From a virus, in IMG/VR virus record IMGVR_UViG_3300042381_000175, positions 1 to 35,573 of that record: 35,573 nucleotides of DNA; one strand, given 5' to 3'. The notes under the pieces were generated by a model, which was not told where the DNA came from, ran no database searches, and worked only from the letters and a program-made list of their open reading frames with translations. Positions 1 through 35,573 of this stretch are shown piece after piece. A program made the position numbers and the translations under genes. Each line of letters opens with the position of its first letter. Position 1 is the first letter of the stretch.

Positions 1-113
1 GGCGGTGAATGTAAGGGTGGTAAGAATTGCATGATGGAAGGTAAGGAAGAAAAGAACGGCAAGAAGGGTGGCAAGATTGAGATTGAGATTTCATTGCCTA
101 TGCGCGGTTCACG
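1..113. repeat. Terminal direct repeat, left copy (circular closure)
   Basis: These 113 bases are identical to the last 113 bases of the window (35461-35573). The repeat lies inside one open reading frame that is continuous across the join. The simplest reading is a circular assembly written with overlapping ends, from a circularly permuted or circular genome. A true short terminal repeat of a linear genome cannot be excluded from sequence alone. Confidence 0.95.
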
Positions 114-144
114 GACTGCTAAGAACAAGGCTAAAAAGAAATGA
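1..144 (+). CDS. Small Lys/Cys-rich protein, 3' part (joins 35428-35573)
   Basis: This is the C-terminal part of a gene that begins at 35428 and crosses the circle join. Joined once over the 113-base repeat, it encodes 58 residues with about 16 lysines. Four cysteines (C7, C10, C15, C21) have CxxC-x4-C-x5-C spacing, and the tail is basic (AKNKAKKK). The TGA stop at 142-144 overlaps the next start as ATGA, so the two are translationally coupled. The cysteines could bind a metal such as zinc, and the lysines could bind nucleic acid. I do not recognise a named family and assign no function. Confidence 0.75.
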   Translation, partial: GGECKGGKNCMMEGKEEKNGKKGGKIEIEISLPMRGSRTAKNKAKKK

Positions 145-392
145 TTAAGCGTGGTAAAGAGGAGTTCATAGGCTATAACAAGCCAAAGAAAACCCCTAAT
201 CATCCTACTAAGAGCCATGCTGTACTTGCAAAGTCAGGAGACGAGGTTAAGTTGATTCGTTTCGGGCAGCAGGGGGTTAGTGGTAGTCCAGACGGAAGTA
301 AGCGCAATGAGGCATTTAAGGCTCGTCATGCGGGTAATATTTCTAAGGGCAAGATGAGTGCAGCTTGGTGGAGTAATAAAATAAAGTGGTGA
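141..392 (+). CDS. Conserved small basic phage protein, unknown function
   Basis: The 83-residue product is basic. It has a Lys/Pro-rich N-terminus, a central stretch KLIRFGQQGVSGSPDGSKRN, and a C-terminus with a conserved-looking MSAAWWSNKIKW ending. Small proteins with a FGQQG, GSKRNEAFKARH and WW/YW-NKxKW pattern are familiar from marine and freshwater phages, but I know no function. The start overlaps the preceding stop (ATGA) and the end overlaps the next start by 7 bases, so it belongs to the late unit. Its position just before the packaging genes and its charge would suit a nucleic-acid-binding or virion role, which is inference only. Confidence 0.7.
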   Translation: MIKRGKEEFIGYNKPKKTPNHPTKSHAVLAKSGDEVKLIRFGQQGVSGSPDGSKRNEAFKARHAGNISKGKMSAAWWSNKIKW

Positions 393-928
393 TTCCTAAG
401 ACGTTAAATCTAGGCTCCGGCAAGGACTGGAAAAGACATTGCTTTAACGCAGATATATTGCTTAGAGTTAATCCTGATTGGTGGGTAGATATATCTAAGG
501 TCGAATTCGGTCAGGTTATTGATTCTCCGAGGTTCGGCAAGGTAACTATTGAGAAGGGAATGTTTAAACTTGTCGTCGCAAACGATGTTTTGGAACATAT
601 CCCTGACCTTGTGTCGTCAATGACGAATATTAAGGACATATTAGAGGTTGGTGGTCAGCTTCACATTAGCGTACCGTATGAGCTAAGTCTTGGTGCATGG
701 CAAGATCCGACACACGTTAGAGCGTTTAACGAGAATAGCTGGCTGTACTATACCGAGTGGCACTGGTATCTAGGGTGGGAAGATCGATTCAACCTATCGT
801 CAATGGAGTTTAAGCTGTCAGAAATCGGTCAGAAAATGATGGATAAGGGTATTCCTGACGATGAGATTATGCGTACTCCTAGAGCAGTAGACTCCATGAA
901 GGTTGTTTTAACTAAGATAAGTTTATAG
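386..928 (+). CDS. Class I SAM-dependent methyltransferase-like protein
   Basis: The product has 180 residues. Near the N-terminus LNLGSG (7-12) matches the glycine-rich SAM-binding motif I. NDVLEHIPD (66-74) matches the post-I/motif IV region of Methyltransf_11-type enzymes, and GGQLHISVPYE (89-99) suits the following strand. No DNA-methyltransferase catalytic motif such as DPPY is visible, so a small-molecule, sugar or protein substrate is more likely than DNA. The start is GTG at 386 or 389, overlapping the upstream stop. A glycosyltransferase follows directly and a cupin lies further on, so a glycan-modification role is plausible but unproven. Confidence 0.75.
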   Translation: MVIPKTLNLGSGKDWKRHCFNADILLRVNPDWWVDISKVEFGQVIDSPRFGKVTIEKGMFKLVVANDVLEHIPDLVSSMTNIKDILEVGGQLHISVPYELSLGAWQDPTHVRAFNENSWLYYTEWHWYLGWEDRFNLSSMEFKLSEIGQKMMDKGIPDDEIMRTPRAVDSMKVVLTKISL

Positions 929-962
929 TCGGTAGGTTTTAAGTTTACAGTCAGGAGCTTAC

Positions 963-1673
963 TTGCAAGCAATTGTTATCGCTACAGTAAATAGCCCAAG
1001 CATCCACGTACTATTGGAGAGCATTAATCAATATGCAGCAGAATTACCAATATACATTAGTGGAAATAGTCTGGAGTTATGGGGAAAAATTAGAGCAAGA
1101 CTTAAAAATGATCGAGTCGTGTTCCGACCAAATACTGCTACCAATTTCGGAGATGCGTATAATGAAATTGTCTCCTATGCGTTCAATACAGGGCATTACG
1201 ATTCATTAATCATTGCTAACGATGACGTAGTGCTAACGCCAAATACTATTGAAAAGATGCAAGAAGATTGGGATATGGTTACTAGGGAGTTCTTAACTGG
1301 CTTTCTAGGAGCGAGATCAGATTACGTATTACCAGATCAGAATATAAGAGTACCAGTAGACGAAGATACTATTGTCGGGCTGCGTTGGAATAGCGAGAAC
1401 CATATAAAGATGGTTGATGTGATTGCTCCCATATTTGCGGCTATAAGTAGGAAGGCATGGGATGTAGCACAATTCCCTAGCACTAATTGGTATTCAGACA
1501 ATATAATATGCTATGACTTAAACAAGGCTGGTTATCAGCACTTTGTAAGTCGTGGATACGTTCATCATGCAGGATCGCAGACGGTTGGAACAGACTTTGC
1601 TAAGTGCCATGAAGAACCAAGAGAGTGGATAAGAGTTAATCGACCAGATATGTACGAAGTATTTTACGCATGA
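963..1673 (+). CDS. Glycosyltransferase family 2-like protein (GT-A fold)
   Basis: The product has 236 residues. It opens with a hydrophobic strand (AIVIATVN), as GT-A enzymes do. SLIIANDDVVLTP carries an acidic pair, N86-D87-D88, where GT2 enzymes have the metal- and nucleotide-sugar-binding DxD. A later segment, SDNIICYDLNKAGY, resembles the acceptor-side acidic region. The start is TTG at 963, preceded by AGGAG at 953-957 with good spacing; no closer ATG fits. It lies between a methyltransferase and the terminase genes. It probably transfers a sugar to a phage or host surface target, but donor and acceptor are unknown. Confidence 0.75.
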   Translation: MQAIVIATVNSPSIHVLLESINQYAAELPIYISGNSLELWGKIRARLKNDRVVFRPNTATNFGDAYNEIVSYAFNTGHYDSLIIANDDVVLTPNTIEKMQEDWDMVTREFLTGFLGARSDYVLPDQNIRVPVDEDTIVGLRWNSENHIKMVDVIAPIFAAISRKAWDVAQFPSTNWYSDNIICYDLNKAGYQHFVSRGYVHHAGSQTVGTDFAKCHEEPREWIRVNRPDMYEVFYA

Positions 1674-1694
1674 CACCGGAAAGGTAATGCAAAA

Positions 1695-1994
1695 ATGGAA
1701 ACAAATAAGGTTAAAGAAACGCCGAAAATCGGTGAAGGACTAGCAGGGCCAGGTAGACCTAAAGGATTGCCTAATAGAAGCACTCAGATAGTCCGAGAGG
1801 CTATTGCTAACCTATTAGAGCGCAATGCAGGGAACATGGACAGATGGCTTAATGAGGTAGCTCAAGACGATCCTTATAAGGCACTTGATCTAATGAATAA
1901 GCTAAGTGAGTACCATATACCTAAGCTGGCTAGGACTGAGATAAGTGGCATTGATGGTGCTCCTCAACAGCACGTGGTCACATGGCAGAAGTAA
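1695..1994 (+). CDS. Putative terminase small subunit
   Basis: The 99-residue product starts with a charged flexible arm holding GPGRPKGLPNRSTQIVREA, the GRPKG-x-NR-ST signature common in short DNA-binding phage proteins annotated as small terminases. A helical segment follows (LLERNAGNMDRWLNEVAQ, then DPYKALDLMNKLSEYHIPKL). Small terminase subunits recognise viral DNA and load the large-subunit motor. The large-subunit gene lies one gene downstream, which supports the call. An AAGG-type ribosome site precedes the ATG. The last 13 bases overlap the cupin gene. A different DNA-binding function remains possible because the family is weakly defined. Confidence 0.7.
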   Translation: METNKVKETPKIGEGLAGPGRPKGLPNRSTQIVREAIANLLERNAGNMDRWLNEVAQDDPYKALDLMNKLSEYHIPKLARTEISGIDGAPQQHVVTWQK

Positions 1995-2443
1995 ATCAAT
2001 TTGACGAGCTTGAGAACTTCAAGAACTGGTGGCTAAGTTCAAGGCCGATTAATACTCCAGACTTGAATGCTCTGACTTATGTGGCTGAGACTCATGGCGT
2101 TGTCTTGTATAGACAGGATTGCTATCAGGTTGAGATGTTCCTTGTAAAGCCTAACTCTGAGATAGAGCCTCATATTCATCCGAATGTAGACTCATTTGAG
2201 GTTTACATAGGTGGTGACATTAACTTCATGTGTAATGGAGAATGGTTCGGGCAGAATGTCATTGGAAACTCTATTCGCGTTTATCCTAATAGCTGGCATG
2301 GTGGTAAGTTTGGTGAACGAGGCGGCTGCTTTATTTCTGTGCAAAAGTGGTTAAACGGTGTTGAGCCTAAGTTCGTTGGTGATGATTGGGTGGATACCAA
2401 GAACACTGGTTCCTACAAAGAAAATAGGGAATCTGATACCTAA
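1982..2443 (+). CDS. Cupin-fold protein
   Basis: The 153-residue product carries a single cupin domain. Motif 1 reads HIHPNVDSFEVYIGG, with H64, H66 and E73 as likely metal ligands. Motif 2 reads RVYPNSWHGG, with H106. Cupins are small beta-barrels that bind metals and act as isomerases, epimerases, dioxygenases or sugar-binding proteins; the sequence does not tell which. The gene is wedged between the two terminase subunits, overlapping the small one by 13 bases and sharing TAATG with the large one, so it must be co-translated with packaging proteins. It may act with the nearby glycosyltransferases, which is inference. Confidence 0.8.
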   Translation: MAEVNQFDELENFKNWWLSSRPINTPDLNALTYVAETHGVVLYRQDCYQVEMFLVKPNSEIEPHIHPNVDSFEVYIGGDINFMCNGEWFGQNVIGNSIRVYPNSWHGGKFGERGGCFISVQKWLNGVEPKFVGDDWVDTKNTGSYKENRESDT

Positions 2444-3717
2444 TGGCAGAAGTAATCGAGATCGCTTATAAGCCCCGTGAACAACAAAGGCTGATTCATG
2501 AGGCAGTAGACACGCACAGGTTTACAGTTGTAGTGGCGCATCGAAGGATGGGCAAGACTGTTAGCGCGATTAATCATCTAATCAAGGCTGCCATTGAGTG
2601 CAACAAACCAAACCCAAGATTTGCCTATATTGCTCCGACTTATGCTCAATCCAAACGTGTGGCTTGGGATTACCTGCTTGAATTTACTCGTCCTCTTGGT
2701 GCTGTTGCTAATATCAGTGAACTTAGGGTTGACTTTTGGGGTAGGCGCATTAGCCTTTACGGGAGTGATAATGCTGACAGCTTGCGTGGGCAGTATTTCG
2801 ATGGCGTTATCCTTGATGAAATAGGCGACCAGAATCCTAAGATATGGAACGAGGTTATACGTCCAGCGTTAGCCGATAGGAATACAGACGAGGCTCCTAC
2901 GTGGTGCTTATTCATTGGTACACCTAAAGGCAGGAACCATTTCGCAGAGTTCAGAGATAGAGCTAAGACTGCTGAAGGTTGGGCATTACTAGAGTTTAAG
3001 GCTAGTGATACAGGGATACTAGCGGATAAAGAACTTAAAGACGCTCGTAAGGAAATGGGCGATGACAAGTACAACCAAGAGTTTGAATGCAGCTTTGACG
3101 CAGCCGTAGAGGGTTCTTATTATGGGCAGATTATCAACAATCTTGAGGAGAAGAACCGGATCACCACTATTGAACGTGATGACTTATGTAAGTCTTATGT
3201 TGCTTGGGATTTGGGGATTAGCGATTCTACTAGTCTGTGGGTTGCTCAGGTGGTTGGAAAAGAGGTACGTCTCATTGATTACACGGAAAACCACGGTGTC
3301 GGTCTGGACTGGTACGTATCATGGCTCAAAGACAACAAGTACGAAGGCTTCGCGCAATTCCTCCCGCACGACGTAGAGGTACGTGAACTAGGTACAGGAA
3401 AGAGCCGTAAAGAGGTTTTACAGGAAGCTGGACTGGATATAACTGTAGCTCCACGATTGTCGATTGCAGATGGCATACAAGCCACTAGAAGGTTATTGCC
3501 GCAGTGCTGGTTCGATCACAAGACTAAGACAGGGTTAGATGCTCTTAGGAACTATCGCAGAGAGTATAACGAGAGGCAGCAAGTGTTCTACGATAAGCCG
3601 CTACATGACTGGTCTAGCCATGCGTCTGATGCGTTTAGATACCTAGCGATAAGCCTTGACCAAGACGAGACTTCATGGCAGTCAGATTTGCCCATTAACA
3701 CTAAATGGATTGTATAA
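2443..3717 (+). CDS. terL: Terminase large subunit (packaging ATPase and nuclease)
   Basis: The product has 424 residues, usual for the family. The ATPase domain has a Walker A variant AHRRMGKT (32-39), Walker B FDGVILDE (119-126) with catalytic E126, and the coupling motif GTPKGRNHF. The C-terminal RNase H-like nuclease shows AWDLGISDSTSLW with the first Asp, an HDVEVRE segment, and WSSHASDAFRY with the last Asp. The enzyme cuts concatemeric DNA and pumps it into proheads through the portal encoded next. Translation starts at the ATG of a TAATG overlap with the cupin gene. Terminase and portal type suggest headful packaging, in line with a circular map. Confidence 0.95.
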   Translation: MAEVIEIAYKPREQQRLIHEAVDTHRFTVVVAHRRMGKTVSAINHLIKAAIECNKPNPRFAYIAPTYAQSKRVAWDYLLEFTRPLGAVANISELRVDFWGRRISLYGSDNADSLRGQYFDGVILDEIGDQNPKIWNEVIRPALADRNTDEAPTWCLFIGTPKGRNHFAEFRDRAKTAEGWALLEFKASDTGILADKELKDARKEMGDDKYNQEFECSFDAAVEGSYYGQIINNLEEKNRITTIERDDLCKSYVAWDLGISDSTSLWVAQVVGKEVRLIDYTENHGVGLDWYVSWLKDNKYEGFAQFLPHDVEVRELGTGKSRKEVLQEAGLDITVAPRLSIADGIQATRRLLPQCWFDHKTKTGLDALRNYRREYNERQQVFYDKPLHDWSSHASDAFRYLAISLDQDETSWQSDLPINTKWIV

Positions 3718-3744
3718 TTGCGAAAATCCTAAGAGGAACGCATT

Positions 3745-5847
3745 ATGATGGACGAAGGCACAATTAAAGGCATTATCGAGAATGAGATTGATAACTCGAT
3801 AGGCTATCTTGACACCGAAACTACAGAAGATCGTCGTAGAGCGTTAGAGTATTACTTACGCAATCCTTACGGTAATGAGCAGGAAGGTCGCAGCCAGATC
3901 GTCACAGGTGAGGTAGCTGAAGCCATTGATGGTGCGTTGCCACAATTGATCCGCGTATTCACTACGACTGAGGATATTGTCTACTTTGAGCCTAAAGGCC
4001 CGAAGGATGAGGAGACAGCTAAACAGGCTACGGATTACTGTAACTGGGCTTTCTATCGTGATAATGATGGGATGCTTATCCTGCATAACTGGTTTAAGGA
4101 TGCACTGCTACAGAAGGTAGGCGTAGTTAAGTCGTATTGGGATGACAAGGTAGATGTACGTAAGGAAGAATATAAGAATCTGACTGAGGACGAGTTAGCA
4201 TTATTGCTATCAGATCAGTCGCTTAAAGTTGTCAAGCAGAAAATAGAGTACACAGAGCAGCAAGATATGATGGGCAATATCATTCAGATACCATCGTATG
4301 AAGTGTATGTTCAGCGCACAGAGGAATCAGGTAGCGTAAAGATTGAGAACGTACCGCCTGAGGAGTTCTTAATATCCAAGTCTGCTCGTAACATTGAGGA
4401 GTCTAGCTTTGTAGCCCATCGTCGGCTGATGACTCGTTCAGAGTTGATTGCTATGGGCTTTGATAAGGATATTGTCGAGGACTTAGCGACTTATAACGAT
4501 CTTGAGTTTAGTCCTGAGCGTATTGCACGTTTCCCTAATGGTGAGCAGCCAGACCAGAATACCAGCCTAGATCAGGCTATGCAGACACTTGAGGTATACG
4601 AGTGCTATATACGTATAGATGAGGATGATGACGGTATAGCTGAGTTGCGTCGCATTATCTATTGTGGCTCAGAGATACTCGAAGATGAGGAGTGTGACTA
4701 CATTCCATTCCACTCTATCTGCCCGATACCTATTCCGCACAAGTTCTTTGGTCAGTCATTGGCTGATCGGACTATGGACATCCAGCTACAGAAGTCCACG
4801 ATTACTCGTCAGAGCTTGGATAACCTGTATCTAACTAACAACAGTCGTGTTGGTGCGGTTGATGGTCAGGTCAACATGGATGACTTGCTCAATGCTACAC
4901 CAGGTGGCGTTATCCGCTTAAAGAACCCTAATGCACTTGTACCATTAACGGTACAGAGTACGTTTAGCCAGGCTATGCCGATGCTGGAATACTTGGACTC
5001 GGTACAAGCCAAGAGAACTGGTGTTAATGATGCACAGCAAGGACTTGATCCAGACGTATTGAACAATGTAACGGCTACGGCTGTGGCTGCGATGATGAAG
5101 TCTAACTCTGGCAAGTTGGAGTTGATCGCACGTATATTCGCTGAGACAGGTGTTAAGAGCTTGTTTAAGGGCATCTTGCATCTATTGGGCAAGTATCAGG
5201 ATAAGCCTCGTGTCGTTCGGATGCGTGGTAAGTATGTGACGTTTGATCCACGTACATGGGCTAATGAGTACGATATTAGCGTCAATGTAGGTCTAGGTTC
5301 AGGTGACAGAGAGCAGAAGCTAGCTATGCTTCAGATGGTATTAGCCAAGCAGGAGCAGATCATCCAGCAGTATGGCCCGTCTAATCCATTGGTATCTATC
5401 GGTCAGTATCGCAATACGTTAGCAAAGTTCATCGAGTCGGCAGGTTTCAAAGATGCTAATGAGTTCATGAATGAGATCACACCGGAACAGAACGCGCAGT
5501 TATCCCAACCTCAACCTCCTAGTCCAGATGCCCAAGCAGAGATTGCTAAGATGCTTGCAGAGGTGGAGAGAGAGAAAACTCAGGCAAAGGCGCAGATTGA
5601 TGCGGCGAAACTTGATCTGGAAAAACAGACTATGCAAGCCGAATATACCCGTAAAGGTATAGAGATACAGATGAAGAACCAGCGTGATACGGCTGAGTTA
5701 CGTATTAAAGAGGCTGAGTTAGCAGTTAAGCAATTGCAAGCTGTCCTGGCTATGGACTTAGCTGACGAGTCTACGAAGAACAAGCAGACTGAGCTTACAC
5801 TTAAAGCATTACGTGAACTAGGCTCATTGACTAGAGGTATGGCGTGA
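3745..5847 (+). CDS. Portal protein (P22-like)
   Basis: The 700-residue product fits the large portals of P22-like podoviruses. The N-terminus has the familiar pattern TTEDRRRALEYYLRNPYGNE followed by a segment with IVTGEVAEAIDGALPQLIRV. The centre contains the wing and stem regions, and about residues 575-690 form a long Gln/Lys/Glu/Ala-rich coiled coil, probably the C-terminal barrel. Twelve copies form the ring through which DNA enters and leaves. AGAGGA precedes the ATG of an ATGATG pair. Its place directly after the large terminase is standard. The last four bases overlap the next gene's GTG start. Confidence 0.93.
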   Translation: MMDEGTIKGIIENEIDNSIGYLDTETTEDRRRALEYYLRNPYGNEQEGRSQIVTGEVAEAIDGALPQLIRVFTTTEDIVYFEPKGPKDEETAKQATDYCNWAFYRDNDGMLILHNWFKDALLQKVGVVKSYWDDKVDVRKEEYKNLTEDELALLLSDQSLKVVKQKIEYTEQQDMMGNIIQIPSYEVYVQRTEESGSVKIENVPPEEFLISKSARNIEESSFVAHRRLMTRSELIAMGFDKDIVEDLATYNDLEFSPERIARFPNGEQPDQNTSLDQAMQTLEVYECYIRIDEDDDGIAELRRIIYCGSEILEDEECDYIPFHSICPIPIPHKFFGQSLADRTMDIQLQKSTITRQSLDNLYLTNNSRVGAVDGQVNMDDLLNATPGGVIRLKNPNALVPLTVQSTFSQAMPMLEYLDSVQAKRTGVNDAQQGLDPDVLNNVTATAVAAMMKSNSGKLELIARIFAETGVKSLFKGILHLLGKYQDKPRVVRMRGKYVTFDPRTWANEYDISVNVGLGSGDREQKLAMLQMVLAKQEQIIQQYGPSNPLVSIGQYRNTLAKFIESAGFKDANEFMNEITPEQNAQLSQPQPPSPDAQAEIAKMLAEVEREKTQAKAQIDAAKLDLEKQTMQAEYTRKGIEIQMKNQRDTAELRIKEAELAVKQLQAVLAMDLADESTKNKQTELTLKALRELGSLTRGMA

Positions 5848-6074
5848 ATAGAACCGAATGGGCATTGAACCTATTGAGAGATGAATACTTCATTGAGATG
5901 ATGGAGGAGCTACGAGGCGTAGAGTTAGCCAAGTTTCTCAACAGTGATTATTCGGATGTAGAGACGCGTGAGCAAGCATATCTACGGATTAGAGTGCTTG
6001 AATCTATTGAGAATTATGTACAGGGATTAGCGGATCAAAAGCTAATTGACCAAAAAAAGTTAAAGATTTTGTAG
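5844..6074 (+). CDS. Small hypothetical protein between portal and scaffold
   Basis: The 76-residue product is helical and rich in Glu and Leu (LLRDEYFIEMMEELRGVELA, then VLESIENYVQGLADQKL), ending in a Lys-rich tail. The GTG start overlaps the portal stop as GTGA, so it is coupled to portal translation. Small genes at this position are common in podoviruses of this type, and some help in head assembly, but I recognise no named family. A hairpin and a 40-base gap separate it from the scaffold gene. Confidence 0.75.
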   Translation: MNRTEWALNLLRDEYFIEMMEELRGVELAKFLNSDYSDVETREQAYLRIRVLESIENYVQGLADQKLIDQKKLKIL

Positions 6075-6079
6075 TCCGA

Positions 6080-6096
6080 ATCGGGCGGTTCCCGAT
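6080..6096 (+). promoter_or_regulatory. Hairpin upstream of the scaffold and capsid genes
   Basis: ATCGGG (6080-6085) and CCCGAT (6091-6096) form a perfect 6-bp stem with a 5-base loop. No T-run follows, so a normal Rho-independent terminator is unlikely. A TATAAT sequence (6096-6101) sits at its 3' edge, but I see no -35 element at proper spacing. The hairpin may protect or process the mRNA for the heavily expressed scaffold and capsid genes, or mark a weak promoter. Confidence 0.45.
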
Positions 6097-6114
6097 ATAA
6101 TTAAGGAAACATTA

Positions 6115-7074
6115 ATGAGCGATACTCAGAACACGACACCCGAGGGTAGTGGTGAGTTGACGGTAGAAGGTGCAGCTAACGCTTTCTTGAGCATGATGGA
6201 TCGGGAAGATGGCTCCGATAAGGAACAACCAGAATCCGCTTCAGAAGCTAACGAAAGCGAGGCCGAATCAGATGATTATGAGTCTGAGGTAGAACAAGAG
6301 GATGACGGTGAGGAGCAAGAGCAGCCCACGTACCTGGTTAAAGCAGCCGGAGAAGAACGTGAGGTAACGCTTGATGAGCTTATCAAGTCTTATCAACTTG
6401 GCACGGATTACACCAAGAAATCGCAAGCTGTAGCAGAGGATCGCAAAGCTGTAGAAGCCGAGCGTCAAGCAGTTCAAGAAGCTAAGGCAATGCGTGATAC
6501 GTACGCGCAAAGACTTGAGATGATTGAGCAGATGTTACAGCCACAGCAGGAAGAGAATCTGGACTACCTGAAAGAGACTGATCCTATTGGGTACAGTGTC
6601 AAGGTAGCGGAGATGATTCAGAGAGATAAGCAGTTAGCTGCTGTACAGGCTGAGAGGGGTCGAATCCATCAGCAACAGGAGCAGGATAGACAAGCACAGA
6701 TGCAGCACGTAGTCGCTGAGGAAATGCAGAAATTGTCTAGCTTTATCCCTGAGTTTACTGATCCGGCTAAAGGTGAAGCGATTAGAAATGATATTCGTGC
6801 CTTTGGTAAGCAGATCGGGTTCTCTGATAACGAATTAGCGGCTGTCTATGATAGTCGTGCGGTACTAACTCTGTATAAGGCTATGCAGTACGACAAGTTA
6901 GTTGCTAGTAAGCCAGCTATCACTAAGAAGGTGAACGAGGCTCCTAAAGCGATTAAGTCTGGCGTAAGCAAACCTAGAGATAGTAATGCTGAAGAAATGA
7001 AGAAACTAAAGGCACGAGCTAGATCAAGCGGAAGTATCCGCGATGCAGCAAGTGTATTTGAACGCTTTTTATAA
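6115..7074 (+). CDS. Head scaffolding protein
   Basis: The product has 319 residues. Residues 1 to about 75 are Asp/Glu-rich and disordered. About 75-110 hold YLVKAAGEEREVTLDELIKS with a GTDYTKKSQ stretch, typical of scaffolds placed before SU10-like capsid genes. About 105-200 form a Gln/Glu/Ala coiled coil, and the basic C-terminus (KLKARARSSGSIRDAASVFE) probably contacts the capsid shell. The protein would shape the prohead and leave or be degraded before maturation. Position between portal and capsid genes supports the call. AAGGAAA lies upstream of the ATG. I see no protease gene. Confidence 0.88.
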   Translation: MSDTQNTTPEGSGELTVEGAANAFLSMMDREDGSDKEQPESASEANESEAESDDYESEVEQEDDGEEQEQPTYLVKAAGEEREVTLDELIKSYQLGTDYTKKSQAVAEDRKAVEAERQAVQEAKAMRDTYAQRLEMIEQMLQPQQEENLDYLKETDPIGYSVKVAEMIQRDKQLAAVQAERGRIHQQQEQDRQAQMQHVVAEEMQKLSSFIPEFTDPAKGEAIRNDIRAFGKQIGFSDNELAAVYDSRAVLTLYKAMQYDKLVASKPAITKKVNEAPKAIKSGVSKPRDSNAEEMKKLKARARSSGSIRDAASVFERFL

Positions 7075-7085
7075 GGAATTAAATC

Positions 7086-8051
7086 ATGGCTATTTATAAT
7101 GCTTATGACGCTATTGGTCAGCGTGAAGATTTGACCGACATCATTTATGACATCTCCCCGACTACTACTCCATTCATGAGTTCTATCGGTAAGACTAAAG
7201 CTACGGCTGTTTACCACGAGTGGCAGACCGACTCTCTTGCAGCCGCTACTACAAATAACGCTGCTGTTGAGGGTGCTGACGCTTCCGATGCAACTTTGTC
7301 GCCTACTACTCGTTTGGGTAACTATACTCAGATTCTGCAAAAGACTATCAAAGTCTCCGGCACTCTGGATACAGTTAATAAAGCAGGTCGTAAGTCCGAA
7401 AAGGCATACCAGTTGGCTAAGGCTTCAAATGAGCTAAAGCGTGACTTGGAAACTATCCTCTTGGCTAACCAAGGTCGTTCGGCTGGTACAACTAACTCTA
7501 CTGCTCGCAAGATGGGTTCGTTGCTGTCATGGATCAAGACTAATTCGTCCGTCCAGACTAACGGTGGTGATCCAACGACTATCGGTGTATCGACACGTAC
7601 AGACGGTAACACTCGTACATTTACTGAGACTCTGCTGAAAGAAGTAGTTGCTGAGGTATTTGCTTCGGGCGGTACTCCTAAGATTCTGATGGTTGGTGCT
7701 ACTGGTAAACAGAAAGTATCTAGCTTCACAGGTCTGTCGGCTTATCGTTATAACGTCAATGCTGGTGGTGGTGGTGCTGGCGTTGGTGCTGCAACTATCG
7801 TTGGCGCGGCAGACGTTTATTTGAGCGATTTTGGTTCAATGAGCGTGGTTCCTAATATTTTCATGCGTACACGCGATGCTCTGGTGCTTGATCCTGAGTA
7901 TGCTGCAATCGCTTATCTGCGTCCTTTCATGACTAACGAGCTTGCAAAAGCTGGTGATGCTGACAAGACTCAGATTTTGGTTGAGTGCACATTGGAAGTT
8001 AAGAATGAAGCTGCTCATGGCATCATTGCTGACTTAAATATGGCACTGTAA
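7086..8051 (+). CDS. Major capsid protein (SU10-like, HK97 fold)
   Basis: The 321-residue product begins MAIYNAYDAIGQREDLTDII and continues with a DISPTTTPFMSSIGKTKA pattern, characteristic of the DUF5309/SU10 major capsid family. A GNYTQILQKTIKVSGTLDTV segment and an ANELKRDLETILLANQG helix are likewise typical. Hundreds of copies would form the icosahedral head. The start is well supported by AAGGA at 7073-7077. A strong hairpin follows the stop, suggesting a distinct end for the capsid transcript. Bases here favour T-ending third positions, as expected for a highly expressed gene. Confidence 0.93.
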   Translation: MAIYNAYDAIGQREDLTDIIYDISPTTTPFMSSIGKTKATAVYHEWQTDSLAAATTNNAAVEGADASDATLSPTTRLGNYTQILQKTIKVSGTLDTVNKAGRKSEKAYQLAKASNELKRDLETILLANQGRSAGTTNSTARKMGSLLSWIKTNSSVQTNGGDPTTIGVSTRTDGNTRTFTETLLKEVVAEVFASGGTPKILMVGATGKQKVSSFTGLSAYRYNVNAGGGGAGVGAATIVGAADVYLSDFGSMSVVPNIFMRTRDALVLDPEYAAIAYLRPFMTNELAKAGDADKTQILVECTLEVKNEAAHGIIADLNMAL

Positions 8052-8058
8052 TTGAATA

Positions 8059-8084
8059 GCCCCTAGGGATTCGTCTCTGGGGGC
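8059..8084 (+). terminator. Hairpin after the capsid gene (possible partial terminator)
   Basis: GCCCCTAG (8059-8066) pairs with CTGGGGGC (8077-8084) in an 8-bp stem, 7 Watson-Crick pairs plus one G-U, around a 10-base loop. Only GTTTACG follows, so the T-run is weak. The genes after it have no visible promoter, so read-through must occur. A partial terminator or an mRNA 3'-end stabiliser fits best. Confidence 0.6.
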
Positions 8085-8098
8085 GTTTACGAGGACTT

Positions 8099-8395
8099 AT
8101 GGACTATAGACAACAGGTTGTGCATGCGGACGGTGATGGTGGCATTATCATCGAGACTAAACAGGACGTTACTGAGATATTAGACAGTAACAACCATATC
8201 AGGGAAGCAGATAAGGCAAGACTCGGACACATTAAAGATTTGCATCACGTAGCCAGGATACCTTTTACAGTCATTGATGACTTGAATAAAAAGGGTGTTA
8301 TGAGAGGCTTTACTATCATTGATGATGTAGCGTTTGCCAAATGGCTCAATAGCTCTGATAATGCACAATGGAAAGTCTATAGGGGTACTATCTAA
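8099..8395 (+). CDS. Conserved small protein after the capsid gene
   Basis: The 98-residue product has the order DVTEILDSNN, HHVARIPFTVIDDLNKKGV, FAKWLNSSDNAQW. Small proteins with D-V-x-x-I-L, then H-V-A-x-I-P, then W-L-N-x-x-x-N-x-x-W/Y are very common directly downstream of capsid genes in podoviruses, but their role is unknown. A head-completion or minor capsid role would suit the position. The ATG is preceded by GAGGA. The stop shares TAATG with the following glycosyltransferase. Confidence 0.75.
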   Translation: MDYRQQVVHADGDGGIIIETKQDVTEILDSNNHIREADKARLGHIKDLHHVARIPFTVIDDLNKKGVMRGFTIIDDVAFAKWLNSSDNAQWKVYRGTI

Positions 8396-9081
8396 TGGGT
8401 ATAACAGTTGGTGTATGTGTTCCAGCACGTGACGAGGTTCATACAGGATTCGCGTTTGACTTTGCGAAGATGGTGGGACGAGATTCTAAGTTTCGCTGTG
8501 GTTCTGGTGAGAACGGGCTGAAGTTATATACGATGGCAGGGACGTTGATATTCGATCAGAGAGAAAAGCTGGTTGATACGGCGTTAAAGGAAGGCTGCGA
8601 CGTTATCCTGTTTATTGACTCAGATATGCGGTTTCCTAGCGATACGATAGATATATTGTTGAGCAGGGATGTACCGATTGTTGGGGTTAATGCGGTAACT
8701 AGACGTAAGCCGACGCTACCTACGGCATTGAATTTAGATTTACAAAAAGACAAAGATGGCAACATTATTAGTCACGCTTGGCATAAAATAGACTCTAAAG
8801 GAAAAGAAGGAATAGAGCCTTGTACTGCTGTAGGTGGCGGTGTTGTAATGATTCGTAAAGAAGTATTCGAGGCGATTAAGAAGCCTTGGTACGACGTAGG
8901 ATGGGGTTCTAAGGGAATTATAGGCGAGGATGTACATTTCTGCGTCAAGGCCTTAGATAACGGATTCCAGACGTATGTAGATCACAGTCTGTCTAAGCAT
9001 ATCGGTCACATTGGTACGTATGAGTATCGGTGGGAAGATGTAGAGGATGGGGCTGTTGAAAGACACAATTCAGGGAATTAG
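8395..9081 (+). CDS. Glycosyltransferase-like protein in the structural block (GT-A fold)
   Basis: The product has 228 residues. It opens TVGVCVPARDEVHTGFAFD, the first strand and nucleotide-binding loop of GT-A enzymes. CDVILFIDSDMRFPSD carries the DxD motif D75-S76-D77. The later GGGVVMIRKEVFE and IGEDVHFCVKALDNGF segments match the acceptor site and the acidic catalytic region of GT2 families. It sits between a head gene and the head-tail adaptor, coupled by TAATG to the former. It may decorate virion proteins or a host surface glycan. It is not an obvious close copy of the enzyme at 963-1673. Confidence 0.78.
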   Translation: MGITVGVCVPARDEVHTGFAFDFAKMVGRDSKFRCGSGENGLKLYTMAGTLIFDQREKLVDTALKEGCDVILFIDSDMRFPSDTIDILLSRDVPIVGVNAVTRRKPTLPTALNLDLQKDKDGNIISHAWHKIDSKGKEGIEPCTAVGGGVVMIRKEVFEAIKKPWYDVGWGSKGIIGEDVHFCVKALDNGFQTYVDHSLSKHIGHIGTYEYRWEDVEDGAVERHNSGN

Positions 9082-9083
9082 CG

Positions 9084-9692
9084 ATGACGGATTACAGTTC
9101 GTTAAAGAGTACGATAGCTAATTATTTAGCCAGGAGTGATTTAACATCTGTAATACCTGACTTTATACGATTAGCTGAAGAACGACTACGTAGAGATTTA
9201 AGATCGCGTCAGATGCTTGTAGTGGCTACGGCTAATACAACGTCGGGCGATTCTACGCTTGGGCTACCTTCTGACTTCTTGGAGATGCGAGATATACACT
9301 TGCAGACTACACCAAGGTCACCAGTAACCTATTTTTCCCCTAATACTTTCTATGCAAAGGCTAGGGCTACAGATATAGGCAAGCCTGTTAATTACACTGT
9401 ACTTGCTGCTGAAATACAGTTTGCTCCTATTCCTGATACTGCTTATAGCGTACAGATGCTTTATTACGCAAAGCCTGTGCTATTAAGCGATACAAATTCC
9501 TCAAATGTATTTCTTGCTAACTATCCAGATGCTTTGTTGTACGCTTCTCTGGGTGAGGCAGAACCGTATTTGATGAATGATGCTAGATTGCAAACTTGGG
9601 CTGCTTTATATGAGCGTTCGATTACTGCGATTAACATTGCGGATCAATCGAGTGAGTATGGTGGTCAACCTATGTCTATGTTTTCTTCGTGA
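9084..9692 (+). CDS. Head-to-tail adaptor (SU10 adaptor-like)
   Basis: The 202-residue product begins MTDYSSLKSTIANYLARSDL and continues IPDFIRLAEERLRRDLRSRQM, the typical N-terminal helices of the SU10/gp4-type adaptor family. The LGLPSDFLEMRDIHL and IQFAPIPDTAYSVQMLYYAK stretches in the beta-rich middle are also family hallmarks. The adaptor forms a ring below the portal and connects it to the tail nozzle. Start at ATG 9084 is supported by AGGGAAT upstream. Order after capsid genes matches related podoviruses. Confidence 0.88.
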   Translation: MTDYSSLKSTIANYLARSDLTSVIPDFIRLAEERLRRDLRSRQMLVVATANTTSGDSTLGLPSDFLEMRDIHLQTTPRSPVTYFSPNTFYAKARATDIGKPVNYTVLAAEIQFAPIPDTAYSVQMLYYAKPVLLSDTNSSNVFLANYPDALLYASLGEAEPYLMNDARLQTWAALYERSITAINIADQSSEYGGQPMSMFSS

Positions 9693-9700
9693 GGTAAATT

Positions 9701-10087
9701 ATGGCTGAGATGTCAAACTATTTAGAGAATGCGTTGATTAACGCTACTCTACGTAATGTAGGTTATACGAGTCCTACGACTTGTTTTGTAGCTTTGTATA
9801 CGAGTGATCCGACTGATGCTGATGTCGGCACTGAGGTCACTGGTGGTTCTTATGCGCGTACTGCTGTGACGTTTGCATCCCCTAGTAATGGCGTATCGAC
9901 GAACAGTGCTTCTGTGACGTTCCCTACGGCTACAGGTAACTGGGGAACTATAACGTACATTGGTATTCGTGATGCTGCTACGTCGGGTAACTTGATGTAT
10001 CACACACCGCTAGATGCTTCTAAGGCTATCAATACGGGCGATGTATTCACTATTTCAACTGGTAATCTTTCCGTTACTCTGGAGTAA
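9701..10087 (+). CDS. Tail-associated beta-sandwich protein (Gp80-like)
   Basis: The 128-residue product starts MAEMSNYLENALINATLRNV, then has FVALYTSDPTDADVGTEVTG, SYARTAVTFASPSNGV and SVTFPTATGNWGTITYIGI. This order is a widespread phage family of small beta-rich virion proteins, annotated variously as minor tail protein or Gp80-like. It probably belongs to the tail fibre or decoration set encoded here. GAGG immediately precedes TAAATTATG, the local style of ribosome site. A precise role cannot be read from the sequence. Confidence 0.75.
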   Translation: MAEMSNYLENALINATLRNVGYTSPTTCFVALYTSDPTDADVGTEVTGGSYARTAVTFASPSNGVSTNSASVTFPTATGNWGTITYIGIRDAATSGNLMYHTPLDASKAINTGDVFTISTGNLSVTLE

Positions 10088-10089
10088 TT

Positions 10090-10770
10090 ATGGCGTTAGT
10101 TATTGCTGATCGGGTAAGGGAAACGTCCACCACTACCGGAACTGGCACTTTGACATTGGACGGTGCTGTTAGTGGCTATCAGAGCTTTAGTACCGCTATC
10201 GGCAATAGCAATACGTGTTATTACACAATTACTCTAGGTAGTGCATGGGAAGTAGGCATTGGGACTGTTAGTGCTGGTCAATTGGCTAGGACTACAGTTC
10301 TAAAGTCTAGTAATTCTAATTCTGCTGTTGATTTTGGTGCTGGAGCTAAGGACGTATTTGCTACTTATGCAGGTGATAAGGCTGTATCTACAGATTTAGC
10401 TCAGACACTAACGAACAAGACTCTGACTGATCCTGCGATTATTGGCACGATATTAGAGGATGTTTACACGATCACTGATGGTGCTGCGTTTGAGATTGAC
10501 CCTGGTAATGGTTCAATTCAATTGATTACGTTAGGTGCTAGTCGTACTCCTAAAGCCACAAACTTTGTCGCCGGTGAGTCGGTTACATTGATGATTGATG
10601 ATGGCTCTGCTTATACATTGACATGGACTGATGCGACATTTGGTGGCTCTGGTGTGGTTTGGAAAACAGACTCAGGATCAGCCCCGACGTTAAATACTAC
10701 GGGCTACACTGTGATCGTACTGTGGGAAGTTGGCACACAGGTTTATGGTGCTCGCGTGGGAAATAATTAA
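10090..10770 (+). CDS. Tail fibre or decoration protein
   Basis: The 226-residue product starts ALVIADRVRETSTTTGTGTL and contains TIGLG-like strands, WEVGIGTVSAGQLARTTVL and a SSNSNSAVDFGAGAKDVF stretch. This N-terminal domain is common in phage fibre and minor virion proteins. A QTLTNKTLTDPAI segment follows, a linker seen in many fibres. The C-terminal half (about 130-226) forms a separate beta-rich domain with FVAGESVTLMIDDGSAYTLT. It is Ser/Thr/Gly-rich and has no signal peptide. The stop shares TAATG with the next gene. Confidence 0.8.
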   Translation: MALVIADRVRETSTTTGTGTLTLDGAVSGYQSFSTAIGNSNTCYYTITLGSAWEVGIGTVSAGQLARTTVLKSSNSNSAVDFGAGAKDVFATYAGDKAVSTDLAQTLTNKTLTDPAIIGTILEDVYTITDGAAFEIDPGNGSIQLITLGASRTPKATNFVAGESVTLMIDDGSAYTLTWTDATFGGSGVVWKTDSGSAPTLNTTGYTVIVLWEVGTQVYGARVGNN

Positions 10771-12713
10771 TGTTAACTTCACGACTAAAAAGTGCGGTCA
10801 TAGCGTCTGCTGCTAATTACATAGAAGATGTATTTAGCACGTATCTCTATACGGGTACTTCGGCTAATAGATCAATTACTAACGACATTGATTTAGCCGG
10901 TAAGGGTGGGTTAGTATGGATTAAAACCCGTAGTGAGGTTTGGGAACATTACCTTGCAGATACAGTTAGAGGAACATCAAAAGCATTAGCTACAAATAAT
11001 ACTAGTCCAGAAAATACAGGACTTACAAATGCAATAACATCATTTAATTCAAATGGATTTTCATTAGGAATTGATACAAATTTAGAGGCTGTAAATAGGT
11101 CTCCAAAAACATATGTCTCATGGACATTCAGAGAACAAGCTAAGTTCTTTGATGTTGTGACGTATACGGGGAATGGAGCAAACAGAACTATTTCTCATAA
11201 TCTCGGCTCTGTGCCGGGAACAATTATTATTAAGCGCACAGATACCACAAGCGCATGGGCTGTATATCACCGTAGTCTTGCTAACACAGAATACATGGTG
11301 CTAAATACTACGGCTGCAAAAGCTACAGGTGCAACGTATTGGAACAGCACCACTCCAACGTCAACAGTATTTTCTCTTGGAACGGCAACTGACGTAAACG
11401 CTAACGCTGGCACTTACGTAGCCTACCTATTCGCCCATGACGCTGGAGGCTTTGGCGCGTCTGGTACGGACAATGTGATTTCGTGTGGTAGTTATGTGGG
11501 GAATACAACAACCCCCCCATTTATTAACTGTGGATTTGAGCCTCAATGGGTATTAGTTAGGGCAGCAACAACAACTTCTGACTGGCTCATATTAGACAAT
11601 ATGCGTGGCGTATTTACAGGTTCAGCGGATGAGCCTTTTCTAAACGCAAACACAAGCGGAGCAGAAAGTGCAAATTTACGACTTGCTTTTAATGCCACGG
11701 GCTTTACTCCTGAAGGGTCAGGAACAGCGACAAACGCACCGGGTCAAACCCACATCTACATAGCCATACGTCGTGGCCCTATGAAAACGCCGACGAGTGG
11801 GACGAGTGTGTTTGGTTTATCAGCTAGAACTGGTACAGGTGCAAATGCAACTGTTACTGGCGGTCAAATAGATGATGCAGTATTAATTAAAAACAGAGGT
11901 TCGGCTGTCGCTTCTTTATTTTCTTCCAGACTTACTGGAACTGGTTACTTAGTTACTTCAACTACAGCAGCCGAGGTAGCCGCTGGTACAACCATACTTC
12001 AAGCAAATCCTTGGGATGTAATGAATGGTGTAAAAGTAGGAACTACGTCAACCATAACAAATGCTTCAGCAAACACTTTTATTAATTACCTTTTCCGTCG
12101 CGCCCCCGGCTTCATGGATGTGGTGTGCTATACGGGGAATGCCACTACAAACGTAGTTGCTCATAATTTAAGGGTGGTTCCAGAATTTATTATTATTAAA
12201 TCTAGGTCATCTACAACTGAAGATTGGGGTGTGTATTGTTTGTCATTAAGCTCTGTTAATTTGAGACAATCTTTAAATCTTACTGATGCGTTATTTAACC
12301 AAGCATTGTTTGGTTCAACACCAACAACAACGCAATTATCTTTTAGTACCTCAAATCTAAATCAAAATGGTTCAGGGTACGTTGCTTACCTATTCGCTAC
12401 ACTTGCTGGCGTCTCCAAAGTAGGCAGCTACACTGGCAACGGATCAAGTCAAACTATCGCTTGTGGATTTACTGCTGGTGCTCGGTTTATACTTATTAAA
12501 CGCACTAATTCAACAGGCGATTGGTACGTATGGGATACAGCTAGAGGTATTGTGTCAGGTAACGATCCTCATTTAAGTCTTAACACGACAGCAGCCGAAG
12601 TTACGACAAACGATACTATTGATCCTGATAATTCTGGTTTTATCGTCAATCAAGTAGCGGCAACGAACGTCAACGTAAACGCAGCGACTTACATTTTCTT
12701 AGCTATTGCTTAG
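10770..12713 (+). CDS. Tail fibre-like protein with six tandem repeats (DUF7483-like)
   Basis: The 647-residue product is built almost wholly of six repeats of roughly 100-110 residues. Each opens with a YTGNG-like strand at about residues 27, 132, 241, 351, 453 and 553. Each continues to a V/IIIK-type strand, a W-x-V/L-Y/D stretch and a Y-V-A-Y-L-F or Y-I-F-L-A ending. Such DUF7483-type repeats are found in fibre and surface proteins of environmental podoviruses. The protein probably binds a glycan or capsid surface. It is coupled by TAATG to the gene before it. Enzymatic residues were not recognised. Confidence 0.8.
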   Translation: MLTSRLKSAVIASAANYIEDVFSTYLYTGTSANRSITNDIDLAGKGGLVWIKTRSEVWEHYLADTVRGTSKALATNNTSPENTGLTNAITSFNSNGFSLGIDTNLEAVNRSPKTYVSWTFREQAKFFDVVTYTGNGANRTISHNLGSVPGTIIIKRTDTTSAWAVYHRSLANTEYMVLNTTAAKATGATYWNSTTPTSTVFSLGTATDVNANAGTYVAYLFAHDAGGFGASGTDNVISCGSYVGNTTTPPFINCGFEPQWVLVRAATTTSDWLILDNMRGVFTGSADEPFLNANTSGAESANLRLAFNATGFTPEGSGTATNAPGQTHIYIAIRRGPMKTPTSGTSVFGLSARTGTGANATVTGGQIDDAVLIKNRGSAVASLFSSRLTGTGYLVTSTTAAEVAAGTTILQANPWDVMNGVKVGTTSTITNASANTFINYLFRRAPGFMDVVCYTGNATTNVVAHNLRVVPEFIIIKSRSSTTEDWGVYCLSLSSVNLRQSLNLTDALFNQALFGSTPTTTQLSFSTSNLNQNGSGYVAYLFATLAGVSKVGSYTGNGSSQTIACGFTAGARFILIKRTNSTGDWYVWDTARGIVSGNDPHLSLNTTAAEVTTNDTIDPDNSGFIVNQVAATNVNVNAATYIFLAIA

Positions 12714-12721
12714 GGTAAATT

Positions 12722-13162
12722 ATGGAACTAAGAATTAGAGATACGGGCGCGGTGATGACGGAATCAGAGTTCCGTTCATTGCATCCGAATACCAGCTTCC
12801 CACAGCAGCTATCAGTTGCTTTGTTGGATGAGTTTGGTGCTGATCCTGTGCTAAATGGCGCACAGCCAACGGCTACTAGGTATCAGATTGTTGCTCGTGA
12901 TGGCGTGGAAGAAATTAATGGTCAATGGTTTAGTAAGTTTACGGCTATTGATATAGATGCAGACGCTATTGCTGCTTTGGATGCCCAACAGGCTGCGTCA
13001 CAACGGACTGAGCGTAATCGTCTAATAGCTGAGTGCGATTGGACACAAGTCGCTGATAGTCCTGTAGATAAGGAAGTATGGGCTACTTATCGTCAATTAT
13101 TGAGGGATATTCCATCGCAAAGCGGGTTTCCTTGGGATATAACTTGGCCTGTGGAGCCATAA
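12722..13162 (+). CDS. Phage tail assembly chaperone-like protein
   Basis: The product has 146 residues. The C-terminal third (ERNRLIAECDWTQVADSPVD, followed by WATYRQLLRDIPSQ and FPWDITWP) matches the Phage_tail_APC-type domain, recognised by CDWTQ, a central YRQ/LRD helix and a closing WP. The N-terminal half (IRDTGAVMTESEFRSLHPNT) is typical of proteins encoded beside tail fibres. It probably assists fibre folding or attachment. AGGG precedes TAAATTATG. The next gene starts directly after its stop. Confidence 0.82.
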   Translation: MELRIRDTGAVMTESEFRSLHPNTSFPQQLSVALLDEFGADPVLNGAQPTATRYQIVARDGVEEINGQWFSKFTAIDIDADAIAALDAQQAASQRTERNRLIAECDWTQVADSPVDKEVWATYRQLLRDIPSQSGFPWDITWPVEP

Positions 13163-13696
13163 ATGCTTGGATTTATTCCGTTAAGTGCTGCTGCGGTATC
13201 TGATGACTCACTGAGTACCATTATTGCTGCTAATGCGGCTGTCACTGGTAATGCGGTAGTTATTGCATCTGGGACTAGAACTGCTAACGGTGCTGCGGCT
13301 ATATTAGGTAAAGCCATTGTAACGGCCTATGAAGGGGCTATACAGGGCAATGCAGCGATTACTGGCAGGGCTGTAGTAACTGCACTAGGCGGGTATAACA
13401 GAGAGGCTGTAGCGGCTATATTAGGTCGTGCTACGGTTACGGCTGACGGAGCTAAGTTAGTCTTAGGTAATGCGTCAATAGTGTGTGTCTCTACTGTATC
13501 TGCTGTTGCTAGCAATGTTGTCTTAGGTGGCGGACAATTTAATGTCACGACAGTTGTTGTAGCAAATGGTGGATTAATTGCACTAGGAAACGCTAGTATT
13601 ACGGGCAAGGCTATCGTAACAACTAAAGGGATGATCTATGGTGAAGAATGGACTAAACAAGTTCCTGTGGGTGATACATGGCTAAGACAAGAGTAG
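13163..13696 (+). CDS. Repetitive Ala/Val/Gly-rich virion protein
   Basis: The 177-residue product carries about five imperfect repeats with the theme AAIxGxAxVTAxG, roughly every 22-27 residues (for example NAAVTGNAVVIASG, NAAITGRAVVTALGG, NASITGKAIVTTKG). Alternating small and beta-branched residues suggest stacked beta-strands, as in a short solenoid or fibre shaft. The C-terminus EEWTKQVPVGDTWLRQE resembles the short W-T-x-Q tags closing many tail proteins. It starts right after the preceding stop and overlaps the next gene by 19 bases. I infer a tail or fibre component. Function is not known. Confidence 0.65.
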   Translation: MLGFIPLSAAAVSDDSLSTIIAANAAVTGNAVVIASGTRTANGAAAILGKAIVTAYEGAIQGNAAITGRAVVTALGGYNREAVAAILGRATVTADGAKLVLGNASIVCVSTVSAVASNVVLGGGQFNVTTVVVANGGLIALGNASITGKAIVTTKGMIYGEEWTKQVPVGDTWLRQE

Positions 13697-15339
13697 CGTT
13701 TGGTGAGTGGACACCGGATCAGCCTGGCATTCTAGGCGGTGTAACTGAAGCTGTAAATTGCTATCCTGTGGCTAATGGATATGCTCCTATAAAGTCTATC
13801 CAGCCGTATCCTAACGCTGAGACTCAAGCTAGTGAAGCATTGCTAACCACGTTTGGTGGCAAGTTTGGCGGTCAGAATGTACTGTTTGCCGCTAGTGCAT
13901 CCAAAATATTTAAGTTTGATCCTACGAACAATAACTTTGTAGATGTAAGTAAGTCTGGTGGTTATACGTCTACTACGTGGGATATAACTCAATTCGGGCC
14001 TGTTGTTATTACTGCTAACGGTAATGCAAAGCTACAGTCATATAATCTTTCTAGTTCTTCTCTTTTTGCTGACTTATCTGCTGATGCTCCTACTGCAAAG
14101 TACGTTACTGTTGTGCGTGATTTTGTTGTTGCTGCCAATGTTGCTGGAGCTGAAAGTACACTTTATTGGTCTGACATCAACAATGAGGCCAATTGGACTG
14201 CATCTTCGTCTAGTCAGTCTGACTCTCAGTTGCTTCCTGATGGTGGCGACATTACTGGTCTTTCTGGTGGCGAATACGGACTGGTTTTCTTGGAAAGAGC
14301 TATTTATCGGATGACCTATTCGGGTTCTCCGTTCTTCTTTCAATTTGATGCTATCTCACGCTCATTAGGCTGTATTGCTAATGGCTCTATCGCACAGTTA
14401 TCAGATCAGACATACTTTTTAGCTGATGATGGCTTTTACGTGTGTAACGGTCAGAGCGTCACTCCTATAGGTGCTGAGAAGGTTAATCGCTGGTTCTTTG
14501 AGAATGTAGCTATTGACCAAGTTTCAACTGGGATGAGTGCTTCTGTTGATCCTATTCGTTCATTGGTTATATGGGTGATGCCTACTGCTTCTGGTAAGCA
14601 ATTACTTATTTATAATGCAAAGCTAAATAGATGGTCTTTTTCTGACATTGATGTCAATTCAATTGCTTATGTATTAACTGCATCTGCTACGTTAGAGCAA
14701 TTAGATAAGATCAGTATTACTCAGGGTTCTAATACGTTAGCAGGTACGTATACTCAGTCTGGTACGACTATTACTGTTACAGCGACTAATCATGGGTTGC
14801 AGACAGGTGGTTTTGTGTACTTTGATGCGACTACAGGTGGTGCTACTGATAACTTTTATCAGGTAACACGTACTGGAGCTAATACGTTTACTGTAACGTC
14901 TGCAACATCAGCGACTATTACAACAAGTGACTGTACGTTATCACTACCTTCTATTGATAATTTAACAGCTAGCTTTGATGATCGTGCGTATGCTGGTGGT
15001 AATTGGTTCTTAGCTGCTGTATCTGGTCAAAAAGTCTATGGTTTTACTGGTGATTTCCAGCCTTCTTATGTTTCTAGCCAAGATTTAGACTTAGGTCGTA
15101 GCTTAGTAACGCTTGCTAAACCTATAGTTGATAACGGTATTGGTAATGTTGCAATATCTAGCCGTGTTTTAATGAATGATGAGATTCAATATACTAGCTA
15201 TGCTGCTCCAGATACGATAAATCGAGTTTCTTTGCGCTCTAATGGTAATTATCATCGAGTGAAAGTGCAGCCTACTGGTGCAGATTGGCGAACTATTGTT
15301 GGTGTTGATTTGGAATACTCTGTTTCAGGTGATCGATGA
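13678..15339 (+). CDS. Tail stabilisation/nozzle protein (P22 gp10-like)
   Basis: The 553-residue product has the beta-propeller pattern of podoviral DNA-stabilisation proteins: FGEWTPDQPGILGGVTEAVN at the start, then LYWSDINNEANWTA, GLVFLERAIYRMTYSG, YFLADDGFYVCNGQSVTPIG and LLIYNAKLNRWSF. These strands repeat a Y/W-rich kelch-like theme. About 340-424 looks like an inserted Ser/Thr-rich domain (TYTQSGTTITVTATNHGL), a beta module used widely in phage proteins. The protein would form the hexameric ring that holds packaged DNA. It follows fibre genes rather than the adaptor, so the order differs from P22. Confidence 0.82.
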   Translation: MAKTRVAFGEWTPDQPGILGGVTEAVNCYPVANGYAPIKSIQPYPNAETQASEALLTTFGGKFGGQNVLFAASASKIFKFDPTNNNFVDVSKSGGYTSTTWDITQFGPVVITANGNAKLQSYNLSSSSLFADLSADAPTAKYVTVVRDFVVAANVAGAESTLYWSDINNEANWTASSSSQSDSQLLPDGGDITGLSGGEYGLVFLERAIYRMTYSGSPFFFQFDAISRSLGCIANGSIAQLSDQTYFLADDGFYVCNGQSVTPIGAEKVNRWFFENVAIDQVSTGMSASVDPIRSLVIWVMPTASGKQLLIYNAKLNRWSFSDIDVNSIAYVLTASATLEQLDKISITQGSNTLAGTYTQSGTTITVTATNHGLQTGGFVYFDATTGGATDNFYQVTRTGANTFTVTSATSATITTSDCTLSLPSIDNLTASFDDRAYAGGNWFLAAVSGQKVYGFTGDFQPSYVSSQDLDLGRSLVTLAKPIVDNGIGNVAISSRVLMNDEIQYTSYAAPDTINRVSLRSNGNYHRVKVQPTGADWRTIVGVDLEYSVSGDR

Positions 15340-16124
15340 CACAATTTCGTACTTTACCTCCATTTGGTGCTGACGATAGGTCAGTATCTGAGGTTGTTCG
15401 TGGTGTTATGGATGGTAAAACGAATAATACTGGCAGAATAACACTAGCTACAGGTAATACCACGACAACTACGCTATTTGATGAGCGTATAGGCTACGAC
15501 AGCCTTATTTTCTTGGTTCCTGTATCTGCTGCTGCCTATACTGATTCGATGCCTTATGGAGCGTTTCAGGACTCTACGAACCAGACTGCTGCTAATACTG
15601 CGACTGCGTATGCTATTACATTAAATACAACTGACTACTCTAATGGAGTGTATTTATCCAATAACTCTAGGATGAACGTCAGGAATGCAGGTGTTTACAA
15701 CTTGCAATTTTCTATCCAATTTAAGAATACGACAAATAGCAGCCAAGATATAGATGTATGGTTTAGAAAGAATGGAACAAATATAACGGCTTCTAATAGT
15801 CGATTTGGTATTCCGGCACGACATAGTTCGGGCGACCCAAGTCATTTTATTGGTGCATTAAATTACTTTATTGAATTAGCGGCAGGTGACTACATTGAGA
15901 TAATGTGGAGAGTTACAGATACTGGCGTAACGATTGAAACATTTGCGGCAGGAACTAGCCCGACTAGACCGTCAGTACCTAGCGTTATTACTACGGTAAA
16001 CTATGTTTCTCCTAATGCTTCATCTAATATATATGTTAGTAGTCAAGTACGAGGAAGTGCTACTCTGACACATTGGTCTAATAACACGGCAGATAAAACG
16101 TATGGCTATATTGTGGTGGGTTAA
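15336..16124 (+). CDS. Tail fibre protein with inserted jelly-roll (C1q/TNF-like) domain
   Basis: The product has 262 residues. Residues about 68-221 form a beta-rich module with MPYGAFQDSTNQT, ITLNTTDYSNGVYLSN, GVYNLQFSIQFKNT and VWFRKNGTNI, characteristic of C1q/TNF-like jelly-roll heads in phage fibres. The flanks, about 1-65 (GKTNNTGRITLATG with TLFDERIGYDSLIFLVPVS) and 222-262 (NIYVSSQVRGSATLTHWSN), resemble the two halves of one small phage domain that is usually continuous. The head therefore seems inserted within it. It probably displays a receptor-binding surface. ATGA overlap couples it to the gene before. Confidence 0.78.
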   Translation: MTQFRTLPPFGADDRSVSEVVRGVMDGKTNNTGRITLATGNTTTTTLFDERIGYDSLIFLVPVSAAAYTDSMPYGAFQDSTNQTAANTATAYAITLNTTDYSNGVYLSNNSRMNVRNAGVYNLQFSIQFKNTTNSSQDIDVWFRKNGTNITASNSRFGIPARHSSGDPSHFIGALNYFIELAAGDYIEIMWRVTDTGVTIETFAAGTSPTRPSVPSVITTVNYVSPNASSNIYVSSQVRGSATLTHWSNNTADKTYGYIVVG

Positions 16125-16522
16125 TGGAGTATAGATATATTGCTCCACAAGAACTACGGAACTGGTGGGAAACGATTAAGCCAGCGTTAGAGAGAATACG
16201 GTCTAAAGGAAATACTGGATGGATAGTCGAGGATGTATATACAGACTGTTTTAATCAAAAAAGTATGCTATTTGTTGGTATAGAGAATAACCATTACAAG
16301 GGGTTCTTTATATTGCAGCCACTAGGTGAGACATTGCACGTATGGGCTGCTTATTCGTTAGAAAATAGTTATGATGTTGTCGAAAATGCCTTAAAATATA
16401 TAAAAGGTATGGCTAAAGAAGCCAATGTTAAAAATATAACTTTTTCTAGTTTTCGTCGTGGGTGGGACAAAAGGGCGGCAGCGTATGGTTTCCGTCCTAA
16501 ACAGTGGATTTGCGAGGTGTAA
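16124..16522 (+). CDS. GNAT-family N-acetyltransferase-like protein
   Basis: The 132-residue product has the compact GNAT arrangement: an N-terminal helix pair, strands around SMLFVGIENNHYKGFFILQP and LHVWAAYS, then a helix ALKYIKGMAKEANVKNITF and a final R-x-G-W-x-K-R-A-x-x-Y-G-F-x-P stretch typical of small phage GNAT proteins. The usual acetyl-CoA loop (R/QxxGxG/A) is not clear, so activity is uncertain. It lies between fibre and ejection genes, coupled to the former by TAATG. It may modify a virion protein or act on a host target. Confidence 0.7.
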   Translation: MEYRYIAPQELRNWWETIKPALERIRSKGNTGWIVEDVYTDCFNQKSMLFVGIENNHYKGFFILQPLGETLHVWAAYSLENSYDVVENALKYIKGMAKEANVKNITFSSFRRGWDKRAAAYGFRPKQWICEV

Positions 16523-16524
16523 TT

Positions 16525-17562
16525 ATGGGTGGTGGCGGCGGTAGTCAAAATAGCAAAACAACTACGAGCATTGATCCAGAAATCAAGCCGTATGTTACCT
16601 ATGGTTTAGAGGAAGCTAAACGTCTTTACACAAGTGGCACTCCATCTTTTTACCCTGGCAAGACTTATGTTCCTTCTTCTGAGTCTACTTTAGAGGGTCT
16701 ACGTCAAGCAGAGTCTAGGGCATTGAGAGGCTCTCCTTTAATTGGGCAGGCTCAGGATGTTGTAACGTCTCAGATGGGTTATACAAGCCCATACGCTAAA
16801 CAAATTCAAGACTTAGGGATGTCTGCTGCTGATCCTAGTTCAGCGTTCTATCGTTCAATGATGGAAGGTATGCCGGAGTCTGAGGCTCTTGGTTTGGCTA
16901 GAAGGACAGCTACAGGCCAGTATTTAGAGCCTAGTCCATTCCTACAGGGCGCATTAGGTCAAGCTAACCGTTTGGCCTCTGAGTCTTATCAAGAAGGTCT
17001 GAGAGGTCTGCAATCACAGGCTGCTGCGTCTGGTCGTTATGGCTCTGGTGCGGCAGGACAGCAAATTCAAAAAGGCCAAGATGTATTTGCTAGGTCTTTG
17101 GCTGAACAGAATCAAAAAGCGTACCTTGAGAATTACTTGCAGGAACGTGCTAACCAAGAAGCTGCTATTAAGAGCTTAGGCACAATGGAACAGCAAGGTA
17201 TAGCGAATAGGTTTGCTGGTGCTGGCGGGTTGACTGCTGGTCAGCAAGAAGCATTAAAGACTCAATTATCATCTTTAGGTGCTGCTCAAGGTATTAATGC
17301 GGCTGACTTGGCAAGACAATATCAGGCGGCTACGGCTGCTCCTGGTATGGCTGAGTTGGACTATGCTGATATTGATAAGCTGTTAAAAGTAGGTACAGCT
17401 AGAGAAGGTCAATCAGCAGCAGAATTGAAAGATGCAATGGATCGTTATAACTTTGAGCAGAATTTGCCTTACGCAAAACTTTCTCAATTTGCTAATTTGT
17501 TTAGTTCCGTTCCTCAAGGTGGAACAGTTACTAGTACAGCTACACCATCAGGGGGTAAATAA
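16525..17562 (+). CDS. Internal virion / DNA ejection protein
   Basis: The 345-residue product starts MGGGGGSQNSKTTTSIDPEI, a common beginning for podoviral injected proteins. I prefer ATG 16525, preceded by GAGGTG, over the GTG at 16504 inside the previous gene. The body is Ala/Gln/Gly-rich and helical (AESRALRGSPLIGQAQDV, ESYQEGLRGLQSQAAASGRY), with a coiled-coil centre and a flexible Thr/Ser end. It opens a run of four such genes and probably helps form the channel through the cell envelope. It could also be a minor tail protein. Confidence 0.75.
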   Translation: MGGGGGSQNSKTTTSIDPEIKPYVTYGLEEAKRLYTSGTPSFYPGKTYVPSSESTLEGLRQAESRALRGSPLIGQAQDVVTSQMGYTSPYAKQIQDLGMSAADPSSAFYRSMMEGMPESEALGLARRTATGQYLEPSPFLQGALGQANRLASESYQEGLRGLQSQAAASGRYGSGAAGQQIQKGQDVFARSLAEQNQKAYLENYLQERANQEAAIKSLGTMEQQGIANRFAGAGGLTAGQQEALKTQLSSLGAAQGINAADLARQYQAATAAPGMAELDYADIDKLLKVGTAREGQSAAELKDAMDRYNFEQNLPYAKLSQFANLFSSVPQGGTVTSTATPSGGK

Positions 17563-17963
17563 TGGGTGATCCAGTTACAGCAGGAATGGCTGCTAGTGCT
17601 TTAGGTGGCACTGGAATGGTTAGTGCAGGTGCTTTACCTGGTATTGTTGGCGGTATGGGTGCATTAGCTCCAGCTATCAATCCAGTATCTGCTAGTTTAT
17701 TTAGTGGAATGTCTATGCCAAGCACAATTATGGGCTTAGGTAAGGATATTAGCGCACTTAATACATTTATGAACCAAAACCCTGTCACATCTCGATTGGG
17801 TATGCAAGTTGCTAGTGACTTAATGCAAGGTGCTGCTCCAATTCAAATGCCAGGCGGAGTTCCTGTGTCACGTGGACAGATACAGCCAGCAGACTTTATG
17901 AGCCTATTAAATCCTCAACAGTCACAAGTTATTCGTCCGCAATCTATTTCATTACTGGGGTAA
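17562..17963 (+). CDS. Small hydrophobic virion protein, probably ejection-related
   Basis: The 133-residue product is rich in Gly, Ala, Met and Pro. It has a small-residue hydrophobic stretch over about 5-45 (GMAASALGGTGMVSAGALPG) that could insert in a membrane, and a Gln/Pro-rich C-terminus. It shares TAATG with the preceding gene and is followed 3 bases later by the next one. In related podoviruses, short proteins like this lie in the internal-virion block. I infer a role in DNA delivery. I recognise no specific family. Confidence 0.7.
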   Translation: MGDPVTAGMAASALGGTGMVSAGALPGIVGGMGALAPAINPVSASLFSGMSMPSTIMGLGKDISALNTFMNQNPVTSRLGMQVASDLMQGAAPIQMPGGVPVSRGQIQPADFMSLLNPQQSQVIRPQSISLLG

Positions 17964-17966
17964 TGT

Positions 17967-19463
17967 ATGGCTATTTCTGATTACATTCCTAATATATTTG
18001 GTCAGCAAGGGCAGATGTATGAGGGTTTGTTAAGCCCACAAGATATGTCTGGATTGTCTCAGCGTTCTAATATTGCAGGACTATTAGGAACTGCTGCCGC
18101 ATTGGCTAGTGGGGTGAGTAGGCAAGGCCCTAGACGATCTGCATTGCAAAACATTATCGGTGCTTTGGGTGCTGGTTATGGTGCATCAGGTCAGGCATTT
18201 CAAGGTGGTATAGAGCAGATGGCTAATGCTCAAAAGCTAGCTCAGATGAAATTAGAGTCACAAAAGTTAGCTCAAACTCAGCAAGCAATCAATACGTTAA
18301 TTAACGACCCACGTATAGCAAATGATCCTTTAAAGGTTGCGTATATACGTTCTAATCCTAATGAAGCGTTAAAACTTTATTCTGAGCTATTGCCATTACA
18401 AGAAGCTATGGCTCCTAAGGCAGCTCCTAGTGTAGCCCCTAGTATGGCTCCTGAAGCTCCTGTTGCGCCACAGATGGCTGAAGGTAATGTATTGCCAGGT
18501 CAGGTTGTAACGGCAAAGCCATCAAGAGAGTCTGGTTTAGTTAATCAAAGAGACGTATTAATTAACCAAATTCAAACATTCTCTCAACCTCAGTTTTTAG
18601 GAAATTCTAAAGCTGAAAAAATTATTGAGTCTGCAAATAAATCATTAGAGACAATTAATAAGCAATTAGATAGAGCTTCTGTTGAGTCTTATGACTTTAA
18701 GTCAATGATGAACACAGTGCCTCCAGCATTTAAGCAACGAGTATTGAATTTGCAGCAACTTGCTGAGACTGGTGCTATTGGTGCTAATGACTTATCACAA
18801 CGACTGCAATCTATAGAAAAAGATGCAATAGATTTTGTATCTAAGAAGCAAGATTATACTAATCAAGATCGTCGTGTAGCTGCTGGTTTATTCCAAGGCA
18901 AGCCGATAGAGGAGCTTAATCCTATTGAGTTGATGCAGCTTGAGAATAAGCTGTATGAGATGCGTATTGCTGAGAAAAAGGCAGGTGCTACTAATATCAA
19001 TATGCCTACTGAGTCTGAGCGTACTGCTGGATTCCTTACTAGTCGATTGCAAGGTTCTCTTAGCCAGCTTCGTGCGGTTACTGGGCAATCTCCTACAGCT
19101 GCATCTCCTAATATTGCGGCTGAGGCTGTAAAACTTATAACTGGTTCAGATTACCTTAAAAATCTTGCTAACCCTGAAACACGTCAGCAGGTTGAGGCTG
19201 CACAACTAGAGTTGCTAGATGCTGCATTAACTCTTGGTACTGGTGCTGCATACACTAAAGAACAGTTATTGAACTATCAAAAATCTTACTTCCCACAATT
19301 AGGTGATAAGCCTGGTGCGATTAAAGATAAGACAGATCGTTTAAATAAATTGTTGGAGTCTGCACAAATTAAAGCAGGGAGATCAGCTCCTACTGAGAGA
19401 CCAGCATTTGATATTGATTCCGCTATTAAGCAAGAATTAGAACGTAGGAAAGGAAAGAAATAA
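17967..19463 (+). CDS. Internal virion / DNA ejection protein
   Basis: The 498-residue product opens ISDYIPNIFGQQGQMYEGLL and has a Gly/Ala-rich segment (NIIGALGAGYGASGQAFQGG) followed by long Gln/Lys/Ala helices. A Pro/Ala/Met linker lies at about 150-185, and the rest is helical and charged. The composition suits an injected core protein that refolds in the host envelope. It precedes another protein of the same kind with a TAATG overlap. No lytic transglycosylase or other catalytic motif was seen. Confidence 0.75.
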   Translation: MAISDYIPNIFGQQGQMYEGLLSPQDMSGLSQRSNIAGLLGTAAALASGVSRQGPRRSALQNIIGALGAGYGASGQAFQGGIEQMANAQKLAQMKLESQKLAQTQQAINTLINDPRIANDPLKVAYIRSNPNEALKLYSELLPLQEAMAPKAAPSVAPSMAPEAPVAPQMAEGNVLPGQVVTAKPSRESGLVNQRDVLINQIQTFSQPQFLGNSKAEKIIESANKSLETINKQLDRASVESYDFKSMMNTVPPAFKQRVLNLQQLAETGAIGANDLSQRLQSIEKDAIDFVSKKQDYTNQDRRVAAGLFQGKPIEELNPIELMQLENKLYEMRIAEKKAGATNINMPTESERTAGFLTSRLQGSLSQLRAVTGQSPTAASPNIAAEAVKLITGSDYLKNLANPETRQQVEAAQLELLDAALTLGTGAAYTKEQLLNYQKSYFPQLGDKPGAIKDKTDRLNKLLESAQIKAGRSAPTERPAFDIDSAIKQELERRKGKK

Positions 19464-21073
19464 TGGACTTTTCTAGTGTTTCTACTAAAGACTTAGAGTA
19501 CGCCAAGCAAGGGCAATGGGATAAGGTATCAACCAAGGGCTTAGAGGCTATGGCTGCGGCTAGGGGTATGACTACACAGGATCAGCCTTCTGCTATGGCT
19601 CCTGTGCCTTATTCTCCTGTTGCTGAAACCATACGTTCTGCTGCTGGCGGTCTTACCTTTCAATCTGCTGATGAGTTAGAGGCTGCACTGCGTAGTGGAT
19701 CAATTAGTGGCCCTGAATACACAAAGATACGCGATCAACTTAGAGCGCAACAAGGTCAATTCCGTCAAGAAAGGCCAGGACAAGCATTAGCCGCTGATAT
19801 TGGTGGTTCTTTGATTGCTCCTATAGGTGCGATTACAAAGCCTATAACACGAGGATTAGGTATAGGTGGTGATGTTGCGCTAGGTACTGGAATGGGTGCT
19901 GCTACTGGTATAGGAATGGCTCCTACAATGGAACAAGCTCCAGAGGAAGCAATAAAAGGCGGTTTAATGGGTGGTTTGTTTGCTGGTGGTGCAAGTGGCG
20001 CAGGTAGATTATTAGCTCCTAATATACGTCCTGAAGCTGCTGCATTACGTGAGCAAGGCATCCCAATGACACCAGGTTCGGCTTTTGGTGGCAGGATTCA
20101 ACAATTAGAACAGTCGGCTGAGAGTATTCCTGTTCTTGGTCGTATTGTTACTGGTGCTAGAGAAAAACAATTTCAAAAGTTCAATGAAGCTGCATACAAT
20201 AAAGTATTAAGTAATCTTGATCCTAAGTTAAAAGTTCCTGCTAATGTTGGCGGTAGAGATGCATTTAACTTTGTAGAGTCACAAATACAAAAGCAGTATG
20301 ACGCTGTAGTTCCTACTTTGAGAATTCAATATACACCAAGAGTTGAGCAATCTTTTGATGCGATAAAGAAGCGTTATTCTGGCACTAAATTACCTGAAGA
20401 TTTGCGTAAAGGATTTGAGTCTTATGTAGATGGCTTAAAGATTGATTTTTCTGCTACTCAGGTAATGAATGGACGTAGAGCACAAGCTATTAAGCAAGAC
20501 TTAGGTGATATGGCATCTGCTTACTCGCAAGAGACAGGTGCTAATAAGTTGCTAGGCAGTGCTTATCGTGATCTACAAGGTTTATACATGAACCTAATGA
20601 AGAATCAAAACCCTGCTGCTGCTAAGGATCTTAATAAAGCAGATTCAGCATACCGTGACTTTGTTAGAGTTCAAACGGCTGTTGCGAAAACACGTGGCGA
20701 AGAAGGTGTATTTACTCCTGCCCAATTAGAGTCTGCTGTACGCCAAGCTGATCGTTCTGTTCGTAAAGGAGCGTTTGCTAGAGGTGCTGCTCCTATGCAG
20801 GATTTATCTGGTACTGGTGTGAGTATATTAGGGACTAAAGTTCCTGATAGTGGCACTGCTGGTCGTGGCATGACTGCTGCGTTAGCTACCGGAGGTGCTT
20901 CTATGATTGATCCTCGTATGGCTGCTTTAACTGGATTAGCTACATTGCCTTATTTTGGTGCTGGTGAAAAATTAATGTTTTCTCCAAGAAACCCAACATT
21001 TTCAGAAGCAGTTCAAAGGGCTAGAGCTGCTAGTCCATTCGCAATTCCTGGCTTGCTCGGATTAACTCAATAG
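19463..21073 (+). CDS. Large internal virion / DNA ejection protein
   Basis: The 536-residue product opens with DFSSVSTKDLEYAKQGQWDK and a second VSTKGLEAM copy, a short motif common at the front of podoviral injected proteins. About 100-175 is very rich in Gly/Ala/Ile (GGDVALGTGMGAATGIGMAP, GGLMGGLFAGGASGAG), which could span membranes. The rest is helical. A late Gly/Ala stretch lies before a basic C-terminus. It ends the ejection block and is followed by a fibre gene after a 7-base gap with AGGTG. Confidence 0.75.
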   Translation: MDFSSVSTKDLEYAKQGQWDKVSTKGLEAMAAARGMTTQDQPSAMAPVPYSPVAETIRSAAGGLTFQSADELEAALRSGSISGPEYTKIRDQLRAQQGQFRQERPGQALAADIGGSLIAPIGAITKPITRGLGIGGDVALGTGMGAATGIGMAPTMEQAPEEAIKGGLMGGLFAGGASGAGRLLAPNIRPEAAALREQGIPMTPGSAFGGRIQQLEQSAESIPVLGRIVTGAREKQFQKFNEAAYNKVLSNLDPKLKVPANVGGRDAFNFVESQIQKQYDAVVPTLRIQYTPRVEQSFDAIKKRYSGTKLPEDLRKGFESYVDGLKIDFSATQVMNGRRAQAIKQDLGDMASAYSQETGANKLLGSAYRDLQGLYMNLMKNQNPAAAKDLNKADSAYRDFVRVQTAVAKTRGEEGVFTPAQLESAVRQADRSVRKGAFARGAAPMQDLSGTGVSILGTKVPDSGTAGRGMTAALATGGASMIDPRMAALTGLATLPYFGAGEKLMFSPRNPTFSEAVQRARAASPFAIPGLLGLTQ

Positions 21074-21080
21074 GTGCAAC

Positions 21081-22133
21081 ATGGCAAAGAATAAAATATC
21101 TGAATGGAGTAATGTTCCTTCAAATAACACTGATGTTGGTGATATTAATATTGCGGAAGGTTGTGCTCCTAGCAATATAAACAATGCGCTACGAGAAATT
21201 ATGGCGCAAGTTAAGGATATGCAAACCGGAGCAGATGCTGATAACTTCGTTGTTGGCGGTGCAATGACTTGTACAGGTGCTGCTGTATTTTCTAGCACTG
21301 TATCTATCGGTACTGCTTTAGCGGTTACTAGTGGTGGTACAGGTTTAGCTACTCTAGCTGCTGGTGATATTCTATATGCCAGTGGTGCGAATACTTTAGC
21401 TAAATTGGCTACTGCTAGCACGACAACTAGCGTTCTATTGTCAGGTAATACGGCTCCTACGTGGGGTAAGGTTGCTTTAGCTTCTGCTGTATCTGGAACA
21501 TTACCAGTTGCTAATGGCGGTACAGGTCAGACATCAGCATCTGCGGCTATTAATGCGCTTGTGCCTACTCAGACAAGTAATTCAGGTAAGTATCTAAAGA
21601 CAGACGGTACTAGCGTATCGTGGGAAGATGTCACTGCTGGCGGTGTAGGAACGGTTACAGAGGTTCAATCTGGTAACGGTATGAACTTCACCACAATCAC
21701 AGGCACTGGTGCTGTGACGATGGGTACTCCTAGCACGTTGACTAGTTCTACTTCAAATGCAGTTACAGCGACATCTCATACTCATGCAGTTACTTTCCCA
21801 AATACAATAACAAGCGTTAATGGTGCTTCTACTGGAGCTATAACAGTAACTTATGCTATTAATGCTAGTGCTGAATATGGTGCTGTTGGAACGTATGCTT
21901 TCTTGGCTTTAGTAAATACGGCTGGTATTATCGAAGGTGGAACATACGCAGGAGCTGATTTACGTCCTGCTGGTTTGCATACAGCATCTACAACATTCCA
22001 GAACGACACAACAGCAAACAGTGATCTTACTAATGGCTCTACTGCGCTTAGTGGCACTTGGAAGGCTATGGGTAGGTCTAATGCTTCAGCTTCAACTCGT
22101 TATAGAGCGACATTGTTTCTTAGAATCTCATAA
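21081..22133 (+). CDS. Tail fibre / receptor-binding protein
   Basis: The 350-residue product starts KNKISEWSNVPSNNTDVGDI, then has APSNINNALREIMAQVKDMQ, a typical virion-anchoring N-terminus of podoviral fibres. Two shaft units with VTSGGTGLATLAAGDILYAS and VANGGTGQTSASAAINALVP are standard fibre repeats. The C-terminal half is Ser/Thr-rich beta structure and ends ASTRYRATLFLRIS, probably the receptor-binding head. It would recognise the host surface. The stop shares TAATG with the next gene. Confidence 0.85.
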   Translation: MAKNKISEWSNVPSNNTDVGDINIAEGCAPSNINNALREIMAQVKDMQTGADADNFVVGGAMTCTGAAVFSSTVSIGTALAVTSGGTGLATLAAGDILYASGANTLAKLATASTTTSVLLSGNTAPTWGKVALASAVSGTLPVANGGTGQTSASAAINALVPTQTSNSGKYLKTDGTSVSWEDVTAGGVGTVTEVQSGNGMNFTTITGTGAVTMGTPSTLTSSTSNAVTATSHTHAVTFPNTITSVNGASTGAITVTYAINASAEYGAVGTYAFLALVNTAGIIEGGTYAGADLRPAGLHTASTTFQNDTTANSDLTNGSTALSGTWKAMGRSNASASTRYRATLFLRIS

Positions 22134-22534
22134 TGCAATACAGAAACCCTGTTTACACTGCTGATGGAAGAATAAATTGCGAGATAAACCATAATTATTA
22201 TGGTTGGATTCCATTTACTGCTGATGCTAACGATATTGAAAATCATGGTAAAGAATTATTTGATGCCATATTAAAAGATGGTGGCGTTAAAGATTATGAA
22301 AAACCAGACAATTTAAGTGAAATAGTTAAAGCAGAAAGAGATGCTTACATGGAAAAGATTGAACTTACAGATCAGCAGATAGACCATATCGCAGAGAAAG
22401 CAGCCGAGGTAGCTTTTAAGAAGATATATGAGGAAGTGGGTCGCTCTGTAGTTAAAAAGATATTATGGATTGTTGGTGCTGGTGCTCTAGGTTTAATGTT
22501 CTGGATGGCTGGTAACGGTCAATTGCCTAAGTAA
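22133..22534 (+). CDS. Fibre-adjacent protein fused to a C-terminal membrane segment
   Basis: The 133-residue product has two parts. Residues 1 to about 58 (YRNPVYTADGRINCEINHNY, then GWIPFTADANDIENHG) resemble short proteins encoded after tail fibres. Residues about 75-133 (ELTDQQIDHIAEKAAEVAFK, then a basic EVGRSVVKK) lead into one transmembrane segment, LWIVGAGALGLMFWMAG. The second part resembles separate small membrane proteins in other phages. It may be a gene fusion. Position before the endolysin allows a holin-like role, but only one membrane segment is present. Confidence 0.65.
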   Translation: MQYRNPVYTADGRINCEINHNYYGWIPFTADANDIENHGKELFDAILKDGGVKDYEKPDNLSEIVKAERDAYMEKIELTDQQIDHIAEKAAEVAFKKIYEEVGRSVVKKILWIVGAGALGLMFWMAGNGQLPK

Positions 22535-22536
22535 AT

Positions 22537-23229
22537 GTGGATCCGTTTACACTTCTTGCGCTTGCGAATGCTGCTGTTAGTGCCTGTAAACAAGGCTGCA
22601 AGTTATATAAAGATATTAAAGGTGCGGCTGGAGACGTTAAGGAAGTCTTAGATGATTTAAAAGTTCAATTTTCTAAGATACCTAACCCTAGTAACCAGCA
22701 AAAAATACAGTTTAACGAAGAAGTACAGAGGGTTCAGCATATAGCTAAGGCTGATCCTAACGATACGATTACTCAGATTGGCGACCATTTAGGTAAGTTC
22801 TTTGATGTATTAGACCAGATTGAAAACATATTCTGGAATGAAGAAAAGAACGCTAAACAGGTATACAAGGGTGAGTTATCGGTTAGTCGTAGAGCACTTC
22901 AGAGAGTATTGATTAGATCGCGTTTAGACCAGCTACAAGCCGAGATCAGAGAGGAGATGGTGTATAACACTCCTCAAGAATTAGGCGACTTATGGACTCG
23001 TTTTGAGAAGATGCGTGATAAAGTATTAGCAGAGCAGAAAGTAGCAAAAGATCAAGAATTAAGAGATATACAAAAAGCCGAAGCTAAAAAACGCAGAATG
23101 ATTAGGGAGATAAAAGAACAGATTACCTATTTTGGTGCTGTTCTTTTTGTCACATTATGGCTAGTAAGCGTCCTAGTGATGATAAGGATGAGCCACACGT
23201 ACCGTGGACTCTCTTGGTATGTTTATTAG
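22537..23229 (+). CDS. Conserved coiled-coil membrane protein near the lysis genes
   Basis: The 230-residue product starts MDPFTLLALANAAVSACKQG and is mainly charged helix to about residue 195, then has one transmembrane segment, about 198-217 (FGAVLFVTLWLVSVLVMI). GTG at 22537 is used; the ATG at 22535 is in another frame. A protein family with this layout (KLYKDIKGAAGDVKEVLDDL, then VYKGELSVSRRALQRV) is common in environmental podoviruses, without known function. The 3' end is overlapped by 73 bases by the next gene. A lysis-timing role is possible. Confidence 0.72.
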   Translation: MDPFTLLALANAAVSACKQGCKLYKDIKGAAGDVKEVLDDLKVQFSKIPNPSNQQKIQFNEEVQRVQHIAKADPNDTITQIGDHLGKFFDVLDQIENIFWNEEKNAKQVYKGELSVSRRALQRVLIRSRLDQLQAEIREEMVYNTPQELGDLWTRFEKMRDKVLAEQKVAKDQELRDIQKAEAKKRRMIREIKEQITYFGAVLFVTLWLVSVLVMIRMSHTYRGLSWYVY

Positions 23230-23402
23230 TAATGGCTTTGGTTTTTGTCATTGCTTTGCCTATAGTGGGCATTACGTTAATGGATGCCAATAACGCTACG
23301 AATGCTGCGTTGACTGAAGTTAGGCGTATGCGTGAACTACGATTACAAATACTGAAGGAAAGAGATGATTACCGTCAGTCAGTTGAAACAACTACTCCCT
23401 AA
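23157..23402 (+). CDS. Small single-span membrane protein (holin candidate)
   Basis: The 81-residue product has a charged N-terminus (MASKRPSDDKDEPHVPW), one long hydrophobic segment (about 17-42, LLVCLLVMALVFVIALPIVG) and a charged helical tail. The gene overlaps its neighbours by 73 and 38 bases in other frames. Such proteins sit just before the endolysin in related phages. A single-span holin or a lysis regulator would fit. No strong ribosome site precedes the ATG, so translation may be coupled to the gene before. Confidence 0.65.
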   Translation: MASKRPSDDKDEPHVPWTLLVCLLVMALVFVIALPIVGITLMDANNATNAALTEVRRMRELRLQILKERDDYRQSVETTTP

Positions 23403-23985
23403 AAATCCGTATGTCGAGCACTGGCATCATGCCTTAGAGCAGTTATTCCCCGATTACGATATTAATACGCCTAAACGTATGGCTGCTTTTATCGCTCAAT
23501 GTGCTCATGAGTCTGGTGGTTTTATGGTTCTTAAAGAGAATCTAAACTACAAACCAGCAACACTACGAAAAATCTTCCCTAAATATTTCCCGACTGATGA
23601 ATTGGCTAATAAGTATTGCTCAAAGCCTAATAAACAGGAGGCTATTGCAAATCGTGTTTACGCTAGTCGGATGGGGAATGGTGACGAGTCTAGTGGTGAT
23701 CCTGCTCGTTGGATTGGCAGAGGTCTTATCCAGCTTACTGGTCGTTCAAATTATCAAGCGTTTGCTGATTCTTTAGAGATGAACATTAACGATGTACCAG
23801 AGTATCTAGCCACGTTTGAAGGTGCTGCTCAGTCTGCCTGTTGGTTTTGGGAGACGAATAAGCTAAATCAATGGGCTGATGCTGGTGATATTCTTACATT
23901 AACTAAGCGTATTAATGGGGGCACAATTGGACTCGAAGATCGTAAAAAGCACTATGACCATGCTTTGCATGTGCTTGCTGCTTAA
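23365..23985 (+). CDS. Endolysin, glycoside hydrolase family 19
   Basis: The 206-residue product is a single GH19 catalytic domain. AAFIAQCAHESGGFMVLKEN carries the catalytic Glu (E49) and a second acidic residue (E58). RWIGRGLIQLTGRSNYQ is the substrate-binding signature of chitinase-like lysins. It cuts the glycan backbone of peptidoglycan at the end of infection. No signal peptide or membrane segment is present, so it needs a holin to cross the inner membrane. AAGGAAAG precedes ATG 23365 inside the gene before. Confidence 0.93.
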   Translation: MITVSQLKQLLPKNPYVEHWHHALEQLFPDYDINTPKRMAAFIAQCAHESGGFMVLKENLNYKPATLRKIFPKYFPTDELANKYCSKPNKQEAIANRVYASRMGNGDESSGDPARWIGRGLIQLTGRSNYQAFADSLEMNINDVPEYLATFEGAAQSACWFWETNKLNQWADAGDILTLTKRINGGTIGLEDRKKHYDHALHVLAA

Positions 23986-24121
23986 TGCTTGTCAGGATAG
24001 ATTTCGATATAAGTGTCAAGACCCTGCTAACTGGGAGGCCACAGATTGTAAGCCACCTATATGTACAGCTACGCAAACCTGCCCTGACGATGTAACTAAA
24101 CCTGAGAAGGTGGCTAAATGA
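23915..24121 (+). CDS. Small lipoprotein in the lysis region
   Basis: The 68-residue product has a lipoprotein-type signal (basic residues K8 and K11, hydrophobic TMTMLCMCLLL, lipobox LNAC with C26). The mature part is Cys-rich (CQDRFRYKCQDPANW, DCKPPICTATQTC). This short secreted pattern is familiar next to phage lysins, but I know no function. The gene overlaps the endolysin by 71 bases in another frame. ATG 23915 gives the basic n-region; the ATG at 23954 is an alternative. It is not the outer spanin of the Rz pair, which lies further on, but could assist envelope disruption. Confidence 0.65.
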   Translation: MGAQLDSKIVKSTMTMLCMCLLLNACQDRFRYKCQDPANWEATDCKPPICTATQTCPDDVTKPEKVAK

Positions 24122-24546
24122 ACGAGGAAAGTCTAAACGCCTGGCTAAAGTTTGCTATCGGTATCTGCTTTTGCATGATCCTAATGATGATGGCTAGTCT
24201 GTCTATGTACAGCGTGGTATTTGTAACTCAGCCTATGAGTGGCATGGCTCCAGCAGATAAGCAGTTCTTCCTGTTGCTATCAGATATGTCTAAGTACATT
24301 CTCGGTGCTTTGGCTACGTTGATCGCCGTTAAGGGTAAGGATCAGTTCGTACCGCCTAATCTAACGACTCCTAAAGAGCGTGAAGATGCTATGAAAGGTG
24401 AGTCTAAACCTGCTCCTGTAATGACAACTACCACAACTGTAGTACGTCAAGAGCCATCATTAGAATCAGTATCATCTGCTCCTATAGTAAGTATGGGATT
24501 TGGCGGTAAACCTGCTCCACCTGCTGCACCACAACCGGAGATTTAA
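24118..24546 (+). CDS. Two-span membrane protein (holin candidate)
   Basis: The 142-residue product has two hydrophobic segments, about 10-37 (FAIGICFCMILMMMASLSMY) and about 58-73 (MSKYILGALATLIAVKG). A Pro/Thr/Ala-rich soluble tail of about 70 residues follows. The layout (N-terminus WLKFAIGIC, then VVFVTQPM and a second membrane span) is frequent in phages beside lysins, where it is a holin candidate. ATGA overlap with the preceding lipoprotein gene gives coupled translation. With three other membrane proteins nearby, the true holin cannot be named from the sequence. Confidence 0.68.
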   Translation: MNEESLNAWLKFAIGICFCMILMMMASLSMYSVVFVTQPMSGMAPADKQFFLLLSDMSKYILGALATLIAVKGKDQFVPPNLTTPKEREDAMKGESKPAPVMTTTTTVVRQEPSLESVSSAPIVSMGFGGKPAPPAAPQPEI

Positions 24547-24548
24547 TT

Positions 24549-24713
24549 ATGCGATTTAATGTCAGTGTACTAGTACTATTAGCTGCGTTTAGTGCTAATA
24601 GCTATGCAGGTGGGGAACTAAAGAAGGTTTGCCACGATGAAAAAGGTAAACAAGTCTGTAAAACTATCAAGGTTCATAAGAAGCTCGAAGGTACTAAAGT
24701 TCCTACTAAATGA
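24549..24713 (+). CDS. Small secreted protein with two cysteines
   Basis: This short gene encodes 54 residues. Residues 1-20 form a clear signal peptide (MRFNVSVLVLLAAFSANSYA) with probable cleavage after A20. The mature part, about 34 residues, is basic and has C28 and C37, which could form a disulfide in the periplasm. It follows the holin candidate by two bases with GGAG as ribosome site, and its TGA overlaps the Rz start as ATGA. Position and coupling imply a lysis or envelope role. I know no characterised homologue. Confidence 0.7.
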   Translation: MRFNVSVLVLLAAFSANSYAGGELKKVCHDEKGKQVCKTIKVHKKLEGTKVPTK

Positions 24714-25189
24714 ACCCATACTTTATAGCTGGTACTGTTCTAGCGGTGGCTTGTGCTTATGGTGCAGGTCACTGGCAGGGCGACACAGCAGGTCAGGCTA
24801 AGGTACAAGCTCAATGGGATAAAGAGAAGGCTAAGTTAGCAGAGGAGTACGCTACTAGCGTATCTTTAATGCGTGAAAAAGAGCAAGTAATGCAAGGTAA
24901 TGCAGACAAGCTACGAGAGGACAAGAACCGTGAACTTAGAGAGGCTAATGCTCGTAATACCGCTTTGCTTAACAGCTTGCAGCACCGTCCAAACCGCACC
25001 GAGAGTAGTGGAGTGTCCCCGACTGCCAGCAATGGAACAAACGGCTGTACCGGAAAAGAGCTTTACCGAGAGGATGGGGCTGTTCTTATCGGGATCGCTA
25101 GAGAAGCAGACGAACTCAGAATCAGTCTCAAACAGTGCTACTTCCAATACGAAACCATTAGAAAAGAAATGAATGGCAAAAATCCCTGA
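24710..25189 (+). CDS. Rz: Inner-membrane spanin (Rz-like)
   Basis: The 159-residue product has an N-terminal membrane anchor (YFIAGTVLAVACAYGAG, about 4-20), then a long charged coiled coil (about 28-90, EKAKLAEEYATSVSLMREKE) and a periplasmic end. This is the standard Rz architecture. Together with an outer-membrane lipoprotein it fuses the two membranes in the last step of lysis. The outer partner is embedded in another frame at 24930-25172, as in lambda. Overlap ATGA joins it to the small secreted protein before. Sequence similarity to any named Rz is weak, as usual for spanins. Confidence 0.85.
   Translation: MNPYFIAGTVLAVACAYGAGHWQGDTAGQAKVQAQWDKEKAKLAEEYATSVSLMREKEQVMQGNADKLREDKNRELREANARNTALLNSLQHRPNRTESSGVSPTASNGTNGCTGKELYREDGAVLIGIAREADELRISLKQCYFQYETIRKEMNGKNP
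24930..25172 (+). CDS. Rz1: Outer-membrane spanin lipoprotein (Rz1-like), embedded in Rz
   Basis: This gene lies completely inside Rz in another frame. From GTG 24930 it encodes 80 residues with a short lipoprotein signal (MNLERLMLVIPLCLTAC) whose lipobox is LTAC, lipidated Cys at 17. GAGAGGA at 24915-24921 is a good ribosome site with 8 bases spacing; ATG 24900 lacks one and ATG 24948 has too little spacing. The mature part begins STVQTAPRVVECPRLPAMEQ, modestly Pro-rich as in Rz1 proteins. It would pair with the Rz coiled coil across the periplasm. The next gene starts directly after its stop. Confidence 0.8.
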   Translation: MNLERLMLVIPLCLTACSTVQTAPRVVECPRLPAMEQTAVPEKSFTERMGLFLSGSLEKQTNSESVSNSATSNTKPLEKK

Positions 25190-25367
25190 TGACTGTATGC
25201 CAGCGTGTTTATCATGTGCTTTCTTTGAAATTGAACCTAAAGACGAATTAGGTATATGTAGACGTTATCCTCCTTTATTGTTACAAATTGACAACGAATA
25301 TGACAGTTGCTATCCTGTTACTGAACGATCTGATTGGTGTGGCGAATTTATACGGAAAGTAAATTAA
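25173..25367 (+). CDS. Small Cys-rich protein, unknown function
   Basis: The 64-residue product has six cysteines. CMPACLSCAFFE (C8, C12, C15), GICRRYPP (C29), C46 and DWCGEF (C56) make a pattern seen in many short phage and bacterial proteins: C-x2-C, then G-x-C-R-x-P-P, then D-W-C-G-E-F. Four of these probably bind zinc or an iron-sulfur cluster. It starts immediately after the Rz1 stop, while still inside Rz, so it is translated with the spanins. Nothing suggests export. I cannot assign a function. Confidence 0.72.
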   Translation: MAKIPDDCMPACLSCAFFEIEPKDELGICRRYPPLLLQIDNEYDSCYPVTERSDWCGEFIRKVN

Positions 25368-25371
25368 CATT

Positions 25372-26325
25372 ATGTTGAAAGTTCCAGAAGATGAGTTTAT
25401 CGCGTTATGGGATAAGTACGGTTCAGCATCAAAGATAGCAAAAATATTAGATATTGGAGTGAGGTCAGTTTATTCTCGGCGTAAGGAAATTGAGAGACGC
25501 ACTGGTAAAACGCTTATATCCACTGATCCTCGTTTCGGTAACTTTACGATCACATACCCTGGTAATGGGGTTAGAGCTAAAGCAGAGATAGATAACGGTG
25601 TGATTATGGTGGCTTCAGATTGCCACTATTACCCTGGGATTATATCAACGGCTCATAAGGCATTTGTTCATTTAGCAAAAGAACTTTCCCCTAAATTGCT
25701 AGTAATGAACGGAGACGTATTTGATGGTGCATCAGCAAGTCGGTATGATCCTATAGGCTGGCAACAAACCCCAACAGTAAAGCAGGAACTAGAGGCTTGT
25801 CATGATCGTCTATCAGAGATTGAGGAAGCGTCTAAGAGTGCTATCTTGCACTGGACATGGGGCAACCACGATATGCGGTTTAACACTCGTCTAGCGTCTC
25901 AGGTAGGTGCTGCGTTTGAAGGTGTTAAAGGCTTTAATCTATCGGATCATTTCCCACGATGGAAGTTCTCGACTAGCCTGATGGTCAATGAACACACAAT
26001 GATTAAGCATCGATGGCATAACGGTATTCATGCTGTGTATAACAATACAATGAAGTCTGGTACGTCTATCGTTACAGGGCATTTACACAGTTTGAAGGTT
26101 ACTCCGTGGACTGACTACAATGGTAGTAGATACGGTGTAGATACAGGAACTTTAGCGAATATAGATGATCCTGGCTTTGACTATGCGGAGGATAACCCTA
26201 AGAACTGGCGATCAGGTTTTGCTGTCCTTACCTTTTGGGAGGGGAAGCTCATGCCACCAGAACTGTGCGAGGTTATCTCCGAGGGCTTAGTATACTTCAG
26301 AGGACAGGTGATTCAGATTCCTTAA
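25372..26325 (+). CDS. Calcineurin-like metallophosphoesterase with N-terminal HTH
   Basis: The 317-residue product has a short helix-turn-helix-like region (about 7-42, FIALWDKYGSASKIAKILDI) followed by a complete metallophosphoesterase core: SDCHYYPG (D83, H85), NGDVFDG (D115), WGNHDMR (N165, H166), HRWH and TGHLHS (H237, H239). These bind two metal ions and cleave phosphoesters, but the substrate (DNA, nucleotide or protein phosphate) cannot be read. It is last in the late unit and overlaps the convergent MazG-like gene by 29 bases. Antagonism of a host nucleotide signal is a speculation. Confidence 0.85.
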   Translation: MLKVPEDEFIALWDKYGSASKIAKILDIGVRSVYSRRKEIERRTGKTLISTDPRFGNFTITYPGNGVRAKAEIDNGVIMVASDCHYYPGIISTAHKAFVHLAKELSPKLLVMNGDVFDGASASRYDPIGWQQTPTVKQELEACHDRLSEIEEASKSAILHWTWGNHDMRFNTRLASQVGAAFEGVKGFNLSDHFPRWKFSTSLMVNEHTMIKHRWHNGIHAVYNNTMKSGTSIVTGHLHSLKVTPWTDYNGSRYGVDTGTLANIDDPGFDYAEDNPKNWRSGFAVLTFWEGKLMPPELCEVISEGLVYFRGQVIQIP

Positions 26326-26617
26326 CGAAGATACCAGCAGCGTTCATGTGACCTTTACGGTTCTTAATTTCCTCATACGAGAACTTTAAGCAGCTAGTTA
26401 AGGTTACATTTTCCAAAGCAGCAACATTAATAAGGCAAACAAGAACATCGCCAATTCCGTCAATAATTGCCTTACGGTCGCGGCTGATAAGTGCTGTGTG
26501 GAGTTCATGCATTTCCTCCTGAGCTTTACGATATTGGGCTATAGAAGTGCTATTCGGTATGATTCCTCTGGCTTCACTCCACCGGATAACGTCCATTTCA
26601 GTCTGATTCCAGCTCAT
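26297..26617 (-). CDS. MazG-like nucleotide pyrophosphohydrolase
   Basis: The 106-residue product has the helical MazG layout: ARGIIPNSTSIAQYRKAQEE, the metal-binding EEMHE (34-38), then DGIGDVLVCLINVA (53-66) with D53 and D57, and EIKNRKGHM near the end. The usual second-helix ExxD is replaced by a D-G-I-G-D form seen in phage members. The family hydrolyses nucleoside triphosphates to monophosphates and can lower ppGpp or non-canonical dNTPs. It is the last gene of the leftward unit. Its 3' end overlaps the metallophosphoesterase gene antisense. Confidence 0.8.
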   Translation of the reverse strand: MSWNQTEMDVIRWSEARGIIPNSTSIAQYRKAQEEMHELHTALISRDRKAIIDGIGDVLVCLINVAALENVTLTSCLKFSYEEIKNRKGHMNAAGIFVKESESPVL

Positions 26618-26848
26618 TTACTCTCCTTTTAGATAGTGCATCATCTCAGCGTTCATTTTAGCTTGCGCCCATTTCTGTGGCCCTGATAGCTGCATTAACG
26701 CTAATGAGAATTGCACAAAGTTATTAAGTTTTTCTAGTTCTAGTTCGTCAACTTCACCGCGACGAATACCTTCAATTACGTTAATGATGCCAGTGCGATT
26801 ACCGTCTATTACTGCTTGCCAGTCATAGTCTATTTTATTCTTAGGCAT
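26618..26848 (-). CDS. Small hypothetical protein
   Basis: The 76-residue product is helical and charged, with the segments YDWQAVIDGNRTGIINVIEG and LSGPQKWAQAKMNAEMMHYL. Small proteins with a closing G-P-Q-K-W-A-Q-A-K-M-N-A-E-M motif occur in phages of Betaproteobacteria, without known function. It abuts the MazG-like gene and overlaps the gene upstream by 8 bases, so it belongs to the same transcript. Confidence 0.68.
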   Translation of the reverse strand: MPKNKIDYDWQAVIDGNRTGIINVIEGIRRGEVDELELEKLNNFVQFSLALMQLSGPQKWAQAKMNAEMMHYLKGE

Positions 26849-27119
26849 TTTTTTCTTTCAGTTTTGCTTCAATGGCTCTAGCAAAAGACAAATTACTGTC
26901 CCATGCTGCATTAATTTCTTCATCCGTCAGCCCTACCCATTTGCGCTGTGGTGAGGCGGTGTAGAGTGGTGTGGGAATTTCTTCAGACGGTAATCTGTCT
27001 CGCATTTTCCACCGGATATAACACTGACCTTCATCTGGATTAAACACTTGTCCAAAATTATCCATAAATGCCACCGGCTCCGGTTCAGGCTGCGCTTCTT
27101 TGCGTGTAAGAGTAATCAT
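26841..27119 (-). CDS. Small phage protein with LYTASPQR-type motif
   Basis: The 92-residue product begins with a Pro/Glu-rich linker then EPVAFMDNFGQVFNPDEG, a central IPTPLYTASPQRKWVGLTDE and a helical end, NLSFARAIEAKLKEKN. Proteins of the form EPVA-x-M, I-P-L-Y-T-A-P-P-Q-R, GLTDEEI are abundant in phages of Burkholderiales and their relatives, which gives a weak host clue. The role is unknown. Neighbouring stops and starts overlap on both sides, so it is in the leftward operon. Confidence 0.72.
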   Translation of the reverse strand: MITLTRKEAQPEPEPVAFMDNFGQVFNPDEGQCYIRWKMRDRLPSEEIPTPLYTASPQRKWVGLTDEEINAAWDSNLSFARAIEAKLKEKNA

Positions 27120-27358
27120 AATTGTTCGCCATTATTTTCTGAAATTACATTCATATTTTGCAATGCAGCATTACGGTACAGCTTTGCCATAAGAGTCTTA
27201 ACGTCAGCAGCTTGCCCTGATTGATTCTTATAAATGCTTTCAGTCTTATGCTCAGAGCATGGTTTACACATCCAGCGTCCACTAGTACGAGTCTTGCGGA
27301 ATACTCCACCTTCAATTTCTCTTGTGCACTGGCAACTAGTACAGAATTTAGTATTCAT
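27116..27358 (-). CDS. Small zinc-finger-like protein
   Basis: The 80-residue product has FCTSCQC (C6, C9, C11) and WMCKPCSEH (C31, C34), a zinc-ribbon-like pair of CxxC knuckles about 21 residues apart in the first half. The remainder is helical and polar (DVKTLMAKLYRNAALQNM). A DNA-, RNA- or protein-binding role is likely for such a fold. ATGA-type overlaps link it to the genes on both sides. I recognise no named family. Confidence 0.68.
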   Translation of the reverse strand: MNTKFCTSCQCTREIEGGVFRKTRTSGRWMCKPCSEHKTESIYKNQSGQAADVKTLMAKLYRNAALQNMNVISENNGEQL

Positions 27359-27549
27359 TTACATATTCTTTCTTTGGCTTCTTTAATATTAGAGTTCATT
27401 AACCAAGAGGCACACTGAGAATCCACAGCAAGGGCATTAAAACCGTCTCTGTAGCCTTTTTTATAGGCTAGCTGTACCTTATCAGTCACCATGCTAGAAA
27501 ACAGCCATATAGCCCCTAAAGTCGAAACAATAAATATTAATATTTTCAT
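27355..27549 (-). CDS. Small membrane protein
   Basis: The 64-residue product has one N-terminal hydrophobic segment (ILIFIVSTLGAIWLFSSM, about 3-20) followed by a hydrophilic tail (YKKGYRDGFNALAVDSQCAS, then KEAKERICK) with two cysteines. It resembles a signal-anchored small protein exposed in the periplasm. It overlaps the HTH gene upstream and the zinc-finger gene downstream by four bases each. Function unknown; an early membrane protein could affect superinfection or host physiology. Confidence 0.65.
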   Translation of the reverse strand: MKILIFIVSTLGAIWLFSSMVTDKVQLAYKKGYRDGFNALAVDSQCASWLMNSNIKEAKERICK

Positions 27550-27737
27550 AATAGTTCACGTATTTCCTTAATTGACATCTCAAACGTCTCATGTATTCGT
27601 AAAATCATATCTGCGGAAACGCTAACTTTACCGCTACGTATCTTGCTTATTGTCGGTGCTTTTGTTTTTAATAAACGACTAAGTTCAGCATCATTTTTTA
27701 CAGAATAGCGTTCTTTAATGGTGTCGAGCAATTTCAT
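27546..27737 (-). CDS. Cro/CI-type HTH regulator
   Basis: The 63-residue product is one helix-turn-helix domain. DAELSRLLKTKAPTISKIRS is the HTH pair, followed by GKVSVSADMILRIHETFEMS, the typical C-terminal helices of Cro/C1-type repressors. AGGAAAAC precedes the start. A strong terminator lies just upstream (27751-27777), so its supply from the main leftward promoter may be limited. It is the only classical regulator seen. With no integrase present, it is more likely an early-gene switch than a lysogeny repressor. Confidence 0.82.
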   Translation of the reverse strand: MKLLDTIKERYSVKNDAELSRLLKTKAPTISKIRSGKVSVSADMILRIHETFEMSIKEIRELL

Positions 27738-27750
27738 AGTTTTCCTAGAA

Positions 27751-27777
27751 TAAAAAGACAGGAGCCGAAGCCCCTGT
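27751..27777 (-). terminator. Rho-independent terminator with UUCG tetraloop
   Basis: Read on the minus strand, ACAGGGGC and GCTCCTGT form an 8-bp stem (one G-U pair) around a TTCG loop (27758-27777), followed directly by CTTTTTA (27751-27757). That is a textbook intrinsic terminator for leftward transcription. It lies after the ERF and SSB-like genes and before the HTH gene, whose cluster must therefore depend on read-through or on a promoter I cannot see. Confidence 0.92.
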
Positions 27778-27780
27778 TAA

Positions 27781-27800
27781 AGCCACGGAGGAGTGTGGCT
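27781..27800 (-). promoter_or_regulatory. Second hairpin beside the terminator
   Basis: AGCCAC (27781-27786) and GTGGCT (27795-27800) form a perfect 6-bp stem with an 8-base loop. On the minus-strand RNA the loop reads ACTCCTCC, complementary to a ribosome-binding consensus; on the plus strand it reads GGAGGAGT. It stands three bases from the UUCG terminator in the same leader RNA. A part in attenuation, RNA stability or a small RNA is possible. Confidence 0.55.
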
Positions 27801-27827
27801 GCGAGATCATACTCTAAAAGTTGCTTG

Positions 27828-28082
27828 CTAGAAAGGAATTTCCTCGTCAGGATCAACCGCTACTACAGGCTTATTGATGGGCTTAGGTGCTGCATCACCT
27901 TTAGGACGTACCGATAAACTAAAGAACTTCTTAGAGTCTTTCTTAGACTCTTTAAGCCATCCTGAGAGCCAGTAATCAGTGCCAGCTACATTAACGCTAC
28001 CTGAGTAGTCAGGATGATTCTCAGAAGTTTTATTCTCGTTCCGATATAAAACGCCACGGTCAGTATTATCAAATTCAGTCAT
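27828..28082 (-). CDS. SSB-like protein with acidic C-terminal tip
   Basis: The 84-residue product has a short beta-rich core (NHPDYSGSVNVAGTDYWLSG, then KKFFSLSVRPKG), a Pro/Lys linker and the end DPDEEIPF. An acidic tip closing in I-P-F is the interaction tail of single-stranded DNA-binding proteins. It is shorter than normal SSB (about 150-180 residues), and the full OB fold is not certain. It follows the ERF gene by two bases, as expected for a partner in strand annealing. The role is inferred from tail and context. Confidence 0.72.
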   Translation of the reverse strand: MTEFDNTDRGVLYRNENKTSENHPDYSGSVNVAGTDYWLSGWLKESKKDSKKFFSLSVRPKGDAAPKPINKPVVAVDPDEEIPF

Positions 28083-28084
28083 AT

Positions 28085-28747
28085 TTATTTCCCTATTGAA
28101 AACTTCTTAATTGCACTACGCTCTTTACTATCTAACCTACTCCAGAATGCTGTCTTTGTATCTGCATCAAAAAACTGTGTATTAATAAAGTCTAATGCTC
28201 CTTGAATATCATTATCTTTAATAAACACACGGACGTGCATTGCTGTGCTTTCTAGCCACTCTTTAGTTTCATCATCTAAACTGTCATAAACGTCAACGGT
28301 AATTGGCTTGGCTGACTTAGGATCATCTTTCTTAATCGTAGCGTCTACTGCATCGTGTTCGGTTATCTCTAACGCATTGAGCATTAGGTAACGACGTAAA
28401 TACGTATGCATACTTCCTAAAGCCTGGATAGGTGGTGCTTTGCCTGATCCAGCTTCTGCTGTAGGACTGCTGAAAATAATAACTCCACCAAACTCTGCAT
28501 CAAATATACGTAATGTAGCTACACCATTGCTAATGTTAAAAACTGAGCATAGTCCTAGATTGTCAAAGATTGTATTAATGCTAGGTAGAAAGTCTGATAA
28601 CTCAAAGTATTTAAAGTTAGCAAACGAGTTAAATCCTGACTTTTTTAATGGTAATTCTTGCAATATAACTCTGGCTTTTTGTAACTTGCTATATACACGC
28701 CACTGCTGTTGCTCGTGCTGCTCTTGTAATTGATAGTCGTTATTCAT
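28085..28747 (-). CDS. ERF-family single-strand annealing recombinase
   Basis: The 220-residue product contains KSGFNSFANFKYFELSDFLP, the F-x-Y-x-x-x-x-D/S signature of the ERF superfamily, and IQALGSMHTYLRRYLMLNAL, the conserved Y-x-x-R-Y helix. EITEHDAVDAT ends the core. The C-terminal part is helical and may bind DNA. ERF proteins anneal complementary single strands in phage recombination and in circularising terminally redundant genomes, which fits a headful packager. The SSB-like gene follows directly. No paired exonuclease was seen in this unit. Confidence 0.88.
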   Translation of the reverse strand: MNNDYQLQEQHEQQQWRVYSKLQKARVILQELPLKKSGFNSFANFKYFELSDFLPSINTIFDNLGLCSVFNISNGVATLRIFDAEFGGVIIFSSPTAEAGSGKAPPIQALGSMHTYLRRYLMLNALEITEHDAVDATIKKDDPKSAKPITVDVYDSLDDETKEWLESTAMHVRVFIKDNDIQGALDFINTQFFDADTKTAFWSRLDSKERSAIKKFSIGK

Positions 28748-28760
28748 ATTAGCTTTCTAT

Positions 28761-28934
28761 TTATTTGAATTTTTTATACTGAACCACATTGGTAGATTGT
28801 GTTTTCTCAATAGTAGATATTTTTGTGCTCTCCTTTTCCATTTGTTTACGAATTTTATTGAATGTCTTTTTAATATCAGTCTTAGCCGAAATAACATAGT
28901 CAGTTTTATATAAGATGTTTTTGGTATCTTTCAT
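28761..28934 (-). CDS. Small Lys-rich protein
   Basis: From ATG 28934 this encodes 57 residues, very rich in Lys, Thr and Ser, with a helical centre (DIKKTFNKIRKQMEKESTKI). I prefer this start because it overlaps the TGA of the 32-residue gene upstream as ATGA and has GGG nearby. A GTG at 28979 would give 72 residues but runs inside that gene. No family recognised. Confidence 0.6.
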   Translation of the reverse strand: MKDTKNILYKTDYVISAKTDIKKTFNKIRKQMEKESTKISTIEKTQSTNVVQYKKFK

Positions 28935-29029
28935 AGTGACCCTGCAATGATGTATAGAAGAACTATTATTACACCACACAATACTGGTCGTCTAGCAAAG
29001 AAATCATTAGTGTTGAGCAATTTATTCAT
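28931..29029 (-). CDS. 32-residue single-span membrane miniprotein
   Basis: This very short frame encodes a polar N-terminus (MNKLLNTNDFFARR) and one strong transmembrane segment (PVLCGVIIVLLYIIAGSL). Its ATG overlaps the end of the gene upstream by 8 bases and its TGA forms ATGA with the next start. Such tight joints on both sides support it as a real gene. Function unknown. It is the first small membrane protein made by the leftward unit. Confidence 0.55.
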   Translation of the reverse strand: MNKLLNTNDFFARRPVLCGVIIVLLYIIAGSL

Positions 29030-29219
29030 AGTTGTCATTCGATTCTAAAATATTAACTAATTCGTGGATTTCTCTAGGTGCGATCATTAGTGCTTCGTAA
29101 GCTATCCCTAGTATTTCTTGTTCTTCAGACGTTTTAGGCTTGTTCTCTAAGTTCTCAGCTAGTAGTCGCAAGGCATAAACAATCTCAGCTATTTGCCAGT
29201 TGTGCATATTACTTATCAT
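29022..29219 (-). CDS. Small acidic hypothetical protein
   Basis: The 65-residue product is mostly helical and acidic (WQIAEIVYALRLLAENLENK, then MIAPREIHELVNILESNDNY). It overlaps the gene upstream by 11 bases and the miniprotein downstream by 8. A second start, M5 (MHNWQ), is possible. No family recognised. Confidence 0.65.
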   Translation of the reverse strand: MISNMHNWQIAEIVYALRLLAENLENKPKTSEEQEILGIAYEALMIAPREIHELVNILESNDNYE

Positions 29220-29514
29220 GGCGATTCTCCCACTGCTGAGTTTTCATATCTTGGTTGTAGTTCCACAGATCACTACTAGTCAATGTGTCATCTACTCTCT
29301 TGGAATACTTAGCTTGGTACGAAATCATACGGGCTATATGTGCGCTAATACCTGCTGACATAACTACTGGATCATGCCTGTAAGTCGCCCAGATTATTAA
29401 AAATTCATTCAGTGATTCACGCATCTCACCATCGGTAAAGTCTTGCGTAAAGTCATCAGGAGTTTTATTTAATATGGATTGCAATGCATCTTGTTCAAAT
29501 TCGTAACGATTCAT
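29209..29514 (-). CDS. First gene of the leftward unit, hypothetical
   Basis: The 101-residue product has an acidic helical N-terminus (YEFEQDALQSILNKTPDDFT), a central helix (ESLNEFLIIWATYRHDP) and a polar end rich in Gln, Trp and Asp. AGGAG lies 6 bases before the ATG. The transcript starts about 35 bases upstream from a good sigma70-type promoter, so it should be expressed immediately after infection. I recognise no family. Confidence 0.7.
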   Translation of the reverse strand: MNRYEFEQDALQSILNKTPDDFTQDFTDGEMRESLNEFLIIWATYRHDPVVMSAGISAHIARMISYQAKYSKRVDDTLTSSDLWNYNQDMKTQQWENRHDK

Positions 29515-29555
29515 AGTATTCTCCTAGTTAATTAATATTGTGTTGCAGCGAAGAA

Positions 29556-29585
29556 ACTATAGCGCATCATAAACTTGTATGTCAA
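29556..29585 (-). promoter_or_regulatory. Sigma70-type promoter for the leftward early unit
   Basis: On the minus strand, a perfect -35 TTGACA (29580-29585) is followed after 18 bases by -10 TATAGT (29556-29561). Initiation would fall near 29549, about 35 bases ahead of the ATG at 29514. This is the best promoter in the window and sits in the only gap where the two early units diverge. I see no equally good plus-strand promoter in the same gap. Confidence 0.8.
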
Positions 29586-29604
29586 CAACTTTTTAAAATA
29601 AATT

Positions 29605-29985
29605 ATGTACCAACCTAGAAAAGACAGTCGCAGAGAGAAAGTGTTGCAAATTGTCAACGAATCAGGTGGGATTACTGCTGAACATATTCTTAAACTACAT
29701 GGAACGATGGGTTTTCTTAATGTTTGGGCGATAACTACTGAGCTTAGGAAATTGGCAAGATATAGGTGCATTAACCAAATAGGTAATGTATTCTTCTCAG
29801 TTGTTCAAGAAAAGCCAGTATATAAAGCTGATCCTAAAGACTTAGTTCCTCCGCGTGAGGCTATGCCATTTACGCCATTGAAAACATTTCCACCTACTAT
29901 AAGCCCACGAGGTCAAGCAATTGAAAGACGCCACTTCAAAACCTGTAAGTCAAACGTCAGATTCCAAAGAGAAAACGACTTATAA
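29605..29985 (+). CDS. Putative winged-helix/HTH protein, first gene of the replication unit
   Basis: The 126-residue product starts YQPRKDSRREKVLQIVNESG, then ITAEHILKLHGTMGFLNVWA and ITTELRKLARYRCINQIGNV, which read as helix, turn, helix and a beta wing. The C-terminal 40 residues are Pro-rich and disordered. It diverges from the leftward unit, so it could bind the shared control region as an early regulator. There is no clear ribosome site. Calling it DNA-binding is inference from the secondary-structure pattern. Confidence 0.65.
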   Translation: MYQPRKDSRREKVLQIVNESGGITAEHILKLHGTMGFLNVWAITTELRKLARYRCINQIGNVFFSVVQEKPVYKADPKDLVPPREAMPFTPLKTFPPTISPRGQAIERRHFKTCKSNVRFQRENDL

Positions 29986-30091
29986 CTTCAACATACAAAT
30001 GTGTCCAGGTTGCAAAAGGACACGATCTGCAATACAGTTTGTAAATTCTAAGATATGCCGGACTTGCAAAAAGCGAGGCATTTCGATATAG
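29921..30091 (+). CDS. Zinc-ribbon miniprotein
   Basis: This short gene ends with CPGC and CRTC knuckles 14 residues apart, followed by KKRGISI. From TTG 29921, preceded by GAGG at 8 bases, it has 56 residues and overlaps the gene before by 65 bases. From ATG 29999 it has only 30 residues. Similar small C-x2-C, AIQF, C-x2-CKKRG proteins occur near phage replication genes. It probably binds zinc. Function unknown. Confidence 0.55.
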   Translation: MKDATSKPVSQTSDSKEKTTYNFNIQMCPGCKRTRSAIQFVNSKICRTCKKRGISI

Positions 30092-30129
30092 TCAAGGGGA
30101 TTGGCTAGAGTAGCTCTCGAAAAGACGAT

Positions 30130-30166
30130 TTATCACCGTCCTGCCTTATCCCACCTTTTGTGATAA
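30130..30166. promoter_or_regulatory. Inverted repeat before the replication initiator gene
   Basis: TTATCAC (30130-30136) and GTGATAA (30160-30166) are perfect 7-base inverted copies separated by 23 bases, in the 99-base gap before 30191. They could be a divided operator or a stem. No convincing promoter accompanies them; AGGGG before ATG 30191 is the ribosome site. Confidence 0.35.
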
Positions 30167-30190
30167 CTACCCGATGATATAGGGGCATAC

Positions 30191-30814
30191 ATGACACTCA
30201 TTCCAAAGAACTGGAATACCTTCCAGCATTATCGCGACCGTTGTCCTCCGTGGATAAAGTTGCATCGAGAACTCCTAAACGACAAACAATATATGTGCTT
30301 GCCAGTTGCTAGCAAAGCGATAGCACCACTGCTTTGGCTGCTTGCGGCTGAGTCAAAAAATGGTGAATTTGACGCTAGTATCGATGAGTTGTCATTTAGA
30401 CTACGCATGACAAATAAAGAAGTAGAGCAAGGACTTAAGCCATTGATTGATAAGGGCTTTTTTGTTGATGCTAGTACCATGCTAGCACTATGCTTGCAAG
30501 ATGCTATACCAGAGACAGAGACAGAGAGAGAGGAGAGAGAGAGACAGAGCAAATTAAAGCATGATGTAAAAAAAGGATTTATTGAATTCTGGAAACAATA
30601 TCCTAGAAAGATAGCAAAGCCTAATGCTGAAAAAGCGTGGTTTAAAATTAATCCTGATCTTGAAACTTCACAAAGAATAATTCGTGCTATTTCTGAACAA
30701 AAACTTCTTGGTAGAGAAGAACAATTTATTCCGCATCCAGCTACTTGGCTCAATGCTAAACGATGGGAAGATGAAGTTACATCCACTCAAAAGCCATTGA
30801 TGGGGTGGAAATGA
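30191..30814 (+). CDS. Replication initiator-like protein (phage O/helicase-loader type)
   Basis: The 207-residue product has an N-terminal region typical of phage initiators (WIKLHRELLNDKQYMCLPVA, then LLWLLAAESKNGEF and a winged-helix-like FRLRMTNKEVEQGLKPLIDK). A low-complexity TETEREERERQ linker follows, then the widely shared C-terminal domain FIEFWKQYPRKIAKPNAEKA with IPHPATWLNAKRWEDE. Proteins of this kind bind the origin and bring in the helicase. The linker DNA is a GA-rich tract that may be the origin. It precedes the primase-finger and helicase genes. Confidence 0.78.
   Translation: MTLIPKNWNTFQHYRDRCPPWIKLHRELLNDKQYMCLPVASKAIAPLLWLLAAESKNGEFDASIDELSFRLRMTNKEVEQGLKPLIDKGFFVDASTMLALCLQDAIPETETEREERERQSKLKHDVKKGFIEFWKQYPRKIAKPNAEKAWFKINPDLETSQRIIRAISEQKLLGREEQFIPHPATWLNAKRWEDEVTSTQKPLMGWK
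30511..30549. other. GA-rich tract, candidate replication origin
   Basis: A 39-base tract of AGAGAC and GAGAGA repeats, with no T, lies inside the initiator gene and encodes its Glu/Arg/Thr linker. It is followed at once by an AT-rich stretch (about 30550-30590). In lambda-like phages the origin lies within the initiator gene beside an AT-rich region. Low-complexity linkers are also common by chance in these proteins, so this is only a candidate. Confidence 0.35.
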
Positions 30815-31215
30815 TAGAGAACATACTCAGCCGCCTAGAGAAAGTTAAAGGTCGTAACGGAGCCTACATAGCTTGCTGCCCTGCTCACATGGATAAGTCT
30901 CCTAGCCTAGCGATAAGAGAAGTTGATGATGGTCGTATCTTATTGAAATGCTTTGCGAACTGTTCCATCCAAGAAATCATGGGTGCAATAGGGATGGATA
31001 TAAACGATCTGTTCCCTAACGTAAATAAAGACTTGCCTCCAGTTAAGAAAAGATATTATGCTTCAGACTTGCTTAAAGTTATTGAGTTCGAGGCTTTGGT
31101 TGTATCGGTAGCAGCTTATTCAATGTCACAAGGCAAAAAACTATCAGAGGTCGATAGAACTAGGATGAAAACAGCACACGACCGAATTATGGAGGCAGTT
31201 AAATATGTCGGATAA
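30811..31215 (+). CDS. Primase-type zinc-finger protein (CHC2-like), no TOPRIM domain
   Basis: From ATG 30811 (ATGA overlap with the gene before) the product has 134 residues. CCPAHMDKSPSLAIREVDDG, then LLKCFANCSIQEIMGAIGMD, is the CHC2 zinc domain of DnaG-like primases, with C23, H26, C47 and C51 as ligands. There is no TOPRIM catalytic domain here or in neighbouring frames. The C-terminal 60 residues are helical. It probably binds template DNA and works with the helicase and the host primase. A GTG at 30805 would add two residues. Confidence 0.82.
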   Translation: MIENILSRLEKVKGRNGAYIACCPAHMDKSPSLAIREVDDGRILLKCFANCSIQEIMGAIGMDINDLFPNVNKDLPPVKKRYYASDLLKVIEFEALVVSVAAYSMSQGKKLSEVDRTRMKTAHDRIMEAVKYVG

Positions 31216-32206
31216 TATTTTTGCAATAGCGGAACGACTTTACGACGATCGCAATATTATCAAGTCTCAGAACATTGATGTTGATAAGTACCTTAAAGGA
31301 ACTGATCTATCGGCACAGGTTAAATCAGCGGCTACATGGTTAGATGAGATATACCAGAACTACATTGATCCAGAGCAGACAGCAGATGCCGTTATGCCAT
31401 GGCCTAAGACACACGCAGACGTTAAATTTAGGTTAGGTGAGGTTACGGTATACGCAGGTGGTAACGGAGGCGGTAAGTCTCTTGTAACAGGTCAGATTGC
31501 ATTAGGATTGATTAAGCAAGATAAGAAAGTATGCATTGCTAGTTACGAAATGAAACCTGTAACTACCATCGTTAGGATGCTAAGGCAGTTTGCTGGTGAG
31601 AATATTAGTGTGCCATTAACTCACGATAAGGAAGGATACATTCGTGGGCTTTTAGGACGTTTTACGGGATTTATTGACGAGAACTTATACCTTTACGATC
31701 AGCAAGGTTCTACGACTGCTCAAAAAACTATAGCAATGGCTAGGTACTGTGCTGTTGAGTTAGGGATACAGCATATTTTTATCGACTCGTTAATGAAATG
31801 CGTAAGTGGTGAAGATGCGTTAAACGAACAGAAATCCTTTGTTGATGAGCTTTGTGCATTGGCTAGAGACCATAACGTACATATCCATCTGGTTCACCAT
31901 ATCCGAAAGTTGCAGTCAGAGGAGATACAGCCTGGCAAGACTGACTTAAAAGGTTCAGGATCAATTGCTGATCAGGTAGATAACGTGTTCTTAGTTTGGA
32001 GAAATAAGAAGAAAGAGAACGCTCGTAGGAACAATGAGGACTATGACGAGAAGCAGCCAGATATGTTTCTAATGTGCCAAAAGCAGCGTAATGGTGAGGC
32101 TGAGGAGTTTTATGGATTGTATTTCGAGCACAACAGCCAGCAGTTCATTGAGGTGCAAGGTGGACAGCCGATAGACTTTGATAACCGTGGGGCTTTTCGT
32201 GCATGA
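31205..32206 (+). CDS. DnaB-like replicative helicase (SF4)
   Basis: The 333-residue product is a RecA-fold hexameric helicase domain. Walker A is GGNGGGKS (85-92), Walker B is HIFIDSLMK, and IHLVHHIRK and LKGSGSIADQVDNVFLVWRN give the later helicase motifs (H3/H4 and the arginine-finger region). The N-terminal 60 residues are a short linker, not a DnaB N-domain or a primase. It unwinds DNA at the fork. Its start overlaps the zinc-finger gene by 11 bases. Confidence 0.9.
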   Translation: MSDNIFAIAERLYDDRNIIKSQNIDVDKYLKGTDLSAQVKSAATWLDEIYQNYIDPEQTADAVMPWPKTHADVKFRLGEVTVYAGGNGGGKSLVTGQIALGLIKQDKKVCIASYEMKPVTTIVRMLRQFAGENISVPLTHDKEGYIRGLLGRFTGFIDENLYLYDQQGSTTAQKTIAMARYCAVELGIQHIFIDSLMKCVSGEDALNEQKSFVDELCALARDHNVHIHLVHHIRKLQSEEIQPGKTDLKGSGSIADQVDNVFLVWRNKKKENARRNNEDYDEKQPDMFLMCQKQRNGEAEEFYGLYFEHNSQQFIEVQGGQPIDFDNRGAFRA

Positions 32207-32748
32207 TACGCGCAGCTATATTAGAAGATGTTCCATACATTATAAGTTTGTCAAAAAAGGAAAGTCTTTCTCTTGGTTTTATTCCTAGTCCAGCTTATAC
32301 AGCAGCAATTACAGGTCATAAATCAGGTAAACGATGGAGCACTACCTGTAATGACAAAATATTTGTATGTGAAGAAAATGGCGATTTAGTTGGATTTGTA
32401 ATGTTTAGCTACGGGAAAATATCTAAATGTAATCAAATTTGTATACAAGAAGATGCTAGGTTAATTGAACGTGGTAAAGCATTGTTATCTGCTGCAATCA
32501 GTCATGGCAATTTGGTAGGTAGAGAGGATTTTGCTTGTGGTTGTGCTGATGATCTAGCAAGTAACTTTTTCTGGACTCAAATGGGTTGGGTAAAAATAGG
32601 TGACAGAAAAGGAATAAGCCATAAAAACACATGGAAAGAAACCAGCAAGCGAAAGATTAATATTTATCGTTTTCAAACTAATAGTTTATTTATAACTGAT
32701 TTTGGTTTAATTATTCCAAAGCAAGGTGAAACAATTGCAATTTTATAA
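32203..32748 (+). CDS. GNAT-like acetyltransferase, AT-rich gene
   Basis: The 181-residue product starts with the GNAT opening IRAAILEDVPYIISLSKKES, then IPSPAYTAAI, the strand pair DKIFVCEENGDLVGFVMFSY and the helix-preceding loop ARLIERGKALLSAAISHG, where R-x-x-x-x-G-x-A holds the acetyl-CoA pyrophosphate site in altered form. FFWTQMGWVKIGDRKGI is the typical last strand. The substrate is unknown. It is coupled to the helicase by ATGA. The gene looks richer in A and T than its neighbours, which may reflect recent acquisition. Confidence 0.68.
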   Translation: MIRAAILEDVPYIISLSKKESLSLGFIPSPAYTAAITGHKSGKRWSTTCNDKIFVCEENGDLVGFVMFSYGKISKCNQICIQEDARLIERGKALLSAAISHGNLVGREDFACGCADDLASNFFWTQMGWVKIGDRKGISHKNTWKETSKRKINIYRFQTNSLFITDFGLIIPKQGETIAIL

Positions 32749-32750
32749 TT

Positions 32751-32951
32751 ATGGATAACAGCGAACTACATAGGCATCGGTGTGAAGTTCGTCAAATATT
32801 AAAGTGGCGTACTGCTGATCGAAACAAAGCTATTGAGTATCTATCTATTGTCCTTAAAAAACGCGGAGATAGAACGGCTCAGTTACTAGAGAAAGATTGC
32901 AGGGAACAATGGCAGTTAGGAAATCGTGGAGATGAAGGGTTATGGATATGA
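32751..32951 (+). CDS. Small conserved phage protein (GNRG motif)
   Basis: The 66-residue product is basic and helical: RHRCEVRQILKWRTADRNKA, IEYLSIVLKKRGDRTAQLLE, and the ending QWQLGNRGDEGLWI. Short proteins with HR-C-E-V-R, E-Y-L-x-x-V-x-K-K-R-G and G-N-R-G endings are common in phages of Betaproteobacteria, similar to what is called DUF7696. Function unknown. It overlaps the next gene by 10 bases. Confidence 0.68.
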   Translation: MDNSELHRHRCEVRQILKWRTADRNKAIEYLSIVLKKRGDRTAQLLEKDCREQWQLGNRGDEGLWI

Positions 32952-33262
32952 ATGCAGATAGTGAAGAAATTATTCGTCTTGCAGTAGAGCATGGTGCTCG
33001 ATGGAAATATTATACGACAGTAGACGTAAAATTTACAAAAGATGACCCGCCGTGTTTAGCAAGTTTTGTATTTAGTCGTGATGAATTATTAGAGTTTGCT
33101 TTAACAATTATCTCGAAAAAAAATAATGAAGCAATTAAAGCAGTGCAGAATGAGCGCAAGGAATGTGCAAAAATATGTGGAAGGATTGCAGATGCTCATA
33201 ATGTGATTGAGGCAAATAGTGCGATGCAGTGTTATAAAACTATTCGTGCAAGGGGATGTTAA
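32942..33262 (+). CDS. Small hypothetical protein
   Basis: The 106-residue product has an N-terminal half with IRLAVEHGARWKYYTTVDVK and a C-terminal helix with ERKECAKICGRIADAHNVIE and a closing AIRARG-like end (TIRARGC). Proteins with E-x-x-x-C-A-x-x-C and I-R-A-R-G endings are frequent in small-gene clusters of Betaproteobacterial phages. Two cysteines lie in the helix. Function unknown. TAATG couples it to the nuclease gene that follows. Confidence 0.68.
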   Translation: MDMNADSEEIIRLAVEHGARWKYYTTVDVKFTKDDPPCLASFVFSRDELLEFALTIISKKNNEAIKAVQNERKECAKICGRIADAHNVIEANSAMQCYKTIRARGC

Positions 33263-33561
33263 TGGTTTATAAAAAAGTAGATAACAACCAGACACAAGTA
33301 GTTAAAGCGTTACGCGATATGGGTTGTACAGTACAGCACTTGCATGAGGTAGGAAAAGGTTGTCCAGATATTATCGTAGGATTTAAAGCTAGAAATTTCT
33401 TGCTTGAGATCAAGGATGGTGATAAAAAGGTACTTACTCCAGATCAAGTTAATTGGCATAGGCTCTGGAAGGGTCAAGTAAATGTAGTCACAAGTGTAGA
33501 TGATGCTAAAAACTTAATATGGAAACTATCAGATGAATATCGATCCCCACGAAGCGATTAA
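33262..33561 (+). CDS. VRR-NUC-type nuclease
   Basis: From ATG 33262 (TAATG overlap, GGGG six bases upstream) the product has 99 residues, a complete minimal VRR-NUC domain. NNQTQVVKALRDMGCTVQHL is the leading helix. GKGCPDIIVGF with D36, and FLLEIKDGDKKVLTPDQVNW with E49 and K51, give the PD-(D/E)xK active site. Stand-alone phage members cut branched DNA and may act as Holliday-junction resolvases. It probably serves recombination or DNA debranching before packaging. An ATG at 33256 is too near the ribosome site. Confidence 0.85.
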   Translation: MVYKKVDNNQTQVVKALRDMGCTVQHLHEVGKGCPDIIVGFKARNFLLEIKDGDKKVLTPDQVNWHRLWKGQVNVVTSVDDAKNLIWKLSDEYRSPRSD

Positions 33562-33859
33562 TTTTATGATTAAAAATGCGGCTGCTTATGCTCAGGCTAA
33601 AGCAGAAGTTGTTTACTTAACTGAACATAGAAAGACGGTTAAGGCTATTGGATTTCAGCGCAGTCTGAAAAATACGATGGCTGACAAAGAGGCAGACGCA
33701 TATACTACAGTTGAGTACGCTACTTGCGTAGAGGGGCTTAGAGAAGCCGTAGCAGAGGCAGAGAGGTTACGTTGGATGCTGGTTGCTGCTCAGGCTCGGA
33801 TTGATTGTTGGCGGTCGATGGAAGCGTCGAATCGTGCTGTTGAAAGAGCGACTTTGTGA
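33533..33859 (+). CDS. Small conserved helical protein
   Basis: The 108-residue product is one long charged helix bundle: YAQAKAEVVYLTEHRKTVKA, MADKEADAYTTVEYATCVEG, EAVAEAERLRWMLVAAQARI and a WRSMEASNRAVERA end. Proteins with the closing R-W-x-L-V-A-A-Q-A-R-I-x-x-W-R-x-x-E-A-S-N-R-A pattern accompany recombination and replication genes in many phages, but no function is established to my knowledge. It overlaps the nuclease gene by 29 bases. Its 3' third is overlapped antisense by the acidic gene 33738-34037. Confidence 0.72.
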   Translation: MNIDPHEAINFMIKNAAAYAQAKAEVVYLTEHRKTVKAIGFQRSLKNTMADKEADAYTTVEYATCVEGLREAVAEAERLRWMLVAAQARIDCWRSMEASNRAVERATL

Positions 33860-34037
33860 ACGGATCAAATTTCTCCTCGTCGTATAACAGCCATTCGTCA
33901 GCGTCATCGTCGAAGTACATCCAGACACAGGCTTCGTTATCGTATTTCCAGACTATGCCGTCATCATCCATCTGCATGAGTTCGACTTCTTCAGCCTCAA
34001 ACCAGAAATCTTGACCATCGATAGATATGCCGTACAT
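33738..34037 (-). CDS. Very acidic protein, possible DNA mimic
   Basis: From ATG 34037 (GGAGG five bases upstream) this encodes 99 residues. The first 60 are extremely acidic and aromatic (DGQDFWFEAEEVELMQMDDD, then YFDDDADEWLLYDEEKFDPF), with very few basic residues. The C-terminal 40 are polar and lie antisense over the end of 33533-33859 for 122 bases. No plus-strand gene fills 33860-34071, so the frame is probably real. Small acidic phage proteins often mimic DNA and block restriction or other DNA-binding proteins. That role is inferred from composition alone. Confidence 0.6.
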   Translation of the reverse strand: MYGISIDGQDFWFEAEEVELMQMDDDGIVWKYDNEACVWMYFDDDADEWLLYDEEKFDPFTKSLFQQHDSTLPSTANNQSEPEQQPASNVTSLPLLRLL

Positions 34038-34071
34038 AGCAGCCTCCATGGAGAAATAGTAGCAAACTTAA

Positions 34072-34293
34072 ATGAAATTTACGTTAATAAAGATAAAAAC
34101 TATGAATAAAAATACTTTCCTAAATGACAATGTAATAGATGATAGCAATTTGGCACAATGCGATTACTGTGGGTTTGTTGAGGATTGGGATGAGATACCT
34201 AACGTCAGTGATCCATGGTCAGACGGAACGGTTACTTGCTGTCCTGAGTGCAACCAGGGTGAGACGTTTACTAGCTATAAAGCAGAAAAATGA
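34072..34293 (+). CDS. Small zinc-ribbon protein
   Basis: The 73-residue product has AQCDYCGFVEDW (C30, C33) and VTCCPECNQGE (C56, C57, C60), the two knuckles of a zinc ribbon, with an acidic loop between. ATG 34072 and ATG 34102 (63 residues) are both possible; neither has a strong ribosome site. The stop overlaps the next gene's start. Small zinc ribbons in this position may bind DNA or protein. No named family assigned. Confidence 0.65.
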   Translation: MKFTLIKIKTMNKNTFLNDNVIDDSNLAQCDYCGFVEDWDEIPNVSDPWSDGTVTCCPECNQGETFTSYKAEK

Positions 34294-34592
34294 AGAAAAG
34301 AGAAAAGCAATATCTATCTAAAGTAGCAGACATAGGTTGTATAATTTGCTATCGTTTAGGGTATGCAGGTACTCAGGCAGAGATACACCATATTCGTGGC
34401 TTAGGGCTAGGAATGGGTGTCAGAAACTCGCACGATAATGTATTGCCATTATGTCCAGAGCACCATCGAGGAAACACTGGGTATCATGGAATGGGGCGTA
34501 AAGCCTTTGAGCGCAAGTATGAGACAACTGAACAAGACTTACTTATTCAAGTAAAGGAAATGCTAAATGATGAAGAAATCGAAAGCTGCTAA
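34290..34592 (+). CDS. HNH nuclease, Ref-like (RecA-dependent type)
   Basis: The 100-residue product has GCIICYRLGYAG (C17, C20), EIHHIRGLGLGMGVRNSHDN (H33, H34, N50) and LPLCPEHHRGNTGYHGMGRK (C55, H58, H59), a zinc-bound HNH/beta-beta-alpha-metal nuclease fold. The pattern HHIRG, N-V-L-P-L-C-P-x-H-H, Y-H-G-x-G is that of phage P1 Ref-like enzymes, which cut DNA at RecA-made D-loops in recombination. ATGA overlap couples it to the zinc-ribbon gene. Its own 3' end contains the start of the next gene. Confidence 0.85.
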   Translation: MKKREKQYLSKVADIGCIICYRLGYAGTQAEIHHIRGLGLGMGVRNSHDNVLPLCPEHHRGNTGYHGMGRKAFERKYETTEQDLLIQVKEMLNDEEIESC

Positions 34593-34734
34593 GAAGGTAG
34601 CTAAGGTCATGACTGAGTTCGGTAAGGGTGAATTGCACTCTGGCAAAGGAGGCCCTGTAGTTAAGTCTCAACGCCAAGCAGTCGCTATTGCTCTTTCATC
34701 TGCTGGAGTTTCAAAGAAGAAGAAAAAAGGCTAA
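34567..34734 (+). CDS. DUF6496-like small basic protein
   Basis: The 55-residue product is KKSKAAKKVAKVMTEFGKGE, then LHSGKGGPVVKSQRQAVAIA and LSSAGVSKKKKKG. M-x-E-F-x-x-G-x-L-H-S-G, then V-K-x-x-x-Q-A-x-A-I-A-L-S-x-A-G, is the DUF6496 signature. AAGGAA lies 8 bases before the ATG. It overlaps the nuclease gene by 26 bases, and its 3' 50 bases lie antisense to the end of the HNH gene that follows. Basic charge suggests nucleic-acid binding. Function unknown. Confidence 0.78.
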   Translation: MMKKSKAAKKVAKVMTEFGKGELHSGKGGPVVKSQRQAVAIALSSAGVSKKKKKG

Positions 34735-35227
34735 GTTCAAGTTTTTGATGTTCTGAATTTGTTAATACTTGTAGATTTTCAATTTTGTTATCTGTTGGAT
34801 TGTTATTAATATGATGAACGTGTTCATGAAATTCAAGTTTGCGTCCTAAGTGCTGTTCCATTACGTATCTATGTTCGCGCACTTGTTTACCATTAACTCT
34901 AATAACAATGTACTTCCTTTGTTCTGTTTTACCTGCTCTAAGCATTAATGGGCTATTGTTTCTGGCTTTCTCTGAAATTTCTGGATGAGCAAGAGTGGTG
35001 CATCTACGAGAGCAAAATTTTGCAGTATTTTCTCTATTTTTTGCTGCATAAAACATAGTTCCACATTGCAAGCAGTTATAATTTTTGCCATTTTTACGTT
35101 TTTCTGCTCTTGCTTTTCCATGTATTAAAGCAACATGTTTTGATGAGCAAGAACGAGAACAAGATTTAGTTGTTTTTCTTGATGGAATAAATTCTTTATC
35201 ACAAGAGATACATTTAATTGGTTTCAT
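34685..35227 (-). CDS. HNH endonuclease with two zinc-finger modules (homing type)
   Basis: The 180-residue product has two similar Cys modules: CISC and CSRSC (C6, C9, C23, C27), then CLQC and CSRRC (C52, C55, C72, C76), for DNA contact. The C-terminal HNH_3 nuclease domain reads VREHRYVMEQHLGRKLEFHE, then HVHHINNNPTDNKIENLQVL. This is a free-standing homing endonuclease. It is the only leftward gene in this stretch and looks AT-richer than its surroundings, both signs of recent mobility. Its 3' end overlaps the DUF6496 gene antisense by 50 bases. Confidence 0.88.
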   Translation of the reverse strand: MKPIKCISCDKEFIPSRKTTKSCSRSCSSKHVALIHGKARAEKRKNGKNYNCLQCGTMFYAAKNRENTAKFCSRRCTTLAHPEISEKARNNSPLMLRAGKTEQRKYIVIRVNGKQVREHRYVMEQHLGRKLEFHEHVHHINNNPTDNKIENLQVLTNSEHQKLELSLFSSSLKLQQMKEQ

Positions 35228-35246
35228 GATAGCAATTGCAATGAGT

Positions 35247-35252
35247 TATAAT
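35247..35252 (+). promoter_or_regulatory. Candidate -10 for the late unit
   Basis: A perfect TATAAT lies in the 51-base gap between the HNH gene and 35279. The base run 17 upstream (TCATGA) is a poor -35, so the site would need an activator or be weak. A TATACT follows at 35263-35268. This is the only visible place from which the long late unit could start. Confidence 0.4.
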
Positions 35253-35278
35253 AGCCATAGTGTATACTGAGGATGATT

Positions 35279-35431
35279 ATGAAACAAGGTCTATATAGTA
35301 ATATTGCAGCCAAGAAAAAGCGCATAGCTGAAGGTTCTGGTGAAAAGATGCGTAAGCCAGGTACTAAAGGTGCTCCGACTAAGGCTGACTTTAAAGATGC
35401 GGCTAAAACCGCTAAAAAGGGGAAAAAATGA
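35279..35431 (+). CDS. Small Lys-rich conserved phage protein
   Basis: The 50-residue product starts MKQGLYSNIAAKKKRIAEGS and continues GEKMRKPGTKGAPTKADFKD, ending AAKTAKKGKK, with 14 lysines. The pattern GLYxNIxAKxxRIAxGSGExMRKPG is common in podoviruses, always as a short gene of unknown role. GAGG lies 6 bases ahead of the ATG. Its TGA overlaps the following start as ATGA. It is the first gene of the late unit, in a run of four small basic proteins. Confidence 0.8.
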   Translation: MKQGLYSNIAAKKKRIAEGSGEKMRKPGTKGAPTKADFKDAAKTAKKGKK

Positions 35432-35573
35432 AAGGTATGAAATCTTGTCCAAAATGCAAGGGCGGTGAATGTAAGGGTGGTAAGAATTGCATGATGGAAG
35501 GTAAGGAAGAAAAGAACGGCAAGAAGGGTGGCAAGATTGAGATTGAGATTTCATTGCCTATGCGCGGTTCACG
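35428..35573 (+). CDS. Small Lys/Cys-rich protein, 5' part (continues at 1-144)
   Basis: ATG 35428 begins the 58-residue gene whose stop is at 142-144 across the circle join. The visible part gives MKGMKSCPKCKGGECKGGKN and its continuation up to the window end. It is coupled to the gene before by ATGA. See the entry at 1-144 for the whole protein. Because the last 113 bases repeat the first 113, this reading frame is complete only on the closed circle. Confidence 0.75.
   Translation, partial: MKGMKSCPKCKGGECKGGKNCMMEGKEEKNGKKGGKIEIEISLPMRGS
35461..35573. repeat. Terminal direct repeat, right copy (circular closure)
   Basis: Exact second copy of bases 1-113. Counting it once gives a circle of 35460 bases. 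Confidence 0.95.

Follow-up and report, generated by a model that had tools for sequence, protein, structure and literature searches.

The window analysed here is the whole 35,573-nt stretch of the viral record IMGVR_UViG_3300042381_000175. Its ends carry an exact 113-bp terminal repeat (positions 1–113 are identical to 35461–35573), and the genome is therefore apparently complete; an assembly artefact was ruled out because dozens of separate contigs show the same gene orders. A gene for a small phrog_7595 protein (141–392, plus strand, as are all genes up to GT2 below; 3.6e-32) forms the upstream edge of a pre-terminase island and overlaps by 7 nt the gene for a SAM-dependent methyltransferase, MT (386–928, GTG start). 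MT is followed by its partner GT1, encoding a GT-A fold glycosyltransferase (963–1673, TTG start), by a putative terS (1695–1994), by a cupin gene (1982–2443) and by terL, the gene for the terminase large subunit (2443–3717; phrog_2472, 1.8e-37; phrog_2, 8.2e-37). The cupin gene shares 13 nt with terS and 1 nt with terL, and the 13-nt junction repeat ATGGCAGAAGTAA occurs both where terS stops and the cupin starts (1982–1994) and at the start of terL (2443–2455). Further downstream lie the genes for the major capsid protein (7086–8051; phrog_1328, 2.3e-108) and for a second GT-A type glycosyltransferase, GT2 (8395–9081; phrog_1574, 3.9e-20), whose downstream neighbour is an adaptor gene (9084–9692). 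These positions bear out the initial annotation, which had placed a methyltransferase and a GT2-like enzyme ahead of terS, a cupin overlapping both terminase genes, and a second glycosyltransferase at 8395–9081.

The terS assignment is putative and is based on position, size and a conserved overlap with terL, its profile matches being PHROGs of unknown function only. The window TerL shares 63–65% identity with its counterparts in a Manatee Spring phage and Methylophilales phage Venkman; for HTVC010P-type pelagiphages the figure is about 45%. Venkman and the HTVC010P-type phages share the window's order of terL, portal, scaffold and capsid genes, whereas MT, GT1, GT2 and the cupin were not detected in the examined stretches of their genomes. 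The comparisons below draw on the best 80 loci at most per similarity search; counts are among the matches listed, contigs of one lineage within them are not independent, and some gene-context labels rest on position.

The MT product matches Methyltransf_23 at 6.5e-06, slightly below the curated cut-off; its SAM motifs are intact, with LNLGSGKDW and ANDVLEHIPD kept in relatives, and it weakly matches a D-glucose O-methyltransferase. GT1 does not reach the curated cut-off of Pfam Glycos_transf_2 (E=0.087, 13.2 bits versus 23.3). It models confidently as a GT-A fold (GT2-like) glycosyltransferase: the AlphaFold2 model (pLDDT 85.6) retrieved GT-A enzymes with Foldseek (best 5.1e-10, probability 1.00), among them GnT-I, collagen galactosyltransferase, GlfT2, TarP and SpsA. 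The DxD-like motif N86-D87-D88, the predicted catalytic acid D179 (the SDN/GDN aspartate) and the stretch YVHHAGSQ are invariant in 16 relatives. PDB sequence searches with GT1 and GT2 gave nothing useful, GT1 had no match among 50,697 phage records, and a wider GT1 search led mainly to the same lineage again. PADLOC, which covers known defence genes, returned nothing for MT or the cupin; its weak match of GT1 to a TIR defence gene (1.6e-3) was judged to be chance because GT1 has a GT-A fold.

In the MT-based search, GT1 lies within 600 nt downstream of MT in 73 of the 74 testable distinct loci listed, and the two reading frames overlap in 44 of the loci listed. Among the listed terL-selected contigs with enough upstream sequence, GT1 is present in all 21 and MT in 14. 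When the search was turned around, the ORF chosen upstream of GT1 in the 86 distinct loci listed was MT in 59 cases and a second methyltransferase type in 15; the other 12 mostly carry another glycosyltransferase, one of which was tested (Glycos_transf_2, 2.6e-18). Two related loci (L024 and L025) have an acetyltransferase-like ORF ahead of MT. Judged from these gene orders, MT and GT1 are a real, strictly linked unit, of which GT1 is core in this phage lineage. The strict pairing is new; phage glycosyltransferases as such are already a known kind.

GT2 belongs to phrog_1574, with IDSDMRFP and GED conserved. It was found adjoining the capsid gene in 28/28 testable terL-selected relatives among the matches listed, and in Manatee Spring and Microcystis phages, where it is 30–54% identical to the window protein, it follows the capsid gene directly or one small gene later; a cultured example of a relative with a capsid-adjacent GT2 is Microcystis phage Mel-JY34. 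It is, in other words, a glycosyltransferase linked to virion genes, as expected for virion glycosylation. According to PMC11256854 and PMC12619734, glycosyltransferases of mycobacteriophages Che8 and Rita have been proposed to decorate the capsid (Freeman et al. 2023). The window resembles that system in that GT2 adjoins the capsid gene, but differs in that GT1 is non-homologous, strictly paired with MT and placed ahead of the terminase.

The strict linkage of MT to GT1 and the core status of GT1 and GT2 are explained most economically by glycan building late in infection, and the virion is the most likely target because GT2 is locked beside the major capsid gene and by analogy with the mycobacteriophage capsids. 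We infer both the late expression of the three genes and the nature of the glycan target from this arrangement. MT and GT1, together with GT2 in the capsid region, would form a glycan-building unit made late in infection, in which the glycosyltransferases would draw on host nucleotide-sugars and MT would methylate either a sugar or its acceptor. The second methyltransferase type, another glycosyltransferase or an acetyltransferase could serve as alternative partners, so that the product would differ between strains; an invariant core whose modifiers change, linked to late genes, is what variable glycan decoration would be expected to look like. The glycan-building role that the initial annotation had proposed for the whole group of genes is in this respect supported for MT, GT1 and GT2, but not for the cupin, as discussed below. 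A capsid-linked GT2 and a fixed GT1-MT pair in an uncultured lineage make virion glycosylation testable beyond mycobacteriophages.

The same three genes could instead alter the host cell surface, for example the O-antigen, against superinfection, and we regard this as unlikely, although PMC12619734 notes phage glycosyltransferases that modify host serotype and the weak D-glucose O-methyltransferase match gives MT relatives in sugar pathways. Gtr-type serotype-conversion clusters combine a membrane flippase with membrane-anchored glycosyltransferases; here, none of MT, GT1 and GT2 has a hydrophobic segment of the kind that forms membrane helices, and Pfam and PHROG profiles recognised no flippase among the window ORFs scanned. 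Their position within the packaging and capsid region would imply late action, at a stage when excluding superinfecting phages is least important, and GT2 stays beside the capsid gene even in distant phages. Against a virion target stands the possibility that host surface glycans or DNA are the substrates of GT1 and MT.

The window cupin has no Pfam match of its own. Cupin_2 is grazed by 10 of 15 family members (best E=0.0013), no Pfam, NCBIfam or PHROG threshold is passed by the family, and no PHROG scores above chance. Its AlphaFold2 model (pLDDT 82.5) retrieved RmlC-like cupins with Foldseek (best 1.7e-05), and by this model the protein is a member of the cupin superfamily, with the double-stranded beta-helix fold and HxH...H metal residues. 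The candidate metal ligands H64, H66, D70, E73 and H106 are invariant in 20 diverse members. Phosphomannose isomerase (7zvy), KdgF (5fq0) and the uncharacterised 3h8u share the fold and the HxH...H metal-site residues; the window protein differs from them in identity (at most 20%, at a TM-score of about 0.5), and its family, unlike RmlC-like cupins, has additional conserved blocks at the N-terminus (DDLExFKxWW) and the C-terminus (QKWLNGxxPxxVGxDW). The structural search proposed earlier for comparison with sugar-nucleotide epimerases and isomerases recovered an RmlC-like fold, but this fold does not fix a sugar substrate: phosphomannose isomerase and KdgF stand at one end of the matches and quercetinases at the other, dioxygenases are equally among them, and no specific family match to epimerases or isomerases of the RmlC, FdtA or PMI type was obtained. 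Assignment to a known cupin enzyme class was likewise rejected, as Pfam, NCBIfam, PHROGs, PDB sequence searches and Foldseek led to generic cupins only. Thiol dioxygenases have a metal site of three histidines and no acid. PCO_ADO is grazed by eight family members (best E 0.016), and a thiol dioxygenase is not favoured because invariant acids come after the HxH of the cupin.

No member of the family turned up in 50,697 phage records, and a scan of 84,980 genomes yielded two distant loci in metagenome-assembled genomes (MAGs), with 42% and 34% identity, neither of which is an obvious donor. Both are on short contigs (L242:654-1271 and L243:598-1134) on which genes next to the cupin look bacterial (purN- and tRNA-synthetase-like, and glycine-cleavage-like, respectively); they are possibly phage remnants or rare cellular homologues. 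No terminase-linked phage cupin was found in the literature searched. Phage cupins and accessory genes are already known kinds, and what is previously undescribed is this almost virus-only, terminase-associated family. The cupin looks to be under tighter constraint than its neighbours, with a dN/dS of 0.049 at dS 0.39, compared with 0.117 for GT1, 0.078 for GT2 (dS 0.48) and about 0.25 for terS (dS 0.6); other cupin pairs gave 0.016–0.026 and terL 0.07–0.10, values for which, as for most pairs compared, dS is saturated.

Cupin genes of this family occupy nine kinds of gene context. In addition to the terS-cupin-terL order of the window, they are found between terL and the portal gene of phages with a phrog_38 terminase (25 of the 51 distinct members). 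In other phages the cupin follows an SU10-type portal gene or separates a capsid protein gene from an adaptor gene; elsewhere it precedes tail/connector-like genes, terS together with a phrog_979 terminase, or a phrog_3717 terminase (L198). It also comes after a tail-type gene pair (L044), and a single member is flanked by ribonucleotide reductase and thyX (L041). In 50/51 distinct members, the cupin is thus found within or next to genes for packaging, head, connector or tail. Among the matches listed, by comparison, the tested glycosyltransferase and methyltransferase families are near the cupin in only 2 of the 66 loci that have no terL of the window's type downstream, namely L198 (GT1 and the second methyltransferase type) and L204 (a GT2-family match), a co-occurrence that is a lower bound because many cupin loci are just 4–16 kb long. 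Conversely, none of the 73 terL-selected relatives listed with sequence upstream of terL has the cupin, and the closest terL relatives carry GT1 and GT2 without it.

From these distributions, the cupin is best described as independent mobile cargo that has moved between very different phages. Two observations count against such independence: in the window it shares an operon with GT1 and MT, so that a functional link may exist in this lineage, and in L198 GT1, the second methyltransferase type and the cupin occur together. On balance, the locus probably holds two separate things at one spot, a glycan unit of MT, GT1 and GT2 whose target is most likely the virion, and a mobile cupin acting late. 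Its constraint, rarity and sharing across different packaging modules speak for an enzyme with a widespread substrate rather than for a structural component; we infer that it is probably a small enzyme whose substrate is common to many hosts rather than one phage's own proteins. A further-reaching proposal, which we put forward tentatively and as appreciably less probable, is that the cupins are a virus-specific family of metalloenzymes acquired by very different phages for one conserved late reaction, with the terS/terL overlap as a docking site for cargo. With the same reserve, that reaction might, for example, be the oxidation or isomerisation of a metabolite of the host or of a side chain in the virion, and would be one performed by no described phage gene. 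That a strongly conserved family almost without cellular relatives is shared by phages whose packaging genes differ suggests a late-infection reaction that has so far gone unrecognised.

A structural or accessory role for the cupin in the packaging machine is doubtful: most distinct members do adjoin terS, terL or the portal gene, and the constraint on them is very strong, but the gene is dispensable, being absent from nearly all terL relatives, similar cupins occur in phages with terminases of different PHROG groups, the candidate metal ligands are invariant, and one cupin sits between ribonucleotide reductase and thyX. Still less probable is a single sugar pathway of MT, GT1, cupin and GT2, in which the cupin would be a sugar or sugar-nucleotide isomerase or epimerase. 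The four genes share an operon in the window, the fold matches include phosphomannose isomerase and KdgF, and one family member grazes WbuC, a cupin of O-antigen clusters (E 0.015, below the cut-off). The fold matches equally include dioxygenases, however, cupin relatives elsewhere are almost never near these glycosyltransferase and methyltransferase genes, and the relatives that do have MT, GT1 and GT2 lack the cupin in 73 of 73 slots. The initial proposal of one pathway had been made conditional on homologues co-occurring, and on these counts it was rejected for the cupin.

In the tree, the window-type cupins group in a single clade (96/96), which lies within a supported clade that otherwise consists of terL-cupin-portal members and L198, as expected from one transfer into the window lineage. 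Of 109 distinct slots in relatives, 69 have overlapping terS and terL genes, and those without an insert mostly have a single ATGGCAGAAGTAA-like stretch that is itself the terS/terL overlap. In the window, the 13-mer is present twice and brackets the cupin (0.11 matches are expected by chance), and the first residues of the window cupin, MAEV, are a copy of the start of terL that most cupins from other lineages lack. In relatives, HNH-type, DNA-methyltransferase and other inserts are also found at this position and nearly always keep the left junction; an orphan DNA methyltransferase insert (L165/L171) has the repeat at both ends. We propose that the window lineage took up the cupin once, from phages with the terL-cupin-portal order, and that it inserted into the 13-nt terS/terL overlap, borrowing the start codon of terL, in a way that would leave translational coupling possible. 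A gene arriving in this slot can, as read from the junctions, keep the translational overlap of the terminase operon, and the cupin would exemplify how accessory genes dock there without breaking it.

The least probable reading is that GT1 and GT2 place sugars on modified bases of the phage DNA. Precedent exists in viral glycosyltransferases that take part in DNA hypermodification (Pyle et al. 2024, as cited in PMC12619734), and the same island also contains orphan DNA methyltransferases in relatives. Among those window ORFs that were scanned, however, neither a thymidylate-synthase-like gene nor a hydroxymethylase gene was recognised, and the glycosyltransferase genes sit with late structural genes.

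Several further genes were observed around these loci. In relatives, a large and variable protein family, absent from the window, is the commonest occupant of the gap between GT1 and terS (L065:4910-6001, L193:5334-7430, L198:4304-5500); one member has an ART-PolyVal ADP-ribosyltransferase domain (3.5e-07). The pre-terminase island of relatives also contains fusions of ParB-N with N6/N4 DNA methyltransferases (L055:409-1560, L018:8378-9562) and therefore holds DNA-modification cargo as well. In terL-cupin-portal phages (L218, L212, L200/L201), the gene adjoining the cupin can be that of a 2OG-Fe(II) oxygenase (L218:5685-6227; 8.8e-16) or, in L201, a small ORF without assignment, so that this slot may favour beta-helix oxygenases. 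Within the window, a GNAT acetyltransferase-like ORF (32203–32748; Acetyltransf_7, 1.6e-04) lies close to replication genes, and an HNH_3 endonuclease gene on the minus strand (34685–35227; 5.2e-11) would, in a circular genome, come close to the island's upstream edge.
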